DNA of 64,000 bases. Origin: Bacteroidales bacterium. Its GTDB lineage: Bacteria; Bacteroidota; Bacteroidia; Bacteroidales; FEN-979. Shown in pieces: positions 1 to 64,000 of the stretch. A program made the position numbers and the translations under genes. The notes beneath the pieces were generated by a model. That model was not told where the DNA came from and ran no database searches. It worked only from the letters and a program-made list of their open reading frames with translations. Location: positions 1 through 64,000 of the forward strand of contig JADGPR010000007.1 of NCBI GenBank assembly GCA_017882335.1, read 5' to 3'. Numbering within the stretch: the first letter of the stretch is position 1; every line of letters begins with the position of its first letter.

Positions 1-1
1 T

Positions 2-484
2 ATTGATACCCTTTTTTTATCTGTCAAGAATAAGGCCCAGTTACCCAACTTAATTAAGCCTTTGGCGGTTAAATATTCTAACATCAATATTTTCTATCAA
101 GATGAAACAGAATATTATGCAAAAAAAACGAAGGAGGAATGGGATGACCGACCACAGTGTTCAGGGGGTAGAACAGAATGTTTAATTATGCCAAATGGTG
201 ATGTTATGTTATGCGGTCAACTTCCTCATGAAGAACAGTACGTTGTTGGTAATATTTTAGAAACGGACCTAAGGGAAATTTGGAAAGGTAAAAGACTGGA
301 AAAATTTCTACATCCTGAGAAAAGAAAATTCATTGGTTCACCCTGTTATAATTGTGAAGAGTTTGACAACTGTAATTATGGGCAAGGGTACTGTTATAGA
401 GCATCATTGTTGGGGTTTGGGACAATTCATACTACACCCCCACAGTGTTATAAAGTAAAAAATCAATCATTAAGAATTGTATAA
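2..484 (+). CDS. C-terminal part of a radical SAM/SPASM-domain protein (5' end outside window)
   Basis: Open frame runs to the window edge (IDTLFLSVKNKAQLPNLIKPLAVKYS...). Cys-rich SPASM-like tail: CSGGRTECLIMPNGDVMLCGQ...GNILETDLREIWKG...CYNCEEFDNCNYGQGYC. Confidence 0.8.
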   Translation: MDTLFLSVKNKAQLPNLIKPLAVKYSNINIFYQDETEYYAKKTKEEWDDRPQCSGGRTECLIMPNGDVMLCGQLPHEEQYVVGNILETDLREIWKGKRLEKFLHPEKRKFIGSPCYNCEEFDNCNYGQGYCYRASLLGFGTIHTTPPQCYKVKNQSLRIV

Positions 485-690
485 ATTACATTGTTTTGTG
501 ATCAAATATTTCTCCGGGGGTTTATAGAGCAATGTCCTGCATTTGATACCCCAAAGACCCATTAAGATTTCACAGTAGAGCCCATTCCTCCGCTTTGATT
601 GCAAAAAGTTCGATCGAAGTTGGATCATGTACCTTTTTCATGAAGTTGGGGAACCATTCCCACAAAATGCTAAGAGCTCAAGTGGAAAAA

Positions 691-801
691 CCGGAACCTG
701 TGACCACCTTGTGCCGGTTAAACGTGACCACCATATTAGTTTGATAATAATTCATTTAAGATGATCAATTTACTTCGGCCTTGGGTGGTCAATCTAACCG
801 G
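691..801. repeat. Degenerate multi-repeat terminus resembling an IS21-type end (no transposase present)
   Basis: ccggaacctgtgaccacc (691-708) and ccggttaaacgtgaccacc (714-732) as direct repeats; ggtggtcaatctaaccgg (784-801) as an imperfect inverted copy. Confidence 0.35.
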
Positions 802-881
802 TTTGTTAAACAATACGCAAATACCGGAAAATCAATAAACATCAAAAGTTATCGAAATTATTTAGGTATAATATGGATAAA

Positions 882-944
882 ATACAGGTATTTGAAAAAA
901 TTGTCGTATATTTACCGGGTAAAATAAAGGTATAATACAGGTAT
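882..944 (+). promoter_or_regulatory. Repeated ATACAGGTAT boxes upstream of the Fic gene (candidate operator)
   Basis: atacaggtat at 882-891 and 935-944 (53-bp spacing); aggtataata also repeated at 864 and 928. Arms ATAC/GTAT are palindromic. Confidence 0.35.
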
Positions 945-946
945 AT

Positions 947-2020
947 ATGTTTGAGAAAAAACTGGAATTCGATTTTAAAACCAACCAGGATCTCCTTAAA
1001 AGGATCAGTAATATAGATGGCTTCAAGTCGACCTGGATAGGAATTGAGAAAAAGGAAAACAGGTATCTGAAGGAACTCCGGCAGGTTGCAACCATCCAAA
1101 GTATCGGGTCATCTACCCGTATTGAAGGTGCAACCATGAATGATGAAGAAATTCAAGCCTTGCTTAATTCGATGAAGATCACTAAGCTCAAATCGAGGGA
1201 TGAGCAGGAGGTAGTCGGATATTATGAAGCGATTGATCTTGTATATTCCAATTTCAAGGATATTTCATTAACGGAGAACTACATTAAACAGCTTCACGGA
1301 ATACTCTTGAAATATAGTGAAAAGGATATCCGGCACAGAGGCAAATACAAGAACTTTCCGAATAAAGTGGAAGCTAATTATCCCGGAGGTCAGCAGAAGG
1401 TGATCTTCAATACAACAGAACCGTACCTTGTAGATAAAGAGATTCAGGAAATTCTTCAATGGAGCAATGAACAACTGGAGAAAGGGAATGTTCATCCATT
1501 AATGATCATTCCTGTATTTGTTTATGAATTTCTTTCCATTCATCCTTTTCAGGATGGGAATGGACGGCTATCCCGGCTATTGACAACGCTCTTGCTGTTA
1601 AGGCATGGTTATTCTTTTGTCCCCTATATTTCATTTGAGAATATCATTGAACGCAGGAAAAAGGAATATTATGAAGCCCTGATGATTAGCCAGAAGTACC
1701 GGTACACTAAGAAAGAAAAGATTGATAAATGGATATTATTTTTCCTGGATTGCTTGCAGGAGATGATCGATCTTCTCAACAAGAAGTACGATGTTTATAA
1801 AGATAAGGGCGGATATCTAAACCCCAGGCAGAAAGAAGTCCTGGAAGCCATCCGTATCAATCAACCTGTTAAGTTCGGTGATATTGTTGCTGCATTACCA
1901 GCCTATTCACAGAATACGATTAAGAAGGATTTGGTTTACTTGCTTAATGAGCATCAGATAGAATCAATCGGCAGGAATAAAGGAACGGTTTATAATATCA
2001 GGTCGGATAATAATACATGA
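947..2020 (+). CDS. Fic/DOC family protein with C-terminal winged-helix-like region
   Basis: Fic motif HPFQDGNGRLSR; N-terminal S-TRI-EG matching the (S/T)xxxE(G/N) inhibitory motif of class II Fic proteins. Confidence 0.93.
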   Translation: MFEKKLEFDFKTNQDLLKRISNIDGFKSTWIGIEKKENRYLKELRQVATIQSIGSSTRIEGATMNDEEIQALLNSMKITKLKSRDEQEVVGYYEAIDLVYSNFKDISLTENYIKQLHGILLKYSEKDIRHRGKYKNFPNKVEANYPGGQQKVIFNTTEPYLVDKEIQEILQWSNEQLEKGNVHPLMIIPVFVYEFLSIHPFQDGNGRLSRLLTTLLLLRHGYSFVPYISFENIIERRKKEYYEALMISQKYRYTKKEKIDKWILFFLDCLQEMIDLLNKKYDVYKDKGGYLNPRQKEVLEAIRINQPVKFGDIVAALPAYSQNTIKKDLVYLLNEHQIESIGRNKGTVYNIRSDNNT

Positions 2021-2187
2021 TTCCGTCGGTACGGAAGGTCTAATTTATAAGGAAAAGCACCATGCGTTTTATGTAATTTTGCAAAACGCCCATTCCTCCA
2101 GATCAGATATGGACTATCCAACTCATCGCAAAAAAATTCCCTTCTTCCTGTATTTTTTATTACTTTTGAATCGATAAAATCAAGCGT

Positions 2188-2832
2188 ATGACAGATAATA
2201 TAAAATTCGGAAATAATTATTCCGATACCAGTACTGATGTTGCATTTCAATTTGAATTCAATTGCGGTTGTTGCGGAACAGGATACCGTTCGACGGCAAA
2301 AGGCTATACTGCCGGTCAGGCCTCAAAGATACTGGGTACTGCCAGTTCCCTTTTCGGAGGCTTTCTCGGAGGGCTATCTACAGTAGGTCAGCAAGTACGG
2401 GACGCGTCATGGAAAAGTGCACATGACAAAGCTTTTAAAGAAGCACTTATCGAAATGACACCGCTCTTCATCCAATGCCCGCATTGCCATTCATGGGTAT
2501 GCAGGGAACAATGCTGGAACACAAAAAAAGGGCTGTGTAAAAATTGCGCCCCCGACCTTGGCGTGGAAATGGCATATGCACAATCCGAGAAATCGGTGGA
2601 AGAGATCCATGAGCATGCAGCCATGGCTGAAGAGGATAAGAAACTTGGCACGGAATACTGGAGGACGAACATACGGGCAACATGCCCGAAATGTGAAGCA
2701 CCGCTGGCAGCTAATGCCAAATTTTGTCCAAGTTGCGGTACAAAGTTGAATGAAGATGATAAATGTGCACACTGCGGGGCAAAACTAAACCCCGGCGCTA
2801 AATTCTGTCCGGAATGTGGTGAAAAGGTTTGA
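2188..2832 (+). CDS. Zinc-ribbon domain protein
   Basis: Several CxxC pairs: CPKCEAPLAANAKFCPSCGTKL...CAHCGAKLNPGAKFCPECG. Confidence 0.8.
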   Translation: MTDNIKFGNNYSDTSTDVAFQFEFNCGCCGTGYRSTAKGYTAGQASKILGTASSLFGGFLGGLSTVGQQVRDASWKSAHDKAFKEALIEMTPLFIQCPHCHSWVCREQCWNTKKGLCKNCAPDLGVEMAYAQSEKSVEEIHEHAAMAEEDKKLGTEYWRTNIRATCPKCEAPLAANAKFCPSCGTKLNEDDKCAHCGAKLNPGAKFCPECGEKV

Positions 2833-2852
2833 AGGTCAAAATCCTGCAGACT

Positions 2853-4964
2853 TTATTTGATAATAGATAATTTTTTCGTCACTGCCTGACCTTTAGTTTC
2901 AATATAAAGAAGGTATAAACCGGAGGTTAATCCGGTCAGGTCTACGGTGATCATCCGATCAACGGATGTTCTTTTTTCGGTCCGGATCAATATACCGTTA
3001 GCATTTATAATCCGTATGCTTACCGGTTCATTCACGCTCCCGTCAAACCGGATATAAGCCCTGGATGATGCCGGATTCGGAAACAGTTGTACCTGTAAGA
3101 GGGAGACGCCTGTTCTATTATCAACCCCATTGAAAGAATTACCATTTGGGAGAAGATTGGTTGTAAAGGATTTCCTTATGCTGTCGGTCCGCTCACCCAA
3201 TATGTCAATCGAACCTATCGGAAAGTTACCGGTATAATCCCTGGCGAAGGTAAATGCAAGGTCGAGTTCCTGAACTGCTCCAGGCTGGAATGTGAATGGT
3301 CCGCATGAACCCATGCCACGGCGGTCAAACGGAGGATTCCCTGCCGTGGTTTCTGTCCAGTTGAGTGGATTCGGAGGTACACAGCCAGTGCCCCAGCCTA
3401 GTGTATCCGATTCGCCAGGAAACATAAAATCACATTCAGGACCCGTACCACCTGAACCGGAATGGCCGTTGCCTCCGTAAAGCATATGCTCACCATCCTT
3501 CCAGATTCCCTGGAGGTACTTATAATATTCCGGGGCATAATTGGGATCTGTCATATAATTTGGAACACCGCTGTTGTTACAAACGACAAACTTTCTCATT
3601 CCCATCCTTTCATTATCCACAATGGAATCTCCAAAATTGATCCCGTTCACACTTTCATTGCACAACTGGTGACCGGTATTATCAAACCGGGGATTATCCA
3701 CACCGTCAGGATCCATTAAGGGTCCTCCAAGAAAAGTAACCGATTGTGCAGGAGGATTCGCGCCATAGGTCCCTGGTTGACCCGAGCCATCGATGGGTGT
3801 TCCGTTATATCCATAATACATGCCTCTTTCCACATCACACCCGATATAATCATCAAAGGGATATCCGATATCGAGATCTGTAAAAGTACCCAGATAAGTA
3901 TTGTAGTAAACTTTATCCGACCTGTTGATTATTTTATAATTCAGGAAGATTGTGTTCCAGAATGCTGAATCATCAGGAAGGTCGAAGGCATAAGCCATTC
4001 CATGAACTTCCACCTTCAATTTTTCACCCTGGGTTTCATTATGGATTCCCCGGTCGTCATTGAAAATAAAGAACAGTGACTGGTCACCCTTGATTAGCGG
4101 ATAATCTCCATCCATAGGGTTATAGATACCATCGTTATTCCTGTCAAAATAGGGTGCCAGCTGTGCGGCCTGTCCCAGGCTCACATTCCCATTCCCTGGC
4201 CAGGTAAGGATATCGTAAATGGGTTGATAACCTGCATCACTCCAATGTGCTTTGTGATATTCGATTTCTGATTTTTTCAGGTTCCAGATATAATTCCACA
4301 GCGTGTCCTGGTAGATGGAATAAGCGGTTGAATCCATAACTGGTCCTGCATAAAAATCAAACTTCGAATGAGCAACTCCATTTAGCGGTCCCTGGCCATA
4401 TCGCTCGGCAGCAAGGTGGAGGTTTGAATTCTGATCTACACCTCCGATCCAGAGGGTCGACAAAAAGATCGTATTCTTGCCACTGAATTTTGGAACCTCA
4501 AACCGGCCGTGGTCCAGGCCAGGTGCAATAAAATGAGATCCGTTGGCAATGAACCGTGCATTGATATTATTCACAGTCAGGGAATCATAACTATTATCCC
4601 TGATATGGAATACCAGCAAAGCTGTGGCACTTGTCTGTAGGGTGTAATCCCAGACATGATAATTACCTAAAACGACCGGCGGTGCACCCCAACCCCAAGT
4701 GTCCAAATAGTTTGCAATAAACGTAATGGACCCACCCGATTGATTGGTAATGGAGACATATCCATCACCTCCGCAGATAATCCTTATTGAATCACCGGCG
4801 GGAATGATATCATTTGCCAGGATGTTAACTGTTTTGGGAATCAGAGGAGTAAGATCAATCGTGTCGTTTACGAGGATGATCCCCTGGGCATAAATGGGTT
4901 CGTGCAAGAACATTTGCATCAGGATGCCCATTAGAAATGTAATTATGTAGATGTGCTTTTTCAT
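2853..4964 (-). CDS. Secreted protein with T9SS type A sorting domain
   Basis: N-terminal signal peptide; C-terminal VQLFPNPASSRAYIRFDG...GLYLLYIETKGQAVTKKLSIIK. Confidence 0.85.
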   Translation of the reverse strand: MKKHIYIITFLMGILMQMFLHEPIYAQGIILVNDTIDLTPLIPKTVNILANDIIPAGDSIRIICGGDGYVSITNQSGGSITFIANYLDTWGWGAPPVVLGNYHVWDYTLQTSATALLVFHIRDNSYDSLTVNNINARFIANGSHFIAPGLDHGRFEVPKFSGKNTIFLSTLWIGGVDQNSNLHLAAERYGQGPLNGVAHSKFDFYAGPVMDSTAYSIYQDTLWNYIWNLKKSEIEYHKAHWSDAGYQPIYDILTWPGNGNVSLGQAAQLAPYFDRNNDGIYNPMDGDYPLIKGDQSLFFIFNDDRGIHNETQGEKLKVEVHGMAYAFDLPDDSAFWNTIFLNYKIINRSDKVYYNTYLGTFTDLDIGYPFDDYIGCDVERGMYYGYNGTPIDGSGQPGTYGANPPAQSVTFLGGPLMDPDGVDNPRFDNTGHQLCNESVNGINFGDSIVDNERMGMRKFVVCNNSGVPNYMTDPNYAPEYYKYLQGIWKDGEHMLYGGNGHSGSGGTGPECDFMFPGESDTLGWGTGCVPPNPLNWTETTAGNPPFDRRGMGSCGPFTFQPGAVQELDLAFTFARDYTGNFPIGSIDILGERTDSIRKSFTTNLLPNGNSFNGVDNRTGVSLLQVQLFPNPASSRAYIRFDGSVNEPVSIRIINANGILIRTEKRTSVDRMITVDLTGLTSGLYLLYIETKGQAVTKKLSIIK

Positions 4965-5054
4965 AATACATGGTTTAATTTCTACCTGAACTAAAAAAGA
5001 TTTTGTTAAATATACAAAAAAATACGGAAAATGATAGGGTAAAGTGAAAAATAT

Positions 5055-6131
5055 TTATTTCTTCCGTTTTGCCCGATCATATTGCAACGGCCATTGAATA
5101 TCGGCACCAAGTTCCATGGCAGCCCGTAAAGGGAAATAGGGATCACGAAGAAATTCACGTGCAAGTGAAACCATATCGGCCTGGCCACTGGAAATAATTG
5201 CTTCTGCCTGGGCAGGTGTTGTGATAATGCCGACTGCACCGGTAGGAATTCCTGTTTCCTTCCGGATCTTTTCTGCAAACTGCACCTGGTAACCGGGTCC
5301 TGCAGGGATCGTCAAACCCGGAACGTCCCCCCCGGAGGAGCAATCCACAAGATCGACTCCTTTATCTTTCAGAATAGCTGCAAGGGCAATGGAATCTTCG
5401 AGGGTCCAGCCATCATCCCTCCAGTCGATCGCAGAGATCCTGACAAAAACCGGGTATCCATCCGGCCATACACTCCTCACAGCTGCAACAATATCAAGAA
5501 GAAGCCGGATCCGGTTATCGAAAGAACCACCATAGTCATCCGTCCGTTTATTCGTCAGAGGTGACATAAATTCGTGAATAAGATACCCATGTGCAGCATG
5601 AATCTCCACTACCAGGAAACCCGCCTTCAGTGCACGGATTGCAGCGGCCTTGAACTCGTTAATTACCTTCCCGATCCCATCTGGAGTCAATGCGGTGGGA
5701 ACACCTGTATCTGCAGAAAAAGGAATTGCACTGGGGGCAACAATATCCCATCCTCCTTCTGATATTGATAACAGCTTATCGCCTTTCCATTGTGAGGTAC
5801 GACTCGACTTCCTGCCTGCATGTGCCAGCTGGATCCCGGGAACTGCATGCTGCTGAAGGATGAAATCTGTAATCTTTTTCAGATAGCCGATATGTTCATC
5901 CTTCCAGATCCCAAGATCATCAATGGAAATCCGTCCTTCGGGTGAAACTGCAGTAGCTTCGCTCATGACCAGCGCTGCTCCTCCTACTGCCCTGCTTCCC
6001 AGGTGTACAAGGTGCCATTCGTTTGCAAAGCCATCCCGGCTGGAATACTGGCACATCGGCGACACAGCAATACGGTTCTTCAACTCTACTTCTCTCAACT
6101 TCAAAGGACGAAAAAGACTGATCATAACCAC
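5055..6131 (-). CDS. NADH:flavin oxidoreductase (Old Yellow Enzyme family, YqjM-like)
   Basis: LFRPLKLREVELKNRIAVSPMCQYSSRDGFANEWHLVHLGSRAVGG; HAAHGYLIHEFMSPLTNKRTDDYGGS. Confidence 0.93.
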   Translation of the reverse strand: MVMISLFRPLKLREVELKNRIAVSPMCQYSSRDGFANEWHLVHLGSRAVGGAALVMSEATAVSPEGRISIDDLGIWKDEHIGYLKKITDFILQQHAVPGIQLAHAGRKSSRTSQWKGDKLLSISEGGWDIVAPSAIPFSADTGVPTALTPDGIGKVINEFKAAAIRALKAGFLVVEIHAAHGYLIHEFMSPLTNKRTDDYGGSFDNRIRLLLDIVAAVRSVWPDGYPVFVRISAIDWRDDGWTLEDSIALAAILKDKGVDLVDCSSGGDVPGLTIPAGPGYQVQFAEKIRKETGIPTGAVGIITTPAQAEAIISSGQADMVSLAREFLRDPYFPLRAAMELGADIQWPLQYDRAKRKK

Positions 6132-6223
6132 TGTTTTTGGTTAGAAGACAACGCAGAAAATTCACGTTTTATTACACCTCACCCTAAGTGGGACTGACTA
6201 ATAAGTAAGCTTATTGTATTTTT

Positions 6224-6535
6224 CCGCTAAGTCGCTAAAACGCAAAGAAATCAAAATCAGTGCTTTAATTTTTACGTGTTTGCATCAACTATATAATAAT
6301 TTATATCTACCTGATTATCAATTTATTTCTCGCAGATTAACGCAGATTTATCGCAAATTTTCGCAGATTAAATTAGTATCATTTTTAAGTAATACAATCT
6401 GATATTAATAATCATATTTTGTTTTCTGCGGGAATCAGCGTTTAATCTGCGAAAATCTGCGAGAACGATTTTTATTTTATCCAAATTAAAGTTTCTCTTT
6501 TTCCTCATAGGAGGAAACTTAGCGATGAAAAAGAA
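6224..6535. repeat. ~300-bp dispersed intergenic repeat, copy 1 (empty site)
   Basis: ctcgcagattaacgcagatttatcgcaaattttcgcagatt (6329-6369) with inverted aatctgcgaaaatctgcgag (6444-6463); alignable over most of its length with 18351-18640. Confidence 0.7.
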
Positions 6536-6605
6536 CTTATTAGTCAATCCCTGAAGGGATAGAATTGATCAGAGTTAATTACTTGGTTCTTGCCCTGAAA
6601 ATGGA

Positions 6606-7037
6606 TCAGCCCTTAAATTTTTCCTTGTTACCAGTATACTGTGCAGTTCCGAAACCAAGAACCGCAAGAAAGATCACCCGCAGGAAGAAAAGCCCTACGG
6701 TGAACCACCCTCCTTTCCCGAAATTCTTTGAGATCCCGTTCAGGATCATGATCCCGATGATGATATTCACAATGGGGATGAGCAGAAGAAGAATATACCA
6801 CCAGGGTTTACCGGCTATTTTTACTGCGATAAGGATGTTGTAAACCGGGATAATGGCTGCCCATCCTGGTTCGCCGGCTTTTTTGAAAACGAACCAGAGC
6901 GCCACATACCTTATCATACTTACGTGAAGCGCGATGATGAGAAGGGGAATCAAAAACATCGGCATCAGCGCCGAAGGATGGAAGGATGACATGCCATCGT
7001 GCAGACAAGACATGCCATGGTGTAAACACTGTTCCAT
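6606..7037 (-). CDS. Small membrane protein, DUF5684-like
   Basis: Hydrophobic; WFVFKKAGEPGWAAIIPVYNILIAVKIAGKPWWYILLLLIPIVNIIIGIMI. Confidence 0.65.
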   Translation of the reverse strand: MEQCLHHGMSCLHDGMSSFHPSALMPMFLIPLLIIALHVSMIRYVALWFVFKKAGEPGWAAIIPVYNILIAVKIAGKPWWYILLLLIPIVNIIIGIMILNGISKNFGKGGWFTVGLFFLRVIFLAVLGFGTAQYTGNKEKFKG

Positions 7038-7153
7038 AAAATGAAAATTTTGGTTAATACTGAACTCTCTTATGCGTTCAAACTGAACAAATTCATGCGT
7101 AAATATACATCGAAAATAGGGAATTCGAGGTATAAAAATGAATTGAGTACAGG

Positions 7154-10036
7154 ATGTGGATAAAGAAAGGTGATTACCTTTGGAAAATGAAGATTATACC
7201 ATTGAAAAAGACCTACAAATACGAAACAGTGAAGGGAGATCCATTAAATACAAGGATCTACGTATTGGAAAACGGGTTGAAGGTATTCCTTTCTGTATTT
7301 CATGACACTCCCAGGATACAGTCCTATATTGCCGTTCATACGGGCAGCAAGATGGATCCGCCGGAAACCACTGGATTGGCTCATTATTTCGAACACATGA
7401 TGTTCAAGGGTACTGAAAATTTCGGAACCACTGATTGGGTAACGGAATCGAGGCTACTCGGGCAGATCGAGCTCCTTTTCGAAGGATACCGGAATGAAAA
7501 AGATAATAACCAGCGTGCCCTCATTTACACTGAGATCGACAGCCTCTCCTACCAGGCTTCGTTACTGGCAATCCCGAATGAATACGACAAACTGATGGAT
7601 GCCATCGGGTCGCAGGGGTCCAACGCAGGAACATCCAATGATTACACTATCTTCATGGAAAACATTCCCTCCAACCAGTTGGAAAACTGGGCCAGGATTG
7701 AAGCGGAACGTTTTTCCAGGCCTGCTCTTCGGTTATTCCATACCGAGTTGGAAACCGTTTACGAGGAAAAGAACATGTCGCTGACAAATGACAACAGGAA
7801 GGTCCACGAGGCCATGATGCAACTTCTTTTCCCCAATCATCCCTATGGAACGCAAACCACGTTGGGTGAGGCGGAACACCTGAAAAACCCTTCGATGAAG
7901 AACATCCGTGGATTCTTCGCGAAATATTATGTACCGAACAACATGGCCATCTGTATGTCGGGAGAACTTGATCCGGACCATACCATTGATATTATAGACA
8001 ATTTTTTTGGCAAGATGAAACCCGGGCATATTCCCCCGTTGCAATATGGAGCATGGAAGCCGCTTGATGCTCCGGTGGACAAGGAAATCATTGGCCTTGA
8101 AGCTGAAAGCATCCAAATCGGTTATGGATTTGATATCAAAGCAAACGAGGATGACTCTCTTCTTCTTACCATGACCGCGTCGATCCTCTCAAATGGCAAA
8201 GCAGGACTGATCGACCTGAACCTGAATCAGCCGCAGAAAGTGTTGAATGCTTCGGCATACGATGGCCAGCTGGCCGATTACGGTATGATCATCCTGAGTG
8301 GCCATCCGAAATCGGATCAATCACTGGAAGAGGTCAGGGATCTGTTGCTTCAGCAGGCGGAGCTTCTGAAAAAAGGAGAATTTCCCGCGTGGTTACCCGA
8401 AGCAGTCATCAACAATATCCGTTTCGATCTCCTGAAACAATATGAATCAAACCAGGGCAGGGCGATGGCAATCACCCATGCCTACCTGCATGATATTCCT
8501 TACAAGGATTTTATGGAATACATCGAAAAACTGGGCAGGATCAGGAAGGAAGATATCATAGCCTTTGCCGGGAGGCACATGCACAACAATCCCGTGGTCA
8601 TCTACAAGAAGCAGGGGTCGCCGGAAGAGGTGCTGAAAGTAAGCAAGCCTCCCATCACGCCCATTCACATCAACCGCGATCAGGAATCTGCTTTCCTGAA
8701 AAAATTGAAGGAAACCAAAATTCCGGACATTCAACCTGAATTTCTTGATTATTCAAGGGATTTTGAAATACTAAAACTTGCGAATTCTACCCGTATCCTG
8801 TATAAGAAAAATACCGAGAATGGGACCTTTCAACTGGTATACTATTATAAAATGGGTAAGAACCATGATAAGGTGATGAATTTTGCCATCGGCCTGCTCT
8901 CCTATCTTGGAACATCAAAACATACTTTGGAACAGATCAACCAGAAGTTCTTCCGCTTGGCTTGTACTTTCCATGTGAATACAACAGATGACGAGACGTC
9001 TCTTTCCCTCCGCGGGTTGAGTGAAAATTTGGAACAGGCACTTTGCCTGATGGAGGAGTTGCTGGCCAATGCGATTCCTGACGAAGAGACGCTTGACAAC
9101 CTTGTGGGAAATACACTGAAAGCGCGATTGGACGGGAAAGCCAATCAGAACGAAGTGTTTACTGCACTGGTTAACTTTGGTATCTATGGGACTTCTTCTC
9201 CCTATACAAATATCCTGACGGAACGAGAACTCCGGTCATTGTCAGCCCTGCAATTGGTGGAGAAAATAAAAGATCTCAGAACTATCAGGCACGATATTCT
9301 TTATTATGGTGATGCCAAACCCGCTGAGCTCGTCGGTCTCCTTGCAAAATACCATACAGGCCCTTCTCCATTAAGGCCGGTTCCTGCTTCTCTGTTATTC
9401 CATGAAAAAGAGACCATAGAAAATACAGTGCTATTTGCACCCTACGACGCCAAGCAGGCAAAACTCCATACCCTCATCAAAGGAAGCCGGTACAATCGTT
9501 CACTGGCACCCGCAATTGCCCTGTTTAACATGTATTTCGGAGATATCGTTTTCCAGGAACTTCGGGAAAAAAGAGCATTGGCATATACCGCAACATCGCG
9601 TTATCAGGAGCCGGCTGACCTTGAAAAGTCATACCTGAACAAGGGCTACATTGCCACACAGAATGACAAGATCATGGATGCTTTTAAAGCCTTCGATGAA
9701 CTTTTTAATGTCTTCCCTATTTCTGAAAGTACTTTTTATGTTTCGAAATATGCCTTGTTAAACAAAATCAGTACGGAAAGGATCCGCAGGATGAGTATCA
9801 TCTGGAATTTCCTGAATGCAGAAAAACTCGGTCTTATTCAAGATATCCGTAAAGATGTTTTCGAAAAAGTGGCAGGAATGAACCTGGACGATGTGATCGG
9901 TTTTGAGGAGAAGTACCTAAAAAACAAAGCAAAAACATACCTGGTATTGGGCAGGGAATCAGAAACCGACTTCAAGGCGCTCGGGAAGATCGGGCCTGTT
10001 ACGAAACTGAACCTGAAAGACCTTTTTGGGTATTAA
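7154..10036 (+). CDS. M16 family zinc metallopeptidase (fused two-half form)
   Basis: HxxEH motif in GLAHYFEHMMFKGTENFG; second M16-like half. ATG at 7190 is an alternative start. Confidence 0.92.
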   Translation: MWIKKGDYLWKMKIIPLKKTYKYETVKGDPLNTRIYVLENGLKVFLSVFHDTPRIQSYIAVHTGSKMDPPETTGLAHYFEHMMFKGTENFGTTDWVTESRLLGQIELLFEGYRNEKDNNQRALIYTEIDSLSYQASLLAIPNEYDKLMDAIGSQGSNAGTSNDYTIFMENIPSNQLENWARIEAERFSRPALRLFHTELETVYEEKNMSLTNDNRKVHEAMMQLLFPNHPYGTQTTLGEAEHLKNPSMKNIRGFFAKYYVPNNMAICMSGELDPDHTIDIIDNFFGKMKPGHIPPLQYGAWKPLDAPVDKEIIGLEAESIQIGYGFDIKANEDDSLLLTMTASILSNGKAGLIDLNLNQPQKVLNASAYDGQLADYGMIILSGHPKSDQSLEEVRDLLLQQAELLKKGEFPAWLPEAVINNIRFDLLKQYESNQGRAMAITHAYLHDIPYKDFMEYIEKLGRIRKEDIIAFAGRHMHNNPVVIYKKQGSPEEVLKVSKPPITPIHINRDQESAFLKKLKETKIPDIQPEFLDYSRDFEILKLANSTRILYKKNTENGTFQLVYYYKMGKNHDKVMNFAIGLLSYLGTSKHTLEQINQKFFRLACTFHVNTTDDETSLSLRGLSENLEQALCLMEELLANAIPDEETLDNLVGNTLKARLDGKANQNEVFTALVNFGIYGTSSPYTNILTERELRSLSALQLVEKIKDLRTIRHDILYYGDAKPAELVGLLAKYHTGPSPLRPVPASLLFHEKETIENTVLFAPYDAKQAKLHTLIKGSRYNRSLAPAIALFNMYFGDIVFQELREKRALAYTATSRYQEPADLEKSYLNKGYIATQNDKIMDAFKAFDELFNVFPISESTFYVSKYALLNKISTERIRRMSIIWNFLNAEKLGLIQDIRKDVFEKVAGMNLDDVIGFEEKYLKNKAKTYLVLGRESETDFKALGKIGPVTKLNLKDLFGY

Positions 10037-10174
10037 TATCATCTCCTTATTGACTTTCAGCTTTTTAAGTATTATCTTTATGGCATTAACCAATCATGAT
10101 GCCTTGAAATTTTCCTCTTCCTCAATTCAGGCCTGGAAGGAGATTCAGGGATAATAACAACTAAAATATAGCAT

Positions 10175-10966
10175 ATGAAAAGATGTTTTACATTGCTTGC
10201 AGTAATGCTCTTTACTGTAGCTTCCTGGGCTCAGAATGCCGATTATCTCCTGAAGAAAGATTTTCAATCGGAAAAGAAAAAGATCTCTGAAGGGATTGAT
10301 GCTGCAAAAAAAACAGGAATTGATGCAAAAAAAATCGCTGCGAAACAAGTCACTGTACTTGACAGCCTGACAAAAAACCTGTCAGCAAATGAGAAAGCGA
10401 TTGCACAGACCAATGATTCATTGCAGAAAACTGCAGCACGGTTCAATGCTCTTGAAGCCAGGGTCAGCAAAAGCAGCATGAACGCCCAGAATTCCCTTCT
10501 GGTGGCAGTCATTGTCTTCGCCGTTCTATTCCTGCTTCTCTTTGCTCTTATTTTCTTCCTGAAAAGAAATTCCAATGAAAAGATCCGTGAATTATCAGAA
10601 GAAAACATGAGGTTGGGCGAATCCGTGAAACAGGATTTTGCAGAGATGAAGAAAGAACAGAAGAAGTCTGCCGAAGTGTTTTCTTTGACATTGCATGAAA
10701 ATTCAGCCAATCTCGCTGCAAAAATCGAGCAATGTGAAGAGAAGCAAAAGGCCTTTGCCACCGAATTAGAAGAAGTTGTTGACAAGGTTGTAAAAGAGCA
10801 GGTGATTCAGAAATCAAGAGTCGATGAACAGATCAAAGAGTTTTTATCGAAAGCAAATGCAGATAAAACTGAACATAAGTCCTTTCACGAAAAGATCGAA
10901 TCAGAAGTGAAAGGATTACGGTCTTTACATATAAAAGATGTAGAGGAAATCAAGGCAAAACTCTAA
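10175..10966 (+). CDS. Hypothetical coiled-coil membrane protein with signal peptide
   Basis: MKRCFTLLAVMLFTVASWAQ leader; TM segment LLVAVIVFAVLFLLLFALIFFL flanked by coiled-coil-like segments. Confidence 0.6.
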   Translation: MKRCFTLLAVMLFTVASWAQNADYLLKKDFQSEKKKISEGIDAAKKTGIDAKKIAAKQVTVLDSLTKNLSANEKAIAQTNDSLQKTAARFNALEARVSKSSMNAQNSLLVAVIVFAVLFLLLFALIFFLKRNSNEKIRELSEENMRLGESVKQDFAEMKKEQKKSAEVFSLTLHENSANLAAKIEQCEEKQKAFATELEEVVDKVVKEQVIQKSRVDEQIKEFLSKANADKTEHKSFHEKIESEVKGLRSLHIKDVEEIKAKL

Positions 10967-11008
10967 GCCTTAATCCGCTAAAGATGCATTCACCCAAGGT
11001 GATCAGGT

Positions 11009-11896
11009 TCAGAGTTCTTTGGGTTCTTTAGGTTCTTTGGGTTTCAGTGGAATGAAACCACCCATTTCACTGAGTACATTCACCAGATCTGAGCCTGCAG
11101 GAACCACGAATTTTGTATTGTCTTTGAGGGAAGTTTCCAGGGCCTGGATTCTACGCAACAATTGGGCATTCCCGATAAAAAATTCTTCAGCAGCTTCGTT
11201 GACAAGTTGAATGGCTTGTGCTTCCCCTTCTGCACGCAGGATGGCTCCCTGTTTAAATCCTTCTGCTTTCCGGATCTCAGCCCGTTTTTCACCGTCGGCT
11301 CTTGTTTCAGTAGCAGTTGCAAAATCGATGGCAGCGATCTTCTCATTCTCAGCTTTCACGATCTTGTTCATCGTCTCCTGTACATCTTTGGGAGGTTCAA
11401 TTTCCTTTAATTCGGTACGAATGATCTCTATGCCCCAGTGGTCGGTCTCAGCCAGCAAGGTCGAATGGAGGTCTTTGTTAATCCTCCCCCGTTCGCTGTT
11501 TGCTGATTTCAAGGTAAGGGTACCGATGATGTTACGCAGCGTGGTGCGGGCCAGGTTCACGATCTGGTACTCGATACTGTTTACATTGTATTGAGAAAAT
11601 TTCACACTGTCCTCATCCGATCTGATCTTGAAATAAACCTGGGCGTCAACTTTCGCATTCAGGTTATCATTCGTAATGATCTCCTGAGGTTCGGCATTGA
11701 TCATTTTTTCGGTGACGTTCACCTGGTACATCTTTTCTATACCCGGGATGATCCAGTGAAAGCCAGGCATGCAAAAACGATTGTATTTCCCAAGCCTTTC
11801 AACCAATCCACGATGTGTAGGCCGGATAATTCTTACACCGGCAAAGAATAAAAGTACCAAAATCGCGATGACAACTGCGGTAATCGAAATGTTCAT
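11009..11896 (-). CDS. SPFH/Band 7 (stomatin-like) membrane protein
   Basis: RPTHRGLVERLGKYNRFCMPGFHWIIPGIEKMYQVNVTEKM; DAQVYFKI; AIDFATATETRADGEKRAEIRKAEGFKQGAILRAEGEAQA. Confidence 0.93.
   Translation of the reverse strand: MNISITAVVIAILVLLFFAGVRIIRPTHRGLVERLGKYNRFCMPGFHWIIPGIEKMYQVNVTEKMINAEPQEIITNDNLNAKVDAQVYFKIRSDEDSVKFSQYNVNSIEYQIVNLARTTLRNIIGTLTLKSANSERGRINKDLHSTLLAETDHWGIEIIRTELKEIEPPKDVQETMNKIVKAENEKIAAIDFATATETRADGEKRAEIRKAEGFKQGAILRAEGEAQAIQLVNEAAEEFFIGNAQLLRRIQALETSLKDNTKFVVPAGSDLVNVLSEMGGFIPLKPKEPKEPKEL
11014..11045. repeat. 9-nt array encoding the PKEPKEPKEL tail of the SPFH gene
   Basis: gttctttgg gttctttag gttctttgg gtttc. Confidence 0.75.
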
Positions 11897-12075
11897 AATT
11901 GAAGTTTTAATTGTTTGACAATCAGTTTCAGGAGGAATTCCTTTTCTCTTTCATGGACAAATATAATGAAAATTGTTAATTTAGCTAATCCATTTAGAAT
12001 GTTAATGAAGAAAAGCGAGGATATTTTTTTATTTGAATGGCGGTATTTTTCAGTTTAAACATTATTAATTAACAG

Positions 12076-13065
12076 ATGAAAGAAATTAATTCTCCAGGGG
12101 AATTTATGGAGATGGTCAATGCATTCCGGATAAGCAGGATCATCCTCACAGCGCATGAACTGAACCTCTTTACACTTCTAAAAGATGGTCCGCTTACCTC
12201 TCCGGTTATGGCAAAGGCAATTGGAGCCAATGAACGTGCAACCGACCGGCTCATGAATGCGCTGGTTCCCATCGGGCTGTTGAAAAAAGCCGGCAGTCAA
12301 TTTTCCAATTCGGATTTCTCGACCCGTTTCATGATCAAAGGACAGCCCACCTATATGGGTGGCGTCACCCACCTGGGACATTTGTGGAAGACCTGGAGCA
12401 CATTAACAGAGGCCGTGAAAGCCGGGACATCGGTGGCAGTGAAACAGTCGATCGGTAACAGGGAAGAGGTCTGGCTCGAATCCTTTATTGCAGCCATGCA
12501 TTCAAGAGGCCTTCAGCAGGCAAAAGAGATTGCAGCAGTGCTGGATCTTTCACAAACCAGACAGGCGCTCGATATTGGCGGCGGATCAGGTGCGTTCACT
12601 TTTGAGTTCATCAGGGAAAACCCTGCAATCAGGGGAACCATCTTCGATCTTCCCAATGTGATTCCGATCACCCGGCAATACATATCACATGAAGGATTTG
12701 ATGATTCGGTTACCACGCTTGCCGGCGATTACCTTAAAGACAAGTTCGGTTATGATTATGACCTGGTTTTCGTCTCTGCTGTCCTTCACATCAATTCGCC
12801 TGAAGAAAATATGCTTCTCATTAATAAGTGTGCCGAAGCATTGAATCCCGGCGGTCAGTTGGTCATCCTTGACCACATCATGACAGATGACCGGACCGGA
12901 CCGGCAGTGGGCGCCTTCTTTGCCCTGAATATGCTGGTAGGGACTGAAAAAGGAGATACCTATACCGAAAAAGAGATTAAATTGTGGATGCAGGCTGCCG
13001 GATTCAAATACATCCGCAGAAGAGATACCCCGCAGGGATCGAACATGATGATCGGGATTAAGTAA
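12076..13065 (+). CDS. SAM-dependent O-methyltransferase-like protein
   Basis: N-terminal winged-helix dimerisation-like region; ALDIGGGSGAFTFEF; GGQLVILDHIMTDDRTGPAVGAFFALNMLV. Confidence 0.85.
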   Translation: MKEINSPGEFMEMVNAFRISRIILTAHELNLFTLLKDGPLTSPVMAKAIGANERATDRLMNALVPIGLLKKAGSQFSNSDFSTRFMIKGQPTYMGGVTHLGHLWKTWSTLTEAVKAGTSVAVKQSIGNREEVWLESFIAAMHSRGLQQAKEIAAVLDLSQTRQALDIGGGSGAFTFEFIRENPAIRGTIFDLPNVIPITRQYISHEGFDDSVTTLAGDYLKDKFGYDYDLVFVSAVLHINSPEENMLLINKCAEALNPGGQLVILDHIMTDDRTGPAVGAFFALNMLVGTEKGDTYTEKEIKLWMQAAGFKYIRRRDTPQGSNMMIGIK

Positions 13066-13159
13066 ATTACGAATTACGAATTACGATTTCCGATTTCCGA
13101 CCTCTGACCTCCGACTTCTGAACTCAATTGTCAATTATCCATTATCCATTATCAATTAC
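13062..13159. repeat. Drifting 7-nt array between the convergent methyltransferase and dnaE stops
   Basis: ttacgaa ttacgaa ttacgat ttccgat ttccgac ctctgac ctccgac ttctgaa ctcaatt gtcaatt atccatt atccatt atcaatt. Confidence 0.85.
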
Positions 13160-16100
13160 CCGGCCCTTGGATCCTTCTTCAACGGCATCTTCGCCATCTT
13201 CTGAACCTCCATGCTGGGAAACCCGAATTCCTCCACGATCTTGCCCAAAACAAGGTAGATCCCGTCGCCACGGAAAGGATAATTCTTAGCGGAATCGGGA
13301 AAATGAACCGTGTCGAAGAAATGACCTGTAATATCGATGAACGTCCCGAAATGCATCCATTCCTTTTTCACGGTTCTCACATATTTGATAGTCACAAGCT
13401 GGCCCAGCATTCTCACCTTCTTCCCAAGGGAACCAATCATCTCCTTTGCCATTATTTCCCCACGGAAAGCGGTTTCGAGCAGGTCGAAATAGGTATGTTT
13501 AACCGGAAATCCGAGCAGTTCCACTTCATCGTAAACATCTTCCACTGTATTTTGTTTCAGGGAAGGTAATTCGTATGTTTTAGGCGGCGTATAGAAAAGA
13601 ACGGGATTTATAATTTCAGATTTACGATTTACGATTGAATTTTTGATTGATGATTGACGGTTGATGATTCGGGTTGATGATTTCGGGAGTTCAGCATTTT
13701 TGCCTAGTATCAGGTGGGTTTCCCAGAGAAGTTGGGCCTTTGATTTCCCGGTAAAACGCAATGCCCCGATGCGGATAAGAATGATCATTTGCTCAAGGCT
13801 CGTTCCCGTTCTCGCGATAAAATCCTCCAGGCCGAGATATTCGCCATTCGCTTTTCGCTCTTCGCTGATGGCCTTACCTACCTGGCTTTCCAGGTTTGCC
13901 ACATGAACAAATCCAACATAAATGTCGGTTCCGGTGATGCTCGTTTTATAGTCGCCGCGGTTGATACAGGGAAGATGAAGGGTAGCGCCGCAGTTGCGGG
14001 CTTCATTAAAGTAAACCCACGAACTGTAGAATCCTCCAAAGTTATTGATCACACCGGTCATGAATTCCAACGGGTAATGGGCTTTCAGGTAGAGGCTCTG
14101 GTAGCTTTCCACGGCATAGGATGCCGAATGGGCCTTGGAGAAGGAATAACCGGCAAAGGATTCGATCTGCCGCCAGACCTCTTTCGTAACCTCTTCAGGG
14201 TAACCGAAATTCCTGCAATTCTCAAAGAATTTGTCGATGATCCGTTGCAGTTCCTTTTTTGAACGGTATTTCCCGCTCATGGCCCTGCGCAGCACATCAG
14301 CATCTGCCAGGTCGAGTCCGGCAAAATAGTGACAGATCTTCAGCACATCTTCCTGGTACACCATCACCCCATAGGTTTCCTTCAACTGTTCTTCCATCAC
14401 AGGATGCAGGTATTTGAATCCCGGGTGATGAAACCGGTAAATATACTCGCGCATCATACCCGAACGGGCCACACCCGGGCGGATGATGGAGCTGGCTGCG
14501 ACCAGGCTGCGGTAGTTGTCGCATTGCAGCTTTTTCAATAATCCGCGCATGGCAGGACTTTCCACGTAAAAACAGCCGATGGTCTCCCCTACCCCGAGCA
14601 GGTGCTTTATCTTTTCGTCTTTTTTAAATTCCTGTACCCTGTGAACATCCACATGCACGGCACGGTTCCCAAGGACGATCTCAGCTGTTTCCCTGATGTG
14701 CCCGATGCCACGCTGGCTGAGGATATCCAGTTTTTCGAAGCCGATGTCTTCTGCCACATACATATCCCATTGCGTGGTCGGAAAACCTTTGGGAGGCATA
14801 TCCAGGGCGGTGTAGCAGGTGATTGGTTCATCTGAGATCAGCACTCCTCCTGCATGAATGCTGCGGATGTTCGGGAAATCGACCATCATCCTCCCGAGTT
14901 CGCTGATCCTGCGGGTAACCTCATTATTATGGATCTCCTTTTCAGGATATTTCAGAAGATCGTCCATCTCCCCTTTTGGGATGCCATGTACCTTCCCAAG
15001 TTCCCGGTAGATCGAATTACCTTTGAACGTTGACATGGCGCCAAGCAGGGCAGTATGCTTGTGGCCATAGCGTTTGAAGATATAATCCAGCACTTCGTCC
15101 CTTTCCTTCCAGGAATAATCGATATCAAAATCGGGAGGAGATGTCCGTTTCGGATTTATAAAACGTTCGAAGTAAAGATCAAGCTCAATGGGATCCACGT
15201 CGGTAATCTTCAGGCAATAGGCCACTATGCTGTTGGCGCCACTGCCACGGCCCACATGATAAAATCCCCGCGACATAGAATAGCGGATGATGTCCCAGGT
15301 TATGAGAAAATAGGATGAAAAGCCCATTTTATCGATGATCTCAAGTTCATGTCTCACACGTTTTGCTGCTTCGCGGTTGGACTTTCCATAACGGTATATC
15401 AATCCGTCGTTGGCAAGCTTTTCAAGCAGGGTCTTGTCATCATAGGAATTCCCGGTAAAGGTCTTCCTGTTTTTATGAGAAGAAAAATCAAAATCGATCG
15501 AGCATTCCCCGAGCAATTGTTCCGTATTCCGGATCAGCTGAGGGTAATCTTTGTAAAGATTTCTCACCTCCCCTTCCGGGATCATCTTTTCACCCGGAGC
15601 AGCCAGTTGTTCAGGGCGGAGCCGGCTGAGGAGGATGTTGTTATCGACGGCCCGCAGGTTGCAGTGCAGGTCGTATTCCTTTTCATTGGTAAAAGTAACC
15701 GGGGCGAGGATGACAGCGCAGTCAAGGATATTTTTGTCATTGATGGTTGCGAGTTTACGGATGAATGAAGGATGAACGCCAAGAACCCCTCCCCCTTGCC
15801 CCCTCCCCATTTGGGGAGGGGGATGGGGGGTGGGGCTAAATGGATAAATTACCGCCACATTTTCAAACTCCGGGGCCTGGTTGGGTAGCGGTAGTCCATT
15901 GAGGGTATGAACTGAAAGGAACTCATTCAGCTCACGAAAGCCTTCATTATTCCTGGCCAGGCCGATGTAAAGCAACTTCTCATCCCTGCGGAACTCAATT
16001 CCTGCGACAGGCCTGATCCCGTTCTCCCTGCAAGCCTTCACAAAATAGATGATGCCGGTGGAATTGTTGATATCGGTGAGTGCCAGGGTGGTGACCCCGC

Positions 16101-16182
16101 ATACCTTTGCCGTTTCCACCAATTTTTCAATGGAAAGGGTGCCGTAGCGCAGGGAATAATATGAGTGACAGTTTATAAACAA
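13156..16182 (-). CDS. dnaE: DNA polymerase III alpha subunit (DnaE-type, short form; candidate translesion polymerase)
   Basis: PHP start FINCHSYYSLRYGTLSIEKLVETA; PPDFDIDYSWKERDEV; HVGRGSGANSIVAYCL; FAGYSFSKAHSASYAVESYQSLYLKAHYPLEFM. TTG start at 16182. Confidence 0.93.
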   Translation of the reverse strand: MFINCHSYYSLRYGTLSIEKLVETAKVCGVTTLALTDINNSTGIIYFVKACRENGIRPVAGIEFRRDEKLLYIGLARNNEGFRELNEFLSVHTLNGLPLPNQAPEFENVAVIYPFSPTPHPPPQMGRGQGGGVLGVHPSFIRKLATINDKNILDCAVILAPVTFTNEKEYDLHCNLRAVDNNILLSRLRPEQLAAPGEKMIPEGEVRNLYKDYPQLIRNTEQLLGECSIDFDFSSHKNRKTFTGNSYDDKTLLEKLANDGLIYRYGKSNREAAKRVRHELEIIDKMGFSSYFLITWDIIRYSMSRGFYHVGRGSGANSIVAYCLKITDVDPIELDLYFERFINPKRTSPPDFDIDYSWKERDEVLDYIFKRYGHKHTALLGAMSTFKGNSIYRELGKVHGIPKGEMDDLLKYPEKEIHNNEVTRRISELGRMMVDFPNIRSIHAGGVLISDEPITCYTALDMPPKGFPTTQWDMYVAEDIGFEKLDILSQRGIGHIRETAEIVLGNRAVHVDVHRVQEFKKDEKIKHLLGVGETIGCFYVESPAMRGLLKKLQCDNYRSLVAASSIIRPGVARSGMMREYIYRFHHPGFKYLHPVMEEQLKETYGVMVYQEDVLKICHYFAGLDLADADVLRRAMSGKYRSKKELQRIIDKFFENCRNFGYPEEVTKEVWRQIESFAGYSFSKAHSASYAVESYQSLYLKAHYPLEFMTGVINNFGGFYSSWVYFNEARNCGATLHLPCINRGDYKTSITGTDIYVGFVHVANLESQVGKAISEERKANGEYLGLEDFIARTGTSLEQMIILIRIGALRFTGKSKAQLLWETHLILGKNAELPKSSTRIINRQSSIKNSIVNRKSEIINPVLFYTPPKTYELPSLKQNTVEDVYDEVELLGFPVKHTYFDLLETAFRGEIMAKEMIGSLGKKVRMLGQLVTIKYVRTVKKEWMHFGTFIDITGHFFDTVHFPDSAKNYPFRGDGIYLVLGKIVEEFGFPSMEVQKMAKMPLKKDPRAG
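13615..13677. repeat. 7-nt array inside the dnaE coding sequence
   Basis: ttcagat ttacgat ttacgat tgaattt ttgattg atgattg acggttg atgattc; encodes part of the linker STRIINRQSSIKNSIVNRKSEIIN. Confidence 0.7.
15786..15836. repeat. GC-rich palindromic element inside the dnaE coding sequence
   Basis: ccctcccccttgccccctccccatttggggagggggatggggggtgggg; perfect stem ccctcccc-attt-ggggaggg; encodes SPTPHPPPQMGRGQGGG. Confidence 0.8.
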
Positions 16183-16193
16183 TTTACAGATTC

Positions 16194-16238
16194 AGTTTAT
16201 AAAGTTTTTAAAGTTCATAAAGTTTATAAAGGTCATTA
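16194..16238. repeat. 9-nt array upstream of dnaE
   Basis: agtttataa agtttttaa agttcataa agtttataa aggtcatta; agtttataa also occurs at 16170-16178 within the first dnaE codons. Confidence 0.75.
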
Positions 16239-16275
16239 AATCAGCCTATAGAGATTCACCATATTTGATATTTTC

Positions 16276-16364
16276 ATTGCAAGGAGCAAAGCGACGAAGC
16301 AATCTCCTTCAGTTACCAAAAACCTTGTCATTGCGAGGCACGAAGTGCCGAAGCAACCTCCATA
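16276..16364. repeat. Two copies of a CATTGCGAGG...GAAGCAA palindromic intergenic repeat
   Basis: cattgcaaggagcaaagcgacgaagcaatctcc and cattgcgaggcacgaagtgccgaagcaacctcc. Confidence 0.8.
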
Positions 16365-16396
16365 TTTCGCCATTTGAAAATGTCACGGCGGATTCG

Positions 16397-16978
16397 CTAC
16401 TTCTGTATTTTGTTTGCCTGTTCACCAATTTTAAACCCAACTGGTTCCCTTGGTTCTTGTTTTGGGTGAACCAGCTCCCTGAGGGCCTGAAATACCAGTA
16501 ATAATTGATCAGAATGCTCATCCAGTTTTTCAAATGTCCGCCTTTCGAGATCGTTGATTTTTTCTGACAATTCCTGATGCACTAACAGTACCTCCCTTAG
16601 TTTCACAAATGCCCTCACAACATAAATGCTTGCAGCGATAGCTGTAGGGCTATTCAGAACGCTGGCCAGCATTAATGCTCCATGTTCTGTAAAAACGAAT
16701 GGTAATTTCCTGCGCCCTCCCCAACTTGATATCACAAATTGTGATATCAAGTCAGAAAGTTCTTCCTGTGTTAATTGAAACATAAAATCAATCGGAAAAC
16801 GATCTGTATTCCGTTTTACAGCTTGGTTCAAAACTCTTGTTTCAACACCATAAATCCTTGCCAGATCGCTGTCAATCATCACTTTCCTTCCGCGGATGAA
16901 GTAAATCTGGGAAATGATCTCCTCGTACCTTTGAACAGGTTCTTCCATAATGTTTTTCCACTTTAATCGGCTTTTCAT
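16397..16978 (-). CDS. ORF6N domain-containing protein
   Basis: IYFIRGRKVMIDSDLARIYGVETRVLNQAVKRNTDRFPIDFMFQLTQEE...FVFTEHGALMLASVLNSPTAIAASIYVVRAFVKLRE. Start may be internal (16948). Confidence 0.9.
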   Translation of the reverse strand: MKSRLKWKNIMEEPVQRYEEIISQIYFIRGRKVMIDSDLARIYGVETRVLNQAVKRNTDRFPIDFMFQLTQEELSDLISQFVISSWGGRRKLPFVFTEHGALMLASVLNSPTAIAASIYVVRAFVKLREVLLVHQELSEKINDLERRTFEKLDEHSDQLLLVFQALRELVHPKQEPREPVGFKIGEQANKIQK

Positions 16979-17052
16979 TAAAAGGTAATACGATTATTCG
17001 CTAGAATAATGTCACCCCTGTGGGGTTTATAGGTATTTTTTTTATTTTATTT

Positions 17053-17140
17053 TATTCGCTATTTCGCTATTTTTTTTCACTCACCAGCTCACCAGTTCGC
17101 CAGTTCGCCAACTCATCAGCTCGCCAACTCGCCAACTGTA
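17053..17140. repeat. 8-nt array running into the dinB C-terminus
   Basis: tattcgct atttcgct attttttt tcactcac cagctcac cagttcgc cagttcgc caactcat cagctcgc caactcgc caactgta; 11 units in one phase. Confidence 0.85.
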
Positions 17141-18288
17141 TTCACCGCCACGGCCCTCCGGATGATCTTCCTCCCATACTTTCCCCGGATCCGGTCCATC
17201 GCCTGGTACAGGTTGATCATCTCCACCGAATCCTCGAACAGGTCAATCTGCTGGCTGCCGGGAACCAGCTTGCTGAAACGTACCCCGATCAGGCGGATCA
17301 GCATACGGCGCTGGTACAGCTTGTCGAACAGCTCTTTCACAATGGGAATGAGGACATGGTCGAAGGCCGTGTAAGGAACCTGTTGCTGGATGGTATGGGT
17401 ATCAAAATTGGAATACCGGATCTTGACCGTCACGCAGGCGGTGAGTTTTTGCTGCTCACGCAGTTCATAAGCGATCTTTTCAACCATCTTCACCAGGATT
17501 TCCTTCATCCGGATAATATCGATCGTATCCTGTTCAAATGTAGTCTCCGTGCTGACGGATTTACTCTCCGAATATTGCCTCACCGGAGTCGTGTCGATGC
17601 CGTTGGCCCGTTCCCACAGGATGATGCCGTTCTTCCCCATCACCCGTTCCATCATTTCCAGGGGAATGCGGCTCAGGGTATCGATGGTGGCAACTCCCAT
17701 GGACCGGAGCAAAGGATAGGTCTTCTCCCCTATTCCCGGTATCTTCCGGATGGACAAAGGAGCAAGGAACGGTTTCACATGATCTTCCGGAACCTGCAAC
17801 TCCCCGTTCGGCTTGGCTTCGCCGGTAGCGATCTTCGAAACGGTCTTGTTTACCGACAGTCCGAAAGAGATTGGCAATCCTGTATTCTTCATGATCGCCG
17901 TACGAAGCTCGTGGGTCCATTTCAGCAGGCCGAAGAAACGATCCATGCCGGTCACATCGAGATAATGTTCATCGATAGAAGCTTTCTCATACAACGGCGC
18001 TTTTTCGGCGATGATGTCGGTAACCAGGAGCGAATAGCGTGAATAAAGTTCCATATCGCCCCGGATGAATACGGCATCCCGGCACATCATCCGGGCCATC
18101 TTCATGGGCATGGCCGAGCTGACGCCGAAACGGCGGGCCTCGTAGCTGCAGCTTGCCACGACGCCCCTGTCGGACATCCCGCCGATGATCACCGGCTTGC
18201 CTTGCAATGCAGGATTTTGCAAGCGTTCCACCGATACAAAGAAGGTGTCGAGGTCAAAATGGACGATATTGCGGTTGGCGGTCTTCAT
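17116..18288 (-). CDS. dinB: Y-family DNA polymerase IV
   Basis: NIVHFDLDTFFVSVERLQNPALQGKPVIIGG; YEKASIDEHYLDVTGMDRFFG; KIPGIGEKTYPLLRSMGV. Confidence 0.95.
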   Translation of the reverse strand: MKTANRNIVHFDLDTFFVSVERLQNPALQGKPVIIGGMSDRGVVASCSYEARRFGVSSAMPMKMARMMCRDAVFIRGDMELYSRYSLLVTDIIAEKAPLYEKASIDEHYLDVTGMDRFFGLLKWTHELRTAIMKNTGLPISFGLSVNKTVSKIATGEAKPNGELQVPEDHVKPFLAPLSIRKIPGIGEKTYPLLRSMGVATIDTLSRIPLEMMERVMGKNGIILWERANGIDTTPVRQYSESKSVSTETTFEQDTIDIIRMKEILVKMVEKIAYELREQQKLTACVTVKIRYSNFDTHTIQQQVPYTAFDHVLIPIVKELFDKLYQRRMLIRLIGVRFSKLVPGSQQIDLFEDSVEMINLYQAMDRIRGKYGRKIIRRAVAVNTVGELAS

Positions 18289-18320
18289 AAATAGCGAAAT
18301 GGCGAAATAGCGAAGTGAGA
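18289..18320. repeat. 8-nt array abutting the dinB start codon
   Basis: aaatagcg aaatggcg aaatagcg aagtgaga. Confidence 0.7.
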
Positions 18321-18350
18321 TTGTCTTAAAAGGTCTTCAATTTTCCTTTA

Positions 18351-18640
18351 CCGCAAAGACGCCAAGTCGCAAAGAGTTAAAAATATTTTTTTCACATTTT
18401 CATATCTGCTATATAGCTTTTTGTAACTACCTAATTACCAATTTCTTTTTTCTCGCAGATTTTCGCAGATTTATCGCAAACCTGCCTGCCGGTAGGCAGG
18501 TTTTCGCAGAAAAGATCAGTATCTAATTTCTAATGACACCATCTGAATTGAGCAATCATAATGTACTCTGCGTGAATCAGCGAGAACGATTTTCATGTTA
18601 TCTGCTTTGAAGTTCCTGATATAATCCTCAGGAAATAACT
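18351..18640. repeat. ~300-bp dispersed intergenic repeat, copy 2 (carries a 20-bp palindromic insert)
   Basis: ctcgcagattttcgcagatttatcgcaaa[cctgcctgccggtaggcagg]ttttcgcag; insert 18481-18500 is absent from copy 1. Confidence 0.7.
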
Positions 18641-18774
18641 TCACAATGATTTTTACCATTTGAGTCACCTCTATATATTTTTTTCTTGACTTTTAATTTT
18701 ATTTGTTTTATTTTTGATGCGTTTTTAATCATTATTCCGACTACAATATAATCATTTTATAAAAAACTGCAACT

Positions 18775-19578
18775 ATGTTTTTTCCTTCGAACATAAAATT
18801 TTTCCGGAAGAGGATGGGGCGGACACAGGATGATGTGGCGGTTGCCCTTGGGATGAAGCGTTCAACCCTGAGCGGATATGAGAATGCCATTGCCCAACCC
18901 GGAATAGAAGCCCTGGTTAGTCTCTCAAATTATTTCAGGGTAGCGATCGACACCCTGGTCAAGGTCGACCTCACGAAACTGCCCGAGAGTCAGCTCCGGC
19001 AGCTGGAAAAAGGTTACGATGTCTTCATCAAAGGCAGCAGCCTGCGGGTGCTGGCCACCACCGTAGGCCAGGATAACCATGAGAATATCGAACTGGTAAC
19101 GGAAAAAGCAAAAGCCGGATACAAGAGCGGATTTGCCGACCCTGAATACATCAGCATCCTCCCTACTTTCCGACTTCCTTTTCTTTCAAAACAAAAGAAA
19201 TACCGCACGTTCCAGATAAGCGGCGATTCCATGCTGCCCATTCCTGAAGGTGCCTGGGTTACAGGGGTCTTTGTCCAGGACTGGCACACTGTTCGCGACC
19301 GGGATGCTTGCATTATCCTCACCTCGGAAGAAGGCATCGTATTTAAAGTCGTTGAAAATAAGATCCGGGCCGAAGGGAAACTCATCCTTCACTCCCTGAA
19401 CCCGGCTTATGAACCTTATGAAATTGCGGTGAACGACATCCGGGAGATCTGGCAGTTCGTCAATTATATCAGTCCGGAAATCCCTGAAAATATAGCCGAT
19501 AATACTTACCGGCTGGCGCAAACGGTGAAGAAACTAACAAAAGAGGTAAAAGCAATCCAGACCCGGTTGAATCTTTAG
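18775..19578 (+). CDS. XRE-family HTH / S24 (LexA-like) peptidase-domain repressor
   Basis: HTH: FFRKRMGRTQDDVAVALGMKRSTLSGYENAIAQPGIEALVSLS. S24: KAKAG|YKSGF candidate cleavage site, SGDSM Ser, VFKVV Lys. Confidence 0.88.
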   Translation: MFFPSNIKFFRKRMGRTQDDVAVALGMKRSTLSGYENAIAQPGIEALVSLSNYFRVAIDTLVKVDLTKLPESQLRQLEKGYDVFIKGSSLRVLATTVGQDNHENIELVTEKAKAGYKSGFADPEYISILPTFRLPFLSKQKKYRTFQISGDSMLPIPEGAWVTGVFVQDWHTVRDRDACIILTSEEGIVFKVVENKIRAEGKLILHSLNPAYEPYEIAVNDIREIWQFVNYISPEIPENIADNTYRLAQTVKKLTKEVKAIQTRLNL

Positions 19579-19952
19579 CTTCCGGATCTTTTGATTTCCT
19601 AACGGATGATAAAAGTGCATATATTTATATGCGATTATCACGCGATAATTTTCCAACGACGAACACGGTGCATTTCTGGCTATTCAGTACATTTGCAGCC
19701 TGTTCTGGTAATAAATTCAAAGGTTCAGTATAGCAGGGCAGGCTCTTTTTCGGTTTTTGAATGGATCATGATTTCATCCGGACAGGAAGGTCAATCCATT
19801 CAGTATCAATGATAAAATGATAAAATAATCAACCACTTTACACCATTACCTAGTATTGAAAATGGACTGGGAGTGAACCCGTAACAGTAAAATGATCATC
19901 TATTGAAAACTGAACACAGGGGTATTTTCTTAAATCAAACAAACAGAAAAGG

Positions 19953-20819
19953 ATGAAAATTCTCGTAACAGGAGGTGATGGGCAATTGGGAAGCGCTCTG
20001 AAAAAACTTGCCGGTAACTACAAAGATCATATTTTTACATTCATTGATGTCGGTGACCTGGATATCACCGATTCCTCCGGCATGGCTGCGTTCCTGGCCA
20101 CACATAAACCCGGTATCCTGATCAATTGTGCTGCATATACTGCCGTTGATAAGGCAGAATCCGAAACCGACCGGGCTATTGCAGTGAATGCGACCGCCCC
20201 GGGAGAAATGGCAAGGATCTGTTCGGAAACAGGAATCCGGTTGATCCATATTTCAACGGATTATGTTTTTGATGGAAGGAGCTTCAATCCCTATAAAGAA
20301 ACCGACCCGGTCAATCCCGTCTCTGTTTATGCAAAAAGCAAGCTGGAAGGTGAAACCCGGATTCAGAAACAGGTAGTAAAAGGCATCATTATCCGCACCT
20401 CATGGTTATATTCGGAGTACGGACAGAATTTTGTAAAAACGATCCTGAAAAAAGGCAAAGAACTCGGAAAATTAAGGGTTGTTTATGACCAGGTCGGCGG
20501 GCCTACCTATGCAGGTGATCTCGCCAGGGCAATTCTTGACATTCTGCCGGAAGTTGCGAATACCGGTTCCATGGAAGTATACCATTATGCCAATGAAGGT
20601 GTGATCAGCTGGTACGACTTTGCACATGCCATCATCGAAATTTCGGGAATCGCCTGTATTCTGGAGCCTGTCGAAACAACAGCATACCCCACTCCTGCCA
20701 CACGGCCATCTTACAGTATATTCAATAAAACCAAATTTAAAGAACGGTTCGGGATCGCTATACCATATTGGAGAACCAGCCTGAAGGAGTGTATCGGGAA
20801 TATGGTGGAATCTCATTAA
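19953..20819 (+). CDS. rfbD: dTDP-4-dehydrorhamnose reductase family protein
   Basis: MKILVTGGDGQLGSALKKLA; STDYVFDGRSFNPYKETDPVNPVSVYAKSKLEGE; RTSWLYSEYGQNFVKT. Confidence 0.9.
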   Translation: MKILVTGGDGQLGSALKKLAGNYKDHIFTFIDVGDLDITDSSGMAAFLATHKPGILINCAAYTAVDKAESETDRAIAVNATAPGEMARICSETGIRLIHISTDYVFDGRSFNPYKETDPVNPVSVYAKSKLEGETRIQKQVVKGIIIRTSWLYSEYGQNFVKTILKKGKELGKLRVVYDQVGGPTYAGDLARAILDILPEVANTGSMEVYHYANEGVISWYDFAHAIIEISGIACILEPVETTAYPTPATRPSYSIFNKTKFKERFGIAIPYWRTSLKECIGNMVESH

Positions 20820-20871
20820 TGCTGGAAAAGGACTGATAGAAATATTTTGACTTTTAAATCGATAATAACTT

Positions 20872-22614
20872 ATGAATACTGCTATTGATCCTACTGTTTT
20901 GAAACGAGCGAATGCCTGGCTGGATGGGAATTTTGATAAAGAAACAATAGCCATGGTCAGGGAGATGATGGAAAAGAACCCGGCAGAACTAACGGATGCC
21001 TTTTACCGTGACCTGGAATTCGGGACGGGTGGATTGAGGGGCATTATGGGTGCCGGAACGAACCGGATGAACAAATATACCGTTGGGATGGCCACTCAGG
21101 GCCTTGCTAATTATCTCCTGAAAATGTTTCCGGAGGTTCACCCTATCCAGGCTGCAATTTCATTCGACAGCCGCAACAACAGTAGTTTTTTTGCAAAAAT
21201 CACTGCTGAGGTATTTGCAGCCAATGGTTTCAGGGTTTTTCTCTTTGATGATATCCGGCCCACTCCGGAACTTTCATTTGCTATCCGCCACCTTAAATGC
21301 CAGACCGGGGTCATGTTGACTGCTTCCCACAATCCTAAAGAGTATAACGGTTATAAGGCATACTGGGATGACGGAGCACAGATGATCGGTCCGCATGACG
21401 TAAATGTGACCGATGAAGTTCAGAAGATCACTTCGGTGGAAGATGTCCGCTGGACCGGCAATCCCGAGAATATTATTGAAATAGGGAAAGAGGTTGATGA
21501 AGCCTATCTTGGCCGTGTTCTTGAGCTATCCCTCTCTCCCGAATTGATCCGGCTTCAGAAAAACCTGAAAATCGTTTATACACCGCTCCATGGCTGCGGG
21601 CGGAAAATGGTACCGGAGACCCTGAAGCGATTCGGTTTTGAAAATGTCACCACGGTGAAAGAACAAATGGTGGCTGATGGCAACTTCCCAACAGTACGTT
21701 CTCCGAACCCGGAAGAACAGGACGCGATGACCCTTGCCCTCGAAAAGGCGCGTGAAATTGATGCAGACCTGGTGATGGCCACGGATCCGGATGCCGATCG
21801 CGTAGGGATCGCATTGAAGAATGCCAAAGGCGAATTCATCCTTCTGAACGGAAACCAGACAGCATCCCTTCTTTTTTACTACATCCTCTATCGTTGGAAA
21901 GAGAAGAAGATGTTGACGGGAAATGAATATATTGTATCCACCATTGTCACCACCGAACTCCTGAAGGGCATTTCAGTAAAGTTTAGCGTCGGGTATTTTG
22001 AATGCCTCACCGGCTTCAAGTTTATCGCAGATGTGATCCGGAAACATGAAGGGAAGATGAAATACATCGTGGGCGGGGAAGAAAGTTTCGGGTACCTGAT
22101 CGGTGATTTTGTCAGAGATAAGGATGCCGTCAGCGCATGTGCCCTCCTTGCAGAAGCCGCTGCTTGGATGGCCAGTCAGGAAAAATCCCTTTTCGACCTG
22201 CTCATCCGCATCTACCAGGAACTTGGATTTTACAAGGAACACCTGATATCGGTAACAAAGAAAGGAAAGACCGGTGCGGAAGAGATCCAGAACATGATGG
22301 TGGATTACCGGCAGGATCCTCCGACCCATATTAACAGTTCAAAAGTCATCCTGGTCAGGGATTATCTGGTTTTGCGTGAAAAGGATCTTATTACAGGGAA
22401 GGAAAAAGTAATCGACCTTCCTAAATCGAATGTCCTGCAGTTCATTTTGGAAGACGGTTCCCGCATCAGCGTGAGACCTTCCGGCACCGAGCCCAAGATC
22501 AAGTTCTACTTTAGTGTGAAAGAGAACCTGGGTGGCAAAGAAGAATATGATCATAAGGATTTTATCTTAACTAAAAAAATCAGCGACATCATTGCCTCGA
22601 TGAAACTGAAATAA
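20872..22614 (+). CDS. Phospho-sugar mutase (phosphoglucomutase/phosphomannomutase family)
   Basis: EFGTGGLRGIMGAGTNRMNKYTVG; GVMLTASHNPKEYNGYKAYWDDG; DPDADRVGIA; VRPSGTEPKIKFYFSV. Confidence 0.93.
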   Translation: MNTAIDPTVLKRANAWLDGNFDKETIAMVREMMEKNPAELTDAFYRDLEFGTGGLRGIMGAGTNRMNKYTVGMATQGLANYLLKMFPEVHPIQAAISFDSRNNSSFFAKITAEVFAANGFRVFLFDDIRPTPELSFAIRHLKCQTGVMLTASHNPKEYNGYKAYWDDGAQMIGPHDVNVTDEVQKITSVEDVRWTGNPENIIEIGKEVDEAYLGRVLELSLSPELIRLQKNLKIVYTPLHGCGRKMVPETLKRFGFENVTTVKEQMVADGNFPTVRSPNPEEQDAMTLALEKAREIDADLVMATDPDADRVGIALKNAKGEFILLNGNQTASLLFYYILYRWKEKKMLTGNEYIVSTIVTTELLKGISVKFSVGYFECLTGFKFIADVIRKHEGKMKYIVGGEESFGYLIGDFVRDKDAVSACALLAEAAAWMASQEKSLFDLLIRIYQELGFYKEHLISVTKKGKTGAEEIQNMMVDYRQDPPTHINSSKVILVRDYLVLREKDLITGKEKVIDLPKSNVLQFILEDGSRISVRPSGTEPKIKFYFSVKENLGGKEEYDHKDFILTKKISDIIASMKLK

Positions 22615-22615
22615 T

Positions 22616-24652
22616 ATGAGGAATTCTCATCCAACCCGGTTTATGGAACTGCCGTCAGGCGGTGTGTTGAGGATTTTTTTCTCAATCTTATTCCTGTTGT
22701 TTCTTTCCCTCCCTTCGTGGAGCCAGGAAAACACGAAAAGCCTTAAGGATACGGCTTCTTTCGATACCATCACCGTGAGGAAAGGAACCTGGTTTAATTA
22801 CAAAGGGAAGTCTTACAAGATTGTAAAAGACACGGTTTTTGTCGTACACACATATGAAATCCAGGCGATTGACTTGAAAAATGAACAACGGTCAAAGACA
22901 TTTTATGATTCTGTTTACAAGAAATTCTCACGAAGAAAATTCCCCCAGATGTTATACGGACTGGCCTTTAAACCACCGGAAATTCCACCCCTGCCTGGAA
23001 ATTCGCACAAGGTCAAAAGCGATGTCCCGTTTGAACAATATAAAGGAAAGGTGATCCGGCATATCCGGATCGAAACGCTGGTTCCTTTTGGTACCACCGT
23101 CTACGACACACTGACAGATGCGCAAACCGTATCTGGTAAGGCCCTGAATGCGGCACATATGAGAACCCGATCCTGGGTTATCCGGAAAAACCTTTTCATC
23201 AAAGAAGGGCAGAAAGTGGATCCCTACCTTCTGGCCGATAATGAACGGAATATTCGCACCATGTCATTCATCGAAGATGTGAAAACCTACGTCACAGTTG
23301 CGGGTCATTCCAGTGATTCGGTGGATATTATCATCGTCACCAAGGATGTATTCTCGATCGGTTTTGATGTGATGTCGGCAAGTCCCAGCAACGTAGCATT
23401 CCGGCTTTACGATGGAAATTTTCTCGGGCTGGGCGACAGGCTCTCTACGAGTTATTCGTTCAAAACAAAACGGAAATCATTTTTTCGTCTTGATGGTGCA
23501 TCTTACTCCTACGACAATATAGCAGGGACTTTCCTCAACACGTTGATCACCTATAACCGGGATGACGTGGGAAATCAGAACATGGGGATTTACTTCAACC
23601 GGAACTTCTATTCCTTTAAAACCAAATGGGCTTTTGGTGCGGGATACCAGTATGGGAAGATGGTACTGGAAAAGATAATTAACAAAGATGCAAATGTGAT
23701 TATGCGGGAAAGCAGTTACTTCAGCGATATGAGCTTCTGGGGCGGACGGGCCATCCAGATCAGGAATACGGCCATTCCAACGCGCTTCGTAGTGACCGAA
23801 TCCTTCTTCCGCAGGTCGTTTTCTTCACGGCCCTGGATGTCGATCGATTCCAATAGATTGTATTACAACACCACCCGGATCCTGACGGGTCTTGCATTTT
23901 CAGCGAACAGTTATTATCTGACGGATTATATTCTCCATTTTGGAAAACCAGAGAACATCCCATACGGGAAAGCTTTCAAGGTTACACTTGGGCCTGAAAT
24001 CAGCAATTTTTATACAAGGTTCTACGGGGGTGTTGATCTCTCAGCAGGTGATTTTATTAATGGATTCGGATACCTGTCGGGCAGGGCGGTGCTGGGAGGA
24101 TATCTTTATCATAAATCCATGGAGGACTGTGTTCTCAAGATGAGCCTGAAATATCTGTCCCCCTTGTTTGTGACCCCGTATAAAAAATTCAAATTCCGGG
24201 GTTATCTCTTTTCTGATTACCGTTTCGGTTTCAATTTCCGGAAAAATAATCCCGATTACAGCAATATCAACCGTGACTTTCTCATCGACCAGGTAAGGTT
24301 CGACACCGTCTTTTATGGCAGAAAATCATTATCGGCAAGTCTGTCTGTGATCATGTACACACCGATGTATTTTTACGGATTCAGGTTTGCCTTTACATTC
24401 CAGGTGAAAGGTGGTTTCGTGGCTATCCATAAGGAATCCCTTTTTCACCAACCCTTCTATACCGGTGTTGGATTGGGGATTCTTATCCGGAACGACAACC
24501 TCATCTTCCCTCCTTTCCTGATCTCCTGTTTTTATTACCCTTCGATACCACCTGGAGTGCCCTGGTGGCAATTCAGGTTTGACCAGAATACAGGGATCAC
24601 GTTTCCCGACTACAATGTTACCATGCCCCAAACGGAAACTCTTCAAAATTAA
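22616..24652 (+). CDS. Predicted outer-membrane beta-barrel protein with POTRA-like N-terminus
   Basis: Signal peptide; GKVIRHIRIETLVPFG...NLFIKEGQKVDPYLLADNERNIRTMSFIEDVKTYVTV; barrel-like alternating C-terminal half. Confidence 0.6.
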   Translation: MRNSHPTRFMELPSGGVLRIFFSILFLLFLSLPSWSQENTKSLKDTASFDTITVRKGTWFNYKGKSYKIVKDTVFVVHTYEIQAIDLKNEQRSKTFYDSVYKKFSRRKFPQMLYGLAFKPPEIPPLPGNSHKVKSDVPFEQYKGKVIRHIRIETLVPFGTTVYDTLTDAQTVSGKALNAAHMRTRSWVIRKNLFIKEGQKVDPYLLADNERNIRTMSFIEDVKTYVTVAGHSSDSVDIIIVTKDVFSIGFDVMSASPSNVAFRLYDGNFLGLGDRLSTSYSFKTKRKSFFRLDGASYSYDNIAGTFLNTLITYNRDDVGNQNMGIYFNRNFYSFKTKWAFGAGYQYGKMVLEKIINKDANVIMRESSYFSDMSFWGGRAIQIRNTAIPTRFVVTESFFRRSFSSRPWMSIDSNRLYYNTTRILTGLAFSANSYYLTDYILHFGKPENIPYGKAFKVTLGPEISNFYTRFYGGVDLSAGDFINGFGYLSGRAVLGGYLYHKSMEDCVLKMSLKYLSPLFVTPYKKFKFRGYLFSDYRFGFNFRKNNPDYSNINRDFLIDQVRFDTVFYGRKSLSASLSVIMYTPMYFYGFRFAFTFQVKGGFVAIHKESLFHQPFYTGVGLGILIRNDNLIFPPFLISCFYYPSIPPGVPWWQFRFDQNTGITFPDYNVTMPQTETLQN

Positions 24653-24662
24653 ATCATCCATA

Positions 24663-25229
24663 ATGGAAAGAAAAGAAAATGATGTTCCCCGGGATCCGGT
24701 TTACTCAAAGACCGTTCTTGAAATGCTGACCGTGGCAAATGAATATTGTTTATTCCTTGAGAAAGCCGAAAACTATGACCGGCAGGATGTCCTGCTCTTT
24801 CTCCAGAAGATCTGCCCGTTGATCTATATCAAGGCTTCGCTATTACCGGCTATCGAATTAAATGATGAAGATGCTGCTGAGCATTTTGTGACTGAAGAAG
24901 AATGGGAAGGGGTCTTCAACACCCTGCACCTGAAATTCGGTGAAGATGATCTTTACTATTTTATCGATCCCTATGAACGATCGCATACCGACGCGGTGAA
25001 AGCAAGCCTGGCAGAAAATTTTACGGATATCTACCAGGACCTGAAAGATTTTGTCCTTCTATACCAGAAACCGCGAAAAGTTTCCATAGAGTATGCTGTA
25101 TATGAATGTAAGCGGCTATTTGAGACACGCTATGGGTTTCGTCTCGTGAGGGCACATTCTGCACTTCATTACCTTCTTAATAAGGAAGGAGATAAAGGAG
25201 AGTTACATGATTTATTGGAGACGCTGTAA
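24663..25229 (+). CDS. DUF5063-like protein
   Basis: MERKENDVPRDPVYSKTVLEMLTVANEYCLFLEKAENYDRQDVLLFLQKICPLIYIKASLLP. ATG at 24663 preferred over the upstream ORF start. Confidence 0.6.
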   Translation: MERKENDVPRDPVYSKTVLEMLTVANEYCLFLEKAENYDRQDVLLFLQKICPLIYIKASLLPAIELNDEDAAEHFVTEEEWEGVFNTLHLKFGEDDLYYFIDPYERSHTDAVKASLAENFTDIYQDLKDFVLLYQKPRKVSIEYAVYECKRLFETRYGFRLVRAHSALHYLLNKEGDKGELHDLLETL

Positions 25230-25238
25230 GACGGAACC

Positions 25239-26276
25239 TTAATTTCCTCTTACCTTATCAATCCGGTTCAGCCCGTCAATGGCCTTCTGATAATTGGCCT
25301 TCAATTCAAGTACATGCTTGTAATCCTGGTAAGCCTTTGAATACTCCCTGGATAACTCATATGCATAGCCCCTGTTGAACATCGCCTCTATATAGCCAGG
25401 ATCCCGTTGCATAGCAGTCGTGAAATAGCTCGCAGCTTTCTTGAAATCGCGTAAGTAAACAAGATAAATGTACCCGCTATTGTATGCAGCATCCCTGAAG
25501 GTACTGTCAACTTTTTCCAGTTTCGCATAGGTTTCCAGCGCATATTCATACTTGCCGGTCTCCTGGTAAAACATTCCCAGCATGTACAGGGCTTCCTTGC
25601 TGTCGGGCCGGATTCTGATCGCATTTTTCAGATAATCGGCTGCTACCGGGTCTTTCCGCATCGAGTACAGCTCTCCGAGTTCCACGTAGGCATCGTAAAA
25701 TCCCTGGTCCTGGTCCATAGTTCTCTTGAAATCCTCTACTGCTAAAACGGTATCGCCTTTTTCGAGGAGGGCAAGCGCCCGTGTAAAATAGGCCTGGGGG
25801 TTATGAGGTTCAACTTCGAGTGCCCTCTTCACATATTCGAAGGTGGCTTTGTAATCCTTGATGATGAGGCTCAGTTTGGAAAGCCTGATCAGGGCAGCGT
25901 TGTTCCGGGGATCAAGGGCAATGGCTTTCAGCAGTGCTTCATTGCAATTGTCAGGTTTTCCCATGCCCAGATAAACATCGGAAAGCGTGATGTAAAGTGA
26001 AGCCTTGTTGCCTGACAGGGAGATTGCTTTCGTGATATCTTCAAATGCCAGCTTTTCCTGGTGATCTAACAGGTAGTATTTTGATCGTTGCTGCAAAAGG
26101 TCGGGATCCGAAGGATGATCGGAAATCTTCTTGCTCAGATCCTTCAATAAAACCGTAAGGGTGTCTCTGCCCGATTTGTTTTTTTCGGCCACCTTAGGTC
26201 TTCCTCCACAGGATGTGATCAGAAAAAGGGCGACGAGCAATGTGAGAAACAGCGACCCGGTTGTTTTATTTGACAT
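25239..26276 (-). CDS. TPR repeat lipoprotein
   Basis: Lipobox-like LITSCGG; repeated TPR-like motifs ([26 protein letters not shown]). Confidence 0.85.
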
Positions 26277-27276
26277 TCTTCAAGACCTCCATGATCTTTT
26301 TTTCCAGCTCGTCGGCGAGTTCAAGATTGTCCTGCAGCAGCTTTTTCACAGCATCCCTGCCCTGTCCTAGTTTTGTCTCCCCATAAGAAAACCACGAACC
26401 GCTTTTCTTGATGATGTTGTACTCGACAGCCAGGTCGATGATCTCCAGTATCCTTGAAATCCCTTCTCCATATATGATATCGAATTCGGCCTTGCGGAAA
26501 GGCGGTGCCAGCTTGTTCTTGACCACTTTCACCTTCACCCTGTTCCCGATGATCTCTTCCCCTTCCTTCAACTGGTTGACTTTGCGAATATCGAGGCGTA
26601 CGGAAGAATAAAATTTAAGCGCATTACCACCGGTTGTGGTTTCGGGATTCCCGAACATGATGCCAATCTTTTCCCGCAACTGGTTAATAAAAATGCAACA
26701 AGTGGCGGTCTTTGAGATCGTGGATGTCAGCTTCCTTAAAGCCTGCGACATCAGCCGGGCCTGCAATCCCATCTTGGAATCGCCCATCTCACCTTCGATC
26801 TCGCTTCTTGGTGTCAGTGCAGCTACAGAATCGATCACGATGATATCGATGGCTCCGGAACGGATCAGGTTCTCGACGATCTCAAGTGCCTGTTCCCCGT
26901 TATCCGGCTGTGAAACAAGCAGGTTCTCAACATCTATGCCCAGCTTCTTTGCGTAAAAACGGTCGAACGCATGTTCCGCATCAATGAATGCAGCTATCCC
27001 GCCGGCTTTCTGTGACTCTGCAATGGCATGAAGGGCGAGGGTCGTCTTACCGGAAGATTCCGGGCCGTAGATTTCGGTTACCCTTCCTTTTGGCAATCCG
27101 CCGATCCCCAGGGCGACATTCAATCCAATGGATCCTGTCGGGATAAATTCCACAGCTTCGATGGCGTTGTCTCCCAGTTTCATGACCGTCCCTTTGCCGT
27201 ATGTCTTCTCCAGCTTATCCAGCGTCAACTGCAGCGCTTTCATTTTTTCCTTGTTGTTGTCTTCTTCTTTTGCCAT
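26266..27276 (-). CDS. recA: Recombinase RecA
   Basis: [80 protein letters not shown]. Confidence 0.99.
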
Positions 27277-27290
27277 AATACATTTATTAA

Positions 27291-27325
27291 ATTACGAATT
27301 AGGGATTATGAATTACGAATTCAGT
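27291..27325. repeat. 7-nt array upstream of recA
   Basis: attacga attaggg attatga attacga attcagt. Confidence 0.7.
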
Positions 27326-27387
27326 TTTTTATTAAGTGCAAGATGTTCAACATAAGGGTATCGCCAGATGGCAGGATCACCCATTTG

Positions 27388-27849
27388 TCAGCTTCTATCC
27401 CCCAGTATCTGTTCCGTATGATTTTTTGTATCGACCTTTGAAAAGATCTTTTCAATAATGCCTTTTTCAGAGATAACATACGTCGTTCGCAGGATTCCAT
27501 CATATTCCTTTCCGTAAAGATTTTTTTTGCCCCAGGCTCCATAAGCCATCAGGATTTTTTTGTCTTTATCGGCTAAGAGTGGAAAAGGTAATACATATTT
27601 TTCGATAAATTTTTTATGCGACCGTTCATCATCGGCGCTGACACCGACAATTTCATATCCCTTCTTCAGCAGTAAAGTGTAGTTGTCACGCAGGTTACAC
27701 GCTTCGGCAGTGCATCCCGGAGTATCATCTTTGGGATAAAAATAGAGAACCAGTTTTTTACCACTGTAATCTTGTAACGAGATGGGGTTGCCATCCTGGT
27801 CAACTGCCTCAAAAGCCGGAGCTTTATCTCCAATCCTTAATGTTGACAT
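27388..27849 (-). CDS. bcp: Thioredoxin-dependent peroxiredoxin (BCP type)
   Basis: LRIGDKAPAFEAVDQDGNPISLQDYSGKKLVLYFYPKDDTPGCTAEACNLRD. Confidence 0.95.
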   Translation of the reverse strand: MSTLRIGDKAPAFEAVDQDGNPISLQDYSGKKLVLYFYPKDDTPGCTAEACNLRDNYTLLLKKGYEIVGVSADDERSHKKFIEKYVLPFPLLADKDKKILMAYGAWGKKNLYGKEYDGILRTTYVISEKGIIEKIFSKVDTKNHTEQILGDRS

Positions 27850-27939
27850 CTTTCTGAATAATTAAACATGAAAATAATTTCAAAGGTAAAATTTTTGGTT
27901 TGTTGCGGGCTCCTTTCAGAGGAGTAGTTATTAACAAAA

Positions 27940-28584
27940 TTACTCCTTTCGGAGAAGCTGATAATACTTGCATACAGATGTCAACCCGCATTCGGGACAT
28001 TTGGGTTTCCGCGCAATACAAACATAACGCCCATGAAGGATCAGCCAGTGGTGTGCCAGCGGTATGAGCTGTTCAGGAATGTGTTTTACCAATTGGATCT
28101 CAGCCTGGTAGGGCGTCTTTGCCCCGGTGGTCAGTCCGATCCGTGCAGAAACCCTGAAAACATGCGTATCCACAGCCATTGCAGGCTTTTTATAAATAAC
28201 CGAAGCCAACACGTTGGCCGTCTTCCTTCCCACACCGGGGATCGTCATCAGTTCTTCAACATCAGAAGGCAATACGCCCGAAAAATCCTTAATCAACGAT
28301 TTTGCCATGCCGATCAGATTCTTTGCCTTGTTGTTGGGATAAGAACAGCTTTTGATGAGTTCAAAAACATCTTCCTGCGGAGCATGTGAAAGCGAATCTG
28401 CATCCGGAAATTTCCTGAAGAAGGCCGGGGTGATCAGGTTGACCCGCTTGTCGGTACATTGGGCGGAAAGAATTGTTGCAACCGCAAGTTCATAAGGATC
28501 AGTATAGACCAGTTCCGTTTCTGCCTTTGGACGATGTTCAAGGAAATAGCCTATTAAAAAGTCGTAACGCTCCTTCTTCGTCAT
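27940..28584 (-). CDS. nth: Endonuclease III
   Basis: ILSAQCTDKRVN; LMTIPGVGRKTANVLASV; VDTHVFRVSARIGL; HGRYVCIARKPKCPECGLTSVC. Confidence 0.97.
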   Translation of the reverse strand: MTKKERYDFLIGYFLEHRPKAETELVYTDPYELAVATILSAQCTDKRVNLITPAFFRKFPDADSLSHAPQEDVFELIKSCSYPNNKAKNLIGMAKSLIKDFSGVLPSDVEELMTIPGVGRKTANVLASVIYKKPAMAVDTHVFRVSARIGLTTGAKTPYQAEIQLVKHIPEQLIPLAHHWLILHGRYVCIARKPKCPECGLTSVCKYYQLLRKE

Positions 28585-28597
28585 AGAAAATCATTTG

Positions 28598-28605
28598 CAC
28601 AAAGT
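28598..28605 (-). promoter_or_regulatory. Bacteroidota -7 promoter element (TAACTTTG) for nth
   Basis: caaagtta on + strand; matches TAnnTTTG just upstream of the nth start. Confidence 0.45.
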
Positions 28606-28648
28606 TAGCGAAATTCAGGATTTGTTGGTTTTTGATTAAGTTTGCATG

Positions 28649-28744
28649 AGTAAAAAAGTAACAGAGTAACAGAGTCACAAAGTCACAAAGTAAAATTGAA
28701 AAAAAACTCGCCAGCTCGCCAGTTCGCCAGCTCATCAGCTAAAC
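28649..28744. repeat. Composite 8-nt array (12 in-phase units)
   Basis: agtaaaaa agtaacag agtaacag agtcacaa agtcacaa agtaaaat tgaaaaaa aactcgcc agctcgcc agttcgcc agctcatc agctaaac. Confidence 0.9.
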
Positions 28745-28757
28745 AAAAACGCAACTA

Positions 28758-29990
28758 ATGTCAGTAAACGAATTCGATCTTATCATTGTTGGCGCAGGTC
28801 CTGCCGGATGCACCACCGCGTTAAACCTGGCAGGTTCATCGCTGAAGGTTGCAATAGTCGATAAAGCGGAGCTGCCTGCCGAAAAGGTTTGCGGGGATGC
28901 ACTTAGCGGAACGGCACTGAATGTCATCAAACGGTTACCGGGCAATTGCTTTGAAGAGTTCCTGGAACTGGAACCAAAGACTCCTTCCTGGGGAATACGT
29001 TTTGCTGCCCCAAACGGGGAGTTGCTCGATGTACCCTTCGTCCTTGATAAAACTCCGGAAACACCGCCTCCGGGATATATCTGCAAAAGAAAGATCTTCG
29101 ATGGATTTTTGCAGCAAAAAGTGAAGGAGGTGACGCCCTTTAGCATGACCGGCAAATTCCAGGTAAAACAGATTTTAAGGGAAAAAGAATTTTTCATCCT
29201 GAAAGGAGAAAAAGAGGATCTGAGATGCAGGATGATCATAGGGGCAGACGGAGTTCATTCAACTGTTGGGAAAATTCTTGCAGGTCATTCACTCAATCAT
29301 AAGCAATACTCCCTAGGGGTCCGGGCCTATTTTACCGGCATCAGGGACCTTCATCCGCAGAATTTCATTGAATTGCATTTCCTGGAAGATCTGCTTCCTG
29401 GTTATCTGTGGATCTTCCCGATGGCAAATGGTCTTGCAAATGTGGGTTTGGGCATTTTATTTGAGAAGATGAAGGCCGCACCAGATTCGTTATCTGCAAT
29501 GCTGCAGCAGATCATCCTTTCGCATCCATCACTATCCGCCCGGTTTAAAGGAGCAGGGATGACTGGAAAGATTGAAGCGCATGGCCTTCCGCTTGGCCCC
29601 GATTCCAAAGCAATATCTGGCGATGGGTTCGTGCTTGCGGGCGATGCTGCATCCCTCGTTGACCCTTTCACCGGCGAAGGCATCGGCAATGCGATGGTCA
29701 GCGGAGAGATCGCCGCCGGCATGATCATGGAAGCATTCGCAGCCAATGATGTTTCTGCCGGATTCCTCAGGCAATATGATGAAAGAATGAGGAAAAGGCT
29801 GGGGAGGGAACTCAAAACAAGTCACCGGATCCAGGAACTCTGTTCGCACCCTTCACTGTTTAATCTCGTAGTTAAGAAAGCCAACAGGAATATAGAGATG
29901 AAAGAGATGTTCACAAAAATGTACACCAGTCAGGATGTACGTGATCAGCTGAAAAGCCCGGGATTTTATCTTAAAATATTGTTCGGGTGA
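28758..29990 (+). CDS. Geranylgeranyl reductase-family FAD-dependent oxidoreductase
   Basis: DLIIVGAGPAGCTTALNLAGSSLKVAIVDKAELPAEKVCGDALSG; GDGFVLAGDAASLVDPFTGEGIGNAMVSG. Confidence 0.92.
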   Translation: MSVNEFDLIIVGAGPAGCTTALNLAGSSLKVAIVDKAELPAEKVCGDALSGTALNVIKRLPGNCFEEFLELEPKTPSWGIRFAAPNGELLDVPFVLDKTPETPPPGYICKRKIFDGFLQQKVKEVTPFSMTGKFQVKQILREKEFFILKGEKEDLRCRMIIGADGVHSTVGKILAGHSLNHKQYSLGVRAYFTGIRDLHPQNFIELHFLEDLLPGYLWIFPMANGLANVGLGILFEKMKAAPDSLSAMLQQIILSHPSLSARFKGAGMTGKIEAHGLPLGPDSKAISGDGFVLAGDAASLVDPFTGEGIGNAMVSGEIAAGMIMEAFAANDVSAGFLRQYDERMRKRLGRELKTSHRIQELCSHPSLFNLVVKKANRNIEMKEMFTKMYTSQDVRDQLKSPGFYLKILFG

Positions 29991-31157
29991 TTAATTGCGG
30001 ATGATGGTGACCGCCCCTCTATAAACCTCATCCCCGTTCTCGCCATGACATTTCAGGATATAATAGTAAACGCCTGCAGCAAGATTTCCTCCATCCCAGT
30101 CACCGCTCTTGTAATTAGTCTTCTCAAAAACTCTTCTTCCCTGGCGATTGAAGATAAACATCTGGTTGGAAAGGTAAATCTCGGAGAGGTCCAGATTCAC
30201 CCCAGAGGGTTTTCCGTCGATAGGATTAATTTCCCGGATTTTCAATGAGCCATTATCGTCGCCGGTTCCCGGGGTGATGGCATTGGGAATGAACAAACGG
30301 ATCGTCTTCACCCATATAGTATCTATAATGGTCGAGTCGCATAACTGTCCGCCGATATTATCCGTAAAGTTCAATTGGACAAAGAACCTGCCTACTTTTG
30401 AGTAATTATGCTGACAAGGATTCACATTAGGGACTTTACTTGTTTTGTCAGAAAAATCCCAGTTCCAGTTGTCAAGGTGCTGTACTGCGGTATCCGGGAT
30501 TGTAACGGTGATCCCCGGGTTACTAAGGTAAATCGTGTCGGGGGGAGGCATGTAAAAAGTGATTTTGTGGAGTTTCAGTACCTCAACGGTGAATTCCCGG
30601 GTCACACAATGCGTCATATCAGAATCGGTAACGGTAATTGTATACCTTCCTTTGGGAAAACCGACACCCAGTGTGTCGAGCTGATGAAATGAACCTCCGC
30701 TCCAAACGTATGTGTAGGGAGGATGTCCCCCGGAAACTAAGATTTTCATCTGACCGTTGCTGTCGCTGGGACAACCTAATGCATTATAACGGTACAGCGT
30801 ATCAATATGCAGCTGGTCCCGCATCCGGATGTACGAGGGAAAGCTTGTATCCACCCTAGTTGAATCCGAAACAACGCATCTATAATTGCCAGTATCCAGG
30901 GCCGTGATGTTCTTCACAACGAGGTATTTTCGGGTGGAATCGAAGATCTCAATGTTATTGAACAACCATTTGTAGTCGTAAATGTAGTTGGCGGGATCAG
31001 GAACGGTATCGCTTACACTCGCCACAAACGTAACTTTTCCTCCCTGGCAAACCGTATCACCAGGAGGATCAACGAACACCCGGGGGAACTGACCAAAGGA
31101 ATGGATAGTTAGGAAGAGGAGAAGGAAGATTAATAGTTGTTTCATTAGTTTCATCAA
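29991..31157 (-). CDS. Secreted PKD-like protein with T9SS type B / gliding-associated C-terminal domain
   Basis: LFIPNAITPGTGDDNGSLKI...MFIFNRQGRRVFEKTNYKSGDWDGGNLAAGVYYYILK. Confidence 0.88.
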   Translation of the reverse strand: MMKLMKQLLIFLLLFLTIHSFGQFPRVFVDPPGDTVCQGGKVTFVASVSDTVPDPANYIYDYKWLFNNIEIFDSTRKYLVVKNITALDTGNYRCVVSDSTRVDTSFPSYIRMRDQLHIDTLYRYNALGCPSDSNGQMKILVSGGHPPYTYVWSGGSFHQLDTLGVGFPKGRYTITVTDSDMTHCVTREFTVEVLKLHKITFYMPPPDTIYLSNPGITVTIPDTAVQHLDNWNWDFSDKTSKVPNVNPCQHNYSKVGRFFVQLNFTDNIGGQLCDSTIIDTIWVKTIRLFIPNAITPGTGDDNGSLKIREINPIDGKPSGVNLDLSEIYLSNQMFIFNRQGRRVFEKTNYKSGDWDGGNLAAGVYYYILKCHGENGDEVYRGAVTIIRN

Positions 31158-31198
31158 TTCGGCTGTAAATTTATGAATTTATCCGGATAAACAAATTC

Positions 31199-31564
31199 CT
31201 AAAACTCACCTTTCGTCAACATTACCAGCATGCAGCCCTCGATTATTTCGATCCCTCTGGATCTCAGAAGCTGTTCAAGTTCCGGGTTTTCCGTTCCGGG
31301 ATTGAAGATGACCCTGACTGGGTTGATTTTCAGGATGTAATCGATAAATGAGGATTGATTCTTCGGACCTATATACAAGGTAATCGTATGGATTTCCCCG
31401 AGTTCCGGAAAGGGTTTCATGATCTTCACTTCACCGATGGCGCCTTCGCGCCTGCCAATTGCAACCACGGGAATGTGATGACGCACAAGTTTGATCACCG
31501 CTTTATATGAAAAACGATGGGGTTTCAGGCTTGCTCCAAGTACGAGGGTTCTCTTTTGCTGCAC
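31199..31564 (-). CDS. CoA-binding domain protein
   Basis: TLVLGASLKPHRFSYKAVIKLVRHHIPVVAIGRREG...VIFNPGTENPELEQLLRSRGIEIIEGCMLVML. Confidence 0.9.
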   Translation of the reverse strand: MQQKRTLVLGASLKPHRFSYKAVIKLVRHHIPVVAIGRREGAIGEVKIMKPFPELGEIHTITLYIGPKNQSSFIDYILKINPVRVIFNPGTENPELEQLLRSRGIEIIEGCMLVMLTKGEF

Positions 31565-31618
31565 GGGTTAGTAACGTAAATCCGGGTATAAAAGTACAAA
31601 GCAACGGTCAAAAAGAAC

Positions 31619-31655
31619 GGATGCTGGATGCTAGATGCTGGATGTGTGGATGAGT
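31619..31655. repeat. 7-nt array (ATGCTGG family)
   Basis: atgctgg atgctag atgctgg atgtgtg gatgagt. Confidence 0.75.
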
Positions 31656-31700
31656 GTATAAAGAGTGATGTGTTACGCTACTGATATCTATCGAAAATGA

Positions 31701-31756
31701 ATTAATTATCAATTATCCATTATCAATTATCAATTGCTTATTGCCTAATGCCTCTT
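31701..31756. repeat. 7-nt array running into the 3' end of the DEAD helicase gene
   Basis: attaatt atcaatt atccatt atcaatt atcaatt gcttatt gcctaat gcctctt; stop codon at 31745-31747 lies inside. Confidence 0.85.
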
Positions 31757-32953
31757 TTTCGGCCTTGAAGCATTTTTCCCCGGTCGCTGCCTGGCAGGTT
31801 TGCCAGGGCTGTACTCCGGAGCTTCTCCAAATTGCACCGGTACCGATGCTTTGTGAACAGGTTTCTCCAGTATACTTTCGATAGCAGCGAATTTATGCTG
31901 TTCCCTCATGTTGATGAAGGTGATGGCCACACCGGAAGCAGCTGCACGGGCCGTACGCCCGATCCGGTGTATGTAATCCTCCCCGTCATTAGGCACATCA
32001 TAATTGATCACCATGTCGATGTTTTCCACATCGATACCGCGGGAGAGGATGTCCGTTGCCACAAGAATATTCAGCTCCCTGCTTTTGAACGACAGCAGTA
32101 CGCTTTCCCTTTGCTGCTGTTCAAGTTCCGAATGAATCTCGTCCACACTCATACCCAGCTTCCCCAACTCGCGCCTGAGTTGTTTGGTGCTGCTTTTGGT
32201 TGAGCAAAAGATAAGTACGGACTTATCCCTTATGGGTTTCAGGATGTGCATGAGCAACGGGATCTTCTGGGCGTTATTCACCACATAAGCAAGTTGCAGG
32301 ATCTTTTCAACCGGTTTCGAAATCGCGATGCTGACGGATAACGGGTCCTTCAATACCTTCTGGGCGAGTATCCTGATCTCATCCGGCATGGTTGCGGCGA
32401 AGAACAATGTCTGGCGCTGGGATGGCAAGTAGGAAATGATCTTGTTGATATCGTAGGAAAAACCCATATCGAGCATCCGGTCTGCCTCGTCAAGGATCAG
32501 GCATTGCAATCCTTCGAAATTCACATAACCTTGGTTTATGTGTGCGATCATTCGTCCGGGTGTACAGACTACCAGGTCAATGCCATCTTCAAGCGACCGT
32601 TTTTCCCGGAGGAAGGTGGTCCCATCGGTCCCCCCATAAACCGCAATTGAACTGACCTGTGTATAATAGGAAAGCCCTTCCATATGCTGATCAATCTGCA
32701 TTGCAAGTTCCCGGGTTGGCACGATCACAAGGGCTTTGATACGATCCCGCCTACCGGAACCCATGATCCGGTGAATGACCGGCAGTAAGAAAGCGGCGGT
32801 TTTGCCGGTTCCCGTCTGGGCATTAGCAATAATATCCTTTCCTTCCAAGATCAGGGGTATTGTCTGTTCCTGGATGGGTGTTGCAATATCAAATCCCATG
32901 GATTCAATACCCTCCAGTAGGGCAGGTTTAAAGCCGAATTCGGTGAATTTCAA
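31745..32953 (-). CDS. DEAD/DEAH-box RNA helicase
   Basis: ANAQTGTGKTAAFLLP; VPTRELAMQ; CTPGRMIAHI; LDEADRMLDMGF; ATDILSRGIDVENIDMVINYD; YIHRIGRTARA. Confidence 0.97.
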   Translation of the reverse strand: MKFTEFGFKPALLEGIESMGFDIATPIQEQTIPLILEGKDIIANAQTGTGKTAAFLLPVIHRIMGSGRRDRIKALVIVPTRELAMQIDQHMEGLSYYTQVSSIAVYGGTDGTTFLREKRSLEDGIDLVVCTPGRMIAHINQGYVNFEGLQCLILDEADRMLDMGFSYDINKIISYLPSQRQTLFFAATMPDEIRILAQKVLKDPLSVSIAISKPVEKILQLAYVVNNAQKIPLLMHILKPIRDKSVLIFCSTKSSTKQLRRELGKLGMSVDEIHSELEQQQRESVLLSFKSRELNILVATDILSRGIDVENIDMVINYDVPNDGEDYIHRIGRTARAAASGVAITFINMREQHKFAAIESILEKPVHKASVPVQFGEAPEYSPGKPARQRPGKNASRPKKRH

Positions 32954-33149
32954 AATAACTGGTTTATTGGTGAACTGAATTAGCCGGCAAAGGTAACAAT
33001 AAGGGTGACACCCCGTACCTGGAGCACGCCACTCCCAATATCATTAACATCAGGAAAAAGAATACCTGTTTCATGAATTTGCTAAATTGATATTTTATAC
33101 ATCCGTGTCTATGAACTGCCGCCATCCGCCTGAGTCCCTCTTACGTAAT

Positions 33150-35057
33150 TCAATCCATAACAACTATTTTACAGCCCCCGATAACTGTGTTATCTGAGGA
33201 TTCAACAAGCAGGTAATAAACCCCGCATGAAAGATTGCCTTTTTGAAAAGTCAGCACCGGCTGGTTTTTCATCCAGGGCAAAACACGCACTTCTTTCATC
33301 CCGGAATCATAAATTGTAACTTTCTTATCAAGGTTATTCCATTTCGATCGCAGGATCTTGATTGTTGCAGTTGACCTGAAAGGATTCGGGTAGCACCTCA
33401 CCATCTGTGAGCTGAAAGGATTGCCATTGTGATCCCCGATCCCTGTAATCAGTCGCTGAACCAGTTCGATCCCATCACCAGTGCCAAGGTTGCGTGAATA
33501 TTGTTTGTCGGTGTCATTGTTCCAGTGTTCATGGGTTCCCATACTCGCTATCCGCGTTCCATCATGATTGGGATTATAGATGATTCCCGGTGCCCAGTTG
33601 GCCGAATCGGCTGCCTGGTGAAGGTAGTCATCGCCGCCATCTATATGTGAATAGGTGGTAAATTGTGCACGGACGAAATCAAACCCGACCGATTCTATGG
33701 CAACATGGTCCTGGGAAACGATCACCGATGACGGCCAGTCATTGTTGAAGGGCACCATCTGCCATTTCTTCGGTGCACAAACCGGCATATCCCCGCCCCA
33801 CAACCCGTCGATCAGGAACAATGCAGTTTTCTCTCCAAGATCCTTGTGTTCCATGAGGTCAACCAGGCATCTGTATTTCCCGTAACCGTTTCCTATTCCG
33901 GACCCGTCCGGGCTGGGAAGTGAATAGTGCAGGTGCGACGACCATTCCCGGCATATTGATCCGAAATGATTCTTTGCACAGAATGTCCCACCGGCGAGGT
34001 CGTGTTGTTTCAGGCAGGCCATGTTAATCATATACGAAGCATCAATATATGCCTGGGGAAGAGAATCAGAAATAGTTCCGTCGCTGTAAAATAACACAGG
34101 CGCTGAGGTCGGTACGGCACGGGTCCGCCCGTGTTTACCGAACCGGTCAAGGTATTTAACCGAGGGGAAAACGCTGTGGCAGATTTCCCAGTAATGATCA
34201 AAGAACAACCGGTCGGGATCACCCACGGAGATATCTCCTTCCGCCACACCTGCAAAATTCACCAGCTGTTTAAGCATCGACAGTATAAGCTGAGGGGCAA
34301 TATCCATGTATTCAGTCAGCGCACTTCTTTGATAAGTACTTGTGTCAACGTTGGGAATATACCCGGTAGTTATATTCACCTTGATCGCAATCTTTTGTCC
34401 GGACGTGTAACCTGTATTCCCGTGGCCATGCGTCTGGTTGTAGTACCGGAAAATAGCATCCCACGCAAGGCTGTCATTATCTGTACCGGTCAATGTACGG
34501 ATCGCTTTGGATAGCATCTTATCCGTCTCCACCTGGCTGGTATTCTCATTCTGCCACCAGTAATCGCCGGCAGTATTGGTGCAATTTTCATTGGTTGCAT
34601 CAGGATCCCATACCCAAACCACCCTGCCGGGGTATGTACCACGTGCAATCCCTATGGGTTGGTTCCGTACTTCCTTAATCATGAGCGTTTTTGCCGAGAG
34701 GGGAATCGTGCTATGATACATTGAAAACAGGAAGGCAAACAAGAGCAGGATGATGAAGCCTGTACCCAACATGTAATGAGAGTTTTTAAAGCTCGTTCGT
34801 ATCTTTTTTACAGCAAACACAGAAGTTGCAATTCCCGCAAGATAAAGGACAAATGCAGATGCAAACGGGGCTGCAACCCGCATGCAGGGATAGTTCGCGC
34901 GACTGGGTTTGGGTATCACCCGGATGAGGAACCACACTGTTGCGATGATCCCGAGGAGAATTAAGCCGAACCTGGTTCTTGTTTTACGCTCCATGAACCA
35001 TTTTTTCTCAAGCTGGAAACGCGAATTTTTCATTGGACCTGAGTTTAGACGTATCAT
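33150..35057 (-). CDS. DUF362-like protein with N-terminal TM segments and a T9SS-type C-terminal domain
   Basis: Three hydrophobic segments in the first ~120 aa; IAIKVNITTGYIPN...MINMACLKQHDLAGGTFCAKNHFGSI; C-terminal VRCYPNPFRSTATIKI...GVYYLLVESSDNTVIGGCKIVV. Confidence 0.7.
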   Translation of the reverse strand: MIRLNSGPMKNSRFQLEKKWFMERKTRTRFGLILLGIIATVWFLIRVIPKPSRANYPCMRVAAPFASAFVLYLAGIATSVFAVKKIRTSFKNSHYMLGTGFIILLLFAFLFSMYHSTIPLSAKTLMIKEVRNQPIGIARGTYPGRVVWVWDPDATNENCTNTAGDYWWQNENTSQVETDKMLSKAIRTLTGTDNDSLAWDAIFRYYNQTHGHGNTGYTSGQKIAIKVNITTGYIPNVDTSTYQRSALTEYMDIAPQLILSMLKQLVNFAGVAEGDISVGDPDRLFFDHYWEICHSVFPSVKYLDRFGKHGRTRAVPTSAPVLFYSDGTISDSLPQAYIDASYMINMACLKQHDLAGGTFCAKNHFGSICREWSSHLHYSLPSPDGSGIGNGYGKYRCLVDLMEHKDLGEKTALFLIDGLWGGDMPVCAPKKWQMVPFNNDWPSSVIVSQDHVAIESVGFDFVRAQFTTYSHIDGGDDYLHQAADSANWAPGIIYNPNHDGTRIASMGTHEHWNNDTDKQYSRNLGTGDGIELVQRLITGIGDHNGNPFSSQMVRCYPNPFRSTATIKILRSKWNNLDKKVTIYDSGMKEVRVLPWMKNQPVLTFQKGNLSCGVYYLLVESSDNTVIGGCKIVVMD

Positions 35058-35070
35058 ATGCTAACATTTG

Positions 35071-35118
35071 AAATGACGAAATAGCGAAATTCAGCTCATC
35101 AGCTCACTAGCTATTCTT
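35071..35118. repeat. 8-nt array starting at a stop codon
   Basis: aaatgacg aaatagcg aaattcag ctcatcag ctcactag ctattctt. Confidence 0.8.
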
Positions 35119-35845
35119 CCTTCACCTTTATCTCCGTCTTGGGCGGCTCGGGGATTTTGTCGGTTTTGATGAGGACACCATGGTTATAAATATCGGTCGA
35201 TACGAGTTTTCCGTCGAGGTCGTAAGTGAACCATTTGCCTTCAGGATAACCGTTGAGGTATTGCCCGGCGTTGAACTTTTGCCCCGTAGGATAAAACACC
35301 GTCAGCGGCCCTTCTTTCAGGTCATTATTATAGGTTCCCTGCAGTTTTACCGTTCCGTCATCAAAATACTGTATCCACGATCCTACCCGCAGTCCCTCTT
35401 TCCAGTTGATCACCTCCGCAACGGTCTTTCCGGCAAAATAGGTCTTAGCTGTGCCGTTCTTCTTCCCGGTTTTATATATCTCTTCCGAAACTAGTGATTC
35501 ATCAAATTCGCTGAAGAAACGCCACAACCCTTCCCGCTTCTCATTCACATATTTCCCTTCTGCATTTTTCTTACCGTTGGGGAAATAAATTGTCGTGTTG
35601 GTGGTCTTCCCGTCTTCTGAAAAAACGGAAACCGCCTTTCTCGATCCACCGGGAAAATAATATTTAAAAGTACCTTGCGGGATGTTGTTCTTGAACTGTC
35701 CCTCATATACTTTCCGGCCGGCGGAATCCAATTTAATCCATTGATCCTGTCTCCTTCCGGCTGCATCTTTTTTATTGAATGTTTCCTGGTTAAACCCGGT
35801 AAGCGGAATCATCGCGATGAGGATAAAAAAAAGAAATTGCTTCAT
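35111..35845 (-). CDS. MORN/YwqK-like repeat protein
   Basis: Repeated KxYxGxxxNNxxxGxxxYYxxG units ([44 protein letters not shown]). Confidence 0.8.
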
Positions 35846-35863
35846 GTGGTCCTTATAAAACTG

Positions 35864-35871
35864 TACTTTTG
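35864..35871 (+). promoter_or_regulatory. Bacteroidota -7 promoter element (TACTTTTG) for recR
   Basis: tacttttg upstream of the TTG start at 35894. Confidence 0.5.
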
Positions 35872-35893
35872 CGGTTGTAAAAATAAATATAAT

Positions 35894-36517
35894 TTGAACA
35901 CCTATCCGTCAAAACTCCTTGAGAATGCTGTTTCGGAACTATCGAAACTGCCGGGCATCGGGCGTAAGAGTGCACTGCGGCTGGCTTTGCACCTGCTCCG
36001 GAAAGATGTTTCAGAGGTGGAGGCTTTCGGAAATGCAGTGATAAAGATGCGGAAGGAGATCCGCTATTGCAGGGAATGCCACAACATCTCCGATGCCGAC
36101 CTCTGTTCGATCTGTGCCAGTCCCAAAAGGGATAAATCAACCATCTGTGTGGTGGAAACCACCCGGGACGTTATGGCCATTGAGAACACCGGGCAGATGA
36201 GTGGAGTTTATCATGTACTTGGCGGGATCATCTCGCCCATGGAAGGGATCGGGCCCGAAGATCTTAACATTGAAAGCCTGGTCGGGCGTATTACAGAAGG
36301 AGAAGTGAAGGAGATTCTGCTTGCGCTCCCCACCACCATCGAAGGCGATACGACTAATTTCTACCTCTACCGCAAGTTGAAAGATTTTACACTGAAAGTC
36401 ACCACGCTCGCCCGCGGCGTTTCCATTGGTGATGAACTGGAATTTACCGACGAGGTTACCCTGGGACGTTCCATCCTGAACCGTACGCCTTATGAGGGGA
36501 TGTTTCTTAAGAAGTAG
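35894..36517 (+). CDS. recR: Recombination protein RecR (probable TTG start)
   Basis: [86 protein letters not shown] track start at 35675 overlaps the divergent gene. Confidence 0.95.
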
Positions 36518-36605
36518 CTGGCGAACTGGCGAGTTGATGAGCTGATGAGTTGGTGAGTTGGCGAGTATATTTATTTACTTTGTGACTCTGTAACTTTGTG
36601 ACTTT
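36518..36605. repeat. 8-nt array beginning at the base after the recR stop
   Basis: ctggcgaa ctggcgag ttgatgag ctgatgag ttggtgag ttggcgag tatattta tttacttt gtgactct gtaacttt gtgacttt. Confidence 0.9.
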
Positions 36606-36610
36606 TATTT

Positions 36611-36645
36611 AGCATCCAGCATCCAGCATCCAGCATCCAGTCTTC
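36611..36645. repeat. 7-nt array (AGCATCC)n ending at the stop of the convergent gene
   Basis: agcatcc x4, then agtcttc. Confidence 0.85.
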
Positions 36646-36868
36646 ACTCTGTTCCGAACAATTTCAACTGGTTGGCTGATACTCGCGGAGTACAGGGTGA
36701 TAAACCGGCATAATTGTCGAGCAGGGGGCGGATGGACTTTTTAATGATCTTGGTGGGAGTTGTGCCACGGCTCCTGCAGAAATTTTCAAGCGACCGCTTC
36801 TGGCGCATGGTCAGTTTCAGTTTGAGCGTCCTGTAACGGACAGGTTTCCGGACTTTCTTTTTTGTCAT
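36644..36868 (-). CDS. Small basic hypothetical protein (possible RHH-like), ATGA overlap with glmM
   Basis: LTMRQKRSLENFCRSRGTTPTKIIKKSIRPLLDNY; start ATG overlaps the glmM stop TGA. Confidence 0.6.
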   Translation of the reverse strand: MTKKKVRKPVRYRTLKLKLTMRQKRSLENFCRSRGTTPTKIIKKSIRPLLDNYAGLSPCTPRVSANQLKLFGTE

Positions 36869-38268
36869 TTTGTATTTTTCTCGTTCAGGATTTCCTTGAA
36901 ATCATTGATGATCTTTTTTGCAAGGTTTTCGGCCTTGGCAAGAAGGTCACTTTCGGCATAGATCCTGACAATGGGTTCGGTATTCGATTTCCTCAGGTGA
37001 ACCCATTCGTTGTCGAAATGGATCTTCACCCCGTCGATGGTGGTGATCTTCATCGATTTGTATTTCCGGATGATCTTTTCCAGTATCTTGCCGATATCCA
37101 TCTCCGGTGAAAGCACGATCTTGTTCTTTGAGATAAAAAAAGAAGGATAAGTGTCGCGGAGACCAGAACAGGTCTTCCCCGATTGTGCAAGGTGTGTAAG
37201 GAAAAGTGCGATCCCCACCAAGGCATCTCTTCCATAATGAAGTTCAGGATAGATCACGCCGCCATTCCCTTCACCGCCGATCACTGCTTTATGCTTTTTC
37301 ATCATCTCCACCACATTCACCTCCCCTACTGCCGAGGCAAAATATTTTCCGCCGGCTTTCTCTGTAATAATCCCGAGCGCCTGTGAAGAGGATAAATTGG
37401 AGACCGTGTTCCCAGGCCGGTTCTGCAGGATATAATCGGCCACAGCCACCAGGGTATATTCTTCGCCGAAGGGCTCCCCTGCTTCGTTGATAATGGCAAG
37501 GCGGTCCACATCGGGATCGACCACGATGCCAAGGTCGGCATTGATTTTCACCACCCTTTCACAGATCTCATTAAGGTGTTCGGGAAGCGGCTCCGGGTTG
37601 TGTGCGAATTCCCCGTCCGGCTCGCAGTTGATTGGATCGATCTTATCTACACCCAATGCTTTCAGCAGCATCGGGACTGCAATGCCCCCGGTTGAGTTGA
37701 CCGCATCCACAGTGATGCTGAAGCGTGCTTTCTTTATGGCATCGGCATCGACCAGCGGAAGGTCCAGTATCCTATCAATATGTTTTTGGAGGAAGGAATC
37801 ATCGTAGGTATATCTTCCCAACTGGCTCACTTTCGCAAAACGGTAATCCGAAGCTTCAGACATCCTGATTACTTCCTGATTGTCAGCTTCAGATAGAAAC
37901 TCCCCAAGATGGTTGAGTAGTTTCAGTGCATTCCATTGTTTCGGGTTATGGCTTGCCGTGATGATGATGCCTCCCTGTGCACTGGTTTCGAGCACGGCCA
38001 GTTCGGTGGTGGGCGTAGTGGTGAGGCCGATATCGATCACGTCGGCGCCCATGGCAAGAAGGGTTCCTGAGACCAGGTCGCTTACCATGCCACCGGAGAT
38101 CCGGGCATCCCTGCCGATGACAACCTGCAGGTTGTTGTCCTTAAATCCCTTCTTTATAAATTCCGTAAATGCCGCTGTGAATTTTACGATATCATCCGGT
38201 GTCAGTCCTTCTCCGGGTTTTCCGCCAATGGTTCCTCTGATACCGGAAATAGACTTTATAAGGCTCAT
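36865..38268 (-). CDS. glmM: Phosphoglucosamine mutase
   Basis: SISGIRGTIGGKPGEGLTPDDIVKFTAAF; GGIIITASHNPKQWNALKLLN; DPDVDRLAIINE; GGEGNGGVIYPELHYGRDALVG. Confidence 0.93.
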   Translation of the reverse strand: MSLIKSISGIRGTIGGKPGEGLTPDDIVKFTAAFTEFIKKGFKDNNLQVVIGRDARISGGMVSDLVSGTLLAMGADVIDIGLTTTPTTELAVLETSAQGGIIITASHNPKQWNALKLLNHLGEFLSEADNQEVIRMSEASDYRFAKVSQLGRYTYDDSFLQKHIDRILDLPLVDADAIKKARFSITVDAVNSTGGIAVPMLLKALGVDKIDPINCEPDGEFAHNPEPLPEHLNEICERVVKINADLGIVVDPDVDRLAIINEAGEPFGEEYTLVAVADYILQNRPGNTVSNLSSSQALGIITEKAGGKYFASAVGEVNVVEMMKKHKAVIGGEGNGGVIYPELHYGRDALVGIALFLTHLAQSGKTCSGLRDTYPSFFISKNKIVLSPEMDIGKILEKIIRKYKSMKITTIDGVKIHFDNEWVHLRKSNTEPIVRIYAESDLLAKAENLAKKIINDFKEILNEKNTK

Positions 38269-38305
38269 CTTCTGTCTTAAGTTTAAAGCAAAAGTACTTT
38301 TTTTT

Positions 38306-38368
38306 TAATTATGGGTATTAGGTATTGGGTTTTGGGTTTTAAGTTTTAGATTCTGGATGCGGCATGCT
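38306..38368. repeat. Drifting 7-nt array upstream of glmM
   Basis: taattat gggtatt aggtatt gggtttt gggtttt aagtttt agattct ggatgcg gcatgct. Confidence 0.8.
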
Positions 38369-38488
38369 GCCTTACTGTTGTAGGCAGGTATACTCACAAA
38401 AGTAAAGTTTTTTTAATGTCTGGTAAAGATGTTGTTGAAAAAAAATAAAATCTGGGCCATGGCTGGAATCGTCCTCATTTATTTTTCG

Positions 38489-38496
38489 TATTTTTG
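38489..38496 (+). promoter_or_regulatory. Bacteroidota -7 promoter element (TATTTTTG)
   Basis: tatttttg upstream of the TPR gene at 38530. Confidence 0.4.
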
Positions 38497-38529
38497 CAGA
38501 GGTTATAAAAAGCGGTTAACTGCTGACTC

Positions 38530-39945
38530 ATGATGGAAGATCCATTCGATCCCTATGCAGATCCTGAAACCTTGCAACTTGCCCGGCGTTTCGAGCAAAT
38601 GGTAAAGGAAGATCATCAATATTTTTTCGATTTGGATGAATTCGAAGAGCTCATCGATTATTATCTTTTCAACAATGAAATCCGCAAAGCCGAATCCTGC
38701 ATTACCATCGCCCTGGAACAGTACCCCGGCGAAACCGGCCTCCTGCTGAAAAAGGCCCAGTTCCTCATCTCCACCGATAAAAATGAGAAAGCCTTAAAGA
38801 TTCTTTCAGACCTCGACGGAAACAATTTCGATGATTACGAAATTCACCTAACCAAGGGAAACCTTTACAGCCAGCTCGACCGTTCGGAGAAAGCCATCGA
38901 GGAATATACGCTTGCCCTGCATGATTCCGACGACCAGGATGAGGTTCTCTCTAACATTGCTTTTGAATATGAAAATCTTGGGAAATACGAGAAAGCCATT
39001 GAGTTCCTGACGCTGGCAACAGATCAGAACCCTGACAACGATGCCGCATTGTATGAACTTTCATTTTGTTTTGAGATCTCGCAGCAAACAGAGAAGGCCA
39101 TCACTTTCCTGACAGGCTATCTTGAGAAGCGTCCGTTCTCTAAAGCAGGCTGGTTCAATCTGGGTATTGCCTACAGCAACCTTGAACTTTTCGAAAAGGC
39201 CATCGATGCTTACGATTATGCCATTGCTATCGATGAAGCTTTTGCATCGGCATATTTTAACAAGGCAAATTGTTATGCCAACCTCAACAACTATTCCGGT
39301 GCCATTGAAACATACCTTGAAACCAGTTTCTATGAAGACCCGGAACCGCTGACCTTCTATTACATTGCCGAGTGTTATGAGAAGATGGAGAAGTTTGAAG
39401 CAGCAATCCAATATTACACTAAGGCCATCGATCTCGACCCCGAGTTCGGGGATGCATGGCTGGGGGCAGGCGTTGCATACGATGCATTGAATAACCCGAA
39501 GGTTGCACTTACCTACGTTGAACGCGCCATCAAAATTGGACCTACCATTCCCGATTACTGGTTCCTGTTGGGAGACATCCAGGTGAAACTTGCGCAGGTC
39601 GAAGAAGGAATATCATCCTACCGAAAGGTGATCGAACTGGAACCTAACGATCCGGAGGTCTGGCTGGAACTTTCCATGGTTTATGCCGACCAGAAAGACT
39701 ACGATAAGGCCCTGGAAACATTGAAGGAAGGAATGAAGTGGCATGATCAGAATCCCGATTTCCTTTATGCAAGTTCGATCTACATGCTGAAATCAGGTAA
39801 GACCAAGAAGGCCTGTGAGGTGCTCGAAAAAGCGCTTTCCATGGATTATGACGGTCACCGCAAGATGTTTAAAGCGTTTCCTGATCTCAGGGAAAACCAA
39901 ACCATCACAGAAATTATTGAAGGATACCGCGACAAGCGTCAGTAA
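38530..39945 (+). CDS. Tetratricopeptide repeat protein
   Basis: Many TPR units (AGWFNLGIAYSNLELFEKAIDAYDYAIAIDEAFASAYFNKANCYANLNNYSGAIETY). Confidence 0.93.
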   Translation: MMEDPFDPYADPETLQLARRFEQMVKEDHQYFFDLDEFEELIDYYLFNNEIRKAESCITIALEQYPGETGLLLKKAQFLISTDKNEKALKILSDLDGNNFDDYEIHLTKGNLYSQLDRSEKAIEEYTLALHDSDDQDEVLSNIAFEYENLGKYEKAIEFLTLATDQNPDNDAALYELSFCFEISQQTEKAITFLTGYLEKRPFSKAGWFNLGIAYSNLELFEKAIDAYDYAIAIDEAFASAYFNKANCYANLNNYSGAIETYLETSFYEDPEPLTFYYIAECYEKMEKFEAAIQYYTKAIDLDPEFGDAWLGAGVAYDALNNPKVALTYVERAIKIGPTIPDYWFLLGDIQVKLAQVEEGISSYRKVIELEPNDPEVWLELSMVYADQKDYDKALETLKEGMKWHDQNPDFLYASSIYMLKSGKTKKACEVLEKALSMDYDGHRKMFKAFPDLRENQTITEIIEGYRDKRQ

Positions 39946-40002
39946 CACAATACGAGATACTTACCCGTTTTACGATCTGAGCCTATTTATAAAACTACCT
40001 AT

Positions 40003-40791
40003 ATGGAGAACATCCATTTTCCCCTGATGCCGGAACGAACGAAGAAACCACGGACAAACGGAGTCGTCATGGTCATGGATAAAGGCCTCAGCATCCGCGA
40101 AGCCGAAGATTTCATCTCAGTGTGTGGCGACCTTACCGATTTTGTGAAGCTGGGTTTCGGAACATCGGTCGTGACTCCCAATGTTAAAGAGAAGATCAAA
40201 ATTTACCAGGAGGCAAACATCAAGGTCTATGTGGGAGGAACCTTGTTCGAAGCCTTCCTGATCCGCAAAATGGAGAAAGAGTACCGCCAGTTTATCGACA
40301 ACCTCGGCCTTGATACCATTGAGATTTCCGATGGTTCCATGCGGATCGAACATGCGAAAAAATGTAAAATAATTCAAACTTATTCGAAGGATTATACGGT
40401 CCTTTCAGAAGTCGGCGCCAAAGAGGCCGGTATCCTGATTGCTCCTGCACGCTGGACCGAGATGATGGAGACGGAGCTGGCAGCCGGCGCCTTCATGGTC
40501 ATTGCTGAAGCACGTGAGAGTGGTACTGCAGGCATCTACCGCCCCAGTGGGAAAGCGCATTCCTTGCTGATCAACATGATCCTCTCGAAGATTGATATTG
40601 AACAGATCCTCTGGGAAGCCCCACAGAAATCGCAGCAGGCATGGTTCATCCAGCATTTCGGTGCCAATGTGAACCTGGGAAACATCCCTCCCAGCGAGGT
40701 CATTCCCCTGGAAACACTTCGCCTTGGCCTGCGGGGAGATACCTTCTTCCGTTTCCTCCCTGATAAATGCAAAAAATACAAACTGGAATAA
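40003..40791 (+). CDS. Phosphosulfolactate synthase (ComA) family protein
   Basis: VVMVMDKGLSIREAEDFISVCGDLTDFVKLGFGTSVV; NIKVYVGGTLFEAFLIRK; LGLDTIEISDGSM; VLSEVGAKE; PQKSQQAWFIQHFGANVNLGNIPPSEVIPLETLRLGLRGDT. Confidence 0.88.
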   Translation: MENIHFPLMPERTKKPRTNGVVMVMDKGLSIREAEDFISVCGDLTDFVKLGFGTSVVTPNVKEKIKIYQEANIKVYVGGTLFEAFLIRKMEKEYRQFIDNLGLDTIEISDGSMRIEHAKKCKIIQTYSKDYTVLSEVGAKEAGILIAPARWTEMMETELAAGAFMVIAEARESGTAGIYRPSGKAHSLLINMILSKIDIEQILWEAPQKSQQAWFIQHFGANVNLGNIPPSEVIPLETLRLGLRGDTFFRFLPDKCKKYKLE

Positions 40792-40797
40792 CAGACC

Positions 40798-41538
40798 ATG
40801 ATCATTTATGGATTGATCGGGTATCCCCTTTCACACTCCCGGTCGGGATCGTGGTTTGCTGAGAAACTCAGAAAAGAAGGAAAATCCGGCTATAGTTATC
40901 TTGATTTCCCCTTGTCGTCCCTGAATGAGTTTCCTGTTCTCCTTTGCGGGCACCCTGGTCTTGAAGGGTTGAATGTGACTATTCCCTATAAAGAGCAGAT
41001 TATTCCATGGCTTGAAGAACTGGATCCGAAAGCCGAGATCATCGGTGCCGTCAATACCATCCTCATCCGCAAGGAAAAGGGGCATATTCACCTTAAAGGG
41101 TTCAATACCGATGCCGATGGATTCCTTCAGTCTGCCGATTTCTCAGGACACCGTAAGGCTTTGATCCTGGGAACTGGTGGTGCGGCAAAAGCAGTTGCCT
41201 TTGCATTAGCCGAAAAGGGAATATCTTATCTTTTTGTCTCCCGTTCAAAAAAATCAACAAATCATATCTCTTACCAGGAACTTTCAGAAGAAGTGTTTTC
41301 AAGTCATACCTTGGTCGTGAATGCAACCCCGCTCGGGATGTTCCCATCGGAAGAGACGTTTCCTCCCATCCCGTATCATTTTCTTTCGGAAAATCATTTT
41401 CTCTACGACCTTGTCTATAATCCTGAAATGACTGTTTTTATGAAGAAAGGATCAGCCGCGGGCGCAAGGGTTCAAAACGGGATCAGGATGTTGGAGATCC
41501 AGGCAGAATTGTCCTACCGGATATGGAATAATAGTTGA
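40798..41538 (+). CDS. aroE: Shikimate dehydrogenase
   Basis: YGLIGYPLSHSRSGSWFAEKL; GLNVTIPYKEQIIPWLEELDPKAEIIGAVNTI; LGTGGAAKAVAFAL; VVNATPLGMFP. Confidence 0.96.
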   Translation: MIIYGLIGYPLSHSRSGSWFAEKLRKEGKSGYSYLDFPLSSLNEFPVLLCGHPGLEGLNVTIPYKEQIIPWLEELDPKAEIIGAVNTILIRKEKGHIHLKGFNTDADGFLQSADFSGHRKALILGTGGAAKAVAFALAEKGISYLFVSRSKKSTNHISYQELSEEVFSSHTLVVNATPLGMFPSEETFPPIPYHFLSENHFLYDLVYNPEMTVFMKKGSAAGARVQNGIRMLEIQAELSYRIWNNS

Positions 41539-41543
41539 AGTTC

Positions 41544-41849
41544 CTATACCTTCTTTTCCGGGGAGACCGGCGTCTCCGGCTCCTCTGTCCTTACCACTTC
41601 GATCTTCAGGTTTGCAACCATGGCTGCCAGTGCGCCTACCGCTGCAAGTGTCGGAGCAAGGATTGCCCCGATCAGCCCAAAAGTCACAGGGATTTCGAGG
41701 TATACCTTCCCATCTTCATCCTTGATGATCAGCTTCCTGACATTGCCTTCATGCAATAATTCCTTCACTTTCCCGATCACTTCCTCGCCTTTCACCTTAA
41801 ATTCTTCCTTGAAATTTTCCATATACTTTAAGATTAAACATGTTACCAT
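41544..41849 (-). CDS. DUF4342-like protein
   Basis: EFKVKGEEVIGKVKELLHEGNVRKLIIKDEDGKVYLEIPVTFGLIGAILAPTLAAVGALAAMV. Confidence 0.75.
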   Translation of the reverse strand: MVTCLILKYMENFKEEFKVKGEEVIGKVKELLHEGNVRKLIIKDEDGKVYLEIPVTFGLIGAILAPTLAAVGALAAMVANLKIEVVRTEEPETPVSPEKKV

Positions 41850-42016
41850 TCTGGATATAGATATATTTAAAGGATTTCCAGTTGATCAAAGGTAATGCTG
41901 TTCGGGTTTTTTGTCAAGCAGAAAAACGGGGAAGAACCCTGAATCCTCCTGAGATTCATGCAAGTAGGAAACCAGCGAAAGAATACCGAACTGCTTTAAG
42001 AGCAGAAGCAGCGTTA

Positions 42017-42823
42017 TCAATAATAAGTATAATTAATACTATAATCCTGCACCGGAGTGCTGACATTGATCTGGCTTACCAAACCATCCTGGTTGTACAC
42101 GTAGGAATAAGTGTCTGTCCGGTATATTCCTGCACATCCCACGAAATTAATATAGTCAACAAGATTAACATCTGATTTGCCATAATAAGGTTGGCCCTTC
42201 TGATTCCAAGCTTTTGAATTCAACTTGTCTGTTATAAATGTTATTTCCTGCGTCTCACCTCCTCCTCCTACGTATTCTATATGAATAACCTTTACGCAGT
42301 TTCCATTCTCAATCGAATTGGTAAACCGCTCAAGAATTTCATTGCCGTTATTATTCACTTCCGTAATCCGGTATCCGTCATTGTTATAGGTATATTGAAG
42401 AACGTGTCCTGCCCAGTGATCGGAAACAACGAGTCCGGCACTATCCAGAAACAAGGTATCTGTTAACCTCGGTATACCGCCCTGGTCATAATACTGCTCC
42501 ACGATAAAGGTTTGGAAATAGGTAGATGTGATGTGGGAGGAGGTCCCATCATCATTATCCATTCTTTCTATCAGGTTGTTATCATTGTATGTATAAGTAT
42601 AAGTATAGGTTGTTTCTGTAGGATGATAAACAACCGATTCAGTTTTAACCATGTTCTTATGATCATTCACGGTTTTACTGGGAGCTACCTCATTTTTTTT
42701 GCAGGAAAGCAATGCGATAAGGACACATACACTAATTAATATATTTACTTTCATATCTACAAGTATTATTTTAATAACAGAAAACATTTTTTGATCTTTA
42801 GGTATATTACCAACAAGACACAC
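42017..42823 (-). CDS. Hypothetical lipoprotein
   Basis: NILISVCVLIALLSCKKNE lipobox-like; repetitive Tyr/Asn-rich body (YNNDGYRITEVNNNGNEILE). Confidence 0.6.
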   Translation of the reverse strand: MCLVGNIPKDQKMFSVIKIILVDMKVNILISVCVLIALLSCKKNEVAPSKTVNDHKNMVKTESVVYHPTETTYTYTYTYNDNNLIERMDNDDGTSSHITSTYFQTFIVEQYYDQGGIPRLTDTLFLDSAGLVVSDHWAGHVLQYTYNNDGYRITEVNNNGNEILERFTNSIENGNCVKVIHIEYVGGGGETQEITFITDKLNSKAWNQKGQPYYGKSDVNLVDYINFVGCAGIYRTDTYSYVYNQDGLVSQINVSTPVQDYSINYTYY

Positions 42824-42995
42824 AAAACCCTCTTTGGTTGCTTGTTATTCCGTATTTTTCTGCCGGCATCGTCGCCTTTTTTATTTTGATCAGCCGAACA
42901 AATTATCAGGAAAAAACCGGATTGAGAAAAATTTAAAATTTTTCTTTATTGGACTTAATTCGTGAAGCTGATATTGAATTGTCTGCTTGAATAAA

Positions 42996-43027
42996 TTTGT
43001 ATTCTTCAAAAGAAAATATTACTTTTG
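42996..43027 (+). promoter_or_regulatory. Bacteroidota-type promoter for rpsO (TTTG-N20-TACTTTTG)
   Basis: tttg at 42996-42999 and tacttttg at 43020-43027. Confidence 0.7.
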
Positions 43028-43084
43028 CACCCCATTCTAATAGAAAAAGAAAATAACCTAATCATCAATTACAAGAAGTTCAAT

Positions 43085-43354
43085 ATGAATATCGCACCAG
43101 AGGAAAAGAAAAAAGCATTTAAAGAATACGGAAAATCAGAATTTGATTCCGGTTCAGCAGAAGCACAGGTTGCATTGTTTACGAAAAAGATCCAACACCT
43201 CACCGAACACCTGAAGGAGTTCAAGAAAGACCTTGCCACCGAACGTTCGCTGGTTATGATGGTAGGAAAACGCAGGAAACTGCTGGATTACCTCAAAGCT
43301 AAAGAGATTGAACGATACAGGACGATCATCAAGAAACTGAAGATCCGTAAGTAA
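43085..43354 (+). CDS. rpsO: 30S ribosomal protein S15
   Basis: DSGSAEAQVALFTKKIQHLTEHLKEFKKD...MMVGKRRKLLDYLKAKEIERYRTIIKKLKIRK. Confidence 0.97.
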   Translation: MNIAPEEKKKAFKEYGKSEFDSGSAEAQVALFTKKIQHLTEHLKEFKKDLATERSLVMMVGKRRKLLDYLKAKEIERYRTIIKKLKIRK

Positions 43355-43383
43355 GTCATTATTTTCCTGTTTTTTTAGAAAAG

Positions 43384-43410
43384 AGGCAATTCAACTAATT
43401 GCCTTTTTTA
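43384..43410 (+). terminator. Rho-independent-like terminator between rpsO and pnp
   Basis: aggcaatt-caact-aattgcct followed by a T tract. Confidence 0.75.
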
Positions 43411-43447
43411 GTATCCATAGCGTAAGAAATAATAGTAAGAAAAAAAG

Positions 43448-45589
43448 ATGAGTAAAATTGTTAAAGAATTTCAGCTGTCAGATGGGAGAACGATCTCCAT
43501 TGAAACCGGCAAGCTGGCCAAACAAGCCGACGGTTCTGTTGTAGTGAAGATGGGTGATACCATGTTGCTGGCAACGGTCGTTGCTGCAAAAGAGGCAAGA
43601 GAAGATGTTGATTTTATGCCATTGACAGTTGAGTACCGTGAAAAATATGCAGCTGCCGGACGTTTTCCCGGTGGTTTTTTCAAACGCGAAACACGGCCTT
43701 CCGATTACGAAGTGCTGATCGCCCGCCTGGTCGACCGCGCTCTCCGGCCTTTATTTCCGGAAGATTATCATGCAGAAGTACAGGTTATCGTCACACTGAT
43801 GTCTTCCGACAAGAACATGTTGCCGGATGCACTTGCCTGCCTTGCCGCATCTTCGGCGCTGGCGGTCAGCGATGTTCCCTTCAACGGCCCCATTTCGGAA
43901 GTCCGCGTGGGAAGGATCAACGGGAAGTTTGTCATCAACCCTTCCATCTCAGATCTTCTGACATCCGACCTTGATATCATGGTTGCCGCATCTTACGACA
44001 ACATCATGATGGTTGAAGGTGAGATGAAAGAAATATCGGAAGAAGATATGGTGCAGGCAATCTTGTTTGCACATGAAGCAATAAAACAACAATGTACCGC
44101 CCAGAACGAGCTGGTGCAAATGCTGGAAACTCCTAAAACGGTTCGTGAATATAGTCATGAAACCAATGACCTTGAATTCAAGGAAGTGCTGAAGAATGCC
44201 ACCTACCAGAAGATTTACGAGGTTGCCAAAAAAGGCATTGCCAACAAAAAACTCCGCAAGGAGATGTTTGATGCTGTAAAGGAAGAATTTGTAGCTACCC
44301 TTACCGAAGAAGAACAGGCAGAAAAGAAATCACTGGTCAACCGGTATTTTCATTCAGTGGAAAAAAATGCTATCAGGATGGCAACCCTTGACAACAGGAC
44401 CCGTGTTGACGGTCGTAAGCTCGATGAGATCCGCCCGATCTGGTGCGAGGTGGATTACCTGCCTGCAGCCCATGGTTCGGCGATCTTTACGCGGGGAGAA
44501 ACCCAGTCTCTTACCACGGTTACGCTCGGTTCCAAGCTCGATGAACAGATGATCGATGGTGCGGTGATTGAAGGCAAAGTCAACTTTATCCTTCACTACA
44601 ACTTCCCTTCATTTGCCACTGGCGAAGTAAAACCGATCCGCAGCACCAGCCGCCGGGAGATCGGCCATGGGAACCTGGCACTGCGTGCATTAAAAAACGT
44701 TTTACCTACTGCAGAGGAAAACCTCTATACGATCCGTATTGTTTCCGATATCCTTGAGTCGAACGGTTCTTCTTCCATGGCAACGGTATGTGCCGGAACG
44801 ATGGCCCTTATGGATGCCGGTGTGAAGATCCGGAAACCGGTTTCGGGAATTGCCATGGGATTGATCACAGATAAATCCACCGGTAAATATGCCGTTCTTT
44901 CGGATATTCTTGGAGATGAAGACCATCTCGGCGACATGGATTTTAAAGTCTGCGGTACCCGCGACGGGATCACAGCCTGCCAGATGGACATCAAGGTTGA
45001 CGGGCTTTCCTCAGATATTCTCAAGGAAGCGCTTTCACAGGCAAAAAAAGGACGCCTTCATATACTTGGAGAGATCGAAAAGACCATCTCTGCACCACGT
45101 CCCGACTACAAACCCTTTGTACCCCGTATCTTCCAGATGAAAGTTCCTAAGGAATTCATCGGCGCTATCATCGGACCCGGTGGAAAGATCATCCAGGAGA
45201 TGCAACGCGAAACCGGAACCACCATCGTGATCCAGGAAATCGGTGAATTCGGTATTGTAGATATCATTGCAGACAATGTTGAAGCAAAGGATGCCGTTGT
45301 TAATAAGATCAAAGGGATCATTGCGGTTCCCGAAGTCGGAGAGATCTACACCGGAAAGGTAAAGAACATCATGCCTTTCGGCGCATTTGTTGAGATTCTT
45401 CCCGGACAGGACGGGCTTCTTCATATTTCAGAGATCGACTGGACCCGCCTTGAAAAAGTGGAAGACGCATTGAAAGTCGGTGATATCATTCAAGTAAAAC
45501 TCATCGGCGTCGATCCGAAAAACGGAAAAATCAAACTTTCAAGAAAAGCATTGCTGCCACAACCAGAAAGAACACACAAAAAAGAATAG
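43448..45589 (+). CDS. pnp: Polyribonucleotide nucleotidyltransferase
   Basis: Two RNase PH-like halves, KH ([24 protein letters not shown]) and S1 ([33 protein letters not shown]) domains. Confidence 0.98.
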
Positions 45590-45663
45590 TTTTTTGTAAC
45601 TCGTGCCCACTTTTTTTCGTAAAAACTACCTGGAAACATCCTGGTTAAAACAAAACATTTCGC

Positions 45664-46527
45664 ATGAGGCAATTAAAGATTACAAAGCAGGTTACCAATC
45701 GTGAAACCGCCTCCCTGGACAAGTATCTCCAGGAGATCGGGAAAGTCGAACTGATCACGGCCGACGAAGAAGTATCGTTGGCCCAACGGATCAAACAAGG
45801 CGACCAGGCGGCGTTAGAAAAACTTACAAAAGCGAATCTCCGGTTCGTGGTTTCTGTTTCAAAACAATACCAGAACCAGGGGTTGAGCCTTCCCGACCTG
45901 ATCAACGAAGGCAACCTAGGACTGATAAAAGCCGCACAGCGGTTTGATGAAACCCGTGGATTCAAATTTATTTCATATGCCGTTTGGTGGATTCGTCAAT
46001 CCATCCTCCAGGCCCTTGCCGAACAATCCCGCATCGTTCGCCTGCCCCTGAATAAGATCGGTTCCATCAACAAGATCAACAAGGCTTATGCCCAGCTTGA
46101 ACAGCAATTTGAGCGTGAACCTAATGCCGATGAAATTGCCACCCTTCTTGAAATCTCTGAGAATGAGGTAAAAGAATCCCTGAAGAATTCAGGGCGTCAT
46201 GTCTCCATGGATGCACCTTTGGTGCAGGATGAAGACAACACCATGTACGATGTGCTGAAAAGTGAAGAAAACACAACACCTGACACCGGCCTGCTCTATG
46301 AATCGTTGCGGAAAGAGATCGAACGGGCAGTGTCGACCCTTACCCAACGGGAAGCTGATGTGATCCGGCTTTATTTTGGACTTAACGGGAGCCACCCGAT
46401 GACGCTGGAAGAGATCGGGGAAAAATTCGACCTCACCCGCGAGCGGGTGCGGCAGATCAAAGAAAAAGCGATCCGCCGGCTCAAACATACTTCACGTAGC
46501 AAGATCCTCAAAACATATCTCGGATAA
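45664..46527 (+). CDS. rpoD: Primary RNA polymerase sigma factor (RpoD/SigA, short form)
   Basis: [83 protein letters not shown]. Confidence 0.97.
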
Positions 46528-46536
46528 CCTTAATGC

Positions 46537-47187
46537 ATGAATCACCTGATCGCCCCTTCCCTGTTGTCGGCAGATTTTCTGAACCTGGAGAAAGATATCG
46601 AAATGGTAAATGCCAGTGTAGCTGACTGGTTCCACCTGGATATAATGGATGGCATGTTTGTTCCCAATATCTCGTTTGGGTTCCCTGTCATGGAGAAGAT
46701 TGCAAAAAAAGCAAAAAAACCACTGGATGTACATCTGATGATCGTGGACCCGGACCGTTATATCGAGCGTTTCAAAAAAACAGGTGCCTATTTTATCAGT
46801 GTGCATTACGAAGCCTGCGACCACCTTCACCGGACTGTTCTTGCGATCCGCGATCTTGGCGCAAAAGCCGGGGTTGTACTGAATCCTCACACACCAGTTC
46901 ACCTTCTTGAAGATATCATCCGTGATGTCGATATGATTCTTATCATGTCAGTAAACCCGGGTTTCGGAGGACAAAAATTTATCGAACACAGCATTCCTAA
47001 AATTGAACAGTTGAAAGCGCTGATCACGGCAACGAAGTCGCCTGCGCTGATCGAAGTTGATGGAGGCGTTGACCTGGAAAATGCACCCCGGTTGTTGAAA
47101 GTCGGAGCCGATGTCCTGGTGGCCGGAAATACCATCTTTTCATCGCCTGATCCTGCCGAAACCATCCGGAAGCTTAAGAATATCTGA
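46537..47187 (+). CDS. rpe: Ribulose-phosphate 3-epimerase
   Basis: IAPSLLSADFLNLEKDIEMVN; HLDIMDGMFVPNISFG; MSVNPGFGGQKFI; IEVDGGVDLENAPRLLKVGADVLVAGNTIF. Confidence 0.97.
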   Translation: MNHLIAPSLLSADFLNLEKDIEMVNASVADWFHLDIMDGMFVPNISFGFPVMEKIAKKAKKPLDVHLMIVDPDRYIERFKKTGAYFISVHYEACDHLHRTVLAIRDLGAKAGVVLNPHTPVHLLEDIIRDVDMILIMSVNPGFGGQKFIEHSIPKIEQLKALITATKSPALIEVDGGVDLENAPRLLKVGADVLVAGNTIFSSPDPAETIRKLKNI

Positions 47188-47367
47188 TCATGGGTTTTAA
47201 CACTCCGATCCCGATTATCCGGGACACTTCGTCCTAAAAATTTGAGTTTCACGAACAAGCAGGGATTCAGGGTACAGGAGTTTTTTCGATTGTATTTATT
47301 TTGGATATTTTCCATGCATTGTTTTTTCTGATTTTTTCCTACTTTTACAAAATAATCTGTTTCTCCT

Positions 47368-47961
47368 ATGGATTTTGCCGGTGCACGCGACTATATTATT
47401 GGACGGATGAGGAAAGAACTCAATCCTTCGTTGACCTACCATACGATCGAACACACGTTGGATATGCATTATGCAGCGATCCGGTTAATGGAGATGGAGC
47501 ACTTTGGTGATGAACATGAACGTTTGCTCATTGAAACGGCCGCCTTTTACCATGATGCCGGCATGATGGTTTCCTACAATGACCATGAAACCCAATCAGT
47601 GCTCATTGCCGGGGAAATGTTACCCACTTTCGGATATAGTCTGGAAGATATTGATGAGGTCGCAGGACTTATCCTGGTAACTAAACTTCCTCAAATGCCC
47701 ACTACCTTGCCGGAACAGATCCTTTGTGATGCAGATCTCGACTCGCTGGGACGGGATGATTTCTTTATAGAGTCGTTCAGACTTCAGCTTGAATGGAAAC
47801 TGAATGGGATCGCACAAACCACCCTCGAAGAATGGCTCAGGTTCGAAGTCGAATTTTTCACAAGCCACGAATATTTCACCAAATCCGGAAGAGCCCTCAG
47901 GCAGGAACAAAAACGGAAAAATCTCTTAGAGATAACAACGATCCTGGAAAGATTAAAGTAA
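47368..47961 (+). CDS. HD domain protein (predicted phosphohydrolase)
   Basis: LTYHTIEHTLDMHYAA...ETAAFYHDAGMMVSYNDHE. Confidence 0.85.
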   Translation: MDFAGARDYIIGRMRKELNPSLTYHTIEHTLDMHYAAIRLMEMEHFGDEHERLLIETAAFYHDAGMMVSYNDHETQSVLIAGEMLPTFGYSLEDIDEVAGLILVTKLPQMPTTLPEQILCDADLDSLGRDDFFIESFRLQLEWKLNGIAQTTLEEWLRFEVEFFTSHEYFTKSGRALRQEQKRKNLLEITTILERLK

Positions 47962-47964
47962 GCA

Positions 47965-48870
47965 ATGATTAACAACAAAGTTATGACAAATAAAGACAAA
48001 GAAAAGATCAAGTATAATAGTGTTGTACTTATTCCGACCGATTTTTCGGAAACCTGTAACAATGCCATTCATCATGGAGTGGGACTGGCAAAATCGCTGA
48101 ATTATAGCGTTTGCATCCTTCATGTCATCAACAAACAAACAAAATCGTTCCTGAAAAAGGAAAAATTATCCGTCGATTATGTGGAGGAACGTTTAAAAAA
48201 ATACAAGCATACCTATGAGGGCCAATCTGTGACCATTGAAACCATTGCCCGCAAAGGAAGTATATTTACAGTTATCAATGAAGTTGCCACGGAGATAAAA
48301 GCCAATATAATGGTACTCGGCACTCATGGAAAACAAGGAATGCAGTACCTCTTTGGAAGTTATGCCCTGCGCGTTGTCCTTGATTCGCCATGCCCTGTGG
48401 TGGTCGTGCAGAAACGGTCGTTTGGAAATGGTTACCACAAACTTGTTATCCCCATCAGCAATGCCCTTGAAACCCGGCAAAAGGTACAGTGGGTGCTCTT
48501 AATGGCCAAATTATTCAATTCAAATGTACATTTATTCCAGGCCAATGAAAATGATCCCGACCTCGATGGGAGGATCAAGTTCATAACCGCGCAGATCACG
48601 AAGATCCTGGACGAGAACAAGATCCTATATGAAATTATCAAAGCTGAAAAAGTTGGGGATTTCGCCAACCAGGTCATCTCCTATTCCATCAAAACACGAA
48701 CCGAGCTGATCATGATCATGACAATCCCTCATGTTGACGTTCCAGGTTTCAGTGTATCCACATGGGATGAGACCATGATGTTCAATGGAGCGGAAATCCC
48801 GGTCATGTGCATCAACCCGACTGAACTCGGGAATTATTATTACGAATGGCTTACCTTAACGATATCCTGA
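47965..48870 (+). CDS. Universal stress protein family
   Basis: VLIPTDFSETCNNAIHHGVGLAKSLNYSVCILHVI; IMVLGTHGKQGMQYLFGSYALRVVLDSPCPVVVVQ. Confidence 0.92.
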   Translation: MINNKVMTNKDKEKIKYNSVVLIPTDFSETCNNAIHHGVGLAKSLNYSVCILHVINKQTKSFLKKEKLSVDYVEERLKKYKHTYEGQSVTIETIARKGSIFTVINEVATEIKANIMVLGTHGKQGMQYLFGSYALRVVLDSPCPVVVVQKRSFGNGYHKLVIPISNALETRQKVQWVLLMAKLFNSNVHLFQANENDPDLDGRIKFITAQITKILDENKILYEIIKAEKVGDFANQVISYSIKTRTELIMIMTIPHVDVPGFSVSTWDETMMFNGAEIPVMCINPTELGNYYYEWLTLTIS

Positions 48871-48880
48871 GTTTCCTTCC

Positions 48881-50419
48881 ATGACCGCATTGATCAGGAA
48901 ATACTGGAATGAGCAGCCTTTGTTGCTCATCATGACGCTTGCCATCATGTTTCGTTTCCTGGCCGTAGTATTTGCGCGTGGATGGGGAATGATCGACGAC
49001 CATTTCCTGGCTGTTGAATCAGCACAATCGTGGGTGGATGGCTATGACTACAACGGCTGGCTTCCGGGAAGTCCGGGTAATACGGGACCAACAGGCCATA
49101 ATCTCTTTTATCCCGGCCTGCATTTCCTTCTCTTTTCCTTTTTTAAATTCATCCATCTCAATGATCCCCAGCTGAAGATGTTCTTCGTTCGCTTCATCAA
49201 TGCCTCCTGGTCGCTGATCATCATATATTTCAGTTATAAGATAACCGAAAGGCTAAGTGATAAGAGGTCAGCAAGAATAGTTGGATTGCTGCTGGCACTT
49301 TTATGGTTCATGCCCTGGATCAGCGTGCGCGACCTTGTGGAAATGAGCTGCATACCGATGCTGGTGCTGGCCGTTTGGTTTATCGTCAGCCGCGGGGACC
49401 ATCACGGACAAACATCGGCCTATTTCCTGGCGGGATTGTTCCTCGGACTTGCCTTCGATCTCCGGCCACAGACCATCTTTTTCAGTTTCGGGCTGATCCT
49501 TGTGGTTGTGATCGAACGAAAATGGAAAGAAGCGATTACCCTGATCCTCGGCACCCTGATACCGGTGGTGCTGATCCAGGGCACGGTGGATTATTTTATC
49601 TGGGGAAAGCCATTTGTTGAGATAGTAGCCTATGTAAAAGGAAATATCCTATCGGCACAGGATTACATAACCCTGCCCTGGTACCATTATTTCCTGGTAA
49701 TTTTAGGCATCCTGGTTCCACCGGTCAGTTTTATGCTTTTCTTCGGTTTCCTTCGGACCTGGAAAAAATTCCTGTTGATTTTCATCCCGGTTACGGTTTT
49801 TTTCATTTTCCATTCCTATTTCCCAAACAAGCAGGAAAGGTTTATTCTTCCGATCCTTCCTTTCATCATCATTACCGGTGTGATCGGATGGAATGAATTC
49901 ATTGACCGTTCCCGGTTCTGGATGAACCACAAGGGTCTTCTCCGGGGTTCCTGGATCTTTTTCTGGGTAATCAATCTTGCGTTCCTGATCCCTGTCAGTA
50001 TGGTCTATTCCAAGCGTGCACGGGTGGAAGCCATGATCTATCTCTCGAAATACAAAGAGGTTAAATACATGCTCGTTGCAGATGCCGAGAACAATCCTGA
50101 ATTGTTTCCACGGTTTTATCTTGGGCAATGGCCGGGAATGTATGACGAATTTATCGGGAACGAAAACACCATGACCATGATCGAAAGGGTATCCCGGTAT
50201 CCTATAAAGATTCATCCCCGTTTCATTTTCTTTACCGGAAGTAAGCTTAAGCCGGAAATCATTATCCAGGCACGGAAAAGTTTCCCGTTCCTTGTATATG
50301 AAACCACGATTGAACCGGGGTTGATCGACAAAGTGATGCACCGGCTCAACCCGATCAATGTGAGCAGGAATGTATTCATCTACCGGAACAAAGCCTTTAT
50401 CCCAGAAAAAACTCCCTGA
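48881..50419 (+). CDS. Polytopic membrane glycosyltransferase-like protein (GT39-like)
   Basis: Many TM segments; RGWGMIDDHFLAVESAQSWVDGYDYNGWLPG; LGLAFDLRPQTIFFSFGLI. Confidence 0.7.
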   Translation: MTALIRKYWNEQPLLLIMTLAIMFRFLAVVFARGWGMIDDHFLAVESAQSWVDGYDYNGWLPGSPGNTGPTGHNLFYPGLHFLLFSFFKFIHLNDPQLKMFFVRFINASWSLIIIYFSYKITERLSDKRSARIVGLLLALLWFMPWISVRDLVEMSCIPMLVLAVWFIVSRGDHHGQTSAYFLAGLFLGLAFDLRPQTIFFSFGLILVVVIERKWKEAITLILGTLIPVVLIQGTVDYFIWGKPFVEIVAYVKGNILSAQDYITLPWYHYFLVILGILVPPVSFMLFFGFLRTWKKFLLIFIPVTVFFIFHSYFPNKQERFILPILPFIIITGVIGWNEFIDRSRFWMNHKGLLRGSWIFFWVINLAFLIPVSMVYSKRARVEAMIYLSKYKEVKYMLVADAENNPELFPRFYLGQWPGMYDEFIGNENTMTMIERVSRYPIKIHPRFIFFTGSKLKPEIIIQARKSFPFLVYETTIEPGLIDKVMHRLNPINVSRNVFIYRNKAFIPEKTP

Positions 50420-50470
50420 GGAAAACAAACCGGATCATCTGTCCGGTTAAGACATCCAAAAAAACGATAA

Positions 50471-52592
<2,122 letters not shown>

Positions 52593-53321
52593 TCAATCAA
52601 CCTTCTTCACGGACCCGGCACCGGAGATATCCTGGATATTTTTCGTAGGATTGCCTTTGTAATGAACGCTGGCGGCCCCGGAAATATCCACATTCAGTTC
52701 CTTGCTCACATTGATATCGGCCTTGCCTGCACCACTGATACTCAGCTTGTAGGTCTCGGCAGGAAAATCGAAGGCGAACAGGTCGACTGCGCCCGATGCT
52801 TCCACATCCACATCTTTTGCCGAACCCGACAATTTCAGTTTGCTCCCGCCGCTACAGTCGATACTCAGCTTCTGAACATCCATATCCAATTTTCCGTCGG
52901 AGGCGCCACTGCCGCTGATTGCAAGATCAGCCAAGATAAGCTTGCCTTGCGATTGAATATCTACCGCACCACTCAGATCGATGGACTTAAGTTCGGTAAA
53001 AGTGATAAAAACCTTCAAGCTCTTCGAATGAGTTATCGGCTTTTTATTATCGATCACCAGTGTGTTACCGCGAACCTCTGTCCGGATCAGGTCCATCAGG
53101 TTATCATCTGCCTCGACGATCACCGAATTGGATGTTCCCTGAATAAGTATTACATCAAAGGCTCCGGAAACATCGATCCCGTTGAAGGAGGAAACTTTCC
53201 GTTCCTCGCGGATGACATTCCCGCTGCCCATTTCCCCGATCACATTGCAGCTGACAATAATAAGTAATGTGATCAGAACTGCTGAAATAATTCCTGTTGT
53301 GTTGTTTCTGGTTGTTTTCAT
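52593..53321 (-). CDS. Putative auto-transporter adhesin head GIN domain protein (DUF2807-like)
   Basis: EERKVSSFNGIDVSGAFDVILIQGTSNSVIVEADDNLMDLIRTEV...LSGAVDIQSQGKL. Confidence 0.88.
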   Translation of the reverse strand: MKTTRNNTTGIISAVLITLLIIVSCNVIGEMGSGNVIREERKVSSFNGIDVSGAFDVILIQGTSNSVIVEADDNLMDLIRTEVRGNTLVIDNKKPITHSKSLKVFITFTELKSIDLSGAVDIQSQGKLILADLAISGSGASDGKLDMDVQKLSIDCSGGSKLKLSGSAKDVDVEASGAVDLFAFDFPAETYKLSISGAGKADINVSKELNVDISGAASVHYKGNPTKNIQDISGAGSVKKVD

Positions 53322-53330
53322 AAGTCTAGT

Positions 53331-53402
53331 TCTAAGTGTTAAGTGATTAAGTGTTAAGTATTCATTACTTTATGAACCTTAAAAACTTTATAACTTTCTA
53401 CT
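53331..53402. repeat. 7-nt (TTAAGTG) and 9-nt (ACTTTATAA) array block
   Basis: ctaagtgttaagtgattaagtgttaagtattcattactttatgaaccttaaaaactttataacttt. Confidence 0.7.
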
Positions 53403-54447
53403 CAAGTGAAACGTTGCCAAACTCACTTCTCACGATCACCTTTCCTTCCGGGTTCGGTTTTTTACCCACTGTCGCCCTGAAAGATTTTGAAGTAGTTGAA
53501 ACAATCTTCTGTGTAATGGTAGCCTGGTCTTCCGGGAAGTCGAGATCACAGAATTTCAGATCGGCGTCGAGGGTATAGCTTGTACCTGCCGGGATGTTGA
53601 CCGACACATCGCCATATTTATTTCTGACCGAGACCAGTGTAAAGTCAGCAGATATCTGGTCCACATCGCAGTTTCCATATTGAATATCAAGATCGATTTT
53701 TTTATCAAGGTGACTAAAGCTCAAGTCGGAAAATTTTGATTTACCGGTTACAGCAGAGGAGTTCTCAACATCAACTTTTCCGCCTTCAAAACCGATGGAA
53801 AGAGAGATGATCTTTCCGCCTTCGAGGTTGGAAAATTTCGAATCGACAAAAAGGCTGCCTGCATATTCCACTTTCATCTCCGAATATTTCAGCGAAACCA
53901 TGGCGCCGGTAATGTATTGTATGTCTCCTTTCCCGAAATTGATATTAATCACATTATCGGAATTCATCAGCTTATTGATTTCTATATTACCATAGGAAAT
54001 ATAAAAGTTTCCTTTCCCTGAAAGTTCATTCAGGAATACATCTCCAAACTTGTTGGTAAGGTTGAGGTTGACAGTTACCGGCATATTCACCGTGTAATCC
54101 ACATTGACCGTGGAATTGCCGGAGAAACCTTCCTTGTCGAACACGGTCCTGGTTTCAACCTTCGAAGGGTTTCCTTCGCTGGCAATACTGACAAGGTCAA
54201 GGAGTTTATTTGCCTTTTCAAGGCTGGAAGCGGTTACCGTTATCCTGATTTCAATGGATACCAGGTTTTTGTCCCAGTTGTTGCAATGGATCTGCCCAAA
54301 TTTATTTTCAAGAAGGACCCGGGCATCGGGGTTCACGGTATATTCCTTTTTGATCACTTTGGTGTAATCATCGTGTGCGCTGGATCTTCCGGGAAGAAGG
54401 ATAAAGATCAGCAGCAGCACGGGTAGAATTTTATAAAGCGTTTTCAT
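53398..54447 (-). CDS. DUF4097-like beta-repeat protein
   Basis: Signal peptide; KEYTVNPDARVLLENKFGQIHCNNWDKNLVSIEIRITV...LKYSEMKVEYAGSLFVDSKFSNLEGG. Confidence 0.7.
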   Translation of the reverse strand: MKTLYKILPVLLLIFILLPGRSSAHDDYTKVIKKEYTVNPDARVLLENKFGQIHCNNWDKNLVSIEIRITVTASSLEKANKLLDLVSIASEGNPSKVETRTVFDKEGFSGNSTVNVDYTVNMPVTVNLNLTNKFGDVFLNELSGKGNFYISYGNIEINKLMNSDNVININFGKGDIQYITGAMVSLKYSEMKVEYAGSLFVDSKFSNLEGGKIISLSIGFEGGKVDVENSSAVTGKSKFSDLSFSHLDKKIDLDIQYGNCDVDQISADFTLVSVRNKYGDVSVNIPAGTSYTLDADLKFCDLDFPEDQATITQKIVSTTSKSFRATVGKKPNPEGKVIVRSEFGNVSLE

Positions 54448-54454
54448 GGAAGGA

Positions 54455-54573
54455 TAGTTTTAAGTATTAAGTTTTAAGTGTTAAGTTCTGGGTTTTAGGC
54501 ACTAGGTATTGGGTACTGGGTTTAATTATCAATTATCAATTATCAATTATCAATTATCAATTGTCAATTATTT
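54455..54573. repeat. Drifting 7-nt array, 17 in-phase units
   Basis: tagtttt aagtatt aagtttt aagtgtt aagttct gggtttt aggcact aggtatt gggtact gggttta attatca x5 attgtca attattt. Confidence 0.95.
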
Positions 54574-55101
54574 TCTTTTCATCTGGTTTACGACTTGATT
54601 CATCACTTTTTCTTTCATCTGGTGGTTTTGGATAATGGCTGCCTGGATCCGTTCATTACCGGGATTCTCCGATAAAATTTTTTGAAGTTCTGCCGAATTT
54701 GCATTCAGCGTTTCCATCTCATTGTTTGCCATGGAATGGACTTTTCGGGTATCCTGTCCGCAGCATGCCAGTTTATCGATCTGTCCTAGTTTGGCAGAAG
54801 CAGCATCATCATAATAGTTAATGGCATCCTGCATTTCGGCGGGGACTATAGCTGATTTGCTTTCACCTGAAAGGTTTTTCGAAATACGGTTTGCAGCGAA
54901 ATCGAAGATATAGACGGAAACCGTCAGGAATATAAGCAACCCTGCAGCGATCTTGAGGAGGAAATTTTTATCGATGGCAAACCAGGAATGGGACTGTTGC
55001 TGATCCAACTTTTCTTCAAACCTGCTGAAATGCCCGGTCAGCGGTTCAGCATCGTCGAACGACTCGCGGTTTTTAGTAATAAATTTTTCCAGCTTATCCA
55101 T
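54568..55101 (-). CDS. Single-pass membrane protein, candidate anti-sigma factor
   Basis: Cytoplasmic-like N-terminus, one TM (FLLKIAAGLLIFLTVSVYIFDFA), directly downstream of the ECF sigma gene. Confidence 0.5.
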   Translation of the reverse strand: MDKLEKFITKNRESFDDAEPLTGHFSRFEEKLDQQQSHSWFAIDKNFLLKIAAGLLIFLTVSVYIFDFAANRISKNLSGESKSAIVPAEMQDAINYYDDAASAKLGQIDKLACCGQDTRKVHSMANNEMETLNANSAELQKILSENPGNERIQAAIIQNHQMKEKVMNQVVNQMKRK

Positions 55102-55102
55102 G

Positions 55103-55702
55103 TCAGTTATAATTAAAGGATGATCTTAATTTCTTTTCTTTGAGGATCCTCAGCACTTTTTGTTTTGCCCTGACGAACCGGGTCCGGGAAAGGTTGTTTG
55201 AAATGTGCAGGATCTCGCTGATCTCTTCATGGTCGTAACCTTCCAGTAGGAAAAGGGTGATGATCACCCGGTATTCTTCCGGAAGTTCTCCGATCGCATC
55301 CTTCACTTCAGCTACCTGCATCTGGATCTCTTCTTCCCTGTTTTCTTCTGCGATTTCCGGGAATTCCAAGCCTTCATCTTCAATGGACATCAGATATTTC
55401 CTTTTCCTGAGGGCATCCAGGGAGTTGTTGATCACGATCCGTTTCAGCCATGAACCGAAGCTGCCTTCGCCTGTGTAGCTATGGATGCGTTGGAAGGAGT
55501 GAAGGAATGATTCCTGCATGATATCTTCCGCTTCCTGGCTGTCGTTCACAATTCTGAGACTGGTGTTGTACATGGCTTTATAATAGAGTTTATAGATCCT
55601 GAACTGTGCATTGCGTTCACCGGCTTTGCAAGCATCGATGATGTCCTGGTGAATATTTATGTATGCGTTGTCCAAAACCCGGATTTTAGCAAAAAGACTC
55701 AT
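55103..55702 (-). CDS. ECF-type RNA polymerase sigma factor
   Basis: RIVNDSQEAEDIMQESFLHSFQRIHSYTGEGSFGSWLKRIVINNSLDALRKRK; LPEEYRVIITLFLLEGYDHEEISEILHISNNLSRTRFVRAKQKV. Internal start near 55702 (MSLFAKIRV) preferred. Confidence 0.93.
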   Translation of the reverse strand: MSLFAKIRVLDNAYINIHQDIIDACKAGERNAQFRIYKLYYKAMYNTSLRIVNDSQEAEDIMQESFLHSFQRIHSYTGEGSFGSWLKRIVINNSLDALRKRKYLMSIEDEGLEFPEIAEENREEEIQMQVAEVKDAIGELPEEYRVIITLFLLEGYDHEEISEILHISNNLSRTRFVRAKQKVLRILKEKKLRSSFNYN

Positions 55703-55764
55703 AAGAATTTCAAAAGTTACAACTTTTCGAAAATTAATGAATAAAAAAGTAAATTTGCACCCCG

Positions 55765-56652
55765 TTGAAAAAAATTCGGTTACCGGTTTATTTCTATCCG
55801 CTCGCTGCCATGCTCTTCTGGGGCATGTCGTTCGTGTGGACATCCATACTCCTGAAATATTTCCAGCCGGTATCCATTATTTTCATCCGGCTTGTGATTT
55901 CTTCCCTATTCCTATTCTCCCTTTCATTCATCTTCAATAAATGGGAAAAAGTTCAACGCTCTGATTTCTGGCTCTTTTTCCTTTCTGCAGTATTCAATCC
56001 TTTTCTTTATTTCCTAGGAGAAAATTACGGACTCAAATATTCTTCTCCAACCACGACTTCTGTGATCATTGCCACCATTCCCATTTTCTCGCCAATCGTC
56101 GCTTATTTTTTCTTCCGTGAAAGGCTCACCCTGCTGAATATTGCAGGACTTTTTCTTTCTTTCGGAGGTGTCATTATTATGCTGATCACGAATGATCTTT
56201 CTTTAAGTGTTGATAAAAAAGGGATCCTTTTCCTGTCGGAAGCCGTAATGGCTGCACTCATCTATTCCGTCCTGGTGCGGAAACTCACCTTCCGGTACAA
56301 ACCTCTGACGATCATAAAATACCAGAACCTGATCGGGGTATTTCTCTTTCTGCCACTTTTCATGATGTTTGAATCCCGTTCGACCTTCTTTGTCAAGCCT
56401 AACTTTGAGATCATCTCTTCCTTTTTACTCCTTTCCATCCTGGCATCATCGCTCTCCTTTGTCTTTTATACCAAATCGATCCAAATTCTGGGAATCAGCA
56501 AAGCCAATATTTTTTCGAACCTGATCCCGGTATTCACCGCGATCTTCTCTTTTTTCCTTCTTGCCGAGCATTTTACACTGCAGAAGTTGGCCGGGATGCT
56601 CCTGGTGATAACAGGTGTTTACATCTCTGAGATCAACCGGAGAAAAGTTTAA
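55765..56652 (+). CDS. EamA/DMT-family transporter (TTG start)
   Basis: Ten TM-like segments; AAMLFWGMSFVWTSILLKYFQPVSIIFIRL...ASSLSFVFYTKSIQILGISKANIFSNLIPVFTAIFSF. Confidence 0.92.
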   Translation: MKKIRLPVYFYPLAAMLFWGMSFVWTSILLKYFQPVSIIFIRLVISSLFLFSLSFIFNKWEKVQRSDFWLFFLSAVFNPFLYFLGENYGLKYSSPTTTSVIIATIPIFSPIVAYFFFRERLTLLNIAGLFLSFGGVIIMLITNDLSLSVDKKGILFLSEAVMAALIYSVLVRKLTFRYKPLTIIKYQNLIGVFLFLPLFMMFESRSTFFVKPNFEIISSFLLLSILASSLSFVFYTKSIQILGISKANIFSNLIPVFTAIFSFFLLAEHFTLQKLAGMLLVITGVYISEINRRKV

Positions 56653-56708
56653 ATGGCGGACAGGCGAATTGGTGCCGTGGTGTAGTGGTGCCATGGTGAA
56701 GTGGTGAA
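56653..56708. repeat. 8-nt array starting at the first base after a TAA stop
   Basis: atggcgga caggcgaa ttggtgcc gtggtgta gtggtgcc atggtgaa gtggtgaa. Confidence 0.88.
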
Positions 56709-56729
56709 TTTTTTTCTGCAGATAAATCG

Positions 56730-56737
56730 TACCTTTG
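56730..56737 (+). promoter_or_regulatory. Bacteroidota -7 promoter element (TACCTTTG) for hydG
   Basis: tacctttg ~30 nt upstream of the hydG ATG. Confidence 0.45.
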
Positions 56738-56765
56738 ATTATTATCTGAAAAGGACTGATTTTTA

Positions 56766-58196
56766 ATGAAATTCCATCCTGAAAAATTAAGAATATCGGA
56801 TCAGCGGATGAAGCCGTTTATAGATGCTGAAGAGATCTGGGGGTACATTCACCAGTCAGCCCCCGGTAAAAACCGTATCCTGGAGATCGTCGCCAAATCG
56901 CTCGAAAAAAACCGTCTCACTCTTGAAGAGACTGCAGTACTGATCAATGCCAATGATCCGGAGCTGGTGGAAGAGATAAAACAGGGCGCAAAAAGTCTGA
57001 AGGAGAAGGTCTATGGCCAGCGGATCGTTCTGTTTGCCCCGCTGTATGTGGGAAATCTTTGCATCAACAACTGTACTTATTGTGGTTACAAGACCTCCAA
57101 CCAGCACATGAAGCGTATCACACTGACCCACGATGAATTGGTTAACCAGGTGAAGACGCTGGAGGATACCGGCCAGAAAAGACTGATCCTTGTTTTTGGT
57201 GAACATCCGAAATACGATGCAAACTTTATCGCAGATTCGGTCCGGACAGTTTACAGTGTAAAAAGCGGACCCGGGGAAATCCGGAGGGTTAACATCAATG
57301 CCGCACCCCTCGATATTGATGGATTCAGGATCGTCAGGGATGCAAAAATCGGCACCTACCAGATCTTCCAGGAAACCTATCACGAAGGAACATACTGGAA
57401 AGTCCACATGGGTGGTATCAAACGCAATTATGAATGGCGCCTGACCGCGCTCGACCGCGCACAGGAAGCCGGGATCGATGATGTCGGGATCGGCGCGTTG
57501 TTCGGATTATATGACTGGAGGTTCGAGGTGATGGGACTGTTACGTCATACTAACCATTTTGAAGCTTGTTATAATGTCGGGCCGCATACCATCTCATTTC
57601 CGCGTATCCAGTTTGCTTCGGAACTGAACATCGACAAGAACCACCTGGTCAGCGATTACGACTTTACCCGTTTGGTTGCTATTTTACGGCTTGCCGTTCC
57701 CTATACCGGACTGATCTTAACTGCACGCGAATCCTCAGCTATACGGGATGAGATCCTGCAGTTTGGTGTATCCCAGATTGACGGCGGGACGAACATTGAA
57801 ATGGGCGGATATGCCAATAAAAAAGAGAATGAAAAACAGGATATCGATTTTGAACAATTCCAGATCAACGATAACCGTTCGCTGAACGAGATCATGGAAG
57901 AACTGATTGATCATAAATACATTCCCTCCTTCTGCACGTCGTGTTACCGGTCAGGCAGGACAGGCGAGCATTTCATGGAATTTTCCGTTCCTGGGTTCAT
58001 CAAACGCTTCTGCCAGCCTAATGCCATGCTTACCCTTGCTGAATACCTGGAAGATTATGCCCCTGCTGAAACCAAGGCAAAAGGAGAAAAGTTGCTTGAA
58101 GAAAAACTTGGTGAGATGGAGGAAAATGGATTCAAGGAAAAACTGAAGGAAAAGCTCAGATTAGTGAAAGATGGGAAAAGGGATCTTTATTTCTGA
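56766..58196 (+). CDS. hydG: [FeFe] hydrogenase H-cluster radical SAM maturase HydG
   Basis: PLYVGNLCINNCTYCGYKTSN (CxxxCxxC); ThiH/HydG-like core; C-terminal CTSCYRSGRTGEHFMEFSVPGFIKRFCQPNA cluster motif. Confidence 0.93.
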   Translation: MKFHPEKLRISDQRMKPFIDAEEIWGYIHQSAPGKNRILEIVAKSLEKNRLTLEETAVLINANDPELVEEIKQGAKSLKEKVYGQRIVLFAPLYVGNLCINNCTYCGYKTSNQHMKRITLTHDELVNQVKTLEDTGQKRLILVFGEHPKYDANFIADSVRTVYSVKSGPGEIRRVNINAAPLDIDGFRIVRDAKIGTYQIFQETYHEGTYWKVHMGGIKRNYEWRLTALDRAQEAGIDDVGIGALFGLYDWRFEVMGLLRHTNHFEACYNVGPHTISFPRIQFASELNIDKNHLVSDYDFTRLVAILRLAVPYTGLILTARESSAIRDEILQFGVSQIDGGTNIEMGGYANKKENEKQDIDFEQFQINDNRSLNEIMEELIDHKYIPSFCTSCYRSGRTGEHFMEFSVPGFIKRFCQPNAMLTLAEYLEDYAPAETKAKGEKLLEEKLGEMEENGFKEKLKEKLRLVKDGKRDLYF

Positions 58197-58204
58197 AAGT
58201 TTTC

Positions 58205-58231
58205 AACTTTATGAACTTTATAAACTAAAAT
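58205..58231. repeat. 9-nt array between hydG and the next gene
   Basis: aactttatg aactttata aactaaaat. Confidence 0.55.
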
Positions 58232-58233
58232 TC

Positions 58234-58491
58234 ATGACTGAGTTAAGGATTATCGGACTTCTCATCACTGACAGGATTAAAGAATCCGGGTTAACACAAC
58301 AAGTGCTGACAGAAAACGCTCATGTGATTAAATCCCGGTTAGGGTTCCATGAAGTTGATGATAATGTTTGCAGCCGTGTTGGCGTGATATTGCTTCAGTT
58401 GAGGGGGAAACCTGAAGAATGCGATAAGCTGGAGAATGCCCTTCGTGAGATCGGGGGAATTGAAGTTCAGAAAATGTCGTTTCAGTATTAA
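58234..58491 (+). CDS. TM1266-like iron-only hydrogenase system regulator, copy 1
   Basis: ELRIIGLLITDRIKESGLTQQVLTENAHVIKSRLGFHEVDDNVCSRVGVILLQLRGKPEECDKLENALREIGGIEVQKMSF. Confidence 0.75.
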   Translation: MTELRIIGLLITDRIKESGLTQQVLTENAHVIKSRLGFHEVDDNVCSRVGVILLQLRGKPEECDKLENALREIGGIEVQKMSFQY

Positions 58492-58510
58492 AGAAGTAAA
58501 CTTATCAAAG

Positions 58511-58774
58511 ATGGCAAATAAAGAGATCTGGATCCTTGGTATTCACATTTCCGACCGCGTCAGTAAAGCAGGGCTTATCCAGCCTGTCCTTACCAAATTC
58601 GGATGCACGATCCGCACGCGGCTCGGACTTCACAACATTGCTGAAGAATTTTCCTCCCCCGCTGGCATGATCCTTCTCGAACTCACCGGCGACCCGAAAG
58701 AATACATCAAACTCGAAAATGAACTTCTGAAGATCGATGGCCTGGAAGTGAAGAAGATGGTTTTTATCGAGTAA
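58511..58774 (+). CDS. TM1266-like protein, copy 2 (tandem paralogue)
   Basis: EIWILGIHISDRVSKAGLIQPVLTKFGCTIRTRLGLHNIAEEFSSPAGMILLELTGDPKEYIKLENELLKIDGLEVKKMVF; collinear with copy 1. Confidence 0.75.
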   Translation: MANKEIWILGIHISDRVSKAGLIQPVLTKFGCTIRTRLGLHNIAEEFSSPAGMILLELTGDPKEYIKLENELLKIDGLEVKKMVFIE

Positions 58775-58821
58775 ATGGTGCAGTGGTGCAGAGTGCCATG
58801 GTGCAGTGGTCACGTGGTGAA
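58775..58821. repeat. 8-nt array starting at the first base after a TAA stop
   Basis: atggtgca gtggtgca gagtgcc atggtgca gtggtcac gtggtgaa. Confidence 0.88.
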
Positions 58822-58824
58822 TTT

Positions 58825-58917
58825 TTTCTGCGAAAATCTGCGATTAATCAGCGAAAATCTGCGAGAAACTTTTATAAAATATTTTTTAACCGCAAAGACA
58901 CTAAGGATCGCAAAGAA
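58825..58917. repeat. Partial copy of the dispersed tctgcgaaaatctgcg repeat
   Basis: tctgcgaaaatctgcgattaatcagcgaaaatctgcgagaa...aaccgcaaagacactaaggatcgcaaag. Confidence 0.6.
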
Positions 58918-58923
58918 TTCTTT

Positions 58924-58951
58924 ATTCTTCACTCTTCACACTTCACTAAAC
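58924..58951. repeat. 7-nt array at the arcC stop
   Basis: attcttc actcttc acacttc actaaac. Confidence 0.75.
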
Positions 58952-59890
58952 AAGCGTGATCCTCGTCCCCCCATTGTCAATCCCCAGCATGGTGGTTTTC
59001 GTAATGATGGTGTCTTTCCCTGAATTCTCCACAAAGCGGATGGCTGCACGGATCTTGGGGCCCATGCTTCCATCGGGGAACTGTCCTTCTTCGAGGTATT
59101 GCTGTGCTTCAGCGATGGTCATCCGGTCGATGGTACATTCCTGTGGCGTGTTGTAATTCAGGCAGACCTTCGGAACATCAGTCAGGATAAAAAATTTATC
59201 CGCATTGATCTGGGAAGCAAGCAAAGCTGATGCAAGGTCCTTATCAATAACGGCATCGATACCCTGGAGCTTGTTGGTTTCAACATAGAAAACGGGGATA
59301 CCTCCACCCCCGACGGCGATCACGATATTTCCTTCCCGGGCAATTTTTTCAATGGTCTTTTTATTGATGATGACCAGCGGTTTCGGAGAGGCAACCACCT
59401 TTCTCCATCCCCTTCCGCGGGCATCTTCCTTGTAAATGGAACCGGTTTCTGCCGCAAATTTTTCGGATTCTTCCTTTGTATAGAAAGGGCCAATTGGTTT
59501 AGTGGGATTTTTGAAAGCAGGATCCAGTTTGTTTACCAGCACCTGGGTGGAAATGGTGATGATGTCGCGTTCCATATCCAGCGACTGGAGGACATTCTTC
59601 AGTTGCTGTTCGATGATATAACCTATAAACCCTTGTGAATAGGCTACGCAGATGTCGAGTGGCATTTCCGGAATGCCATACATCTTGTACCCGGCCGAAT
59701 TGGCCAGCATAATATTACCGACCTGCGGGCCATTTCCGTGCGTGATCACGATGTTGTAATCCCTTTTCAGCAATTTTACCAGGCTATCAGCTGTAGCCAG
59801 CGCATTGCCTTCCTGTTCATCAATGGTTCCTTTTTGATCACTCTGTAATAAAGCATTTCCCCCCAGTGCAACAACAGCAAGTTTTTTCAT
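58946..59890 (-). CDS. arcC: Carbamate kinase
   Basis: VVALGGNALLQSDQKGTIDEQ; VITHGNGPQVGNIMLAN; GWRKVVASPKPLVI; VAVGGGGIPVF. Confidence 0.95.
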   Translation of the reverse strand: MKKLAVVALGGNALLQSDQKGTIDEQEGNALATADSLVKLLKRDYNIVITHGNGPQVGNIMLANSAGYKMYGIPEMPLDICVAYSQGFIGYIIEQQLKNVLQSLDMERDIITISTQVLVNKLDPAFKNPTKPIGPFYTKEESEKFAAETGSIYKEDARGRGWRKVVASPKPLVIINKKTIEKIAREGNIVIAVGGGGIPVFYVETNKLQGIDAVIDKDLASALLASQINADKFFILTDVPKVCLNYNTPQECTIDRMTIAEAQQYLEEGQFPDGSMGPKIRAAIRFVENSGKDTIITKTTMLGIDNGGTRITLV

Positions 59891-59995
59891 AGTCCTGACT
59901 TTTATATATGTCGATAAAAAAAAGGATCAAAATCCTTTTGCATCTTCATTACAAATATTTATACAAATGTAGAAAAAAACAATCAATTTTGCTGT

Positions 59996-60895
59996 ATGAA
60001 GCAACAACGCCAGGCTTATACTTATGCCCTGCTCGCGGTCCTCTGCTGGTCGACCATCGGTTCGGCCTTCAAGATCTCACTGCGATACCTGGATTTCCTG
60101 ACATTGCTGCTGTTTGCTTCTTTTGTAGCAACGGTAGTTCTTTTCATCATCCTGCTCTTCCAGGGGAAACTGAACCTGCTGAAGAAGCTTAAAAAAGAAA
60201 ATATTCTGAGTTCGGCTTTCCTGGGATTGCTGAATCCTTTTCTGTATTATGTCGTCCTTTTAAAGGCGTATGAACTTCTTCCTGCACAGGAGGCTGGGAC
60301 GCTGAACTACATCTGGCCCCTGGTGCTGGTACTTTTATCGATCCCGATGCTGCGGCAGAAGATCACGGGTTGGAGTATCCTGGCTATTCTTGTAAGTTTT
60401 TTCGGGATAATGCTCATTTCCACCCATGGACAACTCTTCACCTTGCGGTTTTCAAACCCGGTTGGGGTCCTCCTCGCCCTTGGCAGCGCAATCTTCTGGG
60501 CGCTATACTGGATCTTCAACATGAAGGATCGGCGGGAAGAGGTTTCCAAGCTCTTTCTGAACTTTTGTTTCGGGTTCTTCTATATCTTTCTGACCATTGC
60601 AATCCTTCGTTTCCTGGAATTGAACTGGAGCCGTTACCCGCTCCTGCCATGGCAGGGTATTGCTGGTTCTGTTTACCTGGGAATATTCGAGATGGGAGTT
60701 ACATTTATACTATGGATGATGGCATTGAAGCTTTCTTCCACCACCGCCAAGGTCTCTAATCTGATCTACCTCTCCCCTTTTGGTTCGCTAATCCTCATTC
60801 ATTTTTTTGTAGGAGAAGTCATTTTGCTTTCCACGGTGATTGGTTTGGTTTTTATCGTTGGAGGGATCATTCTGCAGCAATCCATCAAATCCTGA
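59996..60895 (+). CDS. EamA/DMT-family transporter
   Basis: YALLAVLCWSTIGSAFKISLRYLDFLTLLLFASF; multiple TMs with duplicated EamA pattern. Confidence 0.92.
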   Translation: MKQQRQAYTYALLAVLCWSTIGSAFKISLRYLDFLTLLLFASFVATVVLFIILLFQGKLNLLKKLKKENILSSAFLGLLNPFLYYVVLLKAYELLPAQEAGTLNYIWPLVLVLLSIPMLRQKITGWSILAILVSFFGIMLISTHGQLFTLRFSNPVGVLLALGSAIFWALYWIFNMKDRREEVSKLFLNFCFGFFYIFLTIAILRFLELNWSRYPLLPWQGIAGSVYLGIFEMGVTFILWMMALKLSSTTAKVSNLIYLSPFGSLILIHFFVGEVILLSTVIGLVFIVGGIILQQSIKS

Positions 60896-60947
60896 ATTCC
60901 TTCCGATCGGATAATACTGACGAAAAATCCGGCAACACTCAAATCCT

Positions 60948-60955
60948 TATCTTTG
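60948..60955 (+). promoter_or_regulatory. Bacteroidota -7 promoter element (TATCTTTG) 4 nt before the mtaB ATG
   Basis: tatctttg cagc ATG; suggests a leaderless transcript. Confidence 0.5.
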
Positions 60956-60959
60956 CAGC

Positions 60960-62240
60960 ATGGAACCTAGAAGCATTGCTTTTCATCATTTCGGCTGCAA
61001 GGTGAACTTTGCCGAGGCTTCTGCACTTTCCCGTCAATTTAAAGACAAAGGATTTCAGTTAAAGGATTTCAGGGAAATGGCTGATGTTTATGTGATCAGC
61101 ACCTGTGTGGTAACAGGTGTGGCAGAAAAAAAATGCAGGGCTGCCATCCGACAGGCACATCACCTGAACCCGGAAGCTAAAATTGCGGTGATCGGCTGTT
61201 TCCCCGAACTGATGCCGGATGAACTTGAAAAGATGGAGGGTGTCAGCCTGGTACTCGGGCATTCAGCCAAGTTTGCACTCAGCGAAGAAGTCGAACGGTT
61301 GTTCCATCATTCCGGCTATGACAATCCGGTTTTTCCTAAATCCACCGATTTTATTGCCTCCTGGTCCTACGGCGACCGCACCCGTTCTTTTGTTAAGATC
61401 CAGGATGGTTGTGATTATTATTGTTCGTATTGTACGATCCCGCTTGCCCGTGGTCACAGCCGGAGCGACACCATCGGAAACGTCATCGGCTATGCAAAAG
61501 AGGCGGTTCAGGCAGGGGTAAAAGAAATTGTTCTGACCGGCGTGAATATTGGTGATTTCGGAAGAGATACGAAAGAAACGTTTCTTGACCTGATTCGTGA
61601 ACTCGAGAAATTAAGTGAGGTTCCCAGGATCCGCGTCTCTTCCATTGAACCTGATCTTCTGAATGATGCGGTTATTGATCTGATAGCATCTTCTAAGAAG
61701 TTTATGCCTCATTTTCACATTCCCCTGCAATCAGGTTCCGACAAGATCTTAAAACTGATGAAACGGAAATACGACCGTGAATTTTTCGCCTCCAGGATTC
61801 ATAAGATCCGCGATCTTCTTCCGCTGGCCTGTATTGCAACCGATGTTATTGTTGGTTTTTCGGGAGAATCAGAAGAAGATTTCAGGGAAACTTATGATTT
61901 TATTGAAGGTCTTGAGCTTTCTTATCTTCATGTTTTTTCCTATTCAAGAAGAGAAAACACCCTCGCCGCCAGGATGGCTGAACCGGTCCAGGATAAGATC
62001 AAAAAACAACGAAGCAACCTGCTTCATCAATTATCGGAAAATAAAAAGAAAATATTTTACATGAAAAATAAAGGCCTTACAGCACATGTCTTGTTTGAAT
62101 CCGATAATTCCAATGGATTCATGCATGGCTTCACGGAGAATTACATCAAGGTGAAAACAAAGTTCGATCCCCGGCTTGTCAATCAGGTTGTCGCAGTGAC
62201 ATTGGATGTTTTAGCAGAGGAACTGTGTTTCTTAGTCTGA
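60960..62240 (+). CDS. mtaB: tRNA (N6-threonylcarbamoyladenosine37-C2) methylthiotransferase
   Basis: HHFGCKVNFAEASALSRQF; CDYYCSYCTIPLARGHSRS; EIVLTGVNIGDFG; HIPLQSGSDKILKLMKRKYDREFF. Confidence 0.93.
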   Translation: MEPRSIAFHHFGCKVNFAEASALSRQFKDKGFQLKDFREMADVYVISTCVVTGVAEKKCRAAIRQAHHLNPEAKIAVIGCFPELMPDELEKMEGVSLVLGHSAKFALSEEVERLFHHSGYDNPVFPKSTDFIASWSYGDRTRSFVKIQDGCDYYCSYCTIPLARGHSRSDTIGNVIGYAKEAVQAGVKEIVLTGVNIGDFGRDTKETFLDLIRELEKLSEVPRIRVSSIEPDLLNDAVIDLIASSKKFMPHFHIPLQSGSDKILKLMKRKYDREFFASRIHKIRDLLPLACIATDVIVGFSGESEEDFRETYDFIEGLELSYLHVFSYSRRENTLAARMAEPVQDKIKKQRSNLLHQLSENKKKIFYMKNKGLTAHVLFESDNSNGFMHGFTENYIKVKTKFDPRLVNQVVAVTLDVLAEELCFLV

Positions 62241-62257
62241 TGCCGGATGCAAATTAT

Positions 62258-62371
62258 CTGGCGAGTTGGTGAATTGGCGAGCTGGCGAGTAAATTATCTT
62301 TAAGAACTTTAAGAACTTTATGAACTTTATAACTCAATTTTTAATTCTTCATTCTTCATTATTAATTAGTT
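62258..62371. repeat. Composite 8-, 9- and 7-nt array between mtaB and lgt
   Basis: ctggcgag ttggtgaa ttggcgag ctggcgag / aactttaag aactttatg aactttata / attttta attcttc attcttc attatta. Confidence 0.85.
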
Positions 62372-62377
62372 GTTATT

Positions 62378-63535
62378 GTGTTTCCACGTATCTCTGACCT
62401 GATCAATTATCTCCTGGGCACTGACATCAGCCTTCCTGTTAACAGTTATGGTTTCATGCTGGCCATGGCATTCGTTTCCGGTGGATGTGTACTTTGGCTG
62501 GAACTCCGGAGAAAGGAGCGAAAGGGTGAGATTCCTTCCCAACAAAAAAAGGTATTAAAGGGAAGCCCGCCTGACCTGCCGAAATTATTTTTCCCCATTT
62601 TATTTGGGTTTATCCTTGGATGGAAAGGTATCGGGATCATCCTGGATTATGCAGAATTTTCACGGATGCCCAAAGATTATATCCTATCGGGAAAAGGAAG
62701 TATCGCAGGGGCTCTGCTTCTGGCAGTGCTGTTCGGAGGACTTACCTGGTTCCGGATGAAAAAGAAGCAACTGAAAAAGCCAGTTTGGATCGAAGAAACC
62801 ATTCATCCTTATGAGCTTACTGCAATGATCATTCTGGTAGCTGCTGTTTTCGGGATCATCGGTGCCAAGATTTTCGACATGATCGAGCACCTGGATGATC
62901 TGATCCAGTATCCTGTAAGTACTTTGCTCTCTTTCAGCGGTCTTACATTCTACGGCGGGTTGATCGTTGCAGCGTTTGCGGTTCTCTGGTATGCCAACCG
63001 GAACAAAATCCGGTATCCCCTGATGCTGGATGCAGCAGCACCGGGATTGATACTGGCTTATGCCATCGGGCGGATCGGGTGCCAGCTTTCCGGTGACGGA
63101 TGCTGGGGTTTGATAAATGCTGCACCAAAACCCGGCTGGATGGGTTTCCTTCCTGACTGGATCTGGTCATTCCGGTATCCCCATAATGTTATCGATGAAG
63201 GAATACAGATCACAAACTGTACCGGCCCTCATTGTCATATGCTGGTGATCCCGGTTTTTCCAACCCCGTTTTATGAAACTATTCTGGGACTGGTGATATT
63301 CGGTATCCTTTGGGGATTAAGGAAGAAGCTGACGGTTCCCGGGTACCTGTTTTGTATTTACCTGATCTTAAATGGATTTGAACGATTTTTCATCGAACGG
63401 ATCCGGATCAACAAAGTATATGATCTCCTCGGAATTCATCTGACACAAGCAGAGATCATTGCCATCATGCTGGTATTGATGGGAGGATTCGGATTTTGGT
63501 ACTTTAGAATTAAAAATGAAAAATTAATAATCTGA
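62378..63535 (+). CDS. lgt: Prolipoprotein diacylglyceryl transferase family protein (GTG start)
   Basis: SYGFMLAMAFVSG; FSGLTFYGGLIVAAFAVLWYANRNKI; LAYAIGRIGCQLSGDGCWG; TPFYETILGLVIFGILW; NGFERFFIERIRINKVYDLLGIHLTQAEIIAI. Confidence 0.9.
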   Translation: MFPRISDLINYLLGTDISLPVNSYGFMLAMAFVSGGCVLWLELRRKERKGEIPSQQKKVLKGSPPDLPKLFFPILFGFILGWKGIGIILDYAEFSRMPKDYILSGKGSIAGALLLAVLFGGLTWFRMKKKQLKKPVWIEETIHPYELTAMIILVAAVFGIIGAKIFDMIEHLDDLIQYPVSTLLSFSGLTFYGGLIVAAFAVLWYANRNKIRYPLMLDAAAPGLILAYAIGRIGCQLSGDGCWGLINAAPKPGWMGFLPDWIWSFRYPHNVIDEGIQITNCTGPHCHMLVIPVFPTPFYETILGLVIFGILWGLRKKLTVPGYLFCIYLILNGFERFFIERIRINKVYDLLGIHLTQAEIIAIMLVLMGGFGFWYFRIKNEKLII

Positions 63536-63596
63536 TTGCTGGATGCTGGATGCTGGATGCTGGATGCTGGATGCTGGATGCTGGTGAACTGGTGAG
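63532..63596. repeat. 7-nt array seeded at the lgt stop, passing into 8-nt units
   Basis: cTGAttg (ctggatg)x6 ctggtgaa ctggtgag. Confidence 0.9.
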
Positions 63597-63620
63597 TAAT
63601 AAAGAGAATGGTACTTTTAT

Positions 63621-63674
63621 AACTTTAAAAACTTTAAGAACTTTAAGAACTTTAAAAACTTTATGAACTTTATA
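63621..63674. repeat. 9-nt array running into the start of the next gene
   Basis: aactttaaa aactttaag aactttaag aactttaaa aactttATG aactttata. Confidence 0.9.
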
Positions 63675-64000
63675 GAACTGAAAAAGATAACTGAACAGGT
63701 TTGTGAACTAAGTAAACAGACTGCTGAATTTATTCACGAGGAAGTGGATAAGCTACGGACATCCGATATTGAGACAAAAAGCATTCATAATTTCGTTACT
63801 TATGTCGATAAGGTTTCCGAAGAGCGACTGGTGAAAGGGCTTTCGAAGATCATCCCGGGAACGGGTTTTATCGCTGAAGAGAGCCCGGAACTGGAAATGA
63901 AAGAATTGAACTGGGTGATTGACCCACTCGATGGCACTACGAATTTCATCCATGGTGTTCCGGTTTATTCGATCAGTATTGCCTTGATGAATAAAAAAGA
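63663..64000 (+). CDS. Inositol monophosphatase family protein (3' end outside window)
   Basis: FVTYVDKVSEERLVKGLSKIIPGTGFIAEES...NWVIDPLDGTTNFIHGVPVYSISIAL. Confidence 0.9.
   Translation, partial: MNFIELKKITEQVCELSKQTAEFIHEEVDKLRTSDIETKSIHNFVTYVDKVSEERLVKGLSKIIPGTGFIAEESPELEMKELNWVIDPLDGTTNFIHGVPVYSISIALMNKK

Follow-up and report, generated by a model that had tools for sequence, protein, structure and literature searches.

REP and REPIN sequences are numerous short intergenic repeats that are accompanied by few copies of a RAYT gene, each flanked by inverted copies of the repeat. A second known system is the intervening sequence (IVS) of rRNA genes. IVS with an S23 gene (PF05635) reside in the 23S rRNA of Coxiella, Leptospira and Brucella and have been described as selfish; the Coxiella IVS has terminal inverted repeats, is excised by RNase III and carries heptamer repeats of varying number beside its S23 gene (PMC4990558). 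Third, short tandem repeats (STRR) and other long simple repeats, i.e. those of cyanobacteria, GGGAATC in Xanthomonas and TAACTGA in Beggiatoaceae, are intergenic, dominated by heptamers and variable in length at conserved positions (PMC4692102, PMC4679880). For GGGAATC, Rehm et al. counted 70-75 inverted pairs in each genome and in general saw no link to mobile elements (PMC4692102). Finally, the PF05635 protein is said to resemble Avd of diversity-generating retroelements, a member of the same four-helix fold family (PMC10053308). None of the three, IVS elements, S23 proteins or heptamer repeats, is new in itself. The open-access literature searched contained no report of S23 genes that lie between inverted tandem arrays at places other than rRNA, nor of any connection between S23 and orphan heptamer arrays. 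Here, two old puzzles meet: the heptamer repeats that litter some genomes, and the purpose of S23 genes, which are known mainly from fragmented rRNA.

The elements described below, termed cassettes, are about 0.5-0.8 kb long and consist of a purine-rich array of 7-9-nt units, a spacer, a four-helix gene of 110-150 codons and the first array again, inverted. They resemble the 23S rRNA IVS in the PF05635 gene, in terminal inverted repeats forming a long stem and in the heptamers beside the gene, as in Coxiella. Unlike IVS they are situated between protein genes, between tRNA genes and within cas operons; their inverted ends are tandem arrays of drifting units, and orphan arrays of the cassette vocabulary are spread through the genome. 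With the long simple repeats they share the intergenic position, the prevalence of heptamers and a length that varies at conserved positions. However, the STRR reports are centred on a single dominant unit in each genome, and S23 genes are absent from the passages searched (PMC4692102, PMC4679880), whereas here many drifting words are tied to PF05635. As in the REP/REPIN-RAYT system, many short intergenic repeats go together with few gene copies between inverted repeat copies; yet the gene between the arms is PF05635 instead of a tyrosine transposase, and the repeats are tandem arrays instead of 20-nt palindromes. A diversity-generating retroelement is comparable by the Avd likeness; the cassette holds a single short gene.

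Short-period arrays with drifting units

The window, i.e. the whole stretch of 64,000 nucleotides that was analysed, is part of the source genome G000; G001 to G004 denote genomes of the same genus and L numbers are locus labels. Arrays were called by lag-p scoring (match +1, mismatch -1.5) and by Tandem Repeats Finder. At a threshold of 13 lag-p scoring yielded 28 segments in the window. Exactly 22 of these had periods of 7 (12 segments), 8 (6 segments) or 9 (4 segments), the number which the original prediction had put at about 22. Its assertion that periods are 7, 8 or 9 only is almost correct; the other 6 segments have periods of 5, 14, 16, 21 or 23. Both methods agreed on an array at every predicted place with slightly shifted boundaries, although several of those taken as single arrays are two adjacent ones of unlike period (36518-36645, 63532-63674). 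Nearly all are intergenic. Five Markov-1 copies of the window contained no array at a threshold of at least 16, and in five such copies made from G000 intergenic DNA (54.9 kb) there were 0.4 segments per copy; the short-period autocorrelation of the real sequence is far higher in both cases. That the arrays form a genome-wide class was borne out by a scan of 376 kb of G000, which gave 31, 8 and 4 intergenic arrays of periods 7, 8 and 9 compared with 5, 0 and 1 in coding DNA. This is the tandem, intergenic and mostly heptameric arrangement of STRR. Arrays are also present in the independent assemblies of congeners. Both outcomes, the high autocorrelation and the presence in these assemblies, favour the original prediction, which had named such checks. 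The drifting 7-9-nt arrays in the window are thus confirmed as real.

The focal array at 54455-54573 had been described as 17 consecutive 7-mers in one unbroken phase. We found two lag-7 segments. The first (54456-54521, score 19) proceeds from AAGTTTT via AAGTGTT, GGGTTTT and AGGTATT to GGGTACT. The second (54524-54569, score 36.5) is (AATTATC)n and starts, on the minus strand, at TAA, the stop codon of the gene at 54568-55101. The unbroken phase carries weight only where units grade into one another; where GGGTTTA gives way to ATTATCA, the words are unrelated and no register can be defined between them. The drift of the unit under a constant period was corroborated: unit identity falls smoothly from 0.74 for adjacent units to about 0.25 for units at least 10 apart, at variance with the fixed unit per array of STRR. 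Some arrays are nearly pure, e.g. at 63537-63584. The focal array on its own had no significant fold (z -1.2). Its words recur in S23 cassettes. AAGTGTT/AAGTTTT forms both arms at L299 in G000 and at L166 in G001, and the word of the second segment forms the arms at L302 in G000.

At the orthologous site, upstream of the gene at 53398-54447, four of five congeners have an array (G000, G001, G003, G004). In all four, (AATTGAT)n opens the array right at the stop codon of the gene upstream, and later units differ by species, e.g. AACCTGA in G001 and AACCCAG/AACTTAA in G000. No array is present at this site in G002 and in most other genera, and G012, from another genus, has arrays of different words. 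A PF05635 reading frame is absent at the focal array, and no S23 gene or cassette was found at the site in any relative examined. The focal array may be a solo arm of a cassette or sequence exchanged with one.

The window has further arrays. A 7-mer array running from AATTACG via GACCTCC to CAATTATC (13065-13158, lag-7 score 42) fills the gap between convergent stop codons at 13065 (plus strand) and 13156 (minus strand). The 9-mer array AGTTTATAA at 16194-16239 has the word of the cassette arms at L144 in G004, and the 8-mer array CTCRCCAR at 17080-17137 overlaps the final 22 nt of a PolY gene. Two 8-mer arrays, AGTCACAA followed by CTCGCCAG, are located between divergent genes (28649-28740); the word AGTCACAG from this region is the arm word of a G000 S23 cassette at L298/L242. 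At 31701-31753 a 7-mer array drifts from AATTATC to AATGCCT and extends 9 nt into the next gene. Directly after the recR stop codon, at 36518-36640, the 8-mer CTGGCGAG (36518-36566) precedes the 7-mer AGCATCC (36611-36640). The 7-mer array at 38314-38370 changes from GGTATTA via GGTTTTG to GATGCGG. At 52516-52592 the 8-mer AGCGGACA (52516-52555) is followed by the 7-mer GACTGCC (52561-52592), and both are cassette arm words within the genus (L315, L301). An 8/16-mer array, TGGTGCCA, lies behind a plus-strand stop codon (56653-56708, called at 56666-56706). At 62298-62368 the 9-mer CTTTAAGAA (62298-62330) adjoins a 7-mer array (62336-62368). Last, at 63537-63673, (TGCTGGA)7 (63537-63584) is separated by a spacer from (AACTTTATA)7 (63613-63673, period 9).

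A side observation concerns the minus strand at 13159-16182 and 17119-18288. There, a DnaE2-like homologue of the DNA polymerase III alpha subunit (1008 aa) is close to a Y-family polymerase, possibly an error-prone polymerase pair. A gene with an ORF6N domain is placed between them, and the gaps are occupied by arrays.

Array words recur between loci and species

G001, G003 and G004 equal G000 in array richness; G002 and other genera of the family are poorer. Single loci from 79 Bacteroidota records, isolates included, contained 24 intergenic arrays of period 7, which rules out that the arrays are peculiar to a single organism. The same units turn up at different loci: AGCATCC was found in 19 arrays and AATTATC in 14, and several arrays have 9-mers around AAAGTTCAT. 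As an exact word, (GATGCTG)3 is lineage-limited (2 of 296 genomes of the class). In G004 and G001, several loci that are not orthologous match the whole of the region 63537-63682, (TGCTGGA)n followed by (AACTTTATA)n. Its order and orientation recur at several non-orthologous congener loci and make up the left arm of the cassettes L213, L215 and L218. GATGCTG preceded AACTTTATA in 19 cases and followed it in none, a count partly ascertained because many G004 loci were fetched for matching both arrays; the unbiased instances are few (the window, L160 and L161). That one conserved spacer might be what moves these composites in general was dismissed, since only three loci have it in common.

The longest array found, about 480 bp with a 7-nt period, is at 1097-1573 of L260 in G144, which belongs to another family of the class. 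Its units drift strongly (CAATAGG, CAATGAG and others), and G144 also has GATGCTG arrays. Several G004 contigs (C15, C16, C18, C22, C35, C40, C41, C45) end within long GATGCTG arrays. Therefore, array length is underestimated and the assembly is broken by arrays.

PF05635 genes are flanked by inverted arrays

Some loci with common words adjoin PF05635 genes, and this led to the cassettes. The informative context, inverted arms around these genes, is outside the focal coordinates. Above the curated cut-off, PF05635 genes number about 14 in G000 and 21 in G001. Around such genes from the family and order, drifting arrays are on both sides in inverted orientation, as a rule 60-190 bp before the gene and 30-100 bp behind it. 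Left flanks were locally aligned with reverse-complemented right flanks, and a score of at least 40 was considered strong. Strong inverted flanks were detected at 35 of 52 PF05635 genes compared with 11 of 1159 control genes; about a third of the S23 genes are without clear arms. At the same score, flank similarity at S23 loci was inverted in 39/62 and direct in 3/62. Arrays on both sides were present at 38 of 63 S23 genes vs 27 of 659 short control genes. The left and right periods of these two-sided arrays were equal in 36 of the 38, mostly 7, then 8, as in orphan arrays. The arms have a polarity. Purines prevail in the 5' arm of 52 of 57 cassettes (p 6e-11), and G exceeds C in 54. The transcripts of two cassettes fold into a long arm-to-arm stem (z -8.8 in G004, z -5.1 in Nostoc). 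Inverted repeats at both ends, a stem and a PF05635 reading frame are properties of the IVS. Cassettes occur between genes, sometimes within operons or rRNA genes. Those examined in the genus, however, are located between protein-coding or tRNA genes, i.e. outside rRNA genes, and for this reason are not classed as rRNA IVS.

The top PDB match of the S23 protein is 2gsc, XCC0516. To our knowledge the S23 protein is a small four-helix bundle without known catalytic activity or a recognised catalytic domain. We identified no target-site duplication at the cassettes, and a search for PF05635 in phages gave no match. At L308 (G000) and L310 (G004) the S23 gene is positioned between apparent tRNA-Ser and tRNA-Pro genes, as judged by eye. 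L316 (contig C133 of G001) has three S23 genes within 6.4 kb (4397, 5999, 10441), at least two with strong inverted arms.

Filled and empty sites, a scar and concerted arms

Next to the radical-SAM gene ending at 58196 in the window, comparison of orthologous sites revealed a cassette with flanking arrays in G001, G002 and G004 and a short clean spacer in G003. G000 has at 58197-58226 the sequence AAGTTTTC abutting AACTTTATGAACTTTATAAACT, which in all likelihood is a scar, the head-to-head remnant of both cassette arms. As the ancestral spacer may have held TATAAACT, we infer rather than observe loss as opposed to gain at this site. At L302, G000 has a cassette with AATTGAT arms and G004 has arrays without the gene. 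Comparable sites exist in cyanobacteria. On complete Picosynechococcus plasmids one site is filled in PCC 7003 and empty in PCC 7002. One Nostoc site is empty in C057 and UHCC 0926 and holds a full cassette in N. edaphicum and C052; in ATCC 53789 the gene is lacking between the inverted arrays, and N. punctiforme likewise has inverted arrays, of a different word, and no S23 gene. At about 1040-1270 of L338 (N. punctiforme plasmid pNPUN01), inverted AGGCAGA/AGGCAGG arrays enclose some 130 bp without an S23 gene, and other strains are empty. Possibly this array pair is a non-autonomous element.

The two arms of a cassette remain complementary when their word differs between species. For six congener sites the median arm complementarity was 51 within a cassette vs 18.5 across species. 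At one such concerted site the arms are AGTCACAG in G000 and GGACAAGC in G001; another has AGTCGAAAG in G002 vs the 9-mer AAGTTTATA in G004, with S23 proteins 64% identical. The concerted change is a natural experiment in which structure is kept while sequence drifts. Sites B and D, where S23 identity is 91%, retain the arm word. The identity at sites A and C is just 41-59%, and the gene at site C is reversed in G003. This low identity suggests that an old cassette was replaced by a different one rather than that its arms drifted. Non-orthologous S23 proteins which are at least 75% identical have a common arm word in the same sense in 7 of 7 pairs; below 40% identity this applies to 4 of 739 pairs. 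The arm word tracks S23 identity, and hence the cassette behaves as one unit, arm-gene-arm.

Orphan arrays and their possible origin

What then are the arrays without a gene? Orphan arrays have a unit in common with the cassette arms of their own genome in 23 of 47 (G000), 21 of 48 (G001), 12 of 33 (G003) and 11 of 21 cases (G004). Control means, obtained with just as many units taken from the arms of other genera, were 7.0, 3.1, 4.2 and 5.3, respectively. In genomes that have no more than one S23 gene, 169 kb contained 3 arrays; in those with at least five, outside the genus itself, 819 kb contained 56. S23 count and array density correlate moderately (Spearman 0.53, n 48, uncorrected for relatedness); in single-locus genomes the correlation is 0.28 (p 0.10, likewise uncorrected). 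In the genus, an inverted partner within 400 bp was lacking for 113 of the 117 orphan arrays. With partners at only 4/117, the notion that every array is a gene-deleted cassette is ruled out, and orphans are read as single arms or as exchanged array sequence. About 14 S23 genes in G000 contrast with a few hundred arrays, as extrapolated from the 376 kb. The 64-kb window itself contains no S23 gene or convincing remnant (best tblastn E value 0.04, which is chance level).

The observed features are inverted arms, polarity, matched periods, complementary arms of unlike word, filled and empty sites, one scar and a common vocabulary. We consider it probable, with some reservation, that the arrays are a dispersed element family built around S23 cassettes and that those in the window are mostly solo arms or exchanged sequence. 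Of this, the descent of the window arrays from cassettes, as solo arms or by exchange, is demonstrated only in part. The original prediction was right about class, periods and drift, yet incomplete as to the wider distribution, the common vocabulary and the S23 context. If repeats and S23 genes form one element, the repeats would have an origin, and S23, so far an orphan gene, would have a context that includes a purine-rich, paired target.

The following scheme is conceivable. Transcribed arms would pair into one long stem. By analogy with the rRNA IVS, RNase III may clip out or cut the cassette stem, which would make an insertion tolerable. Selection would then act on arm-to-arm complementarity, perhaps on recognition by the cognate protein, and not on the word. 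Template switching between inverted arms is established for quasipalindromes. Together with 7-9-nt slippage it could alter both arms at once, a copying mechanism which we infer; the word would then drift while period and pairing persist. The solo arms in the window would have been left behind when the gene was lost, or conversion would have spread array sequence between loci.

The main rival is plain slippage. Here, the polymerase produces long simple repeats because loops of 7-9 nt escape mismatch repair, point mutations cause the drift, and S23 merely selects arrays for use as stems. In many bacteria no class of long repeats is more abundant than heptamers, for which slippage by about 7 nt has been put forward as the cause (Mrazek 2007, as related in PMC4679880 and PMC4692102). 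The smooth decay of unit identity with separation, the near absence of arrays from coding DNA, the majority of orphans without an inverted partner and the persistence of array positions among congeners while the units change would all fit. Slippage alone, however, predicts neither a vocabulary common to different loci nor the fixed order and orientation of GATGCTG and AACTTTATA, the latter being partly ascertained. Nor does it predict inverted arms at one gene family across phyla and arms that change together. We regard it as possible though rather unlikely. Alternatively, the arrays may be regulatory, i.e. terminators, attenuators or sites for an RNA-binding regulator, as one report suggests for the TAACTGA repeats in Beggiatoaceae (PMC4679880). 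Many arrays indeed abut stop codons or just precede starts. Yet they occur in all gene orientations and beside unrelated genes, their words and even their presence vary among congeners at one site, the focal array lacks a significant fold, and the window has no Rfam match; a regulatory role is thus very improbable. That arrays came first as landing pads into which S23 genes insert, as site F with arrays and a cassette in G000 and arrays without the gene in G004 might suggest, is already disfavoured and hardly credible, since one-way insertion into an array would give direct arms instead of the predominantly inverted ones observed, and since there are clean empty sites free of arrays (G003 at 58197, Nostoc C057 and UHCC 0926, Picosynechococcus 7002).

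Cassettes in other phyla and in cas operons

S23 genes with strong inverted arms are carried by plasmids of Nostoc, Geminocystis, Calothrix, N. punctiforme, Anabaena 90, Oscillatoria and Riemerella. Further examples were found in Pseudanabaena, Brasilonema and Gemmatirosa (Gemmatimonadota). In Nostoc edaphicum the plasmid-borne S23 gene is enclosed by the arms AGGGAACAGGGAACAG ... CTGTTCCCTGTTCCC. On two Nostoc plasmids inverted arms were present at 3 of 3 S23 genes and at 0 of 61 other genes. The cyanobacterial STRR, earlier named as the closest analogy, are relevant, as S23 genes on cyanobacterial plasmids bear inverted heptamer arms. A plasmid of Azospirillum lipoferum holds a cassette whose flanks read as 23S rRNA by eye, the only such copy. 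Extending the S23-cassette reading beyond the genus, we tentatively propose, with somewhat more doubt than conviction, that much heptamer repeat DNA in cyanobacteria, xanthomonads and Bacteroidota represents arms and solo arms of one ancient family of selfish cassettes, in which an S23/Avd-like protein would recognise its own word and which would spread among intergenic and rRNA sites.

S23 is listed among CRISPR-linked proteins (PMC10910872). We found an S23 cassette between cas10 and cmr3 in Picosynechococcus PCC 7003 (L287), and between cas6 and cas4 in Anabaena 90 (L295) and Pseudanabaena galeata (L331). The presence in cas operons, and with it the listing, may simply reflect passenger insertion.
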